Below the pieces are notes generated by a model. The model saw only the letters and a program-made list of their open reading frames with translations. It was not told the origin of the DNA and did no database searches. From an uncultured Actinomycetes bacterium (lineage in GTDB: Bacteria > Actinomycetota > Actinomycetes > Nanopelagicales > Nanopelagicaceae), in NCBI GenBank assembly GCA_903843225.1, contig CAIMOX010000031.1:1-64000 (forward strand): a DNA stretch of 64,000 bases. Direction: 5' to 3'. This document shows, one piece after another, positions 1-64,000 of the stretch; within the stretch, counting starts at the first letter, position 1; the number at the start of each line of letters is the position of its first letter. The position numbers were made by a program, and so were the translations under genes.

Positions 1-418
1 TGGTAAAGAAGCTGCTGAGGAAAAAGTTTTAGAAATTGTAAAAAATGAAGGTGTTGAATTTGTTGTACTCGCTCGTTATATGCAGATTCTCTCGGAGCGC
101 TTCTGCTCTGCGCTCAATGGTCGAATCATCAATATCCATCACTCATTCCTGCCTGGCTTCAAAGGAGCAAGGCCTTATCACCAAGCTCATGAGCGCGGCG
201 TAAAGATGATCGGTGCAAGTGCTCACTTCGTGACGCCGCAGTTAGATGAGGGTCCGATCATTACTCAGGATGTCACTCACGTGACTCACTCAGCGACACC
301 AGAAGATCTCATTGCTCTTGGTCGTGATATTGAACGCCGGGTCTTATCGCAGGCGGTAAAGCTCTATGCAGAAGATCGCATCTTTATCGTGGGTGCAAGA
401 ACAGTTATTTTCCAATAA
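1..418 (+). CDS. purU: Formyltetrahydrofolate deformylase, C-terminal part (5' end outside window)
   Basis: Hydrolyses 10-formyl-THF to formate and THF, supplying formate for purine synthesis and balancing one-carbon pools in the cytosol. The reading frame is open from base 2, so the N-terminal ACT domain lies outside the window. The visible part is the formyltransferase-fold catalytic domain. The NIHHSFLP block supplies the catalytic Asn and His, and LDEGPII supplies the catalytic Asp, in the order known for PurU and PurN. The protein ends about 30 residues later, as in full-length PurU. The first 70 bases are only about 31% G+C against about 49% in the next 70, which is unusual within one gene. 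The His-His spacing and ending favour PurU over PurN; a separate purN occurs at 18.6 kb. Confidence 0.93.
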   Translation, partial: GKEAAEEKVLEIVKNEGVEFVVLARYMQILSERFCSALNGRIINIHHSFLPGFKGARPYHQAHERGVKMIGASAHFVTPQLDEGPIITQDVTHVTHSATPEDLIALGRDIERRVLSQAVKLYAEDRIFIVGARTVIFQ

Positions 419-431
419 TCGCTTCAAATAC

Positions 432-507
432 TGGTGTCCCAGACGGGAGTTGAACCCGTGGCCTACCGCTTAGGAGGCGGTCGCTCTATCCACTGAGCTA
501 CTGGGAC
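432..507 (-). tRNA. tRNA-Arg, anticodon CCU
   Basis: On the minus strand a complete cloverleaf can be folded. The acceptor stem is GTCCCAG paired with CTGGGAC, followed by discriminator A and an encoded CCA end. The D arm begins AGCTCAGTGG, the anticodon loop is CTCCTAA (anticodon CCT, reads AGG), and the T arm contains GGTTCAACTCC. Total length is 76 nt including CCA. It sits in the spacer after purU and points towards it. Confidence 0.96.
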
Positions 508-670
508 CTGACTGTGCCAACTTTATCTGACTACTTTGACCAATATTCTCAGCCAATTCACCCACATTTGCGCGTGGAGTCAACCCTCGTTCTGAGGCTT
601 CTACCCATAGAATCAGATTTATAACCAGTGGGTAAGCATTGGTTCAATTCACGCTTATGAGGGGTCATCC

Positions 671-1534
671 ATGTTCAAGAAATTTACGAAGCTCGCACCG
701 GTCGTTCTCGCTGCCGGACTAGTTCTCTCTAGCTTCAGCACAGCGAACGCTGCCGTAGTCAAGCAGGGCACCAAGTGCACCACTGCCAAGGCAGTAAAGA
801 CCGTCGGTTCCGTGAAGTACACCTGCACCAGCAACCCAGCTGGCGCACCTGCTGGCCTTACATGGACCACAGCAGATTGCATCTCTGCCGCAAGTGCATA
901 TGTTGCAGCAAAGGGTCAATACGATGGCTTCACCACTTCACAGAACAGCACGCTAGCCGCTATTAAGGCTTCGATCGATGCCTCAAAGCACTCGATTGAT
1001 GTTCTGAACCAGGGAATCGCAGCGACAAAGACGAAGGAATATATCGTCGGCTATAACCATACTGTCTCACCTTCTGTGCCTATCAAAGTTGTCGGAGTCG
1101 ATGCTGCGCTCGCTGCGCTCAATACCCACCTCACAGATGTGACGGCAAAGCGTGATAACGCTGCAAAGCAGCGTGACCTCACCGCTACAACTCTCGCTGC
1201 AAAATACACCGCAACTCAGATTGCTGCCTGGGCTGCTAACCCAGTAACAGCCGTAAGTAATCCAGATGTGAACGTTCAAAACTACGGTAACTGGATTCGC
1301 GCCTACCAGGGTTATGACAAAGCAATCACCAGCGGTCAGAAAGATATTGCAAACTTGCAGAAGGTTCCTAATAACTTCCAAGCAAAGCTTGTCAAAGCTC
1401 AGGCCCAGATTGATGATATGACAAAGCGCTATAACGATGCGATTGCTAATCAACCAACTCAATCAGCGACAATCAAGGCTGCAGCAGATCAGGCGCTCTC
1501 CGTCCGTAAATCTGCCTGCAAGGTTGGTCTTTAA
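671..1534 (+). CDS. Secreted protein of unknown function with Cys-pair module
   Basis: Not recognised as a named family. The 287-residue product begins with a clear Sec signal peptide: KK at residues 3-4, a hydrophobic core, and a likely cut after ANA near residue 27. The mature N-terminus carries a short Lys/Cys module (G-T-K-C about 14 residues before Y-T-C), a pattern I associate with secreted proteins of small planktonic actinobacteria. The remainder is Ala/Lys/Gln-rich and helical in character, with long stretches compatible with coiled coil around residues 95-200, and it ends KSACKVGL. The start ATG follows GAGGGG at 659-664 with good spacing. The gene stands alone between tRNA-Arg and a convergent Rieske gene. 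It is probably extracytoplasmic and possibly envelope-associated; no enzymatic motif was seen. Confidence 0.75.
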   Translation: MFKKFTKLAPVVLAAGLVLSSFSTANAAVVKQGTKCTTAKAVKTVGSVKYTCTSNPAGAPAGLTWTTADCISAASAYVAAKGQYDGFTTSQNSTLAAIKASIDASKHSIDVLNQGIAATKTKEYIVGYNHTVSPSVPIKVVGVDAALAALNTHLTDVTAKRDNAAKQRDLTATTLAAKYTATQIAAWAANPVTAVSNPDVNVQNYGNWIRAYQGYDKAITSGQKDIANLQKVPNNFQAKLVKAQAQIDDMTKRYNDAIANQPTQSATIKAAADQALSVRKSACKVGL

Positions 1535-1545
1535 TTTATTACTGA

Positions 1546-1998
1546 TTAACCAATCGTAAGCGTCTTCAGGGTCGCGCTCGACGGATACTTCAATAGTGCC
1601 GTTCGAGCGGGGCCCTGAAGTACTTTTCCGGCCAAGGTGAATTGCGAACCATGTGCCGGGCAGAGCCACTGATTACCGTTCTGCATCACCGTCACACCAT
1701 TATGGGTGCAGCTTAAATTTAAGACTGTAAGACCTTTAACTCCTGCGGCAGTACGTACAACTGCGACTGATGAGCCATCTGAGAGATCGATAGTGATGGC
1801 ACCACCAACCTTCTTGAGTGCAGGATTCTTCGATAAATCAATATCGAGCTTGCCATCTTTGCGCTGCTTAATGCCCTGAGCAGCCACCGCAGCGGATGCG
1901 ATATCTGTTGAAAGACCAACGGCTAGAGCGATAGCTCCGCAAAGGAGTGCACGACGGCCAATCTGCCCAGTTCCGCTATCTGCCACGTGGTTATCCAT
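1546..1998 (-). CDS. Rieske [2Fe-2S] protein with Tat signal
   Basis: A 150-residue iron-sulphur electron-transfer protein. RRALLCG near residue 15 followed by a hydrophobic stretch is a twin-arginine signal, fitting export of a folded Fe-S protein. The cluster ligands are visible as C97-x-H99 (SCTHNG) and C113-x-x-H116 (CPAHGSQF), the two Rieske boxes. The second Cys of each box, which forms a disulphide in bc1-type Rieske proteins, is missing, so this is the simple ferredoxin-like/arsenite-oxidase-small-subunit style. No partner oxidoreductase gene is adjacent. It is divergent from the diguanylate cyclase with only about 40 bases between, and convergent with the upstream secreted protein. 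The partner and electron route cannot be told from the sequence. Confidence 0.88.
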   Translation of the reverse strand: MDNHVADSGTGQIGRRALLCGAIALAVGLSTDIASAAVAAQGIKQRKDGKLDIDLSKNPALKKVGGAITIDLSDGSSVAVVRTAAGVKGLTVLNLSCTHNGVTVMQNGNQWLCPAHGSQFTLAGKVLQGPARTALLKYPSSATLKTLTIG

Positions 1999-2039
1999 AA
2001 GCTCTATTTTCCTTCTCTAAAGTCGATTACCCTCACCCT

Positions 2040-3428
2040 GTGGCAATAGGTACTGGCCGAAGATATCTCACCTTGCGCCTTCTCGCAGTGGGATTACTAC
2101 TTCTGCATCTGGGAATCCGCTTAATCTTTCCACAGCCGACGATCTTCTCAGATCTCATCCTCTTTAATGCGATCGCTCTCTGCGCAGCCCTCTCGGCCTA
2201 TTACGCACCGCTCTTTAATGACCGCCTTGCGACAATCACTATCGGTCTCGCTTTGGGATGCTGGACCTTCGGATCTTGTATTAGCTCTTGGAACTCATTT
2301 ATGACCTTTCAGATCTGGCCACGCGGAACCGATATCGCATATGCACTGTTCTATCCGCTCATTCTCTTTGGAATGATTCGTGCGCTATCTGCAAAGCGTC
2401 GAGTGCGGGCCCTCGAGCTTCTCGATGTGCTAATCATCGCACTCGGTGTATCCGGTGTAATTGCATCGCTCTTATTAGCGCCAGCAATGGTCGCCTTCAC
2501 TGGTACACCGTTTACAGTCTTCCTCTCAATTCTTTATCCAATTGGAGACTGTGTCCTCCTTGCGATTGCCGTCGTTGCACTTATCTTCCAGCGAAGGGGG
2601 TTGAGATCAATCATTATGTTATTTGGCATCGCTATTTTTGCTGCTACCGATCTTTACTTCCTCTGGAAATCTGCGACTACTGGCTACGGGTTTGCATCGC
2701 TCATCGATGATGGGTGGGTTTTAAGTTTGCTGATCATCGCCGAATCGCTATGGCACAAAGGTGGAGAAGGTGAGCTCTCAGATCGCGTAACGGGAGTTGC
2801 GGCCACACTCGCACTTGTCGCCAGTGCGACGATTCTTGGCATAGCTGCGGTGAGACCACATTACTTCCCAACATTTGCACTGGTACCAGCGCTCATCACG
2901 ATCATGCTCGCCTTCTTGCGCATGTCCGTCGCACTTCGAGAGGCGCGACTTGCTCATAGCGATCGGGAGCTAGCGCGAATTGATGAACTCACCGGGTTAG
3001 CCAACCGACGGAGATTTCTTGCCGAAGTAGAGATCCTCGAGCGTAAGGAGGGGACGCTTCTGATCCTAGATTTAGATGGGTTTAAACAGATTAACGATTC
3101 GATGGGACACGATGTCGGAGATCAACTGCTGCGACAGATCTCACTGCGATTTTCCAGATCACTCTCCCACGGCGCGTTGATCGCGCGGCTTGGTGGTGAT
3201 GAATTCGGCGTCATCATCTACGGAGACGAATCGCACGGTGTTGAAGTTGCTCAAGCCCTACTTGCATCGGTCAGTTATCCCATCACACTTGCTTCGGGTA
3301 GTACTGCAATCGGGGTAAGCATTGGGCGAGTGCGAAGTGATGGTAAAGGCGATTTGTTAAAACGTGCAGATAGAGCAATGTATGAAGCGAAACGAAGTAG
3401 TGCCGGGATCGTGCTCGCTCGAGATTAA
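2040..3428 (+). CDS. Membrane-anchored diguanylate cyclase (GGDEF)
   Basis: Makes cyclic-di-GMP from two GTP. Residues about 10-295 form eight or so hydrophobic segments, a membrane sensor region without a recognised ligand domain. A short linker leads to a GGDEF domain (about 305-460). DELTGLANRRRF at 315-326 marks the domain start and GGDEF is at 385-389, intact. The RxxD inhibitory site that normally lies just upstream of GGDEF is replaced by LSHG, so product feedback through the I-site is not expected. The GTG start has no Shine-Dalgarno sequence. A TACCCT box at 2028-2033 would put transcription start at or next to the GTG, so a leaderless message is possible; in-frame TTG (2073) and GTG (2088) codons are alternatives. 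Confidence 0.9.
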   Translation: MAIGTGRRYLTLRLLAVGLLLLHLGIRLIFPQPTIFSDLILFNAIALCAALSAYYAPLFNDRLATITIGLALGCWTFGSCISSWNSFMTFQIWPRGTDIAYALFYPLILFGMIRALSAKRRVRALELLDVLIIALGVSGVIASLLLAPAMVAFTGTPFTVFLSILYPIGDCVLLAIAVVALIFQRRGLRSIIMLFGIAIFAATDLYFLWKSATTGYGFASLIDDGWVLSLLIIAESLWHKGGEGELSDRVTGVAATLALVASATILGIAAVRPHYFPTFALVPALITIMLAFLRMSVALREARLAHSDRELARIDELTGLANRRRFLAEVEILERKEGTLLILDLDGFKQINDSMGHDVGDQLLRQISLRFSRSLSHGALIARLGGDEFGVIIYGDESHGVEVAQALLASVSYPITLASGSTAIGVSIGRVRSDGKGDLLKRADRAMYEAKRSSAGIVLARD

Positions 3429-3433
3429 GGTTC

Positions 3434-4792
3434 CTACTCCGGCTTCTCTGGTTTGCGGGCCTTAATTTCTTCTAAGCGAACCAATGATTCGATTCGCTCG
3501 CTAGCATGGTTCACAATCTGAGCCGGATAATCATGAAGGTAACCATCTAAGACGTTCCATGGTTCGTGAATATCTGGAGCTGCAAGATGGCGAAGCTCTG
3601 GTAGATACTTTCGGATGTAATCACCATTCTCATCGAAGCGTTTGCCTTGCTCAATCGGGTTAAAGACGCGGTAATACGGCGAGGCATCGGTGCCGGTACC
3701 GGCGGTCCATTGCCAGCCATGGGAGTTAGAGGCAACATCCCAATCGACTAGATGCTCCTTGAAGAAATCTGCTCCGAGTTGCCACTCTAAGTGAAGATCC
3801 TTTACTAAAAATGAAGCGACAACCATACGTGTTCGGTTGTGCATCCACCCTTCGAGGACGAGCTGGCGCATGGCGGCATCAACGAATGGGTAGCCAGTTT
3901 TGCCTTCACACCAAGCGCGAAACTTATCCCCTGGCTTGTCATATCTCATCGCGGCAAATTGCGGTGCGTAGTAATCATTTACGGTATGGGGGTTATGGTG
4001 AAGTACATCGCCATAAAACTCGCGCCACGCGAGTTCTTTACGATATGTGTCGTGAGCCTTTGTTTGATTCAGCTCTGCAAGCAGTGTGCGCGGATGAATC
4101 TCTCCCCATTTGAGGTGCGCACTCAACTTGCTGGTGCCATCGATCCCGGCGAAGTTTCGTCTTTCGTCATATTGATCGAGGCTATTCTCTTTAAACCAAG
4201 CCCACCGCTCAAAGGCTGCTTCTTCACCGGCAGGTGTGACATTCACATCAGCTGGCATCTCCCAACTAGGGAAGCTGCGATCTGATTCGCTCGGTGTAAC
4301 GGTAGGAATCTCGACTGGTGTTGGGGCGGGATCACGCCAACCATGTGCGAGCCAGGCTTTGTAAAACGGTGTGTAGACCCGGTACGGAGTGCCATCACTT
4401 GGCTTACGGACACGACCCGGTGCTACTGCATACGGACCACCGGTTCGGATTAATTGAATTCCGGAGGCTTCAACTCGTTCATCGCGCGCTTTGCCATATG
4501 GCTCGAACTCTTCTGAAATATGTACTTCTTTTGCATCATAACGCTTCATCAAATCCTGTAGCACAGTGACTTGATCTCCCACCATTGCATGGAGTGAGTG
4601 ACCAAGAGCGCGATCGAGTTCGCGAATCGATTGGCTCATATATGCCAAGCGCTTTCCACCACTCTGGGTATTCTGCTTGGGATCAAGGATAAAGACCGGA
4701 ACTATTTCATCACCAGCTGCGATTGCAGCGTTCAGCGCAGGGTGATCCGAGATCCGAAGATCTCGGCGAAACCAGATGATAGAGCGAGTCAC
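3434..4792 (-). CDS. phr: Deoxyribodipyrimidine photolyase (cryptochrome/photolyase family)
   Basis: Light-driven repair of cyclobutane pyrimidine dimers in DNA, with FAD as cofactor. The 452-residue length is typical of class I photolyases. The N-terminal alpha/beta antenna domain starts with WFRRDLRISDH (7-17). The C-terminal FAD domain shows WREFY, EGWMHNRTRM, a WQWTAGTG-type block and the YYRVFNP/KYLPEL end, all hallmarks of the family. It is convergent with the diguanylate cyclase (5 nt apart) and lies about 30 nt beyond the citrate synthase gene on the same strand. A CarH-like photosensory regulator is encoded at 41-42 kb; photolyase genes are common targets of such regulators, but no operator is visible here. 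CPD versus 6-4 specificity is judged by overall class I likeness only. Confidence 0.93.
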   Translation of the reverse strand: MTRSIIWFRRDLRISDHPALNAAIAAGDEIVPVFILDPKQNTQSGGKRLAYMSQSIRELDRALGHSLHAMVGDQVTVLQDLMKRYDAKEVHISEEFEPYGKARDERVEASGIQLIRTGGPYAVAPGRVRKPSDGTPYRVYTPFYKAWLAHGWRDPAPTPVEIPTVTPSESDRSFPSWEMPADVNVTPAGEEAAFERWAWFKENSLDQYDERRNFAGIDGTSKLSAHLKWGEIHPRTLLAELNQTKAHDTYRKELAWREFYGDVLHHNPHTVNDYYAPQFAAMRYDKPGDKFRAWCEGKTGYPFVDAAMRQLVLEGWMHNRTRMVVASFLVKDLHLEWQLGADFFKEHLVDWDVASNSHGWQWTAGTGTDASPYYRVFNPIEQGKRFDENGDYIRKYLPELRHLAAPDIHEPWNVLDGYLHDYPAQIVNHASERIESLVRLEEIKARKPEKPE

Positions 4793-4823
4793 GCAACTAT
4801 CCTCTCACGCAAGTGGTGGAGTG

Positions 4824-5939
4824 TTAGTGGTGAAGTTGCTCTACTGATGCGTCCCAGCCCTTGACCTGATCAGGTTTGCGTGGGCCATGACCGATATAGC
4901 GAGCTGATGGACGCACAAGGCGGCCAGTCTTCTTCTGTTCCAAGATATGTGCAGACCAGCCAGCGGTACGGGCTGCGGTAAACATTGATGTGAACATCGG
5001 TCCAGGAACCTGAGCAAAATCGAGGACGATCGCAGCCCAGAATTCTACGTTCGTCTCAAGAACGCGCTCCGGATGGCGCTCATGCAACTCAGCAAGCGCC
5101 GCCTTCTCAAGTGCCACGGCAACTTCATAACGCGGTGCACCAAGCTCCTGTGCGGTACGACGAAGTGTGCGAGCACGTGGATCTTCAGCACGGTAGACGC
5201 GGTGACCAAATCCCATCAAGCGTTCGCCGCGATCCATAATTCCCTTAACGTATGCGCGAGCATCGCCCATCTTCTCGACATCTTCGATCATGCCAAGTAC
5301 ACGTGAAGGTGCACCACCATGCAACGGTCCAGACATCGCACCGATTGCACCAGAGAGTGATGCCGCAACATCTGCCCCAGTTGAAGCAATGACACGTGCC
5401 GTAAATGTTGAAGCATTCATTCCATGCTCAGCTGCTGATGAGAAGTAGGCATCGATTGCGCGAACGTGAAGTGGATCAGGCTCGCCGCGCCAACGAATCA
5501 TCATGCGCTCAACAACGGTGTGCGCCTTATCAACCTCAGACTGAGGAACCATTGGCAAGATCTGTCCGCGAGCAGATTGAGCGACATACGAGAGCACCAT
5601 GACTGATGCGCGTGCGAGATTGCTACGAGCTTCTTCATCAGAGATATCAAGGAGTGGCTTAAATCCCCAGGCAGGTGCGAGCATCGCGATCGCAGATTGC
5701 ACATCGACACGAATATCGCCGGAGTGCACTGGAAGTGGGAACGGCTCTGCAGGTGGTAGTCCTGGGTTAAATTCATCATCAACGAGCAAGCCCCAGACAT
5801 TTCCAAAGCTGACGCGACCGACTAGATCATCGATATCGACGCCACGATATCGAAGGGCGCTGCCCTCTTTATCGGGCTCGGCGATCGTCGATTCGAAGGC
5901 GATGACGCCCTCTAGTCCAGGCTTGAAATCTTCTGACAC
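4824..5939 (-). CDS. citA: Citrate synthase (actinobacterial CitA type)
   Basis: Condenses oxaloacetate and acetyl-CoA to citrate, the entry step of the TCA cycle. At about 370 residues it is the short type without the N-terminal extension of GltA. Family blocks are clear: FEST.IAEPDK at the N-terminus, GPLHGGAPSRV with the first catalytic His, MGFGHRVYRAEDPRA with the second, and a C-terminal RLVRPSARYIG. I chose GTG at 5939 because GGGAG lies 5 nt upstream and the product then begins SEDFKPGLEG like its relatives; an ATG four codons further upstream (5951) is also open but lacks a ribosome site. Other TCA genes (icd, mdh, sucCD) are elsewhere in the window. Confidence 0.93.
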   Translation of the reverse strand: MSEDFKPGLEGVIAFESTIAEPDKEGSALRYRGVDIDDLVGRVSFGNVWGLLVDDEFNPGLPPAEPFPLPVHSGDIRVDVQSAIAMLAPAWGFKPLLDISDEEARSNLARASVMVLSYVAQSARGQILPMVPQSEVDKAHTVVERMMIRWRGEPDPLHVRAIDAYFSSAAEHGMNASTFTARVIASTGADVAASLSGAIGAMSGPLHGGAPSRVLGMIEDVEKMGDARAYVKGIMDRGERLMGFGHRVYRAEDPRARTLRRTAQELGAPRYEVAVALEKAALAELHERHPERVLETNVEFWAAIVLDFAQVPGPMFTSMFTAARTAGWSAHILEQKKTGRLVRPSARYIGHGPRKPDQVKGWDASVEQLHH

Positions 5940-6039
5940 GGCTTCTCCCAATCGCAGGCGGCCACAACTGGCCGGTAACAGACCCTAGGTTGGCATTGAC
6001 CCGCTCGAATCGCAAGCAAACACTTCCAAGTAGCCCCGC

Positions 6040-7899
<1,860 letters not shown>

Positions 7900-7900
<1 letters not shown>

Positions 7901-7980
7901 TGAGTTACAAAGTTCGTAGGCTTGTGACGCTCGCTGTTTTAGCCGGTGTCTTCTTACTTGTGCTCATAAAAAGCCACTAA
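7900..7980 (+). CDS. 26-aa single-span membrane micro-protein, coupled to serC
   Basis: A short ORF whose ATG overlaps the serC stop codon as TAATG, the arrangement seen at coupled genes throughout this window. The product is MSYKVRRLVTLAVLAG followed by ten residues ending IKSH. It has a positively charged start (K4, R6, R7), one uninterrupted hydrophobic segment of about 16 residues and a charged end, so it would insert with its N-terminus inside. Its last 27 nt overlap the 3' end of the convergent MFS gene. No family was recognised. Expression is plausible because of the overlap, but the hydrophobic appearance could be chance. Confidence 0.4.
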
Positions 7981-9222
7981 TACATCGTCGACTTTCACGC
8001 TCTCGGGTGTCGTCAATTTGTGGCGCAGGAATAAGTAAGTAACTAACGGTGTGAGCGCGGTGATGGCGCCGCAGAGAGCGATCGTCTCTCGTACTCCGAT
8101 TTGGGTACAGAGCCAACCAATCAGTGGTGATCCAAAGGGTGTGCCACCCATAAAGACCATCAGGTAGAGACCCATGATGCGACCCCGGATAGCTGGATCT
8201 GAGTGGCCTTGCACATAAGAGTTCGCTGAGATCATCATCGTCAACGCCAACATTCCTACGATCGGTAGCGCTAGGGCGTAGGTCAAATAGCGCGGTGCGA
8301 AGGCAATCGCTGTGAGGCCGGCGCCAAAGATCACTGCGAATCGAAGAATAAAGCGGACGTCACGGCGCATATCTAATCTGGCTGAAATAATTGCTGCGCT
8401 GAGTGATCCAATTGCAAGGATCGTGCCTAGGAAGCCATAAGTTGCAGCCCCCTTGTGGAAGATCTGGGTTGCCATAAGCGCGTTATAGATCTGGAAGTTC
8501 AGGCCAAAAGTTCCGGTAAAGAAGACGGTAATCATGACAGCGAGGATGTCCGGCCGCGCCCGGACATAATGTAGAGCCTGCTTCGCCTTAGCGCTCGTCC
8601 GAACCTTCTCTTCAATAAAGAGATCTGATTCTCGGATCACCAATAACGACCAAATAACGAAGAGATATGAGGCGGCATTGAAGAGAAATGAAGGGCCGGT
8701 ATGAAAAGCGGCAATCAGAAGTCCCGAGACACCAGGTCCAATCAAACGCCCCATATTAAAGTTGGCAGAGTTGAGGCTGACGGCGTTTGCGAGATCGCTC
8801 TTTCCAACCATCTCTGAGGTAAATGCTTGGCGAACTGGCGCATCAAGTGAGCCAAAAGCTCCTAAGAGAAAGGCAAGTACAAAGACATGCCAAAGCTTGA
8901 CGTGATGAGTGATGACGAGCAGCCCAAGAATGAAAGAGGTAAGACCGGCACCGAGATTAGTAATGAGCAAGAGCTTGCGCTTACTTATCCGATCAGCGAG
9001 AGAGCCGGCGTAGAGAGAGAAAATCAATGAGGGCAGAAACTGAATACCAGTCACAAGTCCAAGATCACGGCCGCTATGCGTCAGCTCGAGTACAAGCCAA
9101 TCTTGCGCAACACGTTGAGCCCACCCGCCGATGTTTGAGACGAGGTTAGAGGCGAAGATTAAGCGAAAGTTGCGGTGGCGAAAGGATCGAAGTGATCCAG
9201 TCTCTCGAATAACGAATGCCAC
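7954..9222 (-). CDS. MFS transporter (drug/siderophore-exporter-like)
   Basis: A 422-residue major facilitator with about 12 membrane spans. The N-terminus reads SLRSFRHRNFRLIFASNLVSNIGGWAQ-like, typical of the MFS_3/EntS-like exporters, followed by WLVLELT and the loop motif GSLADRISKRKLL between TM2 and TM3. The C-terminal tail (about 20 residues) is polar. No binding-specific residues can be named, so the substrate is unknown. It is convergent with serC and its micro-ORF, and divergent from the DUF2530 gene. The nearby cspA and DUF2530 genes suggest a conserved small-gene neighbourhood rather than an efflux operon. Confidence 0.85.
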   Translation of the reverse strand: MAFVIRETGSLRSFRHRNFRLIFASNLVSNIGGWAQRVAQDWLVLELTHSGRDLGLVTGIQFLPSLIFSLYAGSLADRISKRKLLLITNLGAGLTSFILGLLVITHHVKLWHVFVLAFLLGAFGSLDAPVRQAFTSEMVGKSDLANAVSLNSANFNMGRLIGPGVSGLLIAAFHTGPSFLFNAASYLFVIWSLLVIRESDLFIEEKVRTSAKAKQALHYVRARPDILAVMITVFFTGTFGLNFQIYNALMATQIFHKGAATYGFLGTILAIGSLSAAIISARLDMRRDVRFILRFAVIFGAGLTAIAFAPRYLTYALALPIVGMLALTMMISANSYVQGHSDPAIRGRIMGLYLMVFMGGTPFGSPLIGWLCTQIGVRETIALCGAITALTPLVTYLFLRHKLTTPESVKVDDVLVAFYEHK

Positions 9223-9256
9223 CTGATAATTCTAGTCCTGGATGTAGAGTGGAGCC

Positions 9257-9433
9257 ATGAGAGAGACCGTGACAGTCTTAATAGTTGGTATTTCGCTGTG
9301 GGTCGTTGCGCTGGTGATTGAGATAGCGCGAAGCGCCCCCTCAAATCAGATCTGGATCTGTATTGGTGGAGCGCTTCTTGGATTACTTGGTCTTCGATAC
9401 TCAGTTCGACGAATTCGTCGCGAAAGTAAGTAA
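9257..9433 (+). CDS. Small two-span membrane protein, DUF2530-like
   Basis: A 58-codon ORF, ATG at 9257 just after GGAG, stop TAA at 9431-9433; an in-frame TAG just upstream fixes the 5' limit. The product has two hydrophobic stretches (residues about 6-23 and 33-47) separated by a polar turn, with WIC-I-GG-LLGLLGLRY in the second and a basic tail RRIRRESK. This WxxC...GLFGL-Y-RRR pattern is that of DUF2530, a short actinobacterial membrane protein found near cold-shock and DUF3027 genes, and here cspA and DUF3027 follow. Function is unknown. It is divergent from the MFS gene and convergent with the cold-shock gene. Confidence 0.75.
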   Translation: MRETVTVLIVGISLWVVALVIEIARSAPSNQIWICIGGALLGLLGLRYSVRRIRRESK

Positions 9434-9440
9434 TCGAGGA

Positions 9441-9824
9441 TTAACCCTCGATCTGTGCAGCAATTCCTTTAAGTACTTTTCCAAGGCGTGCAGCATCTGG
9501 TCCTGATGGATGACGGCCATGACGTAGGCCATTACCGACCTTATCGAGCATCTTGATGGTATCTTCGATAATCGTTGCAAGATCATCAGCATTGATACGG
9601 GTATTCGCTACAACTGAAGTCGATTCATCAATGATGCGTACGGAGAGCGCCTGTGGTCCTTTGCGACCTTCAGCAATGCCGAACTCAAGCTTGGTACCTG
9701 GCTTAATTGTTGTGACGCCGGCAGGAAGTGCATCCGATGCCAAGTAGACATCTTCGCCCTCTTCATTGGAGATAAAACCAAAACCCTTTTCAAGGCTAAA
9801 CCATTTAACGCGGCCAATAGGCAT
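9441..9824 (-). CDS. Cold-shock-domain protein with C-terminal extension
   Basis: A 127-residue nucleic-acid-binding protein. Residues 1-66 are a cold-shock domain, with RNP1 KGFGFIS (13-19) and an RNP2-like DVYLASDAL. Residues about 70-127 are an extra helical tail found in the actinobacterial cspB-type protein next to DUF3027; the tail has no known domain. It probably acts as an RNA chaperone or transcription antiterminator. The DUF3027 gene lies upstream on the same strand across a 100-nt spacer in which I see no clear promoter or hairpin. Confidence 0.9.
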   Translation of the reverse strand: MPIGRVKWFSLEKGFGFISNEEGEDVYLASDALPAGVTTIKPGTKLEFGIAEGRKGPQALSVRIIDESTSVVANTRINADDLATIIEDTIKMLDKVGNGLRHGRHPSGPDAARLGKVLKGIAAQIEG

Positions 9825-9924
9825 CGGCTACTCCTTTCAAGAGTTCTTACTCGGGACGGTTGGTGCAAGAGGGATAGTTTAACGGATATTTCAGGAGTGG
9901 ATCAAAGAGATGGGGCGAGATTGA

Positions 9925-10596
9925 TCAATCAGCGACGACGAGCGCCTCTGAGTGAGCGCCACAGCCGTGATCAACCGATACTACGCGGGCATCTTCGGGT
10001 GAGAGCGCGTTGGCGCAGACGCCAAAAGCCGACCGAAGTGATCCAGCGATCGGAAGGAAGAAGGCGCAGCCGGCACATGGTTTCGGTGCATATTGTGCGA
10101 TCGGCGCGTGTGGTCCGCGATCACCCTCGTACCAACGCTTGCTAGCAGCGTCGCGACCAACGATTGAGAGTACGCGTGCGCGGCCTAAGCCAAATTCAAA
10201 GAGTTGTGCGGGATCAAGTTCTTCATCAGATGGGAGCGCTGCAAATCCTGGAACGAGTCGTTCATCATCTGCAGAAGTCGGGATGATATCTCCGACACCG
10301 AGATCACCTGGCTGAATACGATCCTTATAAGGGACCCACTCTGGCGCAATGAGTGATTCGGAACCTGGGAGAAGTACTACATCGCAAATTGTGGTCGGAG
10401 CATCTTCGTCAACCTTTGCAATGGTGACTGCCCAACGCCATCCGTGATAACCCGGGAGTGCTGCTTCAAAGAGATAAGTCGCAATGCGATCATCAGTATC
10501 GATCGATACTAACTCCCCGACAAAGGTTGCATCGTTGGCATCTTCAATTGCAGCAGAGCGAGCCTGCTGCTGTGCGCCAAAGAGATCCTTTTCCAT
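9925..10596 (-). CDS. DUF3027 protein, putative zinc-binding
   Basis: A 223-residue cytosolic protein of the actinobacterial DUF3027 family. The N-terminal half contains the typical YLFEAALPGYHGWRWAVT and PGSESLIAPEWVPY blocks. The C-terminal half carries a cysteine/histidine cluster (CAGCAFF, FGVCAN, DHGCGAHSE) that looks like a metal site. Biochemical function is not known. It keeps the usual company of a cold-shock gene downstream and stands next to groEL2 with a strong terminator between them, so it is probably a separate transcription unit. Confidence 0.88.
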   Translation of the reverse strand: MEKDLFGAQQQARSAAIEDANDATFVGELVSIDTDDRIATYLFEAALPGYHGWRWAVTIAKVDEDAPTTICDVVLLPGSESLIAPEWVPYKDRIQPGDLGVGDIIPTSADDERLVPGFAALPSDEELDPAQLFEFGLGRARVLSIVGRDAASKRWYEGDRGPHAPIAQYAPKPCAGCAFFLPIAGSLRSAFGVCANALSPEDARVVSVDHGCGAHSEALVVAD

Positions 10597-10617
10597 GTGA
10601 GAACCTTACTGTACGAA

Positions 10618-10645
10618 GAAAGCCCCCGATTTCTCGGGGGCTTTC
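10618..10645 (-). terminator. Rho-independent terminator after groEL2
   Basis: A perfect 12-bp stem, GAAAGCCCCCGA with its complement, around a 4-nt loop. It sits 23 nt beyond the groEL2 stop and before the DUF3027 start, followed on the minus strand by a short T-containing stretch. Confidence 0.85.
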
Positions 10646-10668
10646 TCTCTTCTTGACTTTAGGTAAAC

Positions 10669-12465
<1,797 letters not shown>

Positions 12466-12471
12466 TCACGG

Positions 12472-12500
12472 TAGACGCCCGCTAGAGCCCGCTCTAGACT
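12472..12500 (+). promoter_or_regulatory. Predicted promoter of the sugar-ATPase gene
   Basis: TAGACG (12472-12477), 17-nt spacer, TAGACT (12495-12500). The -10 fits TANNNT; the -35 is weak (4 of 6). Two palindromes flank and overlap the predicted start point, which supports promoter function. Confidence 0.45.
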
Positions 12501-12526
12501 GGGGCTAATCGAGAGGAACCTCTCGA
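12482..12526. promoter_or_regulatory. Two operator-like palindromes upstream of the sugar-ATPase gene
   Basis: CTAGAGC-CC-GCTCTAG at 12482-12497 overlaps the predicted -10 box. TCGAGAGG-AA-CCTCTCGA at 12509-12526 lies just past the predicted start point. Both are perfect, even-length palindromes with 2-nt centres. A third inverted repeat, CGGGCA-N6-TGCCCG, is at 12546-12563 in the leader. The geometry suits a dimeric repressor such as a LacI or TetR family sugar regulator, but no such gene is nearby. Confidence 0.5.
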
Positions 12527-12582
12527 CCTTCATCCAACGGACCGTCGGGCACGTACCTGCCCGGAGAAGGAGAAACTGAGCC

Positions 12583-13668
12583 ATGGCTTCAGTCGTATTC
12601 GAAAATGCATCACGTATCTACCCAGGCACAACTAAGCCTGCAGTCGATAAATTAAACCTCACCGTTAACGATGGCGAATTCCTCGTCCTTGTTGGCCCAT
12701 CAGGTTGCGGAAAATCAACATCACTTCGCATGCTCGCTGGCCTCGAAGAAGTCGATGGCGGAACTATCCGCATCGGTGATCGCGATGTCACCAACGTTGC
12801 ACCAAAAGATCGCGATATCGCGATGGTCTTCCAGTCTTACGCGCTCTACCCCCACATGTCAGTCGCTGAAAATATGGGCTTCGCCTTAAAGATTGCAGGC
12901 GTTGACAAGGCTGAGCGTGATCGCCGAGTTCTTGAAGCAGCAAAGCTGCTCGATCTCGAGCCATACCTTGATCGCAAGCCAAAGGCGCTCTCTGGTGGAC
13001 AACGCCAGCGCGTTGCCATGGGTCGTGCGATTGTTCGCGAACCACAAGTCTTCTTGATGGACGAACCACTCTCTAACCTTGATGCAAAGTTGCGCGTAGC
13101 AACTCGCACTCAGATCGCAGCGCTACAACGCCGCCTCGGCATCACAACTGTCTATGTCACCCACGATCAGGTTGAGGCTATGACTATGGGCGATCGTGTT
13201 GCTGTTCTGAAGGATGGCCTCCTTCAGCAAGTCGATACTCCTCGTAATCTCTATGACAACCCAGCAAATGCATTCGTTGCTGGCTTCATTGGGTCACCTG
13301 CCATGAACCTCTTGAACGTTCCAGTCAGTGGTGGCAAGGCACATGTTGGCGGTTTTGACGTCGACGTTCCTTCATCAGCTGGATCAACAGTCACTGTTGG
13401 TGTTCGCCCAGAAGGTTTCGCGCCATCAGCAAGTGGCTTTAAGGTCCTTGTAGAAGTTGTGGAAGAGCTCGGCTCTGATGCATTTATCTACGGAAAGCCA
13501 GTCGATGAGAGCGTTAAGTTCGCTCAATCTGGTGATGAAGGTGCGCAAGTGATTGTTCGCTGGGATCCTAAGAATCCTCCAAAGGCGGGCGAGACTATTA
13601 CTGTCTCAGCCCTTCCAACAGCGATCCATCTCTTTGATGCAACAACGGGAGAGCGTCTCGTCAAGTAA
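12583..13668 (+). CDS. Multiple-sugar ABC transporter ATPase (MsiK/UgpC-like), orphan
   Basis: A 361-residue cytosolic ATPase that energises CUT1-type carbohydrate importers. Walker A GPSGCGKS is at 38-45, the signature LSGGQ at 136-140 and Walker B FLMDEP at 157-162, followed by an H-loop in YVTHDQ. The C-terminal third is the OB-fold regulatory domain seen in MalK, UgpC and MsiK. No permease or binding-protein gene is adjacent, as with Streptomyces MsiK, which serves several sugar importers. GGAGAAGGAGA precedes the ATG. The spacer upstream has several palindromes and may carry sugar-responsive control; a strong terminator follows. Confidence 0.92.
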   Translation: MASVVFENASRIYPGTTKPAVDKLNLTVNDGEFLVLVGPSGCGKSTSLRMLAGLEEVDGGTIRIGDRDVTNVAPKDRDIAMVFQSYALYPHMSVAENMGFALKIAGVDKAERDRRVLEAAKLLDLEPYLDRKPKALSGGQRQRVAMGRAIVREPQVFLMDEPLSNLDAKLRVATRTQIAALQRRLGITTVYVTHDQVEAMTMGDRVAVLKDGLLQQVDTPRNLYDNPANAFVAGFIGSPAMNLLNVPVSGGKAHVGGFDVDVPSSAGSTVTVGVRPEGFAPSASGFKVLVEVVEELGSDAFIYGKPVDESVKFAQSGDEGAQVIVRWDPKNPPKAGETITVSALPTAIHLFDATTGERLVK

Positions 13669-13676
13669 ATTCTCAC

Positions 13677-13710
13677 AAAGAACCCCGCACCAAGTGGTGC
13701 GGGGTTCTTT
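13677..13710. terminator. Bidirectional terminator between sugar-ATPase gene and icd
   Basis: A 15-bp perfect stem (AAAGAACCCCGCACC and its complement) with a 4-nt loop and T-rich flank. It lies between two convergent genes and can serve both. Confidence 0.9.
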
Positions 13711-13726
13711 ATTTCTTACTTATTTA

Positions 13727-14941
13727 TTAAGCGAGAGCCTTCTGGAGATTCTGATCGATTGCATCGAGGAAGGCTTGAGTATTGAGATAAGGCGCCTCTT
13801 TTGAGATCAAGAGTGCAAGATCCTTTGTCATCTTCCCTGACTCAACGGTCTGGATGCAGACAGATTCAAGGGTCTTAGCAAATGCGGCAAGCTCATTATT
13901 ATCATCAAGCTTTGCACGATGAGCTAAGCCTTGTGTCCAGGCGAAGATAGATGCAATCGGATTTGTTGAGGTCTCTTTTCCAGCCTGATGATCGCGGTAG
14001 TGACGAGTCACAGTTCCGTGAGCCGCTTCAGATTCAACAACTTTGCCATCTGGAGTCATGAGTACCGAAGTCATAAGACCGAGTGAGCCATATCCTTGAG
14101 CGACGGTATCGGATTGAACATCGCCATCGTAATTCTTACAAGCCCAGACGTAGCCACCATCCATACGCAGTGACATCGCGACCATGTCATCGATGAGTCG
14201 ATGCTCGTACCAGATTCCTACAGCATCAAAGGCTGTCTTAAATTCTGCTTCGTAGATCTCTTGGAAGATATCCTTGAAGCGACCATCGTAAGCCTTGAGG
14301 ATTGTGTTCTTTGTCGAGAGGTAGACCGGGTACTTCCGAAGCAGGCCGTAGTTCAGTGATGCGCGCGCAAAGTCGCGGATTGATTCATCCAAGTTATACA
14401 TCGCCATTGCGACACCTGAAGCTGGGAAGTCAAAGACTGTGTGCTCGATAGGCGCCGAACCATCCTCTGGAACGAAGGTCATCGTGAGCTTGCCAGCACC
14501 CGGGACTTTAAAGTCGGTAGCGCGGTACTGATCACCAAAAGCGTGACGTCCAATGACGATCGGCTTGGTCCAGTGAGGCACTAAGCGTGGAACATTTGAG
14601 ATGATGATTGGTTCGCGGAAGATTACGCCACCGAGAATATTGCGGATGGTTCCATTCGGAGATTTCCACATCTTCTTGAGCCCAAACTCTTCAACGCGGG
14701 CTTCATCAGGAGTGATCGTTGCGCACTTAACTCCAACGCCGTGTTTCTGAATCGCCTTTGCGGCATCGATGGTGATCTGGTCATCAGTCTCATCGCGCTT
14801 TTGAATGCTGAGGTCGTAGTACTCAAGATTGACGTCGAGGTAGGGCAGGATCAACTTATCTTTGATGAACTGCCAGATGATTCGGGTCATCTCATCGCCA
14901 TCGAGTTCGACAACGGTTCCGGTTACTTTGATCTTATTAAT
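13727..14941 (-). CDS. icd: NADP-dependent isocitrate dehydrogenase with apparent ATT start codon
   Basis: Oxidative decarboxylation of isocitrate to 2-oxoglutarate, yielding NADPH. The protein is the eukaryote-like dimeric class: [38 protein letters not shown] and [11 protein letters not shown] are all present. The first ATG (14890) would delete the conserved first strand and the start of [13 protein letters not shown]. Upstream codons continue the family N-terminus exactly as [17 protein letters not shown], beginning at ATT 14941-14939. A perfect AAGGAG (14954-14949) lies 7 nt before this ATT, an in-frame TGA stands just upstream at 14956, and there is no ATG, GTG, TTG or CTG between that stop and 14890. 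With ATT as start the length is 404 residues, the family norm. The ATT follows the mdh stop by 1 nt. Confidence 0.9.
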
Positions 14942-14942
14942 G

Positions 14943-15899
14943 TTAGAGCTCCTTCACATCTGCTTGCTTAGCGCGAACCGCTTCGGCCGCTACTTTGAGT
15001 GCTTCGACTTCACTTGGTGTGAGCGAGCCTTCAACAACTTTACGGATTCCGTTCTTCCCGATCTCTGCCTCAACACCGAGGTAGACGCCTTCGATACCGT
15101 ACTGGCCATCGACCCAAGCGCAGACGGGCATGACCGCACCGGAATCTTCAATAACTGCCTTCGCCATACGGGCAGCGGCGGCAGATGGTGCGTAGTAGGC
15201 AGAACCGGTCTTGAGTAGCGCAACAACTTCAGCGCCACCATTACGTGTGCGCTCTACGAGATCTGCGATCTCTGACTCACTGAGTAGTTCTGATAGTGGT
15301 TTCCCGTCAACGGTGCAGCGACTTGGGACAGGAACCATAGTTTCGCCATGTGAACCAAGTGTGAGGGTCTTTACTGATGCGACTGGTACTGAGAGTTTTT
15401 CAGCGACAAAATTTGTGAAGCGGGCGGTATCGAGCATTCCTGCTTGGCCCATCACCTGATTCTTGGGGAATCCAGTAGCAATCTGTGCGAGCGCTGTCAT
15501 CTCATCAAGCGGATTGGATACAACGATGATCACGGCTTTTGGTGAGTGCTTAGCAATATTTTCTGCAACGCCACGGACGATCCCAGCGTTAACGCCGATC
15601 AGATCCATACGAGACATACCTGGCTTACGGGGCAGGCCAGCGGTGATCACAACAACATCAGAGTTCGCAGTTGCTTCGTAGCCGCCGCCCTCAGCAGTAG
15701 TGGTTGCACCAACGACCTTGGTCTCAAAGCCTTCGATTGCACGAGATTGATTCATATCGAGAGCGAGACCTTCAGGCTTACCTTCGACAATATCGGTGAG
15801 AACTACGGTCTCAAAGATGTTGTACTCGGCTAAGCGAAGTGCGGTCGTCGATCCATAAAATCCAGATCCAACGACAGTCACTTTTCCGTGTAGTGCCAT
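14943..15899 (-). CDS. mdh: Malate dehydrogenase (LDH-like type)
   Basis: NAD-dependent interconversion of malate and oxaloacetate in the TCA cycle. The 318 residues include the nucleotide-binding GSGFYGS near residue 11, the substrate loop with R in [20 protein letters not shown], and the catalytic His in [10 protein letters not shown]. The arrangement is that of the tetrameric LDH-like MDHs (MDH III), not the longer cytosolic type common in mycobacteria. Its stop is 1 nt from the icd start, so the two are translated from one message. DUF3017 and folD lie just upstream on the same strand. Confidence 0.94.
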
Positions 15900-15961
15900 G
15901 TCCTTCTCCGCCTTTTCTCGTTAGCTATCTGCTTGTAGTGCGTGAAAATCCAGTCGAAATG

Positions 15962-16207
15962 CTACCTCGCGTGCGGGAGCGTTATTGCCACAACGATGAG
16001 CGCAGCGGCGATCCCAAGGGGCAGATAGAGCTCAATTCGGCGCTTCATGCCGATCCGTTGGTACCTGAGGTAGGTATATCCGGCGCTGCCCAGAGCCAAA
16101 ATAACGCTTCCGGCCCGAACTCGGTTGAGGAGGGCAAGACCGACCCCAATCACAGTAAGGAGGATCGATAACTGTTCTTGCTTGGATAGATCTGACCACT
16201 TACTCAT
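15962..16207 (-). CDS. DUF3017 small membrane protein
   Basis: An 81-residue protein with three hydrophobic segments (about 13-28, 33-46, 60-77) and a basic loop (YLRYQRIGMKRRIEL). This matches the DUF3017 family, which in actinobacteria sits beside folD. The ATG at 16207 overlaps the folD stop as TGATG, so translation is probably coupled; the TTG one codon earlier is less likely. Function is unknown. Confidence 0.8.
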   Translation of the reverse strand: MSKWSDLSKQEQLSILLTVIGVGLALLNRVRAGSVILALGSAGYTYLRYQRIGMKRRIELYLPLGIAAALIVVAITLPHAR

Positions 16208-17040
16208 CAACGCAGGGCCGCCTCGACGACATTTGTTAGCAACATGGCACGAGTCATTGGACCGACTCCCCCGGGATTTGGCGCGAAGTGGCCAGCTACA
16301 TTCACAACATCTGGATGAATATCACCGAGCAAGCCAGCATCGGTCCGGGTAATACCGACATCAAGGACCACTGCGCCTGGCTTGATCATCTGCGCGGTAA
16401 TTGAATGTGGATTTCCGACCGCCGCAATCACAATATCCGCGCGGCGGGTATGCGCAAGAAGATCTCGAGTCGCAGTATGGACCGTTGTTACGGTCGCATC
16501 GTCTCCACGACGCGTCAGAAGTAATCCAAGTGGGCGACCAACGGTAAGGCCTCGCCCGATGATGACAACTTCAGCGCCTCGGGTCGTAACGTTGTAACGA
16601 TGGAGCAGTTCGAGGATGCCGCGAGGTGTACATGGAAGCGGTGCCGGATCTCCGATGACAAGTTTGCCAAGGTTGAGTGGATGCAGCCCATCCGCATCTT
16701 TGCCAGGATCAATCGCTTCAAGAATTGTATGGGGGTTGATACTTAGCGGAAGCGGTAGCTGCACAATATAACCAGTGCACTCTTTCGCGTTATTGAGATC
16801 GTTGATAGCAGCAAGGAGATCTGCCTCGGATGTTGAAGCAGGAAGATCAATACGAATTGAATGAATACCCACCTCGGCGCAGTCTTTATGCTTTCCGCCA
16901 ACATAGGTATGTGAACCAGGATCGTCACCAACAAGAATTGTGCCAAGACCCGGCTTAACAGCCATCGCCTCCACCCGCACCTTGAGCTCTGCCTTAATCG
17001 CGGCAGCGGTTGCTCTGCCATCCAAGGTAATTGCGCTCAT
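16207..17040 (-). CDS. folD: Methylenetetrahydrofolate dehydrogenase/cyclohydrolase
   Basis: Bifunctional NADP enzyme converting 5,10-methylene-THF to 10-formyl-THF in the cytosol, feeding purN, purH and purU. The 277 residues show YVGGKHKDC with the catalytic Lys in the Y-x3-K arrangement, [20 protein letters not shown], the [10 protein letters not shown] nucleotide loop and the C-terminal [10 protein letters not shown]. It follows purH by 20 nt, a sensible pairing because purH consumes 10-formyl-THF. The stop overlaps the DUF3017 start. Confidence 0.96.
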
Positions 17041-17060
17041 AGTGCGATCCTATCTTTTAA

Positions 17061-18602
17061 CTAAGCGTGCGAGAAATGTCGTGTTCCGGTGAAGAACATA
17101 GCAATACCTGCAGCGGTCGCAGAAGCGATGACTTCCTCATCACGAACACTGCCCCCAGGCTGAACTACAGCGCTGACCCCGGCATCGATCAAGATCTGCA
17201 GACCATCGGCAAATGGGAAGAAGGCATCACTTGCTGCAACCGATCCACGAGCGCGATCACCTGCTCGCGATACCGCAAGCTTTGCTGAATCAACTCGATT
17301 GACCTGACCCATGCCAACTCCTACCGATGCACCATCGTGGGCCAAGAGAATTGCATTGCTCTTCACCGCCCGAACTGATCGCCAGGCAAAGGATAAATCA
17401 GCCATCATCGCAGGCGTCAGCGGTGCGCCACTTACTTGTCTCCACTGACCCGCATCATCTCCCGCGGCATCAATCAGATCTGATTCCTGAACAAGTAATC
17501 CACCAGAAATTGGTCTGACTTCAACTCGTGGAATCGAATACCCATCGATCGTTAATAATCTGATCGAAGGTTTCTTACTCAATATCTCAACTGCTTCTGG
17601 TGCGAATGATGGCGCGATAACAACTTCAGTAAAGATCTCACTAAGCTGGGTGGCCATAGCGACACTTACCTCGCGATTTGCAGCAACCACACCACCGAAG
17701 GCTGAAACCGGATCGCAAGCATGCGCCTTTGAGTGAGCACTGGCTATGTCATCAGCGATCGCGATGCCGCACGGGTTTGCATGTTTAATAATTGCAACAC
17801 AAGGCTGCGCATGATCAAATGCGGCGCGCAGGGCCGCATCGCCATCTGTGTAATTGTTAAATGACATCTCTTTTCCATGTAGCTGCTTAGCCTGGGCGAT
17901 TCCACGAGAGCCAGCTTCGCCATAAACAGCAGCACCTTGATGAGGGTTTTCTCCGTAACGAAGTCCAGAGATGCGATGCCACACTTGTGCCCGCCAATCA
18001 TCGCTGTGATCTATGCGTTGGCCAAGCCACGTGGCGATTGTCAGGTCGTACTCAGCCGTTGTTCTAAAGGTCTCCATGGCGAGCTCGATCCGCTCGGTGA
18101 GGTCAAAGCCACCAAAGCCAAGCGCTGCATGAACTCGTGCATACTGCGATGGGCTGCTGACGACTGCAACTGAGCCGTGATTCTTAGCTGCCCCACGTAG
18201 CATGCTCGGTCCTCCGATATCAATCTGTTCAATACATTCGGCAAAATCATCGGTTGATGCAATCGTTTGGCTAAATGGATAGAGATTCACAACGATCAGA
18301 TCGAAGGGTGCAATATTGTGCGAGGCGATTGCAGCGAGGTGCTCAGGATTATTTTGATCGGCGAGGATTCCACCGTGAATCCGCGGATGCAACGTCTTGA
18401 CGCGTCCACCCATCATCTCGGGGAACCCGGTGTAATCCTCTACTGCAGTAACCGGAATTCCAGCACTGGCAAAAGTTTTGGCAGTTGAACCGGTCGAGAG
18501 AATCTCGACTCCAGCTGCCTGCAAAGCACTTCCGAGCTCGATAAGGCCGCTCTTGTCGTACACGCTTATCAACGCTCGACGAATCTGCTTACGTTCACTC
18601 AT
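17061..18602 (-). CDS. purH: AICAR transformylase / IMP cyclohydrolase
   Basis: Catalyses the last two steps of IMP synthesis. At 513 residues both domains are full: an N-terminal MGS-like IMP cyclohydrolase ([30 protein letters not shown]) and a C-terminal AICAR formyltransferase with the catalytic K-H of [11 protein letters not shown] and the end block DAFFPFADG and [16 protein letters not shown] 18602 lies 2 nt after the purN stop, a tight operon junction. It uses 10-formyl-THF from the downstream folD product. Confidence 0.96.
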
Positions 18603-18604
18603 CT

Positions 18605-19159
18605 CTATAGCTCCCCGTTTATCCAGCGTTCGAGCGTCTCAACGATGAGAGTGCGCTCGGCAATCTTAATCCGTTCGTGCAGCGATTCTTCGGTATCACT
18701 CGGTTCGATCTCAATGACTTGCTGGGCGATAACAGGACCAGTATCAACGCCAGCATCGACCCAATGCACCGTCGTGCCAGTCTCGGTTGCACCCGCAGCG
18801 AGAGCATCTCGTACGGCATGAGCGCCAGGAAATGCGGGTAAGAGCGCAGGGTGGGTATTCATAACCCTAAATTTTTCAACATACTCTGGCGAAAGTATGC
18901 GCATGAATCCAACGCTCACAACGAGATCAGGGTTGAGATCGCTCGTTGCCGCCAGAAGTGCTGCATTCCACTCGTTGCGATCGGTAGCGATTGGAAGGTA
19001 GATATCACTTACTCCAGCGTTGCGCGCGCGAGTTAACGCCATTGAATCTCGATCAGAGATCAATCCGACGAACTCAACTTTCTCACTAAAACCGGCGTCA
19101 AAGATCGCCTGTGCCAGCGAGCCAGAACCTGATGCGAGTAGGAGAATTCGTTTAGCCAC
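18605..19159 (-). CDS. purN: Phosphoribosylglycinamide formyltransferase
   Basis: Transfers the formyl group from 10-formyl-THF to GAR in purine synthesis. Family blocks: [16 protein letters not shown] for GAR phosphate binding, MRILSPEYV, the catalytic [13 protein letters not shown] (Asn and His) and VDTGPVIAQ (Asp). The frame is open 24 codons further upstream, but GTG 19159 gives the family N-terminus. It also overlaps the end of the upstream membrane-protein gene by 8 nt, typical of coupled starts here. Predicted length is 184 residues. Confidence 0.94.
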
Positions 19160-20243
19160 GTCTGCGCACCTTTGAAATACCTGCAGGTATATAGGTAGTA
19201 AGAATAAGTAGCGCTGCGAAGGCTGTGGCAAAGATGGCGCTCACTCGCCACCACGTGACTCCCACAAGCTTGAGCTGTGATGTCAGTAGCTCACCGGATG
19301 AGAGAAATGCAATCACCGTGACGATCAGAGTTATGAGAAGTGATGTACGGAGCGCCAGGTATTGCTTGATTTTAAAGAGTGAGTTCTCGCGCAGAATTGG
19401 CACCAGAATAATCAAGGCAAAGAGAACGATTGCCAACGACCCGAATGTAAGGAGTGGGTGCTTACCCGTCGGAAGCGCTGCGAAGAGTGGGATTGCAGGT
19501 ATGCCATGAACTGTAAAACTCATCGCAGAAATACTTGTTCCAGATCCCAGATGGAATCCGATCCCCGTGAGGTACGAGAGCGCAATAAAGGCGGCATTTG
19601 GTAGATAGAGAATTTGAATCGCAAGGAAGAGAAAGCCGCCGACGATTCCGGGGGCGATAACGGTGCCAAGGTCGCGCAAGACGCTCCAGTGTGCAGCGAG
19701 TGATAGCGCCAGCGCGATTCCCGCAACTCCCCACAGAACGAGAAGGGCGTGGAAGGCAAAGCGAAGATATCTATTTACAGCAGCCTTAAAGTCATAGGTG
19801 GCAATATAAGAAATTGGGAAGGTGAAGAGCGGGACTAGATACCAGAGCGGCTTTATTCCGCCACTTCGAGAGAGCACCGCAAGGATGGTGGCAATCACGG
19901 TGTAGGAGAGTGCGAAGAAGAATCGTGCTCCTTCTACCTTAGGCAGAGCTTCTGCAACTTTTGGAAAGCTCTTACGGATCGCCCAGACCGGAAAGATCAG
20001 CGCACCTAGCGGCAAGATGGTGAGAGCGCCGGCAAGGTGATCGCTAGCAATGTTGAGATGAAAGGGAACCAAGTGTGCCCCGAGCCAGATCCATACGGAT
20101 GCGCGGATTGGATCAGTTGTATTTCCAGATTGGCTACCTGAAGTCGCCCAGGCAAAGAGAGAGATAAAACTCGCTGGGAAGAGTGTAAGTGCGACGCTCC
20201 GCGCGGCCTGTTGTAACGAGACCGCGAGGATGCGTCCTAACAT
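19152..20243 (-). CDS. perM: DUF6350 / PerM-like polytopic membrane protein
   Basis: A 363-residue protein with about nine hydrophobic spans and no enzymatic motif. It lies between sucD and purN, the position held in Mycobacterium by perM (Rv0955), a DUF6350 protein implicated in cell division and stress survival. The call rests on membrane topology, length and conserved synteny; residue-level similarity could not be tested here. It starts 11 nt after the sucD stop and its 3' end overlaps the purN start by 8 nt. Confidence 0.72.
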   Translation of the reverse strand: MLGRILAVSLQQAARSVALTLFPASFISLFAWATSGSQSGNTTDPIRASVWIWLGAHLVPFHLNIASDHLAGALTILPLGALIFPVWAIRKSFPKVAEALPKVEGARFFFALSYTVIATILAVLSRSGGIKPLWYLVPLFTFPISYIATYDFKAAVNRYLRFAFHALLVLWGVAGIALALSLAAHWSVLRDLGTVIAPGIVGGFLFLAIQILYLPNAAFIALSYLTGIGFHLGSGTSISAMSFTVHGIPAIPLFAALPTGKHPLLTFGSLAIVLFALIILVPILRENSLFKIKQYLALRTSLLITLIVTVIAFLSSGELLTSQLKLVGVTWWRVSAIFATAFAALLILTTYIPAGISKVRRRG

Positions 20244-20254
20244 TTTCTGCTCTA

Positions 20255-21133
20255 CTAACCGAGCAACTTGCGCATCAAGGCCGCGGTCTCACTTGGAGTC
20301 TTACCGACGGCAACCCCAGCTGCTTCGAGCGCCTCCTTCTTTGCTTGCGCGGTTCCAGAAGATCCTGAAACGATCGCACCTGCGTGGCCCATCGTCTTTC
20401 CTTCTGGCGCAGTAAAGCCAGCAACATAACCAACGACCGGTTTTGTGACATATTCCTTGATGAATGCTGCAGCGCGCTCTTCAGCATCGCCACCGATCTC
20501 ACCAATCATCACGATCGCCTCGGTCTGAGGATCATCTTGGAAGGCGCGAAGTGCATCGATATGTGTAGTTCCGATGATGGGATCTCCACCGATACCGATC
20601 GCTGTTGAGAATCCAAAGTCACGGAGTTCAAACATCATCTGATAGGTAAGGGTTCCGGATTTCGAAACGAGACCGATCTTTCCAGGACCTGTGATATCTG
20701 ATGGAATGATTCCAAGATTAGATTTTCCGGGGCTGATGAGACCTGGGCAGTTAGGGCCAATCAGTCGTGTGGTTCCTTTTTCAACTGCATGAGCATAAAA
20801 GGCTGCTGAATCATGCACTGGAATTCCCTCAGTGATAACGACGCAGAGCGGAAGCGCGGCATCAATCGCATCCATAACCGCTGCCTTAGCAAACTTCGGT
20901 GGGACAAAGACAACCGATGCGTTCGCACCAGTCGCAGCAATCGCTTCAGCAACTGAGTTGAAGACAGGAAGTGACTTGCCTTCGATCTCAACAACTTGGC
21001 CACCCTTGCCCGGTGTTACGCCACCAACAATATTGGTGCCTGATTTGATCATGCGTCCGGTGTGCTTAGTTCCTTCGGAACCTGTCATACCTTGGACGAT
21101 AACCTTGGTGTTTTCATCGATGAAGATAGCCAT
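20255..21133 (-). CDS. sucD: Succinyl-CoA synthetase, alpha subunit
   Basis: With SucC, converts succinyl-CoA to succinate with NTP formation. The 292 residues contain the CoA-binding [12 protein letters not shown] start, [19 protein letters not shown], the [13 protein letters not shown] block and the phosphorylated His in [10 protein letters not shown]. The ATG overlaps the sucC stop codon (TAATG), so the two subunits are translationally coupled. Confidence 0.97.
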
Positions 21134-22293
21134 TATTTAGCCGCCAATTCTGCAGCCTTTGCAGCTGCTCCATCCATCGTCTCGAGCTGCTGTACCAATG
21201 GGTGCGCAGCTTCATTGAGGATACGACGACCTTCGAGGACGTTATTTCCATCAAGGCGTACAACGATCGGCTTTGTGGCTGTATCACCGAGCATCGCAAG
21301 CGCTTGAACAATGCCATTCGCAACAGCATCGCATGCGGTGATTCCGCCGAAGACGTTAACGAAGACGCTACGGACATCAGGATCGCCCAAGATGATTGAG
21401 AGACCATCTGCCATTACCTGTGCAGAAGCTCCGCCACCAATATCTAAGAAGTTCGCTGGCTTTACGCCAAACTTTTCACCAGCATAAGCAACAACATCGA
21501 GTGTGCTCATGACCAAACCGGCGCCGTTTCCGATGATGCCAACCTGGCCATCAAGCTTCACGTAGTTAAGGTTCTTCGCCTTAGCAGCAGCCTCAAGTGG
21601 ATTTGCAGAGTCTGAGTCAGCGAGCGCAGCATGGTTAGCATGTCTGAACTCTGCATTCTCATCGAGGGTTACCTTTCCATCAAGAGCGACGATGCGACCA
21701 TCCTCAGTCTTAACGAGTGGGTTGATCTCCATGAGCGTCGCATCTTCTGCGACAAATGCTGCCCAAAGTTTAAGAAGAACATCAGCGACTTGATCAACGA
21801 CCTCTGCTGGGAACTGTCCCGCTTTCACGATCTCAAGTGCCTGTGCTTTCGAGATGCCGACGTTAGGGTCGATACCTACGCGCGCTAGCTTCTCGGGTTG
21901 AGTATGTGCGACTTCTTCAATCTCCATACCGCCAGCAACTGATGCCATGACGAGGAAATTACGGTTGGCACGATCGAGCAAAATTGCCATGTAATACTCT
22001 TCGGCGATCGGTGCTGCCTGAGCGATCATGACTTTGTGAACAGTGTGGCCCTTGATATCCATTCCAAGGATTGCTTCGGCTTTAACGCGGGCATCTGCTG
22101 CATCTTGCGCGAGCTTTACTCCACCGGCCTTACCGCGGCCGCCGATCTTTACTTGTGCTTTAACGACAACTTTTCCGCCCATAGATGCAGCTGCGGTTTC
22201 GGCCTCTGCTGCAGTTGATGCAACAGCGCCACCGAGGACTGGAATCTGGTGTGCTTCGAAGAGATCTCGAGCTTGATACTCAAAGAGATCCAC
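21133..22293 (-). CDS. sucC: Succinyl-CoA synthetase, beta subunit
   Basis: Nucleotide-binding subunit, 386 residues. An ATP-grasp domain begins [19 protein letters not shown] and includes [19 protein letters not shown] and [10 protein letters not shown]. The C-terminal CoA-ligase part has [14 protein letters not shown] and [15 protein letters not shown]. It is the first gene of the sucC-sucD-perM-purN-purH-folD-DUF3017-mdh-icd series on the minus strand. The 60-nt spacer upstream holds a small hairpin that may close the pcrA transcript. Confidence 0.97.
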
Positions 22294-22312
22294 TCACAAC
22301 CCCGATCTTTAA

Positions 22313-22331
22313 TAGCGGACTGGTTCCGCTA
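22313..22331 (-). terminator. Possible weak hairpin after pcrA
   Basis: TAGCGGA and its complement form a 7-bp stem with a 5-nt loop between pcrA and sucC. There is no real T-run, so termination is uncertain. Confidence 0.3.
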
Positions 22332-22353
22332 ACGGGTGGATTCTAATAGAAAA

Positions 22354-24591
22354 TTAGAGCTTCTCTACCGGCGCATAACGCAGCAGCAGTCGCTTCTCGC
22401 CGGCAGTTCCGAAGTTAATCGTCGCCTGCGCCCGGTCGCCATCCCCGCTTACTTCAGTCACAGTGCCCAATCCAAATGTGTCGTGGGACACACGATCTCC
22501 GACGCTGAGTGCAATGGTCTCGGAAGTTCGTTTCCCGGTCGCCTTTGGTGGCGGGCCAAATGATCTCGGTGAACTAGATAATCCAAGCCCACTGGTACGA
22601 GTTGTCATCGATGAAGATCGTTGAACCTCGTTCCATGTGACGAGCTCTTCAGGGATCTCAGATAAGAATCGTGAGGGCGGGTTATACATCGGTGCGCCCC
22701 ATGATGATCGATATTCTGCTCGTGAGAGATAGAGGCGCTGGCGGGCTCGAGTCAGTCCTACATATGCCAGCCGTCGCTCTTCTTCAATCTCTGTTGGATC
22801 ACCGAGTGTGCGTGAGTGCGGGAAGATTCCTTCTTCCATGCCGGTTAAGAAGACGGTGGGAAATTCGAGCCCCTTCGCAGTGTGCAGCGTCATCATCGTC
22901 GCAACTCCCCCATGATCTTCACCATCTGGGATCTGATCAGAGTCGGCAACAAGTGAGACTTGCTCCAAGAAGCCAAGGAGTGAGATCTCCTCACCATCTT
23001 CGACTTCACCTTCTTCATACTCTGTCGCAACTGAGATGAGCTCTTCGAGGTTCTCGATTCGCCCCTCATCTTGTGGATCTTGAGAATTTTGAAGTTCGGT
23101 CAAGAGGCCACTCTGCTCGAGCACTGCTTGTGCGATCACCGATGGCCTGACCTTTGCCTCCACCAGGGTACGCATCTGATCTATTAAAGCGACAAAGTCA
23201 CGGATCGAGGCCGCAGAGCGAGCTGCGATATCAGATGAGTGATCGAGTTGATTGAGTGCGCTCCAGAATGAGATCGCAGAGTTCTTGGCATGGCTATCGA
23301 TAATCTCGAGTGCGCGGTCGCCGATGCCACGCTTTGGGGTATTGATGATTCGGCGCAGTGAGATCTCATCCTCAGGGTTTACGAGGACTCGTAGATAGCC
23401 GAGAAAATCCTTGACCTCTTTACGCTCGTAGAAGCGCACACCACCAACAACTTTGTAGGGAATCGCCATCCGCATAAAGGTCTCTTCAAAGAGGCGCGAT
23501 TGAGCATTTGTTCGGTAGAAGATTGCAGTGTCACCTGGGTTAGAGAGGTTCTCATCGCGTAACCGGTTGATCTCACGTCCGATGAAACCAGCTTCGTCAT
23601 GATCAGATTCTGCAAGGTAACCAGTGATCGGCGCACCAACGCCCTCTTGCGACCAGAGGTTCTTCTCTTTACGTTCAGAGTTATTGGCGATCACGGCATT
23701 TGCAGCACCGAGAATATTTTGCGTGGAACGGTAGTTCTGCTCCAACAGAATCGTGGTCGCGTTCTGGTAATCCTCTTCAAATTGCAAGATGTTTCGGATA
23801 TTTGCGCCACGGAAGGCGTAGATCGATTGATCAGCATCGCCCACAACGCAGAGCTCGGCCATCGGGATCGCCTCGTAAGGAGTGCCGACGAGCTCACGAA
23901 TTAATATGTATTGGGCGTGGTTTGTATCTTGATACTCATCGACTAAGACATGTCGAAAGCGTGAACGATACCGATTGCGAGCTTCTGGGAATCGCTGAAG
24001 GAGATCAACGGTCTTACCGATGAGATCATCGAAATCCATCGCATTCGCTGATTGGAGACGGCGTTGGTAGACGGCAAAGATTTCAGCAACGATCTGCTGG
24101 AAGGCATCGGTCGCTTGTAATTGAAAATCAGCTGGCCCCATGAGTTCGTTCTTTGCCGATGAGATCAGACCTTGCACCGCTCGCGGGGTGTACTGCTTGG
24201 AATCGAGATTCATATCTTTCATGATGACGGTGAGCAGGCGAACGCTGTCACTTGAGTCATAGATCGTAAATGAGTTGGAGTAGCCAAGGCGTGATGCCTC
24301 TTGGCGCAGGATTCGCACGCAGGCGCTGTGAAAGGTTGAGACCCACATACTGCGAGCCCGGTCTCCGACGAGATCGGCGACGCGCTCTTTCATCTCAGCG
24401 GCGGCCTTATTGGTAAAGGTGATGGCGAGGATTTCGAAGGGTGCAGCACCACGATTGGCCATGAGGTACGCGATACGACGGGTGAGAACTCTCGTCTTCC
24501 CTGAGCCTGCACCCGCGACGACGAGCAACGGAGTACCCTCGTGCACTACCGCCGCTTGTTGTTGTGGGTTTAAGCCCTCTACTAATGACAC
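22354..24591 (-). CDS. pcrA: UvrD/PcrA-type DNA helicase
   Basis: A 3'-5' SF1A helicase for nucleotide-excision repair, replication restart and removal of recombination proteins. The 745-residue product has motif I AGAGSGKTRVLTRR near residue 27, ITFTNKAAAEMKERV (Ia), VDEYQDTN (II), GDADQSIYAFRGA (III), QNYRST (IV) and a VYVGLTRARQRLYL-like motif VI. The C-terminal tail (about 680-745) has the PcrA/UvrD beta-rich end (VSHDTFGLGTVTEV) that contacts RNA polymerase in relatives. In Mycobacterium the orthologue uvrD1 also lies just before sucC. Confidence 0.96.
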   Translation of the reverse strand: MSLVEGLNPQQQAAVVHEGTPLLVVAGAGSGKTRVLTRRIAYLMANRGAAPFEILAITFTNKAAAEMKERVADLVGDRARSMWVSTFHSACVRILRQEASRLGYSNSFTIYDSSDSVRLLTVIMKDMNLDSKQYTPRAVQGLISSAKNELMGPADFQLQATDAFQQIVAEIFAVYQRRLQSANAMDFDDLIGKTVDLLQRFPEARNRYRSRFRHVLVDEYQDTNHAQYILIRELVGTPYEAIPMAELCVVGDADQSIYAFRGANIRNILQFEEDYQNATTILLEQNYRSTQNILGAANAVIANNSERKEKNLWSQEGVGAPITGYLAESDHDEAGFIGREINRLRDENLSNPGDTAIFYRTNAQSRLFEETFMRMAIPYKVVGGVRFYERKEVKDFLGYLRVLVNPEDEISLRRIINTPKRGIGDRALEIIDSHAKNSAISFWSALNQLDHSSDIAARSAASIRDFVALIDQMRTLVEAKVRPSVIAQAVLEQSGLLTELQNSQDPQDEGRIENLEELISVATEYEEGEVEDGEEISLLGFLEQVSLVADSDQIPDGEDHGGVATMMTLHTAKGLEFPTVFLTGMEEGIFPHSRTLGDPTEIEEERRLAYVGLTRARQRLYLSRAEYRSSWGAPMYNPPSRFLSEIPEELVTWNEVQRSSSMTTRTSGLGLSSSPRSFGPPPKATGKRTSETIALSVGDRVSHDTFGLGTVTEVSGDGDRAQATINFGTAGEKRLLLRYAPVEKL

Positions 24592-24626
24592 GGGGCGAGC
24601 ATAGCCCCGAGATAGGACAAATACTT

Positions 24627-25364
24627 ATGCCACCAGTTGCCCAGCCGATGCCTGATAGCGATGTTGAGAGAGTTCTCATTGTTACAGCCCACCCAGATGA
24701 TCTCGACTTCGGAGCTGGTGCAACTATCGCCCAGTGGACCGATGCAGGCATCCAGGTTTCGTATGGCATCTGCACCAACGGTGAGCAGGGTGGAAGTGAC
24801 CTCACAGTAAGCCGTGAAGAGATGCGCAAAATTCGTCAGCGTGAACAGACCAATGCCGGCAAGGTACTCGGTGTCTCAGATATTCACTTCTTGGAATATC
24901 ACGATGGCTTACTCGAACCAACAATTCAATTACGAAAAGATATTGTCCGCCTCATTCGCAAGGTACGTCCACAACGGTTAGTCGTACAGAGCCCAGAGCG
25001 AAATTACGATCGTGTCTTTGCCTCACATCCAGATCACCTTGCCGCTGCAGAGGCTGCGATGCAGGCGGTCTATCCAGATTGTGGCAACCCGTTCGCCTTT
25101 CCAGATTTACTCAAAGACGAGGGGCTCGAACCTTGGAACGTCTCAGAGGCATGGGTTATGACAAATGAATTTAACGACCATTACATTGATACAACGAGCA
25201 CTATTGAGCGCAAGATTCTCGCACTACGTGAGCATGTCAGCCAGATTGCAGATATGGATGCAATGGCAGAACGCCTCCGTGAATGGGGAGCAATCAACGC
25301 TAAGTCAGTAGGACTACCTGAAGGTCGCTTCGCAGAGACTTTCAAGGTAGTCGCAACTAAATAA
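24627..25364 (+). CDS. PIG-L/LmbE family zinc deacetylase
   Basis: A metal-dependent N-acyl-glucosamine-type deacetylase or amidase of about 245 residues. The zinc site motif AHPDDLDFG appears near residue 22, followed by CTNGEQGGSD, LEYHDG and the third ligand in ASHPDHLAAAEA. The family includes MshB and Mca of mycothiol metabolism, but nothing here shows the exact substrate. I chose ATG 24627, since the more upstream in-frame ATG lies inside divergent pcrA; ATG 24648 is another option. It stands alone, divergent from pcrA and convergent with an SDR gene. Confidence 0.85.
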   Translation: MPPVAQPMPDSDVERVLIVTAHPDDLDFGAGATIAQWTDAGIQVSYGICTNGEQGGSDLTVSREEMRKIRQREQTNAGKVLGVSDIHFLEYHDGLLEPTIQLRKDIVRLIRKVRPQRLVVQSPERNYDRVFASHPDHLAAAEAAMQAVYPDCGNPFAFPDLLKDEGLEPWNVSEAWVMTNEFNDHYIDTTSTIERKILALREHVSQIADMDAMAERLREWGAINAKSVGLPEGRFAETFKVVATK

Positions 25365-25366
25365 AA

Positions 25367-26170
25367 CTAGTTAGAGGCCTCACCGTAATTGAAGGTTGTT
25401 ACACAGCCTCCATCGACAGTCACGATTGAACCTGTCATAAATGAAGCATCATCAGAGACTAAGAATGCAGCAACATTTGCAACCTCGATTGGCTGTGCCT
25501 GACGGCCAATAGGTTGCATTCCTGCAGCCTTCTCACGGCGTGCAATAGCTGCCTCAAGTTCCCCTGGTGCCAAAGTCGCACGTCGACGACCAAGACTTGT
25601 ATCGATATATCCTGGGCAGATCGCATTGATGCGAATTCCATCTGGGGCATAATCAACAGTGAGTTGACGGGTGTAGTTGATGATCGCACCTTTAGATGCG
25701 CAATATGCAGCAGCCTTCGGTGCACCGATCAATCCATAGGTAGATGCGATATTAACAATTCTTCCATCGCGTTGCTTCAAGAAATGTGGAAGCGCATACT
25801 TTGTGCAGAGGAATGTTCCGCCGACATTGATCGCCATAATGCGCATGAAGTCTTCGAGTTCGATCTCGTGTGTGCGCAGCTGACCGCCACCCACTCCAGC
25901 ATTATTAACCAGAATATCTAGACCACCATATGTACTGACGGTGGTATCGATAAGGTTCTTTACCTGTGACTCTTGCGAGATATCCGCCTGGACAAAGATC
26001 GCTTCTCCGCCTGCAGCTGTAATCTCTGCAACGGTTCGTTCTCCATCTTCGACAATAACATCTGAAACGGTGACCTTCGCCCCAGATTCAGCAATCTTTT
26101 TGACCGTCGCTCGCCCAATTCCATTTCCAGAACCAGTAACGATGGCAATTTTTCCTCTGAGATCAGTCAT
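25367..26170 (-). CDS. SDR-family NAD(P)-dependent oxidoreductase
   Basis: A classical short-chain dehydrogenase of 267 residues. The cofactor loop is TGSGNGIG (12-19), then DILVNNAG, the catalytic Ser in NIASTYG, the Y-x3-K pair in YCASKG and the closing NAICPGYIDTS and TGSIVTVDGG. Cofactor preference probably favours NAD, since an Asp follows the second strand (VSDVIVEDG). Substrate is unknown. It is the last gene of the peptide-importer operon, 14 nt after the aminopeptidase gene, so it may process a released amino or hydroxy acid. Confidence 0.9.
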   Translation of the reverse strand: MTDLRGKIAIVTGSGNGIGRATVKKIAESGAKVTVSDVIVEDGERTVAEITAAGGEAIFVQADISQESQVKNLIDTTVSTYGGLDILVNNAGVGGGQLRTHEIELEDFMRIMAINVGGTFLCTKYALPHFLKQRDGRIVNIASTYGLIGAPKAAAYCASKGAIINYTRQLTVDYAPDGIRINAICPGYIDTSLGRRRATLAPGELEAAIARREKAAGMQPIGRQAQPIEVANVAAFLVSDDASFMTGSIVTVDGGCVTTFNYGEASN

Positions 26171-26184
26171 GAGTGCTCCTCTTA

Positions 26185-27009
26185 CTATTCGACGATTGTG
26201 CGGCTAAGGAATACGGTGGTGATGAAACGCTTGAAGAGCGCAAGTGGGTCTGTATCAGTGAGTTCCACAGTCTTCGCACCTATTCGGGTAGTGCCTGGAA
26301 TCCATGTGGCTTGTTCTGCAAAGTCTCCATTATGGAAGCTGATCTCAATTGTTGCAGGCAGAGTGATCGCAGGCTTACGAATAGATGCAAGGTTAGTTAC
26401 TGCATCTTTAGCCTTCGACTTAATAAGTTCACAGGCTTCAACTGGGTGCATCGAGTTAGCTGCAAGGCGTGAGACGCTCTCTTTCACAACTGCAGAGCGA
26501 ACATCAGGTGACCAAAGCTCTGTCTCGATACGTGTTGTCTCATCACCAGTCACAAGAACGATTGGGACACCGTAGTGCTGTGCAACAAGGCTATTTAAGC
26601 CAGCCTCTGAGACGATCTTTCCATTGAGCTTGATATCTGCAATCGCGCGTGGATTGTACGTATGTGAAAGAACAGAACCCTCGCTACTCATCGAACCGTG
26701 GTAGCTCACGAAGAAGATTGCATCAAATGAACTATCGAGGCCTTGCATCATGTACATAGGCTTATGTTTTCCTGACAAGTAACGAGCCTTGCCAGCAAGG
26801 GTTGCAGGTTTGAGATTTTGCATGCTTGAGTGCGAATCATTGACCAAGAACTCTGTGGCTCCTGCAGCAAGTGCGCCTTCAATACTTGCATTGATCTCGT
26901 TTTGAAGCAGATCGCGGTAGTAGCCATACTCTGGATTTCCGTGGAGACATTGGGTCCAATCGACTACTCCTGCTGTGCCTTCCATGTCGGAGCTGATGTA
27001 GATTTTCAT
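26185..27009 (-). CDS. dppA: DppA-type D-aminopeptidase (peptidase family M55)
   Basis: A zinc aminopeptidase of 274 residues. The M55 metal-binding start is MKIYISSDMEGTAGV, with ligands D8 and E10. Further hallmarks are the VNDSHSSMQNL block, FFVSYHGSM and SHTYNP, and VTGDETT. Bacillus subtilis DppA, the family reference, cleaves D-Ala-containing dipeptides and is likewise encoded beside a dipeptide ABC importer. The ATG overlaps the upstream hydrolase stop by 4 nt (ATGA). The enzyme is cytosolic: no signal sequence. Role here: probably splits imported dipeptides, perhaps with D-residues. Confidence 0.92.
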   Translation of the reverse strand: MKIYISSDMEGTAGVVDWTQCLHGNPEYGYYRDLLQNEINASIEGALAAGATEFLVNDSHSSMQNLKPATLAGKARYLSGKHKPMYMMQGLDSSFDAIFFVSYHGSMSSEGSVLSHTYNPRAIADIKLNGKIVSEAGLNSLVAQHYGVPIVLVTGDETTRIETELWSPDVRSAVVKESVSRLAANSMHPVEACELIKSKAKDAVTNLASIRKPAITLPATIEISFHNGDFAEQATWIPGTTRIGAKTVELTDTDPLALFKRFITTVFLSRTIVE

Positions 27010-27959
27010 AGTAGTGCCTTTCTTGGTCGGAACTCAGGTTGAGTAGAACTCTCGGTCATCAGTGTGTATGTAGAACCTTCCATACCAGCAGCGCCACCAT
27101 GGTGGCCATCTGCGGTGATAGCAAGACATCGAAGTTCAGCTCTGAAATCATCAGGAAGATTTCTTGCATCTTTGAGAGCTTCAAAACAAGCATCTTCGGC
27201 GCTCATACCGTGGCGCATATTTTCTACAACTGTTCGTGCAGTTCCGCCACGTAGCGAGAGCTCACCACGACCGGTGCACGCTGCTGCGCCATAGCGACTA
27301 TCCGCATAATTTCCAGCTCCTGGGATCGAAGAATCTCCGACTCTGCCTGGGTGCTTGTATGGATAGCCACTGGTGCTTACGCCGCAGACAATCTCTCCAG
27401 AGCGATCGCGAGCGATAATGTTGATTGTTCCCCATGGGCCCTCGTGAGGTGCAAACTTTTTCACAAGCTCGATTGCAGCCAAGCGGTAGCGAACGTCACC
27501 GGTCATCGCCTTGGTGTTTTCGCCTTCAATGGATTGAACAGGAACATCTCGAAGTTGCTGCAGCCAAAGCTCTTTAGCTTCTGGAGTTAAGAGTTCGGCA
27601 CGTTTAAATCCAACTGAGTCTGCAAAATCTTCAGCGCCTTGACCCACAAGAAGGGCATGCTGTGGCAACTTCTCCATCACTGCGCGTGCGATCGAAATTG
27701 GATTAGGGAAATTCTTCACAGCTCCAACTGCGCCGAATGCGCGGGATGAGCCAACCATGATGGATGCATCAAGTTCTACTTCTCCGCGTGCATTGGGGAG
27801 GCCACCGGTGCCTACATAATGATCTGCAAGATTATCTTCACAGAGGATCAATCCGCGTTCAACCGCTTCTAGCGCAGAACCACCACGACGCAAGATCTCC
27901 ATCGCTGCAGGGATGCCAGCTTCACTTCTTTCGCTTCCTATGATCAGTAACTCTGCCAT
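27006..27959 (-). CDS. Ntn-hydrolase: aspartylglucosaminidase / isoaspartyl peptidase family
   Basis: A 317-residue self-cleaving amidohydrolase of family T2. The catalytic Thr that becomes the new N-terminus is expected at T178 in PWGTINIIARD. Substrate-binding blocks are HPGRVGDSSIPGAGNYAD and CTGRGE, closer to aspartylglucosaminidases than to plant-type isoaspartyl peptidases. The alpha-chain starts with GGSALEAVERG and has GTGGLPNARGE. No signal peptide, so cytosolic. It probably cleaves N4-substituted asparagine or beta-aspartyl peptides. It lies between the ABC importer and dppA, overlapping dppA by 4 nt and 57 nt after the second ATPase gene. Confidence 0.88.
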   Translation of the reverse strand: MAELLIIGSERSEAGIPAAMEILRRGGSALEAVERGLILCEDNLADHYVGTGGLPNARGEVELDASIMVGSSRAFGAVGAVKNFPNPISIARAVMEKLPQHALLVGQGAEDFADSVGFKRAELLTPEAKELWLQQLRDVPVQSIEGENTKAMTGDVRYRLAAIELVKKFAPHEGPWGTINIIARDRSGEIVCGVSTSGYPYKHPGRVGDSSIPGAGNYADSRYGAAACTGRGELSLRGGTARTVVENMRHGMSAEDACFEALKDARNLPDDFRAELRCLAITADGHHGGAAGMEGSTYTLMTESSTQPEFRPRKALL

Positions 27960-28016
27960 CGCGAGCCTCTCTCTATGTAAATAATCACCGTTCGAAAGAG
28001 CGGTGAACTCTTCATG

Positions 28017-28985
28017 TTAAAGATTGATACAAGCAGCTTGGTGATCCTTCGATCCAATCTGGATGAGCGCAGGATCTGTTGTGGCGCAGGCAGATGTCGC
28101 AATAGGGCAACGGCTCTGGAAGCGGCAACCCTCGTAGCGCGCTTGAATTGTTGGGAGTTCACCTTGAGGCGCAGCTCCAAGTTTTGAACCTGGGGTCATC
28201 TTTGGAACTGATCCAAGAAGTAATTTTGTATAAGGATGTTGTGGGTTATTAAATACTTCAGAGGTCAGGCCTTCTTCAACGATACGGCCCAAGTACATCA
28301 CCGCAATACGATCGCTAACCTGTCGCACAATCGCAATATTGTGAGAGATAAAGAGCATTGTGAGGCCCAAATCGCGTTTCAAATCTTGGAGAAGGTTAAC
28401 GATGGAGGCCTGAACCGATACATCGAGAGCTGAAACCGCTTCATCTGCGATAAGAATCTTTGGCTCTAGTGCGAGCGCGCGGGCAATACCGATTCGTTGG
28501 CGCTGTCCACCCGAGAACTGACGTGGATAGGCCTGTAAAGCAGTAACTGGCAATCCAACAAGTTCCATCAACTCAACACAGCGTTTCTGAACGCTCTCTT
28601 TATCTGCAAGCTTATGGAATAAGAGAATCTCTTCGAGCATATCCCCGACTTTCATGCGGGGGTTTAACGAGGAGTACGGATCTTGGAAGATCATTTGCAC
28701 TGCGCGACGTTCTTCAAGAGAACGATCATTACCAATCTGACGATCAAAGAGTGAGAGAGATCCTCCGCTCGATGGATAAAGACCAACGAGTGTTCGTCCA
28801 AGAGTGGATTTACCGCAACCGGATTCTCCGACAAGCCCAATTGTTGATCCAGCTGGCATCGAGAGATCTACTCCATCGACAGCAGGGACCGACAACGGCT
28901 CTTTCCCGCGAAGCTTGCCAATGAGAGATTGCTTGCCAACAAAATGCTTTGACAAGTTAGATGCGCTTAAAACGATATCACTCAT
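28017..28985 (-). CDS. Oligopeptide ABC transporter ATPase (DppF/OppF)
   Basis: Second ATPase of a peptide importer, about 322 residues. Walker A is GESGCGKS, the signature FSGGQRQR and Walker B ILIADEAVSALD, followed by FISHN. The C-terminal oligopeptide-type extension has Cys-rich CRFQSRCPIAT and CATTDPAL. A longer reading frame exists, but ATG 28985 gives [15 protein letters not shown] and overlaps the upstream ATPase stop by 4 nt (ATGA). It pairs with the adjacent DppD-like ATPase. Confidence 0.94.
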   Translation of the reverse strand: MSDIVLSASNLSKHFVGKQSLIGKLRGKEPLSVPAVDGVDLSMPAGSTIGLVGESGCGKSTLGRTLVGLYPSSGGSLSLFDRQIGNDRSLEERRAVQMIFQDPYSSLNPRMKVGDMLEEILLFHKLADKESVQKRCVELMELVGLPVTALQAYPRQFSGGQRQRIGIARALALEPKILIADEAVSALDVSVQASIVNLLQDLKRDLGLTMLFISHNIAIVRQVSDRIAVMYLGRIVEEGLTSEVFNNPQHPYTKLLLGSVPKMTPGSKLGAAPQGELPTIQARYEGCRFQSRCPIATSACATTDPALIQIGSKDHQAACINL

Positions 28986-30007
28986 GAGCGCGCCTTTCCT
29001 TGGGTGCCTTGAGAGAAGTGACCTGCAGGGATCTTCTCGGTGAAGTTTGATGCGTGATGGCATGCCGAGAATGAGCTTGCCTGGGCCAGAAGTGCTGGCT
29101 CGTTCTCGCTACACAATTGTGTTGTAGCAAAACAGCGCGGCGCAAATGGGCAACCTGTAACGGGTTTGGTGAGATCTGCCGTCTCCCCCGATATTGAGAA
29201 GAGTCGCTCACTTTGGTGATCAACATCTGGAGCTGATTTCAATAATGAGTAGGTGTACGGATGCGACGGGCGTTGGAAGGTATTTGCAACGCTTCCGCTT
29301 TCAACGAAGCGACCGGCATACATAACGTTGATCTCATCACAGATCTCGTTAACAACGGCGAGGTCATGGGTAACAAAGACAAGACCAGTGCGCTCTTTGA
29401 CGCGAAGTTCCATCAACAAGCGAAGAACTTGAGCCTGAATGGTGACATCAAGGGCAGTGGTTGGCTCGTCGCAGAAGATTAATTGTGGGTTTCCAGAAAG
29501 TGCTATCGCAATTGCTACACGTTGGCGCAAGCCACCAGATAGTTGATGTGGATAGAGAGAGAAACGTTTCTCTGCCTCTGGAATTCCTACGAGCTCCATG
29601 AGCTCGATCGCGCGTGCATGGGATTTCTCTTTCGACCAACCAAGTCGGCGATGAGGGACCTCTGCAATTTGTACGCCGATGCGCATTACTGGATTCAGGG
29701 CTGCAATCGCATCTTGGAAGACAATTCCAATTTTCTCTGAAAGTAGTGCGCGCCTGGCTTTTTCACTCAGCGTCGCTAGATCTACTCCGTCGACATGGAT
29801 CTCTCCACTGGTTACTCGCGCATTCTTCGGAAGTAGACCAAGAATTGCCTTGAGAGTAATGGATTTACCGCTGCCAGATTCGCCAACGATTCCAAGGCTA
29901 TCTCCAGCGTTAACATCTAAGGAGACACCGCGAATCGCTTTTAAGAGACCGCGAGAAGTATCAATCTCAACATGGAGATCTCTGACTGATAGAAGTGGCG
30001 TACTCAT
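28982..30007 (-). CDS. Oligopeptide ABC transporter ATPase (DppD/OppD)
   Basis: First ATPase of the peptide importer, 341 residues. It contains [19 protein letters not shown]-like start elements, Walker A GESGSGKS, signature LSGGLRQR and Walker [11 protein letters not shown], with FVTHDLAVV. The C-terminal extension [10 protein letters not shown] and Cys/His near the end (FSACHH) are typical of OppD-type subunits, some of which hold an Fe-S cluster. The gene overlaps the upstream permease and downstream ATPase genes by 4 nt each. Confidence 0.94.
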
Positions 30008-30849
30008 TTATTTAACCTCTTCACCAATCCATCGCCGATAAGTGAGAGCCCAAAGCCAGTGATAACAACCATAACTCCTGGAATAGTAGGGATCCACCAC
30101 TGTTGCAAGATATAAGCCTGGCCTTCTTGAATCATCGATCCCCATTCAGCTGTTGGAATCGGAACACCAAGACCGAGATAACCAAGAGAAACGATCGCCA
30201 AGATGCTCAAGACGATGTCACTCATCGAGAAGATAATCGCCTGAGTAATAACATTTGGCAGAACGTGCTTTCGTAAAATTCGAGATGTTGGAAGCCCGCT
30301 CAGCTTTGCAGCATGGACGTAATCCAACTCTTTAGCAACCAGCACAGCTGCTCGAACAATTCTGCAATAGGCAACCCATCCGACCAAGCTGATCGCCAAG
30401 ATAATCGCCTTAGGGCCGGCACCCACTACAAATACGAGAGCGATAGCCATGACATAGAAAGGAAATGCGATTGTTGTATCGACGATACGCATTACCAGTG
30501 TGTCAAAGAGTCCACCACGCCAACCCGAGATCAATCCAAGGGTCGTACCAAGTATGAATGGAAAGACCACTGCAAGGATTCCGATCGTTAAATCGATTCG
30601 GGCGCCATACATTATGCGAGTAAGTACATCTCGACCAAGCTGATCAGTACCTAAAAGGTGATGTCTGGTTGGAGCGATCAGGGTATTTTCTAAATCCTGT
30701 CCCGTAGGGTCGTAATGAGAGAGCAATGGAGCAGCAATCGCAATAAGGGCTAGAAGCCCAATGATAATAATCCCAGAGTAGAGGGCGGTATTTGCAGAGA
30801 AGTTAAGTCTCTTAACAATTCCCTTACCTGGGAAGCGTTGAGTTCTCAT
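30004..30849 (-). CDS. Oligopeptide ABC transporter permease (DppC/OppC)
   Basis: A 281-residue inner-membrane permease with six predicted spans. The N-terminus shows SHYDPTGQDLENTLIAPTRHH-type sequence (LGTDQLGRDVLTRIMYGAR follows), the standard DppC extracytoplasmic motif. The EAA loop is present as AKLSGLPTSRILRKHVLPN. It overlaps dppB-like and dppD-like genes by 4 nt on both sides, so the four transporter genes form a tightly coupled translation unit. Confidence 0.94.
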   Translation of the reverse strand: MRTQRFPGKGIVKRLNFSANTALYSGIIIIGLLALIAIAAPLLSHYDPTGQDLENTLIAPTRHHLLGTDQLGRDVLTRIMYGARIDLTIGILAVVFPFILGTTLGLISGWRGGLFDTLVMRIVDTTIAFPFYVMAIALVFVVGAGPKAIILAISLVGWVAYCRIVRAAVLVAKELDYVHAAKLSGLPTSRILRKHVLPNVITQAIIFSMSDIVLSILAIVSLGYLGLGVPIPTAEWGSMIQEGQAYILQQWWIPTIPGVMVVITGFGLSLIGDGLVKRLNK

Positions 30850-31784
30850 AGCGCCACTCGCGGATCAAGTGCGGCATGAATTAAATCTGCGAGCAAGTTG
30901 ACGGTGACAACGACGAGAGCAAAGAAAATGGTGACACCTTGCACAATGGGATAATCTCGCTGTGAAATTGCATCGATCATGAGAGAGCCCGTCGCTGGAA
31001 TTGCGAAGACTCGTTCGACAATAACGGTTGAGCCAACAAGATACGCGATATTTACACCCAGTACCGTGACAGATGCGATGATCGAGTTACGAACTACATG
31101 CGAAAGCATGACTCGGGTTCGTCCGATTCCCTTTGCCTTTGCTGTTAATACAAAATCTGCTTCAAGGATCTCGAGCATCGCTGCACGAAGACTACGGATC
31201 AAAATAGGTGAGAGGCCGATTGCAATCGAGAGCGATGGCAAGAATGTGGAGCGCAGATGTTGCAAGAAAGTATCCCCGAAACCACTTACCGGGAAGAGAT
31301 GAATTTTGAGACCGAAGAGCAAGATCAGTTCTATACCGATCCAAACTTGAGGCATTCCTAAACCAATGATAGGCACCACACGCACAACCTGATCTCTGAT
31401 TGCACCTTCTTTTGATGCTGCGAGAATTGCGAGTGGGAGGCTGATAAGCAGTGCAAGAATAATTCCACCGAACATCAAGAAGAGAGTTGCGCTCAATCTT
31501 CCTGCAATGAGGGAGCTAACGGCGGTGTTGTTATAAAAACTTACCCCAAGAGAGCCCTGGAAGAGGTGGCCCAAGAAAGAGAAGTACTGGATGAGAAGCG
31601 GGCGGTCGATACCAAGTAAGTGGTGAATCGCCTTAACGCGCGCATCGGTGGCTCGCTGCCCGAGGATTACATCTGCTGGATCTCCAGGGATTGCATGAAC
31701 TAAGAGAAAGACAACGACTGAAATGCCAAAGAGGGCGGGTAGGACTTGTAAGAACCTCTTGCCAGCATAGAACAAGAAATTCAT
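30846..31784 (-). CDS. Oligopeptide ABC transporter permease (DppB/OppB)
   Basis: A 312-residue membrane permease. Typical DppB features are FLLVHAIPGDPADVILG near the N-terminus, the EAA-type loop AKAKGIGRTRVMLSHVVRNS and VERVFAIPATGSLMIDAI near the C-terminus. Six hydrophobic spans can be traced. It is separated from the binding-protein gene by about 100 nt that contain a perfect hairpin, so its expression is probably lower than that of the binding protein. Confidence 0.94.
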   Translation of the reverse strand: MNFLFYAGKRFLQVLPALFGISVVVFLLVHAIPGDPADVILGQRATDARVKAIHHLLGIDRPLLIQYFSFLGHLFQGSLGVSFYNNTAVSSLIAGRLSATLFLMFGGIILALLISLPLAILAASKEGAIRDQVVRVVPIIGLGMPQVWIGIELILLFGLKIHLFPVSGFGDTFLQHLRSTFLPSLSIAIGLSPILIRSLRAAMLEILEADFVLTAKAKGIGRTRVMLSHVVRNSIIASVTVLGVNIAYLVGSTVIVERVFAIPATGSLMIDAISQRDYPIVQGVTIFFALVVVTVNLLADLIHAALDPRVAL

Positions 31785-31842
31785 TAAAGCCCCACCACGT
31801 CCTCTCTAGTTTCTAATGAGTTATTACTTCTTTGCTTAGAAC

Positions 31843-31872
31843 CGAATATGGGGAGCGTACTCCCCATATTCG
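31843..31872 (-). promoter_or_regulatory. Intercistronic hairpin between binding-protein and permease genes
   Basis: A perfect 13-bp stem, CGAATATGGGGAG and its complement, with a 4-nt loop, 15 nt beyond the binding-protein stop. No T-run follows on the minus strand, so it resembles a 3'-end mRNA stabiliser or partial terminator that raises binding-protein over permease levels. Confidence 0.7.
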
Positions 31873-31886
31873 TATTACTGAATTAA

Positions 31887-33431
31887 TTAACCCTTCTTCA
31901 CATCTTCCATATGGTAAGAAAGTGTTGGGGTTACTTGGAATCCAGTGATCTTTGAGCTCCATGAGTAGATATATGGTGCGTTGTAAGCAAAGATCATCAT
32001 CGCTTCATTTGCAACAGTCTTCTGTACAAATGAGTATGACTTCTGACGAGCGACTGGATCAGCATCTGACTGTCCAGCGCGAACTGCAGCAACAACAGCT
32101 GGGTTGTTGTAGTTCGTGTAGAAGGCGTGTGTTCCACCGTTCTCAGGATCAAGTGCGAATGTAAGCAATTCGTCTGGATCTGAAATATCCATTGTCCAGC
32201 CTGTGCTTGTTAGCTGATAATTCATCGCCTTCTGAGTTGCGCGCTTTACCTTTGGCTCTTGAGTCTTGATGGTGAGTGTTACACCAATCTTCTTCAGAGA
32301 TGCCTGCAGGATTGAGCTCATCGCATTATCTTCGACGCTTCCTGATGTTGCTAGATATTCAAGCTTGAGTCCCTTAGCGAACTTTGACTTTGCAAGCTCT
32401 GCAGCAGCAGCCTTGAGGTCATATTGAACGCCTGGTGACTTAGCATCGTAGAAGCCAACATTTGGAGCGAGGATTGAGTTTGATGGGGTTCCAAGACCAC
32501 CAAGGACTACCTTGATGACTGCGCGACGATCAAATGCATAAGAAAGAGCACGACGAACGTGTACATCAGCGAGTGCTGGAGTACTCAATTCATTCATAGC
32601 GATGAATTCTGATGCAGCGGCAGGGAATGCCTTGACCATAAGACCTGCGGTCTTCTTGATCTGTGGAACAGAAGTTGCTGGTGGGAACTCGTTGATGTCA
32701 GCCTGGCCTGATGCGAGCATCAATGCACGGGTGTTGTCATCGACAACGTACTTCCATGTTACTGAGTTCAAGTAAGGCTTTCCTGGCTGCCAGTAATTTG
32801 TGTTTGCAACCATCTTGAGTTCAGTTCCAGGTGTCCAGTGATCAAGCTTGAATGGGCCTGTTCCGATTGGAGCCTTGTAGAAAGCTTCAGCTGTCTTTCC
32901 GCCGAAGTTATTAGGAAGGATTGAGTTAGAGAAGCAAGCAAGGTCAGAGAGCAAAGGAGCCCAAGGGGTCTTTGTCTTGATGACAACTGTTGCTGCATCT
33001 GGTGTAGTGATTGTGTCGATAGCAGTGTTCAAGAAGCCCCAGCCATCGCCCTTTGTTGCGAGGTCAAGTGAGAACTTAACATCTGCAGATGTCATAGGTG
33101 TTCCATCGCTGAACTTAACATCGGTACGGAGCTTGATTGTCCAAGTTAATTTATCAGCTGCTTGTGAAGAGCTCTTTGCTAGCCATGGTGAAACTGTCTT
33201 ACCATCTTGGCTAATCATGTAAAGAGGTTCAAAGATTTGTTGCTGAGGGAAGATCGAGTCATTCTGAGCAAGATCTGGATTAAATGTTGCGAAGTCTTGG
33301 TTGCGCACAAGGACGAGATCGCCCTTAGGTGCCGCATTCTCAGCGCTTGCTGGAAGAATGCTCGCTACCAAAGACCCAACGACAGCCGTAGCGAGTACAA
33401 GTACTCGACGTGACTTCTTTGAGGTGAACAT
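31887..33431 (-). CDS. Peptide ABC transporter substrate-binding protein (SBP family 5)
   Basis: Extracytoplasmic receptor of the adjacent importer, 514 residues. A Sec signal (TSKKSRRVLVLATAVVG) with a likely cut after ASA near residue 30 is followed by RNQDFATFNPDLAQND, the family SBP_bac_5 start, KLRTDVKFSDGTPMTSADVKFSL and HVRRALSYAFDRRAVI. There is no lipobox Cys, so unlike most Gram-positive receptors it may be free or held another way. ATG 33431 has AGGAGA upstream; the open extension beyond it is rejected. A 23-bp perfect palindrome lies in the leader. The ligand is probably a di/oligopeptide or amide, judging from the downstream hydrolases. Confidence 0.94.
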   Translation of the reverse strand: MFTSKKSRRVLVLATAVVGSLVASILPASAENAAPKGDLVLVRNQDFATFNPDLAQNDSIFPQQQIFEPLYMISQDGKTVSPWLAKSSSQAADKLTWTIKLRTDVKFSDGTPMTSADVKFSLDLATKGDGWGFLNTAIDTITTPDAATVVIKTKTPWAPLLSDLACFSNSILPNNFGGKTAEAFYKAPIGTGPFKLDHWTPGTELKMVANTNYWQPGKPYLNSVTWKYVVDDNTRALMLASGQADINEFPPATSVPQIKKTAGLMVKAFPAAASEFIAMNELSTPALADVHVRRALSYAFDRRAVIKVVLGGLGTPSNSILAPNVGFYDAKSPGVQYDLKAAAAELAKSKFAKGLKLEYLATSGSVEDNAMSSILQASLKKIGVTLTIKTQEPKVKRATQKAMNYQLTSTGWTMDISDPDELLTFALDPENGGTHAFYTNYNNPAVVAAVRAGQSDADPVARQKSYSFVQKTVANEAMMIFAYNAPYIYSWSSKITGFQVTPTLSYHMEDVKKG

Positions 33432-33454
33432 GTATTTCTCTCCTATCGAGGGTA

Positions 33455-33477
33455 AATGCTTGATCAGATCAAGCATT
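33455..33477. promoter_or_regulatory. Perfect 23-bp palindrome upstream of the peptide-importer operon
   Basis: Arms AATGCTTGATC and GATCAAGCATT around a single A, ending 24 nt before the binding-protein ATG. The length, perfect symmetry and position between divergent operon and amidase gene suggest an operator for a dimeric regulator (GntR/FadR-like sites have this form). No regulator gene is adjacent. Confidence 0.6.
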
Positions 33478-33671
33478 AGGTTGCTGACATGGAGCAAACC
33501 TGAACTAGTACGACCAGCTCGCTTTGCGTGACAACGTTAAAAGCGTATGCGAGAACGCTGAAATAAGCACTACTTTCCAAGAAATTATTTTCACTCCGTT
33601 CCATCTCGGGGCTAGTAACAAAGATGTTATAAATCCCGTGCTTTGGAGATGAAAGTTAGGAGTCGTCGGAG

Positions 33672-34910
33672 TTGCCTTGCGATATACCCTTGCCATCTAT
33701 GTACGAGTTACTGAGAAGTAAGGGGCTCCCCCTTCATGCAATCGTTGAGATCTTTGAACCCGCTATCGAGAGAGCGCCATCCTCGAATCGTCAAGGTGAC
33801 GTAGATCTCGCCGGCGTCACTATTGCCGTGAAGGATATGGTCGCGCTCAAGGGCCATCGCAGGGGAAATGGCAACCCAGTCGATATGCAGAGCGCGCCCT
33901 TCGAAGAACGTAACGCGAGAGTCATCGATCAACTTCTTGACGCGGGTGTGAAAATTGTTGCAACGACTTCTCTCCTTGAATATGCAGCCGGTGCCCAGCA
34001 TCCTGATATTCCTGAGACTCGCAACCCACTAGATACTCGATTAACTGCAGGAGGATCAAGTGCGGGATCGGCGGCGCTAGTAGGAGCAGGAATTATTCCG
34101 CTCGCAGTTGGCACCGATACTGGTGGATCAATACGAATCCCAGCGGCATACTGCGGAACAATTGGATTTAAGCCAACTTCTCAATTGATTTCTTTAGATC
34201 GTGTAACTGCATTAGCTCCTACCTATGATCATCTCGGGTTTATCTCTCAATCCCTGGACCTGATCGAGGCAGCGTTACTGGCAACCACTATGGTGCCTCT
34301 TAAAAAGCCAGAACTTTCACAGCGCATTCGCCTTGGAGTACCGAACTATCTCGTTGATGATCATCGCAATGATGAACGAATAACCACTCGCTTCCGTGAG
34401 ATCGAGGATCGTCTTCGTGCCAATGGCTTTGAGCTCGTCGATATTGATGCTGGAGTGCTCGAAAAGTTCCGCTCAGCCTTCATCGATGTTGTCTTGTACG
34501 AAGCCTGGGAGATCTATGGCGCGCAGGTTCAGAGCGATCCAGGGCATTTTGGTGATGAGACTCGTCGCCTCTTTCTTCTCGGTGAGGCTGTAACAAAGGA
34601 AGATTATGAAGAGAAAATTGAGATCCGCCGCCACGCTTTAGTCGAGTTAAGTGAGTATATGAAAGGAATCGATGCACTCATTATGCCGACAGTTCCGTAC
34701 TTCGCTCCCGAGACGACCCCTCCGATTGACTCAGAGCTTGGCAGTTATGAGAGCCTCTATACCGAAATTTTTAATGTCAGCGGTCAACCAGCGATCACAC
34801 TCCCAGCGCGCTGCGAGCCACTACCTATGGGAATCCAACTCGTTGGCGCTCTCCAAGCAGATCTCAGGCTCTTAGAAGTAGCGCGAAGAGTTCTGCCTTT
34901 ACTTGGCTAA
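33672..34910 (+). CDS. Amidase-signature family hydrolase
   Basis: Hydrolyses an amide bond, cytosolic, about 412 residues. The Ser-cisSer-Lys triad is visible: K54 in AVKDM, the GGSSAGSA loop at 127-134 with the cis-Ser, and the nucleophile S153 in [12 protein letters not shown]. It resembles GatA-like amidases, but no gatC or gatB is near and the protein is shorter than GatA, so a catabolic amidase is more likely. The start is uncertain: TTG 33672 (just after CGGAG) or ATG 33699 are both open. Divergent from the peptide-importer operon and convergent with an SDR gene; it probably belongs to the same nutritional island. Confidence 0.88.
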
Positions 34911-34913
34911 GGC

Positions 34914-35600
34914 TTAAAAGAGTGAGTGACCGCCATCAACAGAGAGAGTTTGACCTGTTACCCATGAGCTCTCCTCTGAAGCGAAGAACTTCACGGCGTT
35001 TGCGATATCTGTAGGTTTACCCAAACGTCGTACTGCGATGGCATCAATGATCTTCTTCTGGCCATCATCGCCATAACTCTCCCACTGCTTCTGCGTCGAA
35101 GGGTTTGAGAGAATAAATCCTGGCGCGATGCAATTGACTGTGACTCCATGCTGCCCAAGTTCGTAGGCCATCTGCCTGGTAAAACTTATCTGCGCTGCCT
35201 TCGCCGTTGCATACGCTTGAATACCGGTGAGGCTCACACTTCGTCCGGCGCCTGAAGAGATCGTGACGATCCGCCCCCACTTACGCTCTTTCATACCAGG
35301 CACAACTGCACGCGTGCAGTGAAAAGTACTCATCATGTTTGCACCAAAGATAGCGGCCCACATCTCGTCTGTGATCTCTTCGAGCGGATGATGAACTTGT
35401 CCAACAACGCCACCAGCATTATTGACCAGAATATCTACAGGACCAAGATCGTTGAAGTACTGCGTTGTGAGCTTCGAATTTGAGAGATCAACTTCAGGAA
35501 GATCTACCCGGTGGACGCGATGCCCAAGTGCCTCTAACTCATCTGCAATCTGCTTTCCGATGCCGTGGCCTGCGCCAGTAACTACCGCTACTTTGCTCAT
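34914..35600 (-). CDS. SDR-family oxidoreductase
   Basis: A 228-residue short-chain dehydrogenase. TGAGHGIG lies near residue 8, DILVNNAGG follows, then the catalytic Ser in TISSGAG, the Y-x3-K pair in YATAKA, VNCIAPGFI and the end TGQTLSVDGGH. A charged residue pattern after strand 2 (VHRVDLPEVDL) suggests NAD preference. It is 2 nt downstream of a hydrolase gene on the same strand, so the two form a small operon. Substrate unknown; FabG-like activity cannot be excluded. Confidence 0.9.
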   Translation of the reverse strand: MSKVAVVTGAGHGIGKQIADELEALGHRVHRVDLPEVDLSNSKLTTQYFNDLGPVDILVNNAGGVVGQVHHPLEEITDEMWAAIFGANMMSTFHCTRAVVPGMKERKWGRIVTISSGAGRSVSLTGIQAYATAKAAQISFTRQMAYELGQHGVTVNCIAPGFILSNPSTQKQWESYGDDGQKKIIDAIAVRRLGKPTDIANAVKFFASEESSWVTGQTLSVDGGHSLF

Positions 35601-35602
35601 GG

Positions 35603-36472
35603 CTACTTGACCCCGATCGATTCTGCGAGGAACTCCCGCATGGTCTGCTGGAATAGTGGCGCCTCTTCACGCTGAGGTGAGTGGCCAGACTTCTCAAATA
35701 TCACGAGCTTTGAATTCGGAAGAAGGTCGGCAATCACTTGTGAACTCGCTACTGGAGTAACCCAATCTGTGCGGCCTACTGTGACCAGGGTCGGCACCTT
35801 GACGTTTGGGAGCACCGGCTTGAGATCGTAGTTTGGAACGTTGTGAACAAAGCACCAGTTATGTGACTCGTGGCGATAGAAGCCTGCTTCGACTGCCTTT
35901 GCAGAGGCGACTGGATCGTAATTGAAGTCATAGAGCGGAATGAGTTCGGCCCAGAGCGCTTTGAGGTCTGCATCATCGCGGACCTGACCCGACCAGTATC
36001 GGTCGAAGTTCTCCCAGTTCAGCTCCACACGATCTTGCTTGCGAGCATTCTGAACGAGGGTTTCAAAGTTACTCTTATCGGCTGTGGTGTCGCGCAAGAT
36101 CATCGCACTTACTCGATCGGGATATGCCACTGCATATTCGAGCGCGACGATGCCGCCATAGGAACCACCAGCCACGACGATCTGTTCAACGCCCATCCAC
36201 TTGCGCAACCCTTCAACGTCATCAGCCCACGCCTTATGTGAGAAGGGAGCGTCACCTTTACTGATGCCGCAACCGCGGGCATCGAAGACCACAACTTGGA
36301 AGAGATCAGCGAGTGGACCAAAGGTTGCTTTCGGCTCATGGAAAGATCCGATTCCGCCGCCGCCGTGATGCGCGATTAATACCGGCTTATTTGCTCCGCG
36401 TCCAATCACTTCGACATAGAGCTCTGCTCCATTAATTGTTACCCACTCAGATGTTACGTCGGAATTCGACAT
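35603..36472 (-). CDS. Alpha/beta hydrolase, proline-iminopeptidase-like (S33)
   Basis: A 289-residue cytosolic alpha/beta hydrolase. The oxyanion strand HHGGGGIG, FDARGCGIS, the nucleophile elbow GGSYGG, the acid in VGRTDWVTP and the catalytic His in KSGHSPQREE are all present. The FDARGCG-S and GGSYGG blocks are those of S33 prolyl aminopeptidases, which remove N-terminal Pro from peptides, but esterases of the same fold look alike. The start could be ATG 36472 or GTG one codon earlier; AGAGGA lies a suitable distance upstream. Its position in the island favours a peptide or amide substrate. Confidence 0.85.
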   Translation of the reverse strand: MSNSDVTSEWVTINGAELYVEVIGRGANKPVLIAHHGGGGIGSFHEPKATFGPLADLFQVVVFDARGCGISKGDAPFSHKAWADDVEGLRKWMGVEQIVVAGGSYGGIVALEYAVAYPDRVSAMILRDTTADKSNFETLVQNARKQDRVELNWENFDRYWSGQVRDDADLKALWAELIPLYDFNYDPVASAKAVEAGFYRHESHNWCFVHNVPNYDLKPVLPNVKVPTLVTVGRTDWVTPVASSQVIADLLPNSKLVIFEKSGHSPQREEAPLFQQTMREFLAESIGVK

Positions 36473-36550
36473 CACTTTTCCTCTCGAATAGTCGAGTGGA
36501 ACTCTAGTTGTGAAAGTGAGATTTGGATAGAGATGGCGTTACTCAAGCAA

Positions 36551-37225
36551 TTAGCGGACCGAAACCTTTTCAATCGCAACTGCCTGCTTCGGAGTTCCAT
36601 CAGTACTTCCATTGACAGTGCCTTGGGCTGCAATCGCCTTGAGAATATCTAGCCCTTTGGTGATTGTTCCCCAACGGGTATATGACGGAGGAAGAGTTGT
36701 ATCGCTATAGACGAAGAAGAATTGAGATCCGTTGGTATTTGCACCTGAGTTAGCCATTGCGACGATTCCAGCAGGGTAATCATTAGTCGTTACGGTTGGC
36801 AGATTCTCATCGCGGTAAGTGAATTGTGGTCCGCCTGAGCCAGTCGCAGTTGGGTCTCCGCATTGGAGAACGAAGAGTCCGGCAGTTGTGAGGCGATGAC
36901 AGAGCGTCTGATCGAAGTAGCCACCCTTAGCGAGAGCGGTCATCGCAAGAACAGTGAGTTGTGCCTTCTGACCATCAGCTGCAACAACGATATCTCCGCA
37001 ATTAGTTGTGAAGGTAAAGGTGCGATTCTTAAATGGCGGCTTTACAGCAGGTGGCGTGATCTGTGGTGGCTGATGCCCCACTGCGGTTACTGGATGACAC
37101 TTGATTGCAGAAGCGGTCGCTTTACCCTTCGCTGTGTGGTCGGCTGCTTGCGAAGTTTCTGGAACACCAGCGAGCAAAGTGGCAGCAAGAACTCCAACCA
37201 GTGCAGTGCGCTTGGTGATCTTCAT
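36551..37225 (-). CDS. Secreted cyclophilin-type peptidyl-prolyl isomerase
   Basis: A 224-residue exported folding catalyst. A Sec signal (KITKRTALVGVLAATLLAG, cut near QAA) is followed by a Pro-rich linker of about 40 residues and a cyclophilin core. Core blocks are LCHRLTTAGLFVLQCGDP (the catalytic Arg of FHR), MANSGANTNGSQFFFVYSD and WGTITKGLDILKAI. ATG 37225 has GGGAG five nt upstream and begins 2 nt after the guaA stop; an ATG four codons earlier is less likely. The product probably assists folding of extracytoplasmic proteins such as the ABC receptors nearby. Confidence 0.93.
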   Translation of the reverse strand: MKITKRTALVGVLAATLLAGVPETSQAADHTAKGKATASAIKCHPVTAVGHQPPQITPPAVKPPFKNRTFTFTTNCGDIVVAADGQKAQLTVLAMTALAKGGYFDQTLCHRLTTAGLFVLQCGDPTATGSGGPQFTYRDENLPTVTTNDYPAGIVAMANSGANTNGSQFFFVYSDTTLPPSYTRWGTITKGLDILKAIAAQGTVNGSTDGTPKQAVAIEKVSVR

Positions 37226-37227
37226 AC

Positions 37228-38778
37228 TTACTCCCATTCAATCGTTCCTGGCGGCTTACTCGTCAGGTCGAGCGTTACTCGATTAATTTCCCGTACTTCA
37301 TTTGTGATGCGCGTTGAGATCTTCTCCAGTACATCGTACGGAAGTCGACTCCAATCTGCAGTCATTGCATCTTCACTCGAAACTGGGCGGAGAACAATGG
37401 GATGTCCATAGGTTCTGCCATCGCCCTGCACTCCTACGCTGCGAACATCTGCAAGTAAGACAACTGGGCACTGCCAAATCTCTCGGTCTAACTTGGCTAA
37501 CTTTAATTCCTCGCGGACGATTAAATCGGCTTTTCTTAGGATTGTAAGACGATTCTCAGTAACTTCACCGATGATGCGAATGCCTAGCCCTGGTCCTGGG
37601 AAGGGTTGGCGCCAGACAATCTCTTCTGGCAGGCCTAGCTCGAGCCCAGCCTCACGGACCTCATCCTTAAAAAGCGTGCGAAGCGGTTCAATGAGTGCAA
37701 ATTGAAGATCATCTGGAAGTCCACCGACATTGTGGTGAGACTTAATCGTTGCTGCACCTTCACCACCACCAGACTCAACAACATCTGGGTAGAGAGTGCC
37801 CTGCACTAAGAAGTCAACAGATTCATGTGCCGAGAGCTCACGTGCTGATTCTTCAAAGGTGCGGATAAATTCACGACCAATAATCTTGCGCTTTGTCTCT
37901 GGGTCAGTCACACCAGCAAGGGCATCGAGAAACTTCTTCTTCGCATTTACTACCATCAACTGCACACCAGTTACTGCAACAAAATCTTGCTCAACTTGTT
38001 CTGCTTCGCCTTCGCGTAATAGGCCATGATCAACGAAGACACATGTGAGCTGACTGCCAATCGCCTTCTGAACAATAGCTGCAGCTACTGCTGAATCAAC
38101 ACCGCCAGAGAGACCGCAGATAACGCGTTTGGTGCCAACCTGCGCCTTGATCTTTTCAACTTCGGTTGCCACAATGTTTTGAGAAGTCCACGAAGGAGTG
38201 CAACCAACGATATCAATCAGCCAACGTCGTAGAACTTCTTGGCCATTCTCGGAGTGAAGAACTTCTGGGTGGAACTGAACTCCGGCGAGAAGTGCGTCGC
38301 TACTTTCAAAGGAGACGATCGGCGTATCTTCAGTTGATGCAGTAGATGTAAATCCTGCAGGGGCGCTAGTGACACTATCGCCATGAGACATCCATACCCG
38401 GAACTCAGAATCGAGCCCGCCGAGTAAACGAGATGATCCGTCGTGAGTCATCGTTGTGCGACCGAATTCGGATTTACCAGTTTGGCTAACGACACCGCCG
38501 AGTGCAGCGGCCATAGCTTGGAAGCCATAACAGATCCCGAAGATTGGAAGGTTGTGATCAAAGATTGTTGGGTCAAGCGTTGGCGCATCTGGTGCATACA
38601 CACTAGAAGGTCCACCGGAAAGAATGATCGCCTTCGGCTTCTTTGCAAGCATCTGCGAAACCGGCATTGATGATGGCACGATATCGCTATAGACGCGTGC
38701 TTGACGGACTCTGCGCGCGATTAATTGTGCGTACTGGGCTCCGAAATCAACAACAAGTACTAAATCTTGTTCAGCCAC
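37228..38778 (-). CDS. guaA: GMP synthase (glutamine-hydrolysing)
   Basis: Amidates XMP to GMP using glutamine and ATP. The N-terminal class-I amidotransferase domain has [17 protein letters not shown], the catalytic Cys in FGICYGFQ and [10 protein letters not shown] with the His. The C-terminal synthetase domain has SGGVDSAV and the dimerisation end [29 protein letters not shown] 38778 overlaps the guaB3 stop by 8 nt and has AGAGG upstream at slightly long spacing; TTG 38790 is an alternative. guaB, guaB3 and guaA lie in a row, covering the route from IMP to GMP. Confidence 0.96.
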
Positions 38779-39883
38779 GCGCGACGACAACCTCTACGCG
38801 TTGGAACTCTTTGAGATCTGAATATCCAGATGTTGCCATTCCACGACGGAGCGCGCCAAAGAGGTTCATAGAACCATCAGCAGTGTGTGATGGACCAACG
38901 AGAATCTCTTCGAGTGAGCCCACGGTGCCAACTTTGACCCTATCGCCACGTGGAAGTTCATCATGTGCTGCTTCAAGGCCCCAGTGCCAACCCTTGCCAG
39001 GTGCTTCATGAGCTCTCGCTAGCGGTGATCCCATCATGACGGCATCTGCGCCACAAGCGATCGCCTTTGCGATATCACCAGATTTTCCGACTGAACCATC
39101 TGCAATAACGTGAACGTAACGTCCACCAGATTCATCCAAGTAATCACGACGCGCACTTGCAACTTCCGCAACGGCAGAGGCCATCGGAACAGAGATACCA
39201 AGAACGGTGCGAGTTGTGTGAGCTGATCCCCCACCAAAACCTACGAGAACTCCAGCTGCGCCAGCGCGCATCAAGTGGAGCGCTCCTGTACCGGTTGCAC
39301 AGCCGCCAACAATGACGGGTGCATCGAGTTCGTAGATGAACTTCTTGAGATTGAGTGGCTCACTCTTTGTTGCTACATGCTCTGCCGAGACAGTTGTTCC
39401 GCGAATAACGAAGATATCTACGCCCGCTTTAATAACATCATTAGCAAACTCTGCTGTGCGTTGTGGTGAGAGCGCTGCCGCGACTGTGACACCCGCTGCG
39501 CGGATCTCGGCGATACGTGCCTTCACAAGCTCTGATCGAATCGGAGCTGCATAGAGCTCTTGCATGCGACGAATCGCTTGCTCTTGTGGAAGGGAGGCGA
39601 TCTCAGCGAGTGCGATACGTGGATCTTCGTGACGAGTCCAGAGACCCTCTAGATTGAGAACACCAAGTCCACCGAGCTTTCCGATCGCGATCGCAGTGTC
39701 CGGTGAGACGACTGAATCCATCGGAGCTGCGAGCATAGGAAGGGCAAATTTGTAGGCATCTATCTGCCAAGAGATAGAAACTTCTTCTGGGTCACGAGTA
39801 CGACGGCTCGGCACGATCGCAATATCGTCGAAAGAGTAAGCCTGACGAGCGCGCTTTCCTGGTCCGATCTCTATCTCATTCAT
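38771..39883 (-). CDS. guaB3: GuaB3 family, IMP-dehydrogenase-related protein
   Basis: A 370-residue TIM-barrel protein of the GuaB3 family, which in actinobacteria lies next to guaB. It starts [23 protein letters not shown]. The phosphate-binding region near 215-225 reads [12 protein letters not shown]222 stands where IMP dehydrogenase has its catalytic Cys, so the covalent IMPDH mechanism is not possible. The closing GGLR-like block [21 protein letters not shown] is family-typical. No CBS domain. Cyanobacterial relatives have been assigned other purine-nucleotide reductase roles; the role here is open. It lies directly after guaB (stop and start abut) and overlaps guaA. Confidence 0.93.
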
Positions 39884-41014
<1,131 letters not shown>

Positions 41015-41045
41015 TTACTAGGGCAGAGAGCGCAGAATTAAACGC

Positions 41046-41987
41046 CTATAGACCTACTGCACGCTCAATATCGCTACAGGCGCTCATTAAATCAGTGGCG
41101 AGGGTTGCACCCTTGAGCTCTTGCGAGCTCCATCCTGGACCGCCGACAATCACGAGTGGCTTCGGCCTTACCGAAGGTAGATCAGAGATGTATGAAGGGT
41201 CGGCATTCTTACGCAGTTGAGCCCAGAGGAAGATCGCTGGTGGCGCGCTTCGACGAACTACTTCGTTAATTGCAGATGCAGGTGTGCGCGCACCTAAGAA
41301 TTGAATCAAAATTCCTCTCTCAGAGAGCGCGGCAGCGAGCGCAGTAATCGCCAATGAGTGCGTCTCTTCGCCAATGCTTGCAATCAGTACCGGACGTGGA
41401 TTGATCTTGGGGGTGCTTGCATGAATTCGGTTATTAAATAATCGCAGAATTAGATCGGAGAGCAGATGCTCGATCTCAATACCTTCACCCGTGCGTGCCC
41501 AATCATCTCCGACGATGACAAGTAGCGGTACCAAGACTGCGTGCCAGGTCGCTTCAACGCCATGTGATTCGACATGACCTGCAAGAGTCCGTTCGATGAG
41601 CTCGCGGTCTAGTGATCGCGCAGCACGTAGGAGCTGATCTACAAGTGCGTGATCATTCGCCGTAAGAATTGAGTCGAGCAGATGTGAGTGTTGGGCGTTT
41701 TGAGAGTTCTTGTGTAGCTCAGAGTCAGGGAGTGCGAGTGCGGCGCTCGCTGCATCAATCGGTGGCACACCCTCAATAATTAATTTGCGCATGTAGAGCA
41801 GGCGAGCGAGATCTTCGTGGGAGTAGCGTCGGTGCGCGCCATCGATATGTCCGCTTGGTCCGATTCCATACCGTCTAGCCCAGGTTCGCAGTGTTCCGGG
41901 GGCGACGCCGATCCTTCTGGCGACCGAGGCAACACTCATCTCAATCTCAGATGTGTAGCGGTCGATGCTCTCCATACCCCCAAGCAT
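41046..41987 (-). CDS. MerR-type regulator with cobalamin-binding light-sensor domain (CarH/LitR-like)
   Basis: A 313-residue transcription factor. Residues about 17-75 are a MerR-like winged helix (SVASVARRIGVAPGTLRTWARRYG). The middle region (about 100-190) is the four-helix cap domain with W163-x9-E173-H174, the same spacing as the W-E-H motif that caps adenosylcobalamin in CarH. The last third is a Rossmann-like B12 fold with E208-x-H210 in GEETHS (the cobalt-binding His position) and VIVGGPGW near the end. Known relatives are tetrameric repressors in the dark that release DNA when light breaks the Co-C bond. It is divergent from whiB with 90 nt between. ATG 41975 and 41939 are alternative starts; no clear ribosome site precedes 41987. 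Confidence 0.85.
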   Translation of the reverse strand: MLGGMESIDRYTSEIEMSVASVARRIGVAPGTLRTWARRYGIGPSGHIDGAHRRYSHEDLARLLYMRKLIIEGVPPIDAASAALALPDSELHKNSQNAQHSHLLDSILTANDHALVDQLLRAARSLDRELIERTLAGHVESHGVEATWHAVLVPLLVIVGDDWARTGEGIEIEHLLSDLILRLFNNRIHASTPKINPRPVLIASIGEETHSLAITALAAALSERGILIQFLGARTPASAINEVVRRSAPPAIFLWAQLRKNADPSYISDLPSVRPKPLVIVGGPGWSSQELKGATLATDLMSACSDIERAVGL

Positions 41988-42041
41988 GGTCGTAAGTGAG
42001 GCAGATCTCCACCCGAAACCGCTTCACGGCTTGTCCAGTAC

Positions 42042-42070
42042 TTGAACAATCTATGAAACGATTGTAGAGT
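42042..42070 (+). promoter_or_regulatory. Sigma-A promoter of whiB giving a leaderless mRNA
   Basis: TTGAAC (42042-42047), 17-nt spacer, TAGAGT (42065-42070). Transcription would start at about 42077-42078, the first base of the whiB ATG, and no Shine-Dalgarno sequence precedes that ATG. Confidence 0.75.
42046..42065. promoter_or_regulatory. Inverted repeat inside the whiB promoter spacer
   Basis: ACAATC-N8-GATTGT fills the space between -35 and -10 of the whiB promoter. MerR-family proteins often bind here; with a normal 17-nt spacer binding would repress. The divergent CarH-like gene is the obvious candidate regulator, but this is inference. Confidence 0.5.
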
Positions 42071-42077
42071 CCCACCT

Positions 42078-42395
42078 ATGAACGAAAACGCGCGCTTACC
42101 GAAGCCAGTTGCCTCCTCATGGGAGTGGCAGTTCTCCGGCGCCTGCCGCGATCTCCCGTCAGAGATGTTCTTCCATCCTGATGGTGAGCGTGGCCCACGC
42201 CGCCGCAATCGCGAAAATACCGCGAAGGCGATCTGCGCAACCTGCCCTGTTATTCAAGCCTGTCGTGAACAAGCTCTTGCTGCCCATGAGCCATATGGAA
42301 TTTGGGGCGGCCTCTCCGAGGATGAACGCGTCGCAATCAATGAGCGCCGCAAACCTCTCAGCGCTGTCGCAAATGAGCTGTCGACCGCTTCGTAA
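42078..42395 (+). CDS. whiB: WhiB-family iron-sulphur transcription factor
   Basis: A 105-residue Wbl protein that works with sigma-A to control transcription in response to redox/NO through a [4Fe-4S] cluster. Four cluster Cys are C23, C53, C56 and C62 (C-x29-C-x2-C-x5-C), followed by the GIWGG turn (74-78) and a basic tail with NERRK. Synteny with Mycobacterium (groEL1-groES side) corresponds to whiB3, but assigning it to that subfamily needs a tree. It has a strong leaderless promoter with an operator-like repeat and is followed by a terminator shared with groEL1. Confidence 0.93.
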   Translation: MNENARLPKPVASSWEWQFSGACRDLPSEMFFHPDGERGPRRRNRENTAKAICATCPVIQACREQALAAHEPYGIWGGLSEDERVAINERRKPLSAVANELSTAS

Positions 42396-42412
42396 TAGTT
42401 GTTATTTAATAA

Positions 42413-42443
42413 AAAAACCCCCGAGATAATCTCGGGGGTTTTT
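42413..42443. terminator. Bidirectional terminator between whiB and groEL1
   Basis: A 14-bp stem (AAAAACCCCCGAGA and its complement) with a TAA loop, flanked by an A-run on one side and a T-run on the other, between convergent genes. Confidence 0.92.
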
Positions 42444-42454
42444 ATTGGAGTTAA

Positions 42455-44394
<1,940 letters not shown>

Positions 44395-44456
44395 GATGCG
44401 CTCCTTCTTCTGAGAACTCGTTAGTTACTTAGGTTTTCACCCCCTGGGGTCTGGGA

Positions 44457-44483
44457 TTAGCAGACAGGCCCCGAGAGTGCTAA
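44457..44483 (-). promoter_or_regulatory. CIRCE operator of groES-groEL1 (HrcA site)
   Basis: TTAGCAGAC-N9-GAGTGCTAA: one arm is perfect, the other has two mismatches to CIRCE. It overlaps the predicted start point of groES, as for groEL2. Confidence 0.88.
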
Positions 44484-44488
44484 AGCCG

Positions 44489-44518
44489 ACTCTACTAGCG
44501 CCAGAGGAGCCTTTCCAA
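44489..44518 (-). promoter_or_regulatory. Predicted sigma-A promoter of groES-groEL1
   Basis: Minus-strand TTGGAA (44518-44513), 18-nt spacer, TAGAGT (44494-44489). The predicted start point at about 44482 lies in the CIRCE element. The -35 box and most of the spacer overlap the last codons of tsaD. Confidence 0.6.
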
Positions 44519-45532
44519 TCCAGAACTGGAGTCTGCGGCGAAGCCGATCCCCGTGGGGCTCTGGCCTGCGCCGACCATAAGGCTGGTGAGGGCTGCGACC
44601 ATCGCGCCATTATCGGTACAAAGGCTTACCGGAGGGGTCCGAAGCCGGATTCCAGCCTGCTCACAGCGCCTGGCCGCTTCAGCTCGGAGGCGGCTATTGG
44701 CTGCGACTCCCCCGGCAATAATCATGCTCTCGTAGCCAAAGGCACGTGCTGCCGAGATCGCCTTGGTCAGGAGCACATCGACGACCGCCTCTTGGAATGA
44801 TGCCGCAACATCGGCTCGAACCGCATCAGGTGTTGCTTTCAGATATCTGGAGGTTGCAGTTTTCAACCCTGAAAATGAGAAGTCATACAAGTGCTCCGTG
44901 AGATCGTTTGCGTGGGTTAATCCGCGTGGAAAATCAATTGCGCTCGCGTTACCAGAGTGAGCAAGTCGATCAATCGCAGGACCACCCGGGAAATCTAAAT
45001 CTAGTAATCGTGCGATTTTATCGAATGCTTCGCCTGCAGCATCATCGATGGTCGCACCAAGTACTTCAACATCGGAAGCTAGATCACTCACCTTCAGTAT
45101 CGAGCTATGTCCACCACTGACTAACAATCCAATCGCTGGTTCTAGAACTCGATCCTGGTCAAGCGCATCGACTGCAATATGTGATGAGAGATGATTGACG
45201 CCGTAGAGTGGCTTGTCGAGTGCGAGTGCTAATCCAGATGCTGCTGATGTACCAACGAGTAACGCACCTATCAAACCAGGACCTGCGGTGACACCCAAGG
45301 CATCGATATCGCTCAGTGAGACCTTCGCCTCGAGCAGCGCCTGTCCAATAACGTTCTGCATCGCTTCAAGATGTGCTCGGCTTGCAATCTCGGGCACTAC
45401 TCCACCAAAGCGAGCATGTTGCTCAACACTCGATGAGATGACATTTGCGAGCAGCGTGCGGCCACGAACAATTCCGACCGCAGTCTCGTCGCACGAAGTC
45501 TCGATTCCGAGAACTAGTGGCTCATTTCTCAT
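44495..45532 (-). CDS. tsaD: tRNA t6A threonylcarbamoyltransferase TsaD
   Basis: Transfers the threonylcarbamoyl group to A37 of ANN-decoding tRNAs. The 345 residues contain [15 protein letters not shown], the metal-binding H-x3-H in [18 protein letters not shown], and the ASKH-fold blocks [15 protein letters not shown]-like and [11 protein letters not shown]. The ATG overlaps the tsaB-rimI stop by 4 nt (ATGA). tsaE, tsaB-rimI and tsaD lie in order, so three of the four t6A genes are here; tsaC is not in the window. Confidence 0.96.
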
Positions 45533-46512
45533 GATAGTTCCTTGCGCATGACAAGAGCGGTCTTGCCTGGGCCGTAATAATCAGCGCGCTCTGAGATCTT
45601 TCGAAAGCCATTAGCCTCGTAGAGTGGAATCGCTTCAGTGTTATCAAAGCGAACTTCAAGCATCACGGCAATCACCTTCTTATTGCGAGACCAATCAGTC
45701 AGGCGCTTTAAGAACTCACGAGCGATGCCCTTGCGGCGAAAGGCTGGTGCTACCGTCATTGTGAGGATATCGGTCAGATCGCCGACCAGCATGACTCCGG
45801 CGTAACCGATCACCCTGCCTTCACTTTCGGCGATGATGTAATAGCGATCTTTGGCGGCGATCTCTTCCTTAAATTGAGCGAGTGACCACGGATCTTCACC
45901 TTTGTAGATCTCTTGCTCAATTGAGTACATCGCGACTGCATCCATCGCATTGACGGTTCGGAAGATGATTCCAGCTGGCAACGGATAGGCATCGGGGCGA
46001 CGAATATAGAGCGGCTCGCGTAGGTTTTGAGAGATCGAGAGCTCTGCAATTGCGGCAGCACGTGGTGGCGTGCGAATGATTGTCACACCTAGCTCTTCGA
46101 CAATCTGATGAACGCTCACTGCTGGTTCGGTAATGCGGCGACCTTCAAAATATCTCGCCCAGAAGAGTTCTTTACGTCTGGCATCAATTGCAACAATAAA
46201 ATCTTCGAGACCGGCATCTACTGCGATAGCATCGAGTGACGAGACGCCGAACCACGGAATACCTCGGCCGAGCGCAAAGCTCTGACCGAATGCAATGCCG
46301 ACTCGAAGGCCGGTGAATGGACCCGGTCCCATGCCAATCGCAACCTGATCAATTGCATCTTCAATCGCAAGCGCTTGCTGCACAAGCTTTGGTAAAACCT
46401 CACCATGTGCGAGTGCATCATCGTGATGTAACTCGATAAGTATCTGACCATCTCGAACGATTGCAACCGATGTGCGATCCGTCGAGGTATCAATTGCAAG
46501 CGTCACAGTCAT
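45529..46512 (-). CDS. TsaB-RimI fusion protein
   Basis: A 327-residue fusion. Residues 1 to about 180 are TsaB, the dimerising partner of Tsa[28 protein letters not shown] at 61-73 and [15 protein letters not shown]. Residues about 184-327 are a GNAT acetyltransferase resembling RimI (N-alpha-acetylation of ribosomal protein S18): [17 protein letters not shown], the acetyl-CoA loop [15 protein letters not shown] and [15 protein letters not shown]. In Mycobacterium the two are separate adjacent genes. ATG 46512 overlaps the tsaE stop by 4 nt; an ATG 18 nt earlier is less likely. No frame disruption at the junction. Confidence 0.93.
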
Positions 46513-46949
46513 AGTTGAAAACCGCGCCAACGAGCGCCGTGGCCCTTGGATGTCACAACTCGGTCATTATCGCCAACACCAAATTCAATCATGATCTCAA
46601 GGTATGAATCTGCTAACCGATCGATAAACCTTTCACCCCACTCAATGACGATGATCGAGCTCTGTAATTGGGTATCAAGGTCCAGGTCATCGAAGATCGC
46701 CATTGGCTCGCCCACTAGACGATATGCATCGACATGAACGAGAGTCTCTTTGCCGTGATGGATACGAGAGATAACAAAGGTAGGAGAGGTAATCCCGGTG
46801 ATTCCGAGCGCTGACCCGATGCCCTGGGTGAGCGCCGTTTTGCCGGCCCCAAGGTCACCTTTGAGAAGTACGAGATCACCGGCGTGGAGTTGTTCGCCAA
46901 TGAGGGCGCCAAGTGATTTCATCGCATCGAGAGATCTCACTACGGCCAT
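46509..46949 (-). CDS. tsaE: tRNA t6A synthesis ATPase TsaE
   Basis: A P-loop ATPase of 146 residues that cycles the TsaB-TsaD complex. Walker A is GDLGAGKTALTQG near residue 31; SPTFVISRIHHG, HVDAYRLVG and VIEWGERF are the other family marks. It is the first gene of tsaE-(tsaB-rimI)-tsaD, overlapping the next by 4 nt. In Mycobacterium the gene upstream is alr; here the branched-chain transporter block intervenes. Confidence 0.95.
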   Translation of the reverse strand: MAVVRSLDAMKSLGALIGEQLHAGDLVLLKGDLGAGKTALTQGIGSALGITGITSPTFVISRIHHGKETLVHVDAYRLVGEPMAIFDDLDLDTQLQSSIIVIEWGERFIDRLADSYLEIMIEFGVGDNDRVVTSKGHGARWRGFQL

Positions 46950-46998
46950 AGGGCAAGAGTAATGCCACGGGCCAATTGAAAGAGTAAGGGGTGCAATA

Positions 46999-47032
46999 TA
47001 AGAAGGGCCCCGGTCTCCCGAGGCCCTTCTTA
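46999..47032. terminator. Terminator between the secreted hydrolase gene and tsaE
   Basis: An 11-bp stem (TAAGAAGGGCC and its complement) continued by three more pairs after one mismatch, with a 4-nt loop. It lies just after the hydrolase stop and separates the transporter operon from the tsaE operon. Confidence 0.85.
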
Positions 47033-47052
47033 CTTACGCGCTTTCGCGAGGA

Positions 47053-48681
47053 TTAATCCTGCGAGTAGAACTTAGGCAGCGTAGCTTGGAACTTCGGATC
47101 AGCAGTAGATCCACCCATCTTGCGAACTGCACTCGTGAGTGCACCGCCTGAGAGGTTCTTACCGTTGGTGGAGGCATATGCCAACATATCGGCAACTGTG
47201 GTGTACTGCTTTGTGGTGAAGTTACAGTGGTTTGTTCCATTCGCCGCAGCCGTTGATGTCACAGGTGAACCTGTCGCATCAAATGTTGTGTAATGGGTTG
47301 GAGTCAAACCATAGATTGAGATCAAGTTAGATGAGCCACGAGGCATGTGAGCCTTGAGGTTCGCCTTAATCTGAGCTGCATATTGAGATGCATACTGGTT
47401 GGCAAGATATGTTGAGTTTCCTGCTGGAGTAATTGGATCAGAAACTCCAACCATGGTCACTGAAGGAACGCTGATCTTGCCAGTCCACTGGAGCAAACCA
47501 CGCATCTTTGCGATCGCTGCTGAAGTTGCAGTTGCACGTGGTGCCGCTGCAAGGTAGGCAAGCATTCCAGCTGTTGCAGTAGAGCCACTCAGAGCTGCGT
47601 TGTATGTGCTTGCCTCGGAAGCAACCTGAGCGGCGTAGTCAGTCTTTGTATTATCAAAGATCGCGCCTCCAGATTGCTGCTCGACATCGAGAGTTGCCAA
47701 GATTGCAAGAGCTGCAGCATTTGTTCCATTTTCGAGAACTCCAAGCGCTGGACTTCCGAGAAGTGCAAAGCCGGTATAGCTTGATGAGTTCGCTGATCCT
47801 GGACCAGTTGTTCCATCAAAGTGTGCACTCTGGGTTGGAACGCCTGCCATCAAACCCGTGAGCAAGAGTGCTGAGCGCGCAGGAATACCTGACCCGGCGA
47901 TAGCTGCCGGTGCAGTATCTGGCCAGGTTGGCTTCCCGGTTGCCAGTTCGGTGCCAATTCCAACCTGCAACTTACCCATTACGGTAAATACCTTGCCAAG
48001 GTCAGCCATTGCTTCGGCATATCCAGCCGCGCCAGCTGAGTAATTACCAGCCTTAATTGATGGATCAAAGAATGTCTTTAGGCCCCACAAGAAATCACCG
48101 GCCATCTTGAGCTCAGCTTCAACACTTGATGATGCAACACAGAGCGGAGCAGCAGCTGAGAGCTGAGTTCCGAGCTTCTCTGCGAGACCTTGAGTGATAA
48201 AGCCGCCTAGAGATTCTCCCCACGCAATAACGTGAGTTGTCTTGGTGAACTGTGTCTTGAAGGTATTGATGAGTTCGACATCGGTTGCAACACCTGAATC
48301 ACCATTCCAGCCTTGACGAGCAAAGCCAGATCCCATTACTGCAAATCCCTTGCTGAGAAGGTATTGGATAACGGTTGCATTTGGACCAGGTTGTGGCGTG
48401 TTTGTTACCTTGTATCCGCCGATCAATGGGATTGCGGCTGGGATATCAACGTTGTAGCGATATCCATGTGAGTACAAGTAAACAGTTCCGTTGAAGTTTG
48501 CTGGAACCATCATTGAGTACGGTGCACCATCAGAAGTGGCGCCGACGCAAGAGCTGACAGGGACTTTGCCATCACACGCTGGTGCGGCATGAGCAACTGT
48601 TGGAGCTGCTGTGAATGCGAGTGCTGCAAGAGCTGTAGCTCCGAGTACTGCGATCTTCTTCTTCATAAATGAGGTATTCAT
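47053..48681 (-). CDS. Secreted alpha/beta-hydrolase (lipase/esterase/peptidase-like)
   Basis: A 542-residue exported hydrolase. The Sec signal (MKKKIAVLGATALAALAF, cut near AHA-A) is followed by a Cys pair. The fold shows LYSHGYRYN for the oxyanion strand, the nucleophile elbow WGESLGG, a probable acid in GVSDPITPAGN and a probable catalytic His in GTNHCNF near the C-terminus. A long Ala/Ser/Thr-rich lid region lies between. The exact substrate is unknown. The ATG overlaps the stop of the branched-chain receptor gene (TAATG), so the hydrolase is coupled to the importer; it may release the molecules that are taken up. Confidence 0.82.
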   Translation of the reverse strand: MNTSFMKKKIAVLGATALAALAFTAAPTVAHAAPACDGKVPVSSCVGATSDGAPYSMMVPANFNGTVYLYSHGYRYNVDIPAAIPLIGGYKVTNTPQPGPNATVIQYLLSKGFAVMGSGFARQGWNGDSGVATDVELINTFKTQFTKTTHVIAWGESLGGFITQGLAEKLGTQLSAAAPLCVASSSVEAELKMAGDFLWGLKTFFDPSIKAGNYSAGAAGYAEAMADLGKVFTVMGKLQVGIGTELATGKPTWPDTAPAAIAGSGIPARSALLLTGLMAGVPTQSAHFDGTTGPGSANSSSYTGFALLGSPALGVLENGTNAAALAILATLDVEQQSGGAIFDNTKTDYAAQVASEASTYNAALSGSTATAGMLAYLAAAPRATATSAAIAKMRGLLQWTGKISVPSVTMVGVSDPITPAGNSTYLANQYASQYAAQIKANLKAHMPRGSSNLISIYGLTPTHYTTFDATGSPVTSTAAANGTNHCNFTTKQYTTVADMLAYASTNGKNLSGGALTSAVRKMGGSTADPKFQATLPKFYSQD

Positions 48682-49985
48682 TAGTTAGTTGGCAATCCCT
48701 TCGCTGGCATGGCTGTTCGGGCTGGAGATGATTTAACAACTGGCGCCGTTCCAGAATCGGTTGTGTAGAGGGTGTACTTACCAGGGCCATCGACAGAGAC
48801 TGCGTTTCCATCAGTACCGAGCTTTCCAAACCAGTAACCGGTGTAACCGACGTGGCTCTTAGCACTGTAAAGAATTGGTGAGAAGGCAGCTGATGCCCAA
48901 GTAGATCCCTTAGCTTCAATCGCCTTCATCAAGCTCGCACGCGTTGGATTTGCTCCAGCTGCGCGTAACGCTTGGACGGTCAACATCGCAGAGTTCATAC
49001 CAACGAGAACATTGTTATCAAAGGCAGCGCCTGCGTTGTACTGAGCATTGACGCTCTTAAAGAGGTTGACGTACTCATCAGTTGCATCAGAAGGTGATGG
49101 CAAGAATGAGGCGGCAATTGATCCGGCAAGTGCTGGAGCCAATGGTCCAAGCAAGCCCTTCAGGGTTGTTCCATCGCTACCAACAGAGCCGAGGATCATC
49201 TGTACTTTGCCAATGAGGCCAGCCTTGTAAAGACCGCCGGCGAGAGCACCGGTAGCACTGGTGACGCCAAACATGATGACGGTATCTGCCTGTGCAGTTG
49301 CGATAGAGGTGATCCACTTACCTACAACTGAAGGATCAGCCTGCGAGAGAGCTGAGTATGGAATCTTCGCGACAAAGGATGTACCTGCGGTCGCAAAACC
49401 CTTAAGAGCATCGGCGCCAAAATCGTCATCTTGGTAGATCAAGGCGACTTTGTGGCCTGCAAGGTTATCTGCAATGTACTTGCCCATAGCCTTCGCTTCA
49501 GTTGCGTATGAAGGGAAGAGTGGGAATGTTGTTGGATACTTCTTCATATCAGCAAAACCACTGAACCCAGTGTTCACAAAGAGACGTGGTACTCCATGGC
49601 TGTTGACGAGGCGAGTTGTCGCTTCATTATTTGCAGTTCCGAGAGTTCCGACGAGAGCAAAGACCTTGTCCTTGAGAATGAGGTCGTTGGTGACTGAGAG
49701 AGTCTGAGCTGGTGAGTAAGCATCGTCCTTGATGACGAGCTGAATCTTGCGACCATTCACTCCACCATTAGCATTGACGTAATCAAAATACGCCTTCATC
49801 GCAGCTGGCACCTTGTTGTAGCCAGGAGCTGCCGCGCCGGTGAGTGGAACTGTAATACCTAATTTAATAGTTGAGCTGGTAACACCAGTCTCTGCGTGGG
49901 CAGGGAGAGCACTGGTAACCAATGCCGCTGCAGCGATAGCCGCTGCTGCGATGATCCCGCCTTTATTTCGACGCGAAACGAACAT
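48681..49985 (-). CDS. Branched-chain amino-acid ABC transporter binding protein (LivJ-like)
   Basis: A 434-residue extracytoplasmic receptor of the Peripla_BP_6 family. A signal peptide ends near HAE at residue 32; then SSTIKLGITVPLTGAAAP, YVNANGGVNGRKIQLVIKDDAY and VFALVGTLGTANNEAT are the hallmark blocks. No lipobox Cys was found, as in the peptide receptor. The ligand may be a branched-chain or other small amino acid or amide, since this family also binds urea and short amides. It follows the permease genes, an unusual late position, and is coupled to a secreted hydrolase gene. Confidence 0.92.
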   Translation of the reverse strand: MFVSRRNKGGIIAAAAIAAAALVTSALPAHAETGVTSSTIKLGITVPLTGAAAPGYNKVPAAMKAYFDYVNANGGVNGRKIQLVIKDDAYSPAQTLSVTNDLILKDKVFALVGTLGTANNEATTRLVNSHGVPRLFVNTGFSGFADMKKYPTTFPLFPSYATEAKAMGKYIADNLAGHKVALIYQDDDFGADALKGFATAGTSFVAKIPYSALSQADPSVVGKWITSIATAQADTVIMFGVTSATGALAGGLYKAGLIGKVQMILGSVGSDGTTLKGLLGPLAPALAGSIAASFLPSPSDATDEYVNLFKSVNAQYNAGAAFDNNVLVGMNSAMLTVQALRAAGANPTRASLMKAIEAKGSTWASAAFSPILYSAKSHVGYTGYWFGKLGTDGNAVSVDGPGKYTLYTTDSGTAPVVKSSPARTAMPAKGLPTN

Positions 49986-50041
49986 GTATTTCCTTCCATT
50001 GAGGGTATGTAGGAATTGCCTATATGAAGTTGTAGCGGCGA

Positions 50042-51007
50042 CTACTTGTGACGGCGCGGGATCTTGGGTCCGTTCGGTGCGAGAAGCACAGTCACGATCA
50101 AGAGCACGCTCGTTACAACGCCTGGCAAGTTTGCAGTGACTCGATCCGATCCCCCCAAATGCGTTGCAACTGCATTTGAAAGTTCTGGAATAGCTACCAA
50201 AACTATTGCGCCAATAATGCTACCCCCGAGGTTACTGACCCCTGCAAGCACCGCACCAGTTACGAGAGTGAAAGAAAGGGTCAATGTGAAGGCAAGTGGC
50301 GCGACCAATCCGAGGAGCATTGCAAAGAGTGCGCCTGAAAGGCCTGCAACGGCAGAACTAAGGGTAAATGCCAATACTTTTGCCTTGGCGATGTCGATGC
50401 CCGTAAGTGCTGCTGCAGTCGGATTAGCCCGTACTGCCCGCCAACGCCTTCCATAACGAGTTGATAACAAATTTCGTAAGAGCCAGAAAATAGCCAAAGC
50501 CATGACAACGGCGACCCAGAAGAACCATCGGTACTGTGTGAAATCTTTACCGACCCACGTTGGCGCAGTGCCCACATCAAATTGGAGACCTTGCTCGCCG
50601 CCAAGAATATGGAATTGGTTTGCTAGAGATGGGAGACCAACTGCTAAGGCGAGAGTTGTGCCGGCCAGATAGGGACCGCGCAATCTAGCTGCAGCAATTC
50701 CTAATACATAACCGGCAAGTGCTCCCGCGATACCACCAATAAGAAATGTGAGTGGGTATGGCAAGTGCCAATGAATCTGCGCAATAACTGCCGCGTAACC
50801 ACCGACTGCCATAAGTGCGCCGTGACCAAGTGAAATTTGTCCAGAGTAGCCAGTCAAGAGAACGATCGATGCGATTGCAATTGCATAAATGGCAACTTGC
50901 GCACCTTGATATGCACGTAGCTCATCGACGTGACCACTCGCAATGAGCAAGAATGCACCGACCCCGAGTGAGATCAAGAATCTGGTAGCAGGACTTTTAC
51001 GCTTCAC
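50042..51007 (-). CDS. livM: Branched-chain amino-acid ABC permease (LivM)
   Basis: A 321-residue membrane permease with about nine spans. It contains LTGYSGQISLGHGALMAVGGY, the BPD_transp_2 signature, and a GPYLAGTTLALAVGLPSLA block, then GALFAMLLGLVAP. GTG 51007 has GAGGGGG upstream and overlaps the livH stop by 11 nt; an open extension further upstream is rejected. It pairs with LivH. Confidence 0.92.
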   Translation of the reverse strand: MKRKSPATRFLISLGVGAFLLIASGHVDELRAYQGAQVAIYAIAIASIVLLTGYSGQISLGHGALMAVGGYAAVIAQIHWHLPYPLTFLIGGIAGALAGYVLGIAAARLRGPYLAGTTLALAVGLPSLANQFHILGGEQGLQFDVGTAPTWVGKDFTQYRWFFWVAVVMALAIFWLLRNLLSTRYGRRWRAVRANPTAAALTGIDIAKAKVLAFTLSSAVAGLSGALFAMLLGLVAPLAFTLTLSFTLVTGAVLAGVSNLGGSIIGAIVLVAIPELSNAVATHLGGSDRVTANLPGVVTSVLLIVTVLLAPNGPKIPRRHK

Positions 51008-51893
51008 GGCTACCCCCTCGTCCGAAAATACCTTGCGGGCGAATGAATAGAACAATAATCAAGATAATAAATGCAGCGCTGAAGGTGACTTCGCTGCCGA
51101 TATATTGCAAGATAAAAGCGAAACCGACTCCAAGTACTAAGCCACCAACTACAGCGCCGATCAAGCTTTCGAGTCCACCGATGACTGCTGCAACAAAGCC
51201 GCTTACAAGAAGTAGGTCGAGTGAGTTTGGCGAAAGATACGTTGTTGGAGTCACTAATGCGCCTGCAAGTGCACCTGCAGCACCGGCAAATGCCCAACCG
51301 ATAGTTCGGATTCGATCTACGCGGATACCTGAGAGTCTGGAAATTTCTGGCTGGAAACTCGCTGCTCGAAGTGCAAGACCGAGCCGGGTGAATCTAAATA
51401 TTGCAGCGAAGAATGCTAAGACGATTGCCGCACCAATCACGATAGCAGCGTTAAGTGGAGAGAATGGAATTGTTGTGTGGCCAATCATGAAGCCCTTGCT
51501 TGAAAGCGGTGATGTGTACTGCAGGAAGGTATTGCCCCAGACCAGCCCAGCGATGCCGCGGATTAACCCCAAGATGCCAAGGGTTGCTATCACCGGTGCG
51601 ATCGATTCAACCGGGGATCCTTTGCTTCGCTTTGCCAGCGGCCGCATGACAAATGATTCAACGATGGCGCTTATCAGTGCACCAGCGATGACTGCAATAG
51701 GAAGTGAAAGCCAGTAATTATGCAAACGACTCATCGCTTCATAACCGAGATAGGTAGAGAGCACTGCTTGACCAGCGGCAGCAAAATTCACGACGCGAGT
51801 AGATCGCCAGACTAAGACAAGTGAGAGTGACATCAGCGCATAGATTGAGCCGCTACTAATGCCGACAAGGATCGTATTGAAAAAAGTCGTCAT
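50997..51893 (-). CDS. livH: Branched-chain amino-acid ABC permease (LivH)
   Basis: A 298-residue permease with about eight spans. Typical LivH features are GSIYALMSLSLVLVWRSTRVVNFAAAGQ near the N-terminus, FVMRPLAKRSKG and the loop LRAASFQPEISRLSGIRVDRIRT. Its start overlaps the livF stop codon by 1 nt, and its end overlaps livM, so the transporter genes form a coupled set. Confidence 0.93.
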   Translation of the reverse strand: MTTFFNTILVGISSGSIYALMSLSLVLVWRSTRVVNFAAAGQAVLSTYLGYEAMSRLHNYWLSLPIAVIAGALISAIVESFVMRPLAKRSKGSPVESIAPVIATLGILGLIRGIAGLVWGNTFLQYTSPLSSKGFMIGHTTIPFSPLNAAIVIGAAIVLAFFAAIFRFTRLGLALRAASFQPEISRLSGIRVDRIRTIGWAFAGAAGALAGALVTPTTYLSPNSLDLLLVSGFVAAVIGGLESLIGAVVGGLVLGVGFAFILQYIGSEVTFSAAFIILIIVLFIRPQGIFGRGGSREA

Positions 51894-52603
51894 TAGAAGC
51901 CCAAGTATGCTGCTCGAAGTGTTGGATCACTCATTAATGAAGCAGAGCTGCCAGAGGTAACAAACTTTCCAAGATTAATGATGATGCCTCGATCAGCGAT
52001 ACCGAGAGCTGAAATTGCATTCTGTTCTACTAAGACCACAGTGAGGCCAAGGCGCTGCCTGAGCGCATCGATAGCGCTGAAGATCTGCTCAATGACGAGT
52101 GGCGCGAGTCCTAGAGATGGTTCATCGAGAAGCAAAAGGTCTGGTCTTGCAATCATTGCTCGACCGATTGCAAGCATCTGACGTTCGCCACCTGACAAGG
52201 TATCTGCGCCTTGCTTCATTCGCTCACCAAGTCGAGGGAAGAGATCAAGAACTTCTGAAGTAGCGAGTGCGATATCTGTCTTATCTTTTCGCCAGATTCC
52301 ACCGAGTTCAAGATTTTCAGCCACTGTGAGCTCTGGGATGACTGCCTTACCTTCTGAGACGTGAACAATTCCACTGCGAACCAAATCTTCGGCACGTCGA
52401 CCAAGAATAGATTGGCCCTTCCAAGATGCACTTCCAGATGCGGTTGGGATAAGTCCCGATAATGCGCGAAGAAGTGTGGTCTTTCCTGCACCGTTACTTC
52501 CGATAATGGTCACTAACTCGCCAGGCTCGATCGCAAAAGAGAGATCGTCAATTGCAGTGATGGTGCCATGCTGGATACGGAGGTGATCAACAATGAGCGT
52601 CAC
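51893..52603 (-). CDS. livF: Branched-chain amino-acid ABC ATPase (LivF)
   Basis: A 236-residue ATPase. Walker A is GSNGAGKTT, the signature LSGGERQML and Walker B LLLDEPSLGLAP, with VEQNA as the H-loop region. The VSEGKAVIPELTVAENLELG block marks it as LivF. It overlaps livG by 4 nt and livH by 1 nt. Confidence 0.94.
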   Translation of the reverse strand: MTLIVDHLRIQHGTITAIDDLSFAIEPGELVTIIGSNGAGKTTLLRALSGLIPTASGSASWKGQSILGRRAEDLVRSGIVHVSEGKAVIPELTVAENLELGGIWRKDKTDIALATSEVLDLFPRLGERMKQGADTLSGGERQMLAIGRAMIARPDLLLLDEPSLGLAPLVIEQIFSAIDALRQRLGLTVVLVEQNAISALGIADRGIIINLGKFVTSGSSASLMSDPTLRAAYLGF

Positions 52604-53370
52604 TTAGCACCAGCCCCAAGATAGGCTGCAATGACTGCTGGATTCACTCGTACGTCTGCAGGTGTGCCCTCTGCAATCAGCTCACCAAAGTTAAGGACAT
52701 AGATTCGATCACAGACGCTCATGACGACATCCATATGGTGTTCGACAATCAGGACCGAGGTCGTCCCCTTAATATTTCGGATCAACCCATTCATCCATTC
52801 AATATCCTGAGATCCGAGGCCTCCTGCAGGTTCATCAAGCAGCAGAAGTCGTGGATTACTTACTAGCGCCCGAGCAATCGCAACCCGCTTAGTAATTGGG
52901 TATGGAAGTGAGTCAGCACGTCGATGAGCAATATCGGCGCAGTACGTATTTTCAAGTGCAACCTGGGCGCGTTCACGAAGGTGCGCTTCACTATTTCGGT
53001 CAGCGCCAAAGATTGATCGCATGAGACCAGCCTTTGCATGAAGTTCAGCGCCGATCATGACATTTTCTAACACAGTGAGATCGCCGAAGAGTCCCACTCC
53101 TTGAAGTGTGCGTGCAATCTGGTGATCAACAAGCTCGTGTGGTTTAAGCCATTCGCGCTTATCACCATTGAGTGTGAGGGCACCAGAATTTGGAGAGACG
53201 ATGCCAGAGAGGACATTGAAGAGCGTCGTCTTGCCTGCGCCGTTTGGACCAATTAATCCAACAACTTCTCCGGGATTGATGTGAAGTGCAATATTTGTTA
53301 GCGCCTTTAATCCACCGAACGAAACATTTACTGATTCAATGGAGAGGAGAGGTGGGGTCGAGCTATTCAT
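52600..53370 (-). CDS. livG: Branched-chain amino-acid ABC ATPase (LivG)
   Basis: A 256-residue ATPase. Walker A is GPNGAGKTT, Walker B LLLDEPAGGL, and IVEHHMDVVMSVCDRIYVLNFGE is the LivG signature. In the usual LSGGQ position it has DSLPYPITKRVAIARAL, a variant: livG proteins often show LPYG.QR here, so the exchange of Gln-Arg to Thr-Lys-Arg is notable but not clearly disabling. It is the first gene of the transporter operon, 52 nt after the alr stop. Confidence 0.93.
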   Translation of the reverse strand: MNSSTPPLLSIESVNVSFGGLKALTNIALHINPGEVVGLIGPNGAGKTTLFNVLSGIVSPNSGALTLNGDKREWLKPHELVDHQIARTLQGVGLFGDLTVLENVMIGAELHAKAGLMRSIFGADRNSEAHLRERAQVALENTYCADIAHRRADSLPYPITKRVAIARALVSNPRLLLLDEPAGGLGSQDIEWMNGLIRNIKGTTSVLIVEHHMDVVMSVCDRIYVLNFGELIAEGTPADVRVNPAVIAAYLGAGAK

Positions 53371-53422
53371 TACCTACCCCTTTTCTCTACAGTGAGATGT
53401 GTGCTTGTAATCAACTAGCTCA

Positions 53423-54535
53423 CTAACGAAGGTAGATTCTAGGCAATCTGCTCGCAATTCGTGTCGTTATTTCATAATTAATTGTGCCCGCGGCGCTCGC
53501 CCAATCATCAGCACTAAAGCCGTCAGCGCCAATCACCGTTACATATTCACCAGCAAGTGCTTGGGTATCAGGGCCGAGATCAACTACACATTGATCCATT
53601 GAGATTCGCCCGACCAATCGCGCAAGATCTCCGAGGTAGGAGACGCCAGCGGTTGAATCTGCGCGGCGTGGTAGACCATCGCTATAACCCATACAAACAA
53701 TGCCAAGTTTTGTATCTCGATCGGTAACGCCTGCTCCGCCATAACCGACTCGGGATAGGGCTGGCACGCTCTTCACATTCACTAACTTCGCCTTGATACT
53801 CATTGCCGGAGTTAATCCAAGAACTTCAGAGCTGCCCATGGTGGTGATATCTGGGCTTAATCCATACATCGCGATACCAAGTCGGAGCATCTGCTTGTGC
53901 GAGCTTGGATGTGCGAGAGCGCCGGCCGAATTAGCGGTGTGGATGATCTCGGGAAAGATCCCCTCACTTTGCAAAGCGTTGAGCAAGACATTAAAGAGAA
54001 TCAGTTGTTGATCGGTGAAGTCAGAATCTGGTTCGTCAGCCCTCGCAAAGTGGGTCCAAAACCCCACGATATGGAGTGAATCTTTAACCTCGCGCAGACG
54101 AATCAAGAATGGATCCCACTCATCAAGGAATCCCCCTCGCGTCATACCGGTATCAACTTCAATATGTACTCGTGGGGTAATCCCGGTCCGCTCTCCTGCA
54201 GCAAGAATCTCTTCGAGAATTGCCAGTGATGAGATGGAGAGATCGATACGCTCGCGAAGGGCACTGTCAAAATCGTCTCCTGGTGGAGTAAGCCACGCGA
54301 GAACTGGGGCACTGACTCCAGCAGCTCGAAGCGCGAAGGCCTCTTCTAATAACGCGGTACCAAGCCACGATGCACCTGACTCAATTGCAGTACAAGCAAC
54401 TTCAATCAAGCCATGTCCATAGGCATCAGCTTTAACTACGGCGAGAATCTGCGCATCACTCTCGCTCGCAATCTTACGAATATTAGCTGCGATAGCTCGT
54501 AGATCTACTTCTACATACGCACGGAGTTCACTCAT
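53423..54535 (-). CDS. alr: Alanine racemase
   Basis: PLP enzyme making D-alanine for peptidoglycan. The 370 residues contain the PLP Lys in LAVVKADAYGHG near residue 35 and the second catalytic base Tyr in RVGYGGAG, plus HIEVDTGMTRGG and a C-terminal RISMDQCVVDLG. The ATG overlaps the acpS stop by 4 nt. It belongs with PAP2, glmS and glmM in an envelope-precursor cluster. Confidence 0.96.
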   Translation of the reverse strand: MSELRAYVEVDLRAIAANIRKIASESDAQILAVVKADAYGHGLIEVACTAIESGASWLGTALLEEAFALRAAGVSAPVLAWLTPPGDDFDSALRERIDLSISSLAILEEILAAGERTGITPRVHIEVDTGMTRGGFLDEWDPFLIRLREVKDSLHIVGFWTHFARADEPDSDFTDQQLILFNVLLNALQSEGIFPEIIHTANSAGALAHPSSHKQMLRLGIAMYGLSPDITTMGSSEVLGLTPAMSIKAKLVNVKSVPALSRVGYGGAGVTDRDTKLGIVCMGYSDGLPRRADSTAGVSYLGDLARLVGRISMDQCVVDLGPDTQALAGEYVTVIGADGFSADDWASAAGTINYEITTRIASRLPRIYLR

Positions 54536-54873
54536 TCTTCAATCACCACCATCGCTGAAGCAATACCGGCATCATGAGATAACGTCAGATGCACTTTCTT
54601 GCCCTCTAAATATTTCTGGGTTGAGCCCGACAACTGAAAAGTTGGCTTTCCGCTGTCGAGGTTGATGATCTCAATATCTTGAAAGTGGAAATTCTCTTTA
54701 GAATCCATGGCCTTCGCAATCGCCTCTTTTGCGGCAAAGCGGGCGGCAAGTGAATGGATCGGTCTATCTAGCTCAGTTCCTTTGAAGAGACGCTCTTTGA
54801 GAGAGGGCGTACGAACGAGTGATTCTTCAAAGCGAGAAATATCAACAACATCTATACCGATTCCAAAGATCAT
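54532..54873 (-). CDS. acpS: Holo-[acyl-carrier-protein] synthase
   Basis: Transfers 4'-phosphopantetheine from CoA to acyl carrier protein. The 113-residue product starts MIFGIGIDVVDISRFEESL with the Mg-binding Asp, and has RFAAKEAIAKAM with the Glu. A frame extending 73 codons upstream is open but lies inside the PAP2 gene; ATG 54873 gives the family start and a 4-nt ATGA overlap with the PAP2 stop. It is followed by alr with the same overlap. Confidence 0.94.
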   Translation of the reverse strand: MIFGIGIDVVDISRFEESLVRTPSLKERLFKGTELDRPIHSLAARFAAKEAIAKAMDSKENFHFQDIEIINLDSGKPTFQLSGSTQKYLEGKKVHLTLSHDAGIASAMVVIEE

Positions 54874-55541
54874 GACGGCTGCCTTGTCGAAGGCCAGGCT
54901 CGATCTACCGCGATAAGAAATACGAGTAGCGAACCACCAATCAATACCCCACCCAAGAGATCGGAGAACCAGTGGGTATCTCGAATCAAGGAGACGACGC
55001 AGACTGTGATGGTGATCAAAGCGACCAACCAATTGAGCTTGATTCCTCGAAAGGGTTTGCGATTGGTATAGCGATAGATCAGGTACGAACACATTCCCCA
55101 GGTGAGCAGGGCATTTGCCGAGTGGCCACTTGGGTAGGAAAGGCCGCCGGCGTGCAGAAGATCCAGGGCAAGACGAGGCTTTGTGCGACCGAAGATTAAT
55201 TTAGATAGTCCGACAACACCGTTGAGCAGAAGCAGTGCGCTGACTGAGAGATAGATAGGACGCCAGGATTTAAAACGCCAGCCGATAAAGGCGGCAAGTA
55301 CGAGCAAAACCGTCGCAGTGAAACTGCGTAGCCCCATGTCATCAAGGGCTAAAAGTGCGTGGCTTGAAAGGCCCTTGAAGGTATGGTGCTTAAGGTTCTT
55401 AATCCAATGATCAAAATGATAGAGATAGCTCTTCGTAAGGACTTGTTCAGTAACGATTAAGAAGCCGATAAAGAGAATGAAAGAGGCTCGAAAGGCTCGT
55501 AGCATCTCCGCTCGCCTAATCTCTGGAAGGCTATTAAACAT
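54870..55541 (-). CDS. PAP2-superfamily membrane phosphatase
   Basis: A 223-residue integral membrane phosphatase with about six spans. The three active-site blocks are present: K-x6-KP in KLIFGRTKP (the usual final RP is KP), PSGH in YPSGHSAN, and S-x-x-R-x5-H-type SLIRDTHWFSD. Likely substrates are undecaprenyl pyrophosphate or phosphatidic/diacylglycerol pyrophosphates; placement among glmS, alr and acpS makes an envelope-lipid role plausible. It starts right after the glmS stop. Confidence 0.87.
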   Translation of the reverse strand: MFNSLPEIRRAEMLRAFRASFILFIGFLIVTEQVLTKSYLYHFDHWIKNLKHHTFKGLSSHALLALDDMGLRSFTATVLLVLAAFIGWRFKSWRPIYLSVSALLLLNGVVGLSKLIFGRTKPRLALDLLHAGGLSYPSGHSANALLTWGMCSYLIYRYTNRKPFRGIKLNWLVALITITVCVVSLIRDTHWFSDLLGGVLIGGSLLVFLIAVDRAWPSTRQPS

Positions 55542-57359
55542 TTATTCCACCGTGACTGATTTAGCCAAATTACGTGGCTGATCAACATCATTGCCTCGGG
55601 CGATCGCCATCTCATAAGCAATGACTTGAAGTGGGACGACCGAGAGAACTGGCTCTAGGAATGGATGTGTTGAAGGAATACGAATCATGTGGTTTGCACT
55701 CGATAGCTCGCCATCACCAATTGCAATGATCACAGCGCCACGTGCCTTTACTTCTTGAACATTGCTTGCCATCTTCTCGGCCAAGATTGAACCAGTGGCC
55801 GGCATGATCGCAACAACTGGTGTTCCTTGATCAATGAGGGCGATGGGACCATGCTTAAGCTCGCCGCCGGCAAATCCTTCGGCGTGCATGTAGGCGAGTT
55901 CCTTTAACTTGAGAGCACCTTCAAGTGCAGAAGGGAAGCCGACGTGGCGACCTAAGAAGAGCATGGAGCTCGAATCTTTGAAGCGGCGAGTGAGCTCGCG
56001 AAGTGGCTCAACTGTCTCAAGGACTTGCTCGATCTTCCCGGGAAGTTCTGAGAGATGAGAGACAATCTCATCATGTTCTGCAGCGGTCAAAGTCCCGCGC
56101 ACTCCACCTAAATGGAGTCCAATTAAATACATTGCGATGAGTTGAGTGAGGAAGGCCTTAGTTGATGCAACTGCGATCTCAGGCCCAGCGTGGGTGTAAA
56201 GAACTGCATCGGACTCGCGGGGGATCGTCGACCCATTTGTGTTACAGACTGCGAAGACTCGCGCACCTTTACTGCGCGCATAACGCATCGCCATCAAGGT
56301 ATCCATGGTCTCACCCGATTGAGAGATTGGGATAACTAACGTGGAGCTATCAACACTTGGTTCGCGGTATCGATATTCAGAAGCGAGCTCAACATCCACT
56401 GAAATATTCGCCCATTTTTCAATCGCATATTTACCGACGAGGCCGGCGTGGAAAGCAGTTCCGCAGGCGATGATGACAACTTTGCTGATTCCTTCAAGGT
56501 TAATCCCCGCAGTAATTTCAGGGTCGAGACCAGCGGTACGGCCAATTAATGTATCGGCAACTGCCTTAGGTTGTTCGTAGATCTCCTTCAACATGAAGTG
56601 TTCGAAGCCACCTCGCTCAGCGGCAGATGCATCCCATGAGATCTCATATGCCTTCTGGGGCAAGATATCGCCTTCAAGGTTGGTAATAACAATTGCATCA
56701 GCGGTGATATCAACGACCTCATCTTGACCGAGCTCAAGGGCGCGCTTGGTATAGGCAATAAAGGCTGAGACATCGGATGCAAGGAAGTTCTCGCCTTCTC
56801 CGACACCAACAACAAGTGGTGAATTTCTACGCGCGCCAACTATACGGCCGGGTTCATCAGAGTGGATCGCGAGGAGCGTGAATGATCCACGTAACTCACT
56901 GCAGACTTCACGCATTGCCGCGGCTAAATCTCCGTTGTGTTTTTTACGAGCATCACTTAAGAGATGAACAACCGATTCAGTATCAGTCTCTGAGGTAAAA
57001 GTGTGTCCGCGCTTTTCGAGTTCGATGCGCAAGTCAACATAATTTTCGATAATTCCGTTGTGGATGAGTGCAAGCTTGCCTTCGTTATCAAGATGTGGGT
57101 GGGCATTGGTGTCGGTTGGTCCACCGTGAGTCGCCCAGCGAGTATGGCCGATTCCACTGTGAGCATCTGGCACAGAGGTGAGAGTCGATTCGAGATTACC
57201 TAACTTGCCGGCGCGCTTTTCGATCCAGAGTGGTTCGCCTTTGCGGACTGCGAGTGCAATTCCCGCTGAGTCATATCCACGATACTCAAGTCGGCGTAGC
57301 CCCTCTAATACTGGCGAGAGAGCTGTGGCCTTACCGGTGTATCCAACGATGCCACACAT
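55542..57359 (-). CDS. glmS: Glutamine-fructose-6-phosphate aminotransferase
   Basis: Makes glucosamine-6-phosphate, the first step to UDP-GlcNAc. At 605 residues it has the Ntn glutaminase domain with nucleophile C2 (MCGIVGYTG), RRLEYRGYDSAG and HTRWATHG, and two SIS isomerase domains with ISQSGETMDTLMA and SSMLFLGRHVGFPSALEGALKLKE. The end LAKSVTVE is canonical. No glmS ribozyme is expected or seen in actinobacteria. It follows glmM by about 30 nt. Confidence 0.97.
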   Translation of the reverse strand: MCGIVGYTGKATALSPVLEGLRRLEYRGYDSAGIALAVRKGEPLWIEKRAGKLGNLESTLTSVPDAHSGIGHTRWATHGGPTDTNAHPHLDNEGKLALIHNGIIENYVDLRIELEKRGHTFTSETDTESVVHLLSDARKKHNGDLAAAMREVCSELRGSFTLLAIHSDEPGRIVGARRNSPLVVGVGEGENFLASDVSAFIAYTKRALELGQDEVVDITADAIVITNLEGDILPQKAYEISWDASAAERGGFEHFMLKEIYEQPKAVADTLIGRTAGLDPEITAGINLEGISKVVIIACGTAFHAGLVGKYAIEKWANISVDVELASEYRYREPSVDSSTLVIPISQSGETMDTLMAMRYARSKGARVFAVCNTNGSTIPRESDAVLYTHAGPEIAVASTKAFLTQLIAMYLIGLHLGGVRGTLTAAEHDEIVSHLSELPGKIEQVLETVEPLRELTRRFKDSSSMLFLGRHVGFPSALEGALKLKELAYMHAEGFAGGELKHGPIALIDQGTPVVAIMPATGSILAEKMASNVQEVKARGAVIIAIGDGELSSANHMIRIPSTHPFLEPVLSVVPLQVIAYEMAIARGNDVDQPRNLAKSVTVE

Positions 57360-57388
57360 CTAGCTCGGCTCCTTTTATCGATGAAACG

Positions 57389-58729
57389 CTAAGAGAGTTC
57401 TGATCTTACTAGTGCCGCTATTTCATTGGCGATTTGCTCGGCAGCATCATGCGTCGCGGCTTCAACCATCACCCTTACGAGTGCTTCCGTCCCGGATGGC
57501 CGGACGAGGATGCGCCCGGTTCCACCGAAATCTGCGCTCTTTGAAGCGATTGCACTCTGGATGGGCTCTGAGTTTGCGAGCTCTTCCTTCTTCACATCTT
57601 GTACATTGATCAAGACTTGTGGGAATCGGACCATGACCTTGGCAAGCTCAGACAGACTCTTACCTGAATTTTTCATCGCCTGCATCAGGTGAAGCGCAGT
57701 AAGAAGTCCATCGCCAGTATTAGCATGCTCACGCATAATGATGTGGCCAGATTGTTCGCCACCGAGTGTGTATCCATCCGCAAGCATCTTCTCAAGCACA
57801 TATCGATCACCGACCGCAGTGGTCTCTACCTTAATATCAAGTTCGTTCATCGCCTTTAAGAAACCGAGGTTGCTCATCACGGTTCCGACAACGGTCTGCT
57901 TGGTTAACTTGCCTTGAGAGTGCAGATCGGCAGCGAGAATCGCCATGATGAAATCACCATCGATCTCATTTCTATTAGCATCTACTGCAAGACAACGATC
58001 TGCATCTCCATCATGTGCGATACCAAGATCGGCACCAACTTCAAGGACTTTTGCTTTGAGATTTTCTAGGTGAGTTGAGCCGCAGCCATCATTAATATTT
58101 AAGCCGTTAGGCGCCGCTGAAATTGCTATGACTTCTGCGCCTGCGCGCTCGTAAACTTTTGGTGCAACGCGTGATGATGCGCCATTCGCGCAATCCACAA
58201 CAACTTTAATTCCATTGAGATTTGCAGCGAGCGAGGATAGGAGGTGGAAGATATATCGCTCTGCCGCGCTCTCATCAGTGATCACTCGACCGACGGCGGC
58301 GCCGGTTGGACGTTCCCACGGCTCCTTGAGCCTTGCTTCAATCTTGGCTTCCAATGCATCATCGAGCTTTCCGCCGCCTTTTGCGAAGAACTTAATTCCA
58401 TTATCTGGCATTGGATTATGTGAAGCGCTAATCATCACACCAAGATCTGCACCAGTTTCAGCGACAAGGTAGGCGATAGCGGGAGTGGGTAGAACTCCAA
58501 CTCGATAGACATCTACTCCTGCACTCGCCAAGCCTGCAATTGTTGCGGCTTCGAGGAACTCTCCGGATGCGCGTGAGTCATGTCCGACAATGGCCTTCGG
58601 GCGGTGGCCAGAAAAGGCTCCGACTTCACCAAGAATGTGGGCAGCAGAGACAGCAAGATCGAGAGCTAGTTCTGCAGTGAGGTCGCGATTAGCAAGACCC
58701 CGCACACCATCAGTGCCGAAGAGTGCCAT
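57389..58729 (-). CDS. glmM: Phosphoglucosamine mutase
   Basis: Converts glucosamine-6-P to glucosamine-1-P. The 446 residues include FGTDGVRG, the phosphoserine S103 in MISASHNPMPDNG, the Mg site DGDADRCLAVD and the sugar loop GGEQSGH, with RPSGTEALVRVM at the end. It is the upstream partner of glmS in the same direction and follows rpsI by about 50 nt. Confidence 0.97.
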   Translation of the reverse strand: MALFGTDGVRGLANRDLTAELALDLAVSAAHILGEVGAFSGHRPKAIVGHDSRASGEFLEAATIAGLASAGVDVYRVGVLPTPAIAYLVAETGADLGVMISASHNPMPDNGIKFFAKGGGKLDDALEAKIEARLKEPWERPTGAAVGRVITDESAAERYIFHLLSSLAANLNGIKVVVDCANGASSRVAPKVYERAGAEVIAISAAPNGLNINDGCGSTHLENLKAKVLEVGADLGIAHDGDADRCLAVDANRNEIDGDFIMAILAADLHSQGKLTKQTVVGTVMSNLGFLKAMNELDIKVETTAVGDRYVLEKMLADGYTLGGEQSGHIIMREHANTGDGLLTALHLMQAMKNSGKSLSELAKVMVRFPQVLINVQDVKKEELANSEPIQSAIASKSADFGGTGRILVRPSGTEALVRVMVEAATHDAAEQIANEIAALVRSELS

Positions 58730-58776
58730 CTATCTTCCAGATCCGAGCAATGTATGCCAGAAGTGAGAGAGGTAAA

Positions 58777-59262
58777 TTAACGCTTTGAGTATTGTGAACG
58801 CTTACGAGCCTTCTTCAGGCCGTACTTCTTGCGCTCGATAACACGAGGATCACGTGTGAGGAAGCCAGCCTTCTTAAGCGCTGGACGGTTCGCATCACGA
58901 TCGATCTCGTTGAGGGCACGTGCAACGCCGAGACGAAGTGCACCGGCCTGTCCTGATGTTCCGCCACCATTGATACGGGCGATGACATCAAAAGCGTTCT
59001 CAGCACCAACGGTGCGGAATGGCTCTGAAACGAGTTGTTGGTGAACTTTATTTGGGAAGTAGACAGCGAGTTCCTTGCCGTTAACAATCCACTTGCCAGA
59101 ACCTGGAATTAAGCGAACGCGTGCAACTGCTTCTTTACGACGACCGGTTCCGCCACCTGGTGCCTTGATTGATGGACGGTTTGTCGCTGCAGCTGGTGTG
59201 CTGCTTGTGTAAGAAGTAAGGAGTTCATCCTGTGCGTCGACTGTTGTTTCGAGATCTGACAT
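58777..59262 (-). CDS. rpsI: 30S ribosomal protein S9
   Basis: Small-subunit protein whose C-terminal tail reaches the P-site tRNA. The 161 residues comprise about 35 of low-conservation N-terminal extension, then [24 protein letters not shown] and the basic end [17 protein letters not shown]. The extension is common in actinobacterial S9. It lies 15 nt after rplM in the conserved rplM-rpsI pair. Confidence 0.97.
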
Positions 59263-59277
59263 TTTTATTCGCTCCTA

Positions 59278-59739
59278 TTAATTCTTTACGATCTGGGAAA
59301 TTTGGGTGATTTCAAATACTGAAGGATTCTGCGCAGCGTGTGGGTGTGCTGGACCTGCGTAGACCTTGAGCTTTGAGCCGACCTGACGGCCGAGCTTGTT
59401 CTTAGGAATCATTCCAAGGATCGCCTTCTCAACAACGCGAGTTGGATCTTGGTTGATCAAATCTGCATAAACGATCGAGCGCATTCCACCTGGGAAACCT
59501 GAGTGGTGGTGAGCCATCTTTTGAGCTGCCTTCTGTCCGGTGAGAACAATCTTCTCTGCATTGATAACGATGACGAAGTCACCCATATCGATGTGTGGCG
59601 CGAAGGTGGTCTTATGCTTTCCGCGAAGCAGTACTGCTGCATGTGAAGCGAGGCGACCTAGTACTACGCCTTCTGCATCGATGACATGCCACTTACGAGT
59701 TGTAGCTTGGTCACCGGCCTTCGGTGTAAATGTACGCAC
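59278..59739 (-). CDS. rplM: 50S ribosomal protein L13
   Basis: Early-assembly large-subunit protein of 153 residues: [46 protein letters not shown] and [11 protein letters not shown] are family blocks. The start is GTG 59739 with AAGGAG six nt upstream. The leader carries a 12-bp direct duplication, and a good promoter lies about 80 nt upstream. Confidence 0.97.
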
Positions 59740-59755
59740 GAGGTTCTCCTTATTG

Positions 59756-59778
59756 CAGTCAGTAGTTCAGTCAGTAGT
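59756..59778. repeat. Direct repeat in the rplM leader
   Basis: CAGTCAGTAGT occurs twice, separated by one T, just upstream of the rplM ribosome site. No regulatory fold was recognised. Confidence 0.8.
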
Positions 59779-59818
59779 CTCATTGGGTAAAGCTAAAAGC
59801 GTGTAAGGCAAGAGGTGA

Positions 59819-59848
59819 AGGCTACCCGCCTTGGCACTCTCGGGTCAA
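59819..59848 (-). promoter_or_regulatory. Sigma-A promoter of rplM-rpsI
   Basis: Minus-strand TTGACC (59848-59843), 18-nt spacer, TAGCCT (59824-59819). Five of six -35 bases match. It is about 80 nt upstream of the rplM start. Confidence 0.7.
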
Positions 59849-59889
59849 AATGGGGTTGCGCCCTCATCAGCTCTCAGAACGGCTCAGAT

Positions 59890-60639
59890 TTACGGTTTTT
59901 TGAGCGTGAAACCTGCGGGGCATTTCGGCGCAAAACCCTTGATGACCTTCTTGGTGGCCCCCTTCACACAGGTGATGGACTTCTGAATCACACTGGTGCC
60001 GGGCTTGAGAATGATCGGGGCGCTCGCAACGGGAGTAGGGGTCGCAGGTTTCGTGGCGATCGGTGTTGGCGCTGCAGGCTTTGTCACGATCGGTGCGGGT
60101 GCCATTGTGGGGGTGCGACGGTGCTCTCCACCGCCTTCGTGTTCACCACCTTCACCACCTTCACCGCCTTCACCGCCTTCTTCACCACCCTGGTTCATGA
60201 TGGTCGGAAGTGGTGATGGTTTAGCCTTCATAGTCGGTGTCGGTGTCGGTGTCGGTGTTGCTGGCGCTGTTGTGACGCTACCGACTTTTGCAATTGCAGA
60301 AGCGAGTGAAGTAATCCAACCTCGTGAAATATATGAAGCACCAGATACACCTTGAATTGTTGCGCTCTGCGCAGCTAACGCCTCTTTTACTAAAATTGGA
60401 ATTGCATAATTTGAATATGAACCATTTGAGCCAGATCGCGAATATTGTGGGGTATCAATTTGGGTGATCGTGCCGGTTGCATCAACAGAGATCTGAACTT
60501 GAACGATTCCGAAACTGTAATTTATCGCATCTCCGAGATAGGTGGTTGTGGCGTGCGCAGAATCAGAAGAGCCAACAAGTGAACATGTTCCGACGACTCC
60601 AAGAGTGAGTGCGCGTACCGTCTTACTCGCTTGCTTCAT
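59890..60639 (-). CDS. Secreted protein with FMN-binding domain, acidic Gly/Glu repeat and C-terminal Cys module
   Basis: An exported protein of about 249 residues. After a signal peptide (KQASKTVRALTLG, cut near AHA) comes an FMN_bind-type domain (to about residue 120): YSNYAIPILVKEALAAQ and VSGASYISRGWITSLASAI, where the SGA(S/T)Y motif is the family flavin site. A Pro-Thr repeat (about 126-135) and a GGE-repeat region (about 150-172) then precede Pro-rich repeats. The end is TCVKGATKK.KGF.PKCPAGF, a Cys-pair module. The start is uncertain (ATG 60639 or 60651, both within the 3' end of truA). It probably carries electrons at the cell surface. Confidence 0.8.
   Translation of the reverse strand: MKQASKTVRALTLGVVGTCSLVGSSDSAHATTTYLGDAINYSFGIVQVQISVDATGTITQIDTPQYSRSGSNGSYSNYAIPILVKEALAAQSATIQGVSGASYISRGWITSLASAIAKVGSVTTAPATPTPTPTPTMKAKPSPLPTIMNQGGEEGGEGGEGGEGGEHEGGGEHRRTPTMAPAPIVTKPAAPTPIATKPATPTPVASAPIILKPGTSVIQKSITCVKGATKKVIKGFAPKCPAGFTLKKP
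60131..60190. repeat. Short tandem repeats encoding a GGE tract
   Basis: 9-bp units close to TTCACCACC and TTCACCGCC repeat along this stretch; on the coding strand they give Gly-Gly-Glu units. A second run of GGTGTC 6-mers at about 60236-60260 encodes Pro-Thr. Such tracts are prone to length change. Confidence 0.8.
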
Positions 60640-61507
60640 GGAAGGTCTCATCTCTCTTTGCAAGGGTCATATCGATCCGTGCCAGTAGATCTTCATCAGC
60701 TGGGTAATCGACCTGCATTAAGGTTAAGCCAGATCCAGGGAAGACATAAGAGTCTGAGACCCGAGACTTTGCTGTGAGTATTTCACTCATCCACGAGGCA
60801 GGGTACCGGCCCTCGCCCACGCAGACCGCTGCTCCAACAAGATTTCTCACCATATTCCAACCAAAGGCATCCGCGCATAAATCTGCAATGACAAAGCCAT
60901 CGTTATCGCGATGCCATTCAAAACGCTTGAGCTCACGAATCGTTGTGCTGTTTGGGCGGAATCGACAGAAGGTTGCGAAATCACGCTCCCCTAGCATCTG
61001 CGCACTCGCCTCGTTCATCAGATCGATATCGAGCTCTCTAAACCAGGTCGTTGCATCAACTCGCTGGAGTGGAGATAAGACGCGATTGTTATCCAAAATT
61101 TTGTAACGGTAATGGCGTGCTTCCGCCGAGAAGCGAGCGTGGAAGTTGGGCGGCGCTTCCACCACAGAATTGATACGAATATCTTTATCAAGGATTTGAT
61201 TGATGCGATAGTAGAAATTTTCGATATCCCACTCGGTCTCATCGGGACGGTATCGGGAGATATGCGGCACCGCAGGAATATCAACGTGAATGATCTGGTG
61301 TCTGGCATGCACTCCGGCATCAGTTCTGCCGGCGACAATCGTGGCGACTTGGTGGCGCGTGATCCGCGTCAGCGCTTCTTCAATTGTCTCTTGAATAGTT
61401 CGTTGATCTGGCTGCTTAGCCCAGCCGGCAAAGTCAGTGCCGTCATACGATAAATCAATGACTAAACGACGAAACCCACTCTCGGGATTGAGAGTGGGTT
61501 GCGCCAT
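60623..61507 (-). CDS. truA: tRNA pseudouridine synthase A
   Basis: Makes pseudouridine at positions 38-40 of tRNAs. The 294 residues contain DLSYDGTDFAGWAKQ, GRTDAGVHARHQ with the catalytic Asp, and NFYYRIN and HARFSAEARHYRY. The ATG 61507 has no ribosome site. A terminator-like hairpin lies over codons 3-12, yet no other ATG, GTG or TTG exists before the conserved start, so this ATG is kept. It begins 12 nt after the rplQ stop, so it may be translated by reinitiation. The 3' end overlaps the following FMN-domain gene. Confidence 0.94.
   Translation of the reverse strand: MAQPTLNPESGFRRLVIDLSYDGTDFAGWAKQPDQRTIQETIEEALTRITRHQVATIVAGRTDAGVHARHQIIHVDIPAVPHISRYRPDETEWDIENFYYRINQILDKDIRINSVVEAPPNFHARFSAEARHYRYKILDNNRVLSPLQRVDATTWFRELDIDLMNEASAQMLGERDFATFCRFRPNSTTIRELKRFEWHRDNDGFVIADLCADAFGWNMVRNLVGAAVCVGEGRYPASWMSEILTAKSRVSDSYVFPGSGLTLMQVDYPADEDLLARIDMTLAKRDETFHEASE
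61473..61500 (-). promoter_or_regulatory. Hairpin overlapping the beginning of truA
   Basis: A perfect 11-bp stem (AACCCACTCTC and its complement) with a 6-nt loop, followed on the minus strand by TTTCG. It falls in codons 3-12 of truA, just beyond rplQ, and looks like a partial terminator or attenuator of the rplQ transcript. Confidence 0.6.
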
Positions 61508-61519
61508 AACGATCGGGAC

Positions 61520-61870
61520 TTAGACGAGCTCGATAACTGCCATTGGAGCGTTATCACCGTTACGTGGACCGACCTTAGTAATACGTGTGTATCCACCATT
61601 GCGGGTAGCAAAGCGTGGACCAATCTCAGTGAAGAGTGTGTGTACAACGCTCTTGTTCTGGATTGACTGCATAACGCGACGACGAGCAGCAAGATCGCCT
61701 GCCTTTGCAGCAGTGATGAGCTTCTCGGCTACTGGACGAAGGCGCTTAGCCTTGGTCTCAGTTGTCGTGATGCGACCGTGTTCGAAGAGCTGCTCAGCAA
61801 GTGTGCTTAGCAACAATCTCTCGTGAGCTGGACCGCTTCCGAGACGTGGACCTCTACTTGGTGTTGGCAT
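61520..61870 (-). CDS. rplQ: 50S ribosomal protein L17
   Basis: A 116-residue large-subunit protein near the exit tunnel. It begins [21 protein letters not shown] and has [20 protein letters not shown], with [20 protein letters not shown] near the end. The order rpsK-rpsD-rpoA-rplQ is the conserved alpha operon. Confidence 0.97.
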
Positions 61871-61892
61871 TCGTTACTCCTTCGCCCTCGTC

Positions 61893-62906
61893 TTAGGCGT
61901 TCTCTGACTCGACGAGATCATCGTCAACATCAGTTCCGTAGTTATGGTGTTTTGTTGGATCGAATCCGATTGGGCTGTCCTTCAACTGAAGACCCATTGA
62001 GTGAAGCTTTGCCTTCACTTCATCGATTGACTTTGATCCAAAGTTACGAATGTCGAGAAGGTCTGCCTCTGAACGGCCAACGAGCTCGCCGACAGTGTGG
62101 ATTCCTTCACGCTTTAAGCAGTTGTATGAACGAACTGTGAGATCAAGATCTTCGATAGGAAGAGCAAGGTCAGCAGCGAGAGCAGCATCTTGGATGCTAG
62201 GTCCCATTTCGATACCTTCTGCGTTGACATTCAATTCACGAGCAAGACCGAAGAGTTCAACCAGCGTCTTACCAGCTGATGCCATGGCATCTGAAGGCTT
62301 CATTGACTGCTTTGTCTCAACATCGACGATCAGGCGATCGAAGTCGGTGCGCTGCTCAACACGAGTCGCTTCTACCTTGTAGGTAACGCGAAGGACTGGT
62401 GAGTAGATTGAATCGACAGGAATACGACCGATATCTCCGCCAGCCTGCTTATTTGAAACAGCAGTGACATAACCGCGACCGCGCTCAATGGTGAGTTCGA
62501 CTTCGAACTTCGCTGAAGCGTTGAGGGTTGCGATATGGAGATCTGGGTTGTGGATCTGCACGCCAGCAGGAGCAGCGATATCAGCACCAGTTACGACACC
62601 CTCGCCATTCTTGCGGATGTAGATAAGTGAAGGCTCATCGTTATCTGATGAGACAACAAGATTCTTGATGTTAAGAACGATCTCTGTGAGATCTTCCTTG
62701 ACACCCTCGAGCGTTGTGAACTCGTGGAGAGCACCATTGACGCGAATGCTTGTTACTGCTGCACCTGGGATAGATGAGAGCAAGGTGCGGCGTAATGAGT
62801 TTCCGAGGGTATATCCAAAACCAGGCTCTAGCGGCTCGATGATGAACCGTGAGCGAAATTCTGAAACTACCTCTTCACTGAGGATGGGGCGTTGTGCAAT
62901 CAGCAC
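61893..62906 (-). CDS. rpoA: RNA polymerase alpha subunit
   Basis: Assembly platform of RNA polymerase, 337 residues. The N-terminal domain has [20 protein letters not shown] and [14 protein letters not shown]; the C-terminal domain (about 245-310) has [20 protein letters not shown] and the helix-hairpin-helix [15 protein letters not shown]. The final acidic tail ([14 protein letters not shown]) is common in actinobacteria. The start is GTG 62906 with GGAGG upstream. Confidence 0.97.
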
Positions 62907-62926
62907 TTATTTCCTCCGTACGTTAG

Positions 62927-62948
62927 GGAGATCCACTATTTGATCTCC
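62927..62948 (-). promoter_or_regulatory. Small hairpin between rpsD and rpoA
   Basis: GGAGATC-N8-GATCTCC, a 7-bp stem in the 71-nt spacer between rpsD and rpoA. It may be a processing or translational control element; without a T-run it is not a strong terminator. Confidence 0.4.
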
Positions 62949-62977
62949 GGTCTTATTAATGGTTAAAAGGGTAAAAA

Positions 62978-63604
62978 TTACTTGCTGTAGAGCTCAACGA
63001 TGAGCTGCTCTTGGATCTGAGTATCGATAACAGCGCGGTTTGGAGCGCCGTGAACCAAGATTCGCATCTTTGATCCAACAACTTCCATCCATGCTGGTAC
63101 TGACTTTTCACCGAGTTCAGCGCTTGCGACGATGAATGGTGTGAGATCGAGTGAGCCTGGAACGACATCGACGACATCCATTGGCGTAACGCGGAATGAA
63201 GGAATATTTACCTTCTTACCGTTGACCAAGAAATGTCCGTGACGGACAAGCTGACGTGCCATATCGCGGCTCTTTGCAAAGCCTGCGCGATATACAACGT
63301 TATCGAGACGGGTCTCAAGGATGATGAGCAAGTTCTCACCGGTCTTACCCTGAAGGCGGTTTGCCTCTTCGTAGTAACCACGGAACTGCTTCTCTAGAAC
63401 GCCGTACATACGTGCGCACTTCTGCTTTTCGCGCATCTGTAGAAGGTATTCAGATTCCTTTGTACGACCACGGCCATGCTGCCCTGGTGGGTAAGGACGT
63501 GATTCGATCGGACACTTTGGACCATCGCACTTCGAGCCCTTAAGAAAGAGCTTTACTTTTTCGCGACGACAGCGCTTGCAATCTGCTCCGGTATAACGAG
63601 CCAT
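62978..63604 (-). CDS. rpsD: 30S ribosomal protein S4 (zinc-ribbon form)
   Basis: Primary 16S rRNA binder, 208 residues. The N-terminal zinc form (C-x2-C then C-x4-C in CKRCRRE and SKCDGPKCPIE) is complete. The S4 RNA-binding domain follows: ETRLDNVVYRAGFAKSRDMARQLVRHGHF. Ribosome site AAGGAAGG lies before the ATG 63604. It is 16 nt after the rpsK stop. Confidence 0.97.
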   Translation of the reverse strand: MARYTGADCKRCRREKVKLFLKGSKCDGPKCPIESRPYPPGQHGRGRTKESEYLLQMREKQKCARMYGVLEKQFRGYYEEANRLQGKTGENLLIILETRLDNVVYRAGFAKSRDMARQLVRHGHFLVNGKKVNIPSFRVTPMDVVDVVPGSLDLTPFIVASAELGEKSVPAWMEVVGSKMRILVHGAPNRAVIDTQIQEQLIVELYSK

Positions 63605-63620
63605 TTATTCTCTTCCTTCC

Positions 63621-64000
63621 TTAAACTCGACGAGGCTTGGGTGGGCGGCAACCATTGTGTGGAGCCGGAGTGACATCTGAGATGGCTCCAACTTCAAGTC
63701 CTGCTGCCTGCAATGAACGGATAGCTGTTTCGCGACCTGAACCAGGTCCCTTAACAAAGACATCAACCTTCTTGAGGCCGTGCTCTTGAGCGCGACGTGC
63801 TGCTGCTTCAGCTGCGAGCTGAGCTGCGAAAGGTGTTGATTTACGTGAACCCTTGAAGCCAACCTGACCAGCAGATGACCAAGAGATAACCGCACCACTT
63901 GGGTCGGTGATAGAGATGATGGTGTTGTTGAAGGTGCTCTTAATGTGAGCCTGTCCTGCAACGACGTTCTTCTTCTCTTTTTTACGAATCTTAACTTTGC
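63621..64000 (-). CDS. rpsK: 30S ribosomal protein S11, N-terminus cut by window edge
   Basis: The correct frame runs from the window edge (first full codon at 63998) to TAA at 63621. It encodes [27 protein letters not shown], then [34 protein letters not shown] and the end [11 protein letters not shown], all typical of S11, which lies near the 30S platform. Only the first few residues are missing. A different open frame of 118 codons overlaps this gene on the same strand and is not real. Confidence 0.97.

Follow-up and report, generated by a model that had tools for sequence, protein, structure and literature searches.

A conserved, covarying RNA hairpin at the permease start and a palindrome ahead of the receptor in a peptide-importer operon of Nanopelagicaceae

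The importer operon and its surroundings

The window, that is, the whole 64-kb stretch of DNA analyzed here, belongs to contig C31 of a genome of 1.35 Mb (G000) and encompasses a peptide-importer operon that is transcribed leftward and encodes, in this order, a receptor, an OppB-like permease, an OppC-like permease, two ATPases, an Asparaginase_2 protein, an M55 D-aminopeptidase, and a short-chain dehydrogenase. On the minus strand, the gene of the peptide-binding receptor (SBP_bac_5) spans positions 31887-33431, with AGGAG ahead of the ATG at 33429-33431, and is followed by the genes for the OppB-like permease (30846-31784), the OppC-like permease (30004-30849), and the OppD-like and OppF-like importer ATPases (28017-30007), with the three remaining genes at the operon end (25367-27959). 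On the other side of the receptor start, a divergent amidase gene (PF01425; 33699-34910, plus strand) begins with an ATG at 33699 or with a TTG at 33672. An inverted-repeat search detected a 13-bp perfect hairpin with a 4-nt loop between the receptor stop and the permease (31843-31872), with stems of at least 7 pairs in 5 of the 15 orthologs, G000 included. Long perfect or near-perfect hairpins likewise follow the receptor stop of other binding-protein genes in the family (L089, L019, L020, L018, L015, and L016), so that the hairpin at 31843-31872 is of an ordinary kind.

Among the 296 genomes of the family that were searched, 15, counting G000, encode the receptor at E <=1e-150, and the search for homologous operons on plasmids gave one match, in Deinococcus (31%). 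In three of the relatives, the operon is followed by a methylaspartate ammonia-lyase-like gene (PF05034/PF07476; L053:15586-16845, L054:1585-2886, and L056:870-2108), which lies beside an isoaspartyl-peptidase-type gene and a D-aminopeptidase gene. Speculatively, isoaspartyl or methylaspartyl peptides, for example, from cyanobacteria, could be among the substrates of the importer.

Comparison with the genome G007 shows that the importer operon has recently moved between species, with the palindrome described below at one edge of the transferred block. The high-identity block shared with G007 corresponds to window positions 25300-33485: between 25.5 and 33.45 kb, the two genomes are 93-100% identical per 500 bases, compared with 77.6% and 80.4% in the flanks, and alignable homology stops at 33485, just past the palindrome. 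The segment 33672-36475 is missing between the cyclophilin and receptor genes of G007; its genes, for the divergent amidase, another dehydrogenase, and a hydrolase, occur in G065 and likewise in G034 and G190 as far as their contigs were read. The amidase half of the island is gained or lost separately from the importer.

The palindrome ahead of the receptor

The spacer common to the receptor and the divergent amidase contains, at 33455-33477, the sequence AATGCTTGATCAGATCAAGCATT, with 11 perfect pairs about one central A, which is exactly the perfect 23-bp palindrome described in a previous, sequence-only reading of this DNA. The distance of 24 nt to the receptor start given there holds as a difference of coordinates, but the spacing is 23 bases. 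The 64 kb contain six inverted repeats with arms of at least 11 and a spacer of no more than 8, compared with none in each of 20 Markov-chain simulations, and therefore the palindrome is not a chance repeat; by our reading of their positions, three of the other five resemble terminators. Within the window, there is no second copy of the 23-mer with up to 3 mismatches, and viral contigs searched for the palindrome pattern gave no match.

We read the leader of each of the 14 operon-bearing relatives, judging the absence of the dyad by eye. A recognizable dyad is kept in two of them, G007 and, in part, G065, whereas the other 12, including G034 and G190 of the same genus, have no such dyad. In G007, where the receptor is 99% identical, the dyad is GAAGTTTGATCTGATCAAACTTT, the same as in G000 at 18 of the 23 positions; the 26 bases that follow, up to and including the ATG, are identical. 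Two of its pairs are altered on both sides (T-A to A-T and C-G to T-A) with pairing kept, and the outermost A-T is replaced by G.T; such double changes comprise these two pairs, in a comparison of only the three genomes that have the dyad in common. In G065 (receptor 69%), the dyad is GATGTTTGATCACCTCAAACATT, with 17 of the 23 positions the same as in G000 and nine pairs kept (the outermost a G.T), an altered loop, and an unpaired center. The divergent amidase of G000 is also found in G034 and G190, which lack the dyad, whereas in G007, a cyclophilin gene takes the place of the amidase and the dyad is still present, so that it serves no amidase there.

The reading that we favor, with a probability of roughly 0.45, is that the palindrome is the final stem-loop in the 5' leader of the importer mRNA and immediately precedes the receptor ribosome-binding site; we give the same rough probability to its working as RNA. 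The proposed transcribed leader (33432-33535, minus strand), with its transcription start inferred, would begin below a weak -10-like box, TACGCT (33542-33547, minus strand), recognized only through its alignment with TACTCT in G065 and TAGGCT in G007. In the alignment of the three leaders, the palindrome of G000 lies 65-87 nt downstream of this box; a consensus scan of the leader region for a sigma-70-type promoter found none. Between the palindrome and the receptor, CCCTCGATAGGAG (33440-33452, minus strand), which contains the receptor Shine-Dalgarno sequence, is shared unchanged by 4 of the 5 operon-bearing genomes of the genus, with no second copy in those four.

The last 90 nt before the receptor ATG fold with a z of -3.24; 17 upstream gaps of the window, among them two of this operon (31784 and 33497) and that of the amidase, average -0.47. 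For whole leaders, the limits of which were set by eye, z ranges from +0.31 to -4.82 across the orthologs, with -2.06 in G000. Hairpins seemed to be present in the leaders of most orthologs, but a control rejected them as a family-wide feature, with the best local hairpin reaching p <=0.05 in 1 of 15 leaders (p 0.09 in G000). We also rejected a stem, P1 (33478-33501), just upstream of the palindrome, the 5' partner of which is unaligned across the three genomes and which is altered in a longer fold. In a search of 33300-33750 against Rfam 15, no family reached its threshold, one match scoring 17.9 bits compared with a threshold of 49.

We favor the leader stem-loop over an operator because of the pairing-preserving changes, the position of the dyad below the -10-like box, the leader z, the single copy, and the lack of an adjacent regulator. 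Counting against it are the symmetry to the very center, which a hairpin loop does not need, the common half-sites, the limitation of leader hairpins to 1 of 15 orthologs, and the failure of the consensus scan to recognize the promoter. If formed, the stem-loop would act in cis, either by protecting the leader or by preventing the ribosome-binding site from pairing with other regions.

The sequence-only reading had predicted an operator controlling the island, and the strongest of the rival explanations, tentative as it is, retains part of that prediction: the dyad would bind an unlinked dimeric regulator of this operon alone, through half-sites GYTTGATC about the central base. Like GntR- and LacI-type operators, the palindrome is a perfect dyad about a single central base and lies ahead of a transporter operon. 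Its two-fold symmetry exceeds chance, as would be expected of an operator, and extends to the very center in G000 and G007, the core GYTTGA recurs in all six half-sites of G000, G007, and G065, and the dyad stays at the 5' end of the operon in G007 and, partly, in G065. Unlike those operators, it has no regulator gene nearby and no second site, and it is poorly conserved with the operon, absent as it is from 12 of the 14 relatives, which largely contradicts the conservation expected beside the same operon. The dyad also lies far downstream of the aligned -10-like box, persists in G007, which lacks the amidase, and differs there by symmetric, pairing-preserving changes of letters between two genomes of one genus.

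The genome-wide search that had been suggested as a check on the operator found the dyad once in the genome, and the near-matches inspected lie in open reading frames: in G000, one further match, of this kind, was obtained for the 19-mer core when 3 mismatches were allowed, and likewise one for the 17-mer when 2 were allowed. Across 32 genomes of the genus, with 1 mismatch allowed, the six loci inspected outside G000 and G007 are all coding (a match in G131:C81 falls outside that count), and accordingly, we rejected a regulon. Five genomes share a near-match within a gene whose protein reads DWFDQNKR, presumably MutY. The flanks of 13 relatives contain 36 open reading frames without a homolog in the window; among the 20 of these 36 that were scanned, no DNA-binding protein adjoins the island in the relatives with flanks read, and the single HTH protein, found in G034 only, is not adjacent to it. 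A MerR-type regulator with a B12-binding domain is encoded at 41046-41987 of the window, where it adjoins guaB-like genes and keeps its position in G007 and G065; nothing connects this gene to the palindrome.

We consider it unlikely that the palindrome is a neutral inverted repeat without present function at the edge of the recently exchanged block, as could be suggested by the drop in identity between G000 and G007 from 93-100% to about 77-80% in the flanks, the end of homology just past the dyad, and the 12 of 14 relatives that lack it; two pairing-preserving double changes would be improbable in such a repeat, and its arms exceed chance. A transcription terminator or attenuator stem is very improbable: the stem-loop does lie between a promoter-like box and a gene, but the stem is A+T-rich, no U run follows it on either strand, and 33300-33760 contains no terminator-like site.

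A hairpin at the permease start

The better-supported regulatory element of this operon lies 1.6 kb downstream of the palindrome, and came to light when the inverted-repeat search led to the receptor-permease junction. It is a 92-nt hairpin (31723-31814, minus strand) that extends from 30 nt before to 62 nt after the first base of the permease start and thus encompasses the Shine-Dalgarno region, the start codon, and the first codons of the OppB-like permease. The 5' arm (about 31788-31806) is non-coding and includes the likely Shine-Dalgarno region, whereas the 3' arm (about 31728-31749) consists of permease codons 12-19, which encode LP(A/V)LFG in our own translation. The region aligns without gaps in 15 of the 15 operons found among the 296 family genomes and folds into a single hairpin in each, at -35.6 to -51.6 kcal/mol, more stable in every case than all 200 dinucleotide shuffles of the same sequence (z -5.73 to -10.53). 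The copy in the window (-44.2) is the most stable of 55 start regions there, for which the median is -21.9; nothing comparable forms at the permease starts of three further importer operons in the family (-18.2, -25.2, and -21.6).

Changes in the non-coding 5' arm are matched by changes in the permease codons, with 12 of the 32 pairs altered on both sides in some sequence. Pairing is retained in 88.8% of the alignment cells compared with 45.6-55.0% in slid versions, a control that flatters the structure because the sequences are related and the structure was derived from their consensus; the gap-free alignment, in which the outer helix of some genus members is shifted by one register, introduces the opposite bias. 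The covariation score is 0.361 compared with 0.253 in shuffles, none of 500 being as high, although two of the five pair measures are not clearly above shuffles (446 of 500 shuffles have as many further pair types, and 13 of 500 match the number of pairs with double changes). In all 15 orthologs, the Shine-Dalgarno region and the start lie within the conserved, covarying stem, as expected of a structure that sequesters a start site.

A covariance model built on the hairpin, with at most 14 candidates scored per genome, such that distant copies could be missed, matches 15 of the 296 family genomes, which are exactly the carriers of the operon, always at the permease start; there are also 12 weak reverse-strand matches in the same places. 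Among 376 genomes of the phylum, the sole match besides G000 itself, in G721, turned out to be an unrelated long hairpin. In a genome of another family (G387, receptor 51%), an analogous hairpin involves the same codons but a 5' arm shifted by 6 nt (z -5.75; none of 200 shuffles as stable), and 8 genomes of the order of G387 yielded no further ortholog; in G427 (receptor 48%), there is no comparable hairpin (z -0.44). Rfam 15 has no match in 31600-32000, and a literature search for this permease-start hairpin found no paper. Judging from these sequence comparisons, the hairpin is almost certainly a real RNA structure.

Proposed control of the receptor-to-permease ratio and known systems

Binding-protein importers generally require far more receptor than channel, and the operon could be tuned at the RNA level, with each cistron adjusted separately. 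The Shine-Dalgarno region and the permease start would pair with codons 12-19, reducing permease translation below that of the receptor, and folding predictions indicate when such a block would form. In folds of progressively longer prefixes of the G000 transcript, the Shine-Dalgarno region is predicted to be 0.83 unpaired at 70 nt and 0.13 unpaired at >=82 nt, by which length the 3' arm has been synthesized; the averages for the 15 orthologs are 0.58 and 0.14. The permease start codon is predicted to be 0.41 open on average, so that the block would act mainly on the Shine-Dalgarno region. With the same geometry, the receptor start region reaches -20.5 kcal/mol compared with -44.2 at the permease; the receptor start codon is predicted to be 0.66 to 0.91 open and its Shine-Dalgarno region 0.26 to 0.34 unpaired. 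Because the latter is also mostly paired (0.26 in the longer fold), stability is what sets the two starts apart.

The hairpin probably lowers permease translation, with the finished mRNA expected to load ribosomes poorly at the permease start. The hairpin at 31843-31872 could, by analogy with known cases, protect the receptor part from 3' decay, and the net result of one transcript would be much receptor and little channel. We regard as unlikely the further possibility that the permease hairpin is a translation timer, in which ribosomes could load only until transcription reaches the closing arm. Loading would then last for about 50-60 nt of transcription, and such brief loading on nascent RNA would therefore yield few permeases and many receptors per transcript. 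If this were true, folding kinetics encoded in the permease codons would determine importer stoichiometry, and no protein regulator would be involved.

A covarying cis hairpin in every ortholog found offers a concrete, testable answer to how one operon might produce unequal protein amounts; the locus also illustrates how a striking palindrome can distract from the better-supported element. Intercistronic stem-loops are known to follow binding-protein genes, for example, between malE and malF, and the hairpin between receptor stop and permease at 31843-31872, like those at six other importer loci, resembles them. Those stem-loops sit in the gaps between genes, whereas the conserved hairpin described here takes in the permease start and codons. 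For some importers of the freshwater acI lineage, expression of the binding protein at 1.7 to 411 times the median is described (PMC5574706).

A close parallel to the proposed control point is OppZ of Vibrio cholerae, a small RNA from the 3' end of the operon that works together with Hfq as a trans-acting regulator and pairs where oppB translation begins, such that oppBCDF falls and oppA does not (PMC7398697). In both cases, the control point is an oppB-type start, and the receptor would be spared here as oppA is there, but the effect of OppZ was measured, whereas that of the hairpin described here, which acts in cis and is built with permease codons, is inferred. Start sites closed by stable long-range folds, as predicted at the permease, are known from the maturation-gene leader of phage MS2 and from aapA mRNAs, where open or closed intermediates that depend on folding time are described during RNA synthesis (PMC6733600). 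Those are a phage gene and toxin genes, whereas the gene concerned here belongs to an importer operon and the timing is modeled only.

Follow-up and report, generated by a model that had tools for sequence, protein, structure and literature searches.

The stretch of DNA analysed here (the window, 64,000 nucleotides from an uncultured actinomycete of the Nanopelagicaceae) carries a MerR-type regulator with a B12-binding domain that is transcribed divergently from whiB, and a conserved palindromic site lies in the whiB promoter between the two genes. The regulator is considered, at slightly better than an even chance, to be a LitR/CarH-like protein that is dedicated to the divergent whiB and controlled by adenosylcobalamin (AdoCbl), acting between the -35 and -10 elements. 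Its family and fold are already known. In the open-access literature, no paper was found that links a CarH/LitR protein to whiB, and the single-site operator and the tail-pocket Trp described below were likewise not found there. A single-target B12-type switch on whiB is a concrete, testable candidate light sensor in abundant lake bacteria; for other freshwater actinobacteria, only cryptochromes, photolyases and rhodopsins have been named as candidates (PMC8591293). If true, a Wbl protein would receive a light or B12 signal, for which no earlier report was found, and CarH/LitR regulation would extend beyond carotenoids.

The regulator and its B12-binding domain

The regulator gene (41,046–41,987, minus strand) encodes a 313-aa protein with three Pfam domains above cut-offs: MerR_1 (residues 17–76), B12-binding_2 (116–180) and B12-binding (200–287). 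These correspond to a helix-turn-helix, a four-helix B12 cap and a Rossmann B12 domain, so that the MerR DNA-binding domain and two-part B12 domain of a CarH protein are seen in both the Pfam assignments and the fold. The best PDB sequence relatives are Thermus CarH (E ~1e-14) and, more distantly, CtMerR. An AlphaFold model built from 19 homologues (mean pLDDT 85.9) has CarH, CtMerR and photocobilins as its nearest solved structures, both in a Foldseek search and by VIA (Z 19–21 over ~190–200 residues). An earlier, sequence-only reading had recognized a MerR-like protein with the CarH capping motif; the Pfam, alignment and fold-search results confirm it and show a CarH-type fold.

The gene order starts with guaA-guaB3-guaB2-regulator, all on the minus strand; whiB follows on the opposite, plus strand, and groEL-groES, again minus, come next. 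The divergent pair is thereby placed between groES-groEL and guaB2-guaB3. The regulator does face whiB (42,078–42,395, plus strand), as that reading had stated. The 105-aa whiB product (Pfam Whib, E 8.7e-24) is assigned to the WhiB3/WhiD class by its Whib domain, its HEPYGIWGG sequence with EPY next to GIWGG, and the groEL linkage of its gene. EPY is the class III triplet described for WhiB3 and is linked with SigA contact (PMC6282962). Besides groEL (42,455–44,092), the window encodes another Cpn60-family chaperonin (10,669–12,462, minus strand; 257.7 bits).

In the alignment with Thermus thermophilus CarH (TtCarH), W163-x9-E173-H174 of the regulator falls on W131 and E141-H142, and E208-x-H210 on E175-x-H177, the lower-ligand site. 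Of 120 homologues paired with whiB, 117 retain W163, and 119 retain each of E173, H174 and H210. By itself, a W-x9-EH match says little, as chance matches occur inside the helix-turn-helix of several relatives, and the alignment is decisive; the near-invariance of these four residues argues that the motifs are not chance matches. The exact spacing of the cap motif and the E-x-H site, both pointed out earlier from the letters, are thus borne out. The regulator probably binds an adenosyl-corrinoid.

Other residues depart from CarH. Homologues of CarH are defined by Wx9EH together with ExHx2Gx41SxV/Tx22-27GG (PMC8156234). The regulator has the ExH and GG of the second motif at the right spacing, with Ala213 in place of the Gly, Trp255 in place of the Ser and Gln257 in place of the Val/Thr. 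Ala or Pro is tolerated at the Gly position, as seen in the alignment with CtMerR (Ala) and SasPcob (Pro). Trp255 is conserved in 117 of the 120 whiB-paired homologues, and Gln257 is conserved too; a Trp at this position is absent from all solved cobalamin-bound relatives aligned. In addition, the light-state cobalt ligand of TtCarH (H132, beside the cap Trp) corresponds to Ala164, which leaves the regulator without the bis-His pair. A TtCarH H132A variant stays tetrameric in light, with dissociation mostly abolished (PMC10442372), although an earlier report differed. The second His is also missing in CtMerR and photocobilins, and CtMerR, with Arg at this position, still photoconverts (PMC11796333). 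The SignatureFinder pattern for light-responsive B12 domains is found in part, with GxxW, EH and GxxxP present and GxxxH in place of GxxH (PMC11796333). The score against the CarH equivalog model NF052513 is 79.5 bits, compared with a cut-off of 400. Because of the altered tail-pocket motif and Ala164, the regulator is, by its residues, not a CarH in the strict sense.

Light may be a signal for the regulator, with the case evenly balanced. The earlier reading had proposed light input into a Wbl regulon; WhiB as the likely output has held, given a single site per genome; light sensing is a candidate function, and two residue features, the tail-pocket motif and the light-state His, are unlike CarH. 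Cobalamin supply is an unlikely alternative signal: the same regulator would act on the same target but report AdoCbl levels in B12 auxotrophs, with photolysis incidental. B12 synthesis is missing from the genomes of acI bacteria, for which import of the vitamin is predicted (PMC5301498), the genome of the window has a PduO-type adenosyltransferase, a cobalamin riboswitch and a single further B12-binding protein, the size of MetH, and Ala164 replaces the light-state His. Nevertheless, the complete W/E/H adenosyl cap typical of photoreceptors is kept, LitR-type kin lie within carotenoid clusters, and relatives without the gene pair still use B12. Indeed, the adenosyltransferase, riboswitch and other B12 genes also occur in pairless genomes, so that B12 need alone fails to explain the pair.

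Rather less likely is that the domain has switched to heme, to a different corrinoid or to no ligand at all, with a signal other than AdoCbl being sensed. The conserved Trp255 and Gln257 in place of tail-pocket residues would fit this, as would the similar fold of the SCHIC heme-type domain of AppA (Z 17.7, below the photoreceptor domains) and the class III LitR proteins that work without B12 (PMC9758184, PMC6739363). However, the lower-axial His and adenosyl cap are almost invariant, and the nearest fold is that of AdoCbl photoreceptors. The idea that Trp255 excludes cobalamin is weakened by LitR-type proteins linked to carotenoid (crt) or sigma factor genes, which carry the same Trp and resemble the B12-dependent LitR of Streptomyces coelicolor (PMC12705666), known here by description only; the Trp alone is therefore no bar to cobalamin. 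Binding of AdoCbl remains the preferred reading, and the change from Ser to Trp255 may mean that cobalamin fits otherwise than in CarH.

The conserved site in the whiB promoter

The 90-bp intergenic region (41,988–42,077) holds two divergent promoters, as judged from its sequence and an alignment of 77 loci. A block, TTGAACAAYNTATGNNNCGRTTGTA, is present at 42,042–42,066 in all 77 readable loci, with 13 invariant positions. In the window this conserved site, TTGAACAATCTATGAAACGATTGTA (plus strand), includes the whiB -35 element (42,042–42,047) and the palindrome ACAATC-N8-GATTGT (42,046–42,065); the -10 element, TAGAGT, lies at 42,065–42,070, 17 bp from the -35, and the whiB mRNA is probably leaderless. 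TTGAAC followed by TAnnnT at this distance is seen in 74 of the 77 loci; in 44, the end of the -10 is 6 nt from the whiB start. This spacing and the position of the -10 mark the block as the whiB promoter with a palindrome in its spacer. Across the loci the palindrome reads ACAAYC-N8-GRTTGT and sits within the 17 bp that separate the -35 from the -10, a placement of the MerR type. A perfect CarH-like half-site, AnnTnnACA, occurs at the -35 in 57 of 77 loci.

At up to three mismatches, exactly one site was found in each of nine genomes bearing the pair, always at whiB, and none in three genomes without it; a reversed-pattern control gave no match either. When a weight matrix trained on Nanopelagicales was applied to 25 pair loci of other families, it found the site in 20 (p ≤ 0.005 vs. 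shuffles), the five loci with no significant site being four of a Microbacteriaceae-like family (f24) and L265. Upstream of whiB genes without a MerR/B12 partner, it was found in none of the 15 best-matching loci, three of which have groEL in the flank and most of which are best matches rather than proven orthologues. From the comparison of 20/25 with 0/15, the site is seen to follow the MerR/B12 gene rather than whiB, at the level of sequence. It is accordingly a candidate operator of the MerR/B12 protein, supported by the alignment, genome scans and families, and an operator suspected earlier at 42,040–42,070 has its counterpart here.

It is quite likely that the regulator binds this site. 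Its single occurrence per genome suggests that the regulator controls only the neighbouring whiB, and makes the WhiB regulon the likely output. The least likely of the alternatives, that the site is a mere whiB promoter or WhiB autoregulatory site while the MerR/B12 protein acts elsewhere, would suit its overlap with normally spaced -35 and -10 elements and the action of WhiB3-class proteins with a sigma factor at the -35 (PMC6282962), but is opposed by conservation of the spacer beyond promoter needs, by the absence of the site upstream of the 15 partnerless whiB genes and by the lack of any further copy in the genome.

Several other arrangements were considered and set aside. Tandem 11-bp repeats of the CarH type do not describe the region, as a second TTGTTC core, 26–27 bp away, is seen in ~20 loci and not in the window. 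An operator common to unpaired LitR-type genes amounted to a loose TGnnnCG core that exceeded the shuffled maximum in two to three of 22 loci. No riboswitch or other Rfam RNA was found in 41,988–42,077. A second block, TTTCAAGTGGTGAGTTnnnCCACTT, with the inverted repeat AAGTGG...CCACTT, is located near the regulator start in many of the loci L048–L109, and may be the regulator's own promoter or an autoregulatory site.

A proposed switch and its known counterparts

In the proposed mechanism, the regulator would bind the palindrome in the whiB promoter spacer (42,042–42,066) and most likely act as a repressor that blocks RNA polymerase, since the spacer is of ordinary 17-bp length. Its C-terminal domain most likely holds AdoCbl, with H210 below and W163, E173 and H174 above. 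In the dark, the AdoCbl-loaded protein would sit on the promoter; once light had removed the adenosyl group, or where imported B12 was lacking, the DNA would be freed and WhiB would increase. WhiB itself would be expected to carry an Fe-S cluster, contact the main sigma factor and relay the signal to its own targets. The output would be the WhiB regulon given EPY next to GIWGG, the triplet tied to SigA contact.

Of the known systems, LitR/LitS of S. coelicolor is similar in design. This LitR is B12-dependent and controls the sigma factor gene litS (PMC12705666); here too, a MerR protein with a B12 domain would drive an adjacent transcription-factor gene that relays the signal, and the Trp that replaces the Ser is also seen in LitR-type kin that have a crt cluster or a divergent ECF sigma gene beside them. 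The partner, however, is whiB rather than a sigma factor, no crt cluster adjoins, and S. coelicolor LitR could be compared by its description. T. thermophilus CarH shares the fold, the Wx9EH cap, the E-x-H lower ligand and the AnnTnnACA half-site at the target promoter, and differs at Ala213, Trp255, Gln257 and Ala164, in its tandem 11-bp repeats as opposed to a palindrome, and in targeting crt genes rather than whiB. CtMerR (8JBS) and photocobilins (8J2W) are AdoCbl photoreceptor domains that also lack the second His and have Ala or Pro at the motif Gly, yet both retain Ser at the Trp255 position, and photocobilins are not MerR proteins. The mycobacterial WhiB3 locus has the groEL-linked whiB partner with EPY-GIWGG, and in M. 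tuberculosis the response of whiB3 is to NO, low oxygen and, via PhoP, acid (PMC6282962); in genomes of family f4, unlike here, a B12-type regulator was not found next to the best WhiB. An earlier statement that no CarH gene stands in the mycobacterial gene order is consistent with this family, in which the gene beside the best WhiB match is non-homologous, without being proved by it.

The photolyase gene that had also been noted in the window is present (3,434–4,792, minus strand). A link to the pair is ruled out by its distance of 37 kb from the regulator and the absence of the conserved site upstream, and no linkage was seen. It is convergent with a GGDEF protein gene (2,040–3,428, plus strand), the two being 6 bp apart.

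Distribution of the pair and its relatives

Across 80 loci, nearly all of them from Nanopelagicales, groEL and guaB2 flank whiB and the MerR/B12 gene as far as the contigs extend, with the exception of L074. In L074 (7,840–8,001), whiB is internally deleted, with ~20 bp to the start of the MerR/B12 domain, and the conserved site is absent; this state may reflect decay or misassembly. The same gene order occurs in many other actinomycete families; it is an ancient arrangement of actinobacteria rather than a peculiarity of this genome.

Both genes were scored in 31 Nanopelagicales genomes: 21 had the two together, nine had neither and one had the MerR/B12 gene only, at a contig end. Five of the nine without the pair have guaB2 immediately after groEL, with no break in the sequence. 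On a GroEL tree, the joint absence would require two losses. The regulator was found in none of 25 genomes of genus g20, only four of which are ≥90% complete. Joint presence and loss support a partnership without proving it, since one deletion can remove neighbouring genes. In all four g20 loci checked (L236–L239), a gene of ~253 codons that begins TLTVDCGGTGIKASV and looks by eye like a kinase gene separates groEL from guaB3, with guaB2 missing from this place.

Homologues of the regulator are found in 127 of 247 genomes class-wide (E ≤ 1e-10). Several copies are located away from whiB, 2–8 kb from a phytoene synthase gene (crtB); in one such case (L146), an ECF sigma gene is transcribed divergently from the copy, as also happens on a Streptomyces plasmid, and both resemble the LitR/LitS arrangement of S. 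coelicolor (PMC12705666). The crt- and sigma-linked copies carry Trp at position 222, and in a quick tree with weak deep support the crt-linked copies fall among the whiB-linked ones. The regulator has the Trp222, A/P180 and GGPGW of these crt-linked, actinobacterial LitR-type kin, as judged by alignment, crt linkage and tree. Neither a sigma gene (litS) nor crt genes stand beside it, its neighbours being whiB, groEL and guaB2. A tentative reading, held with less than even confidence, is that an AdoCbl photoreceptor whose nucleotide-tail pocket has been rebuilt, controlling a WhiB3-class promoter alone, is an old actinobacterial module of which carotenoid LitR proteins are later offshoots. If so, light and B12 would feed a redox regulon.

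Gln replaces the cap Trp (position 131) in the LitR-type copies L139–L144 (family f4), most of which have a phytoene synthase gene nearby, while E141, H142 and H177 are kept. Elsewhere in the window, an msiK RNA motif (Rfam RF01747, 62 bits) lies at 12,520–12,578 on the plus strand, just upstream of a 361-aa open reading frame (12,583–13,668).
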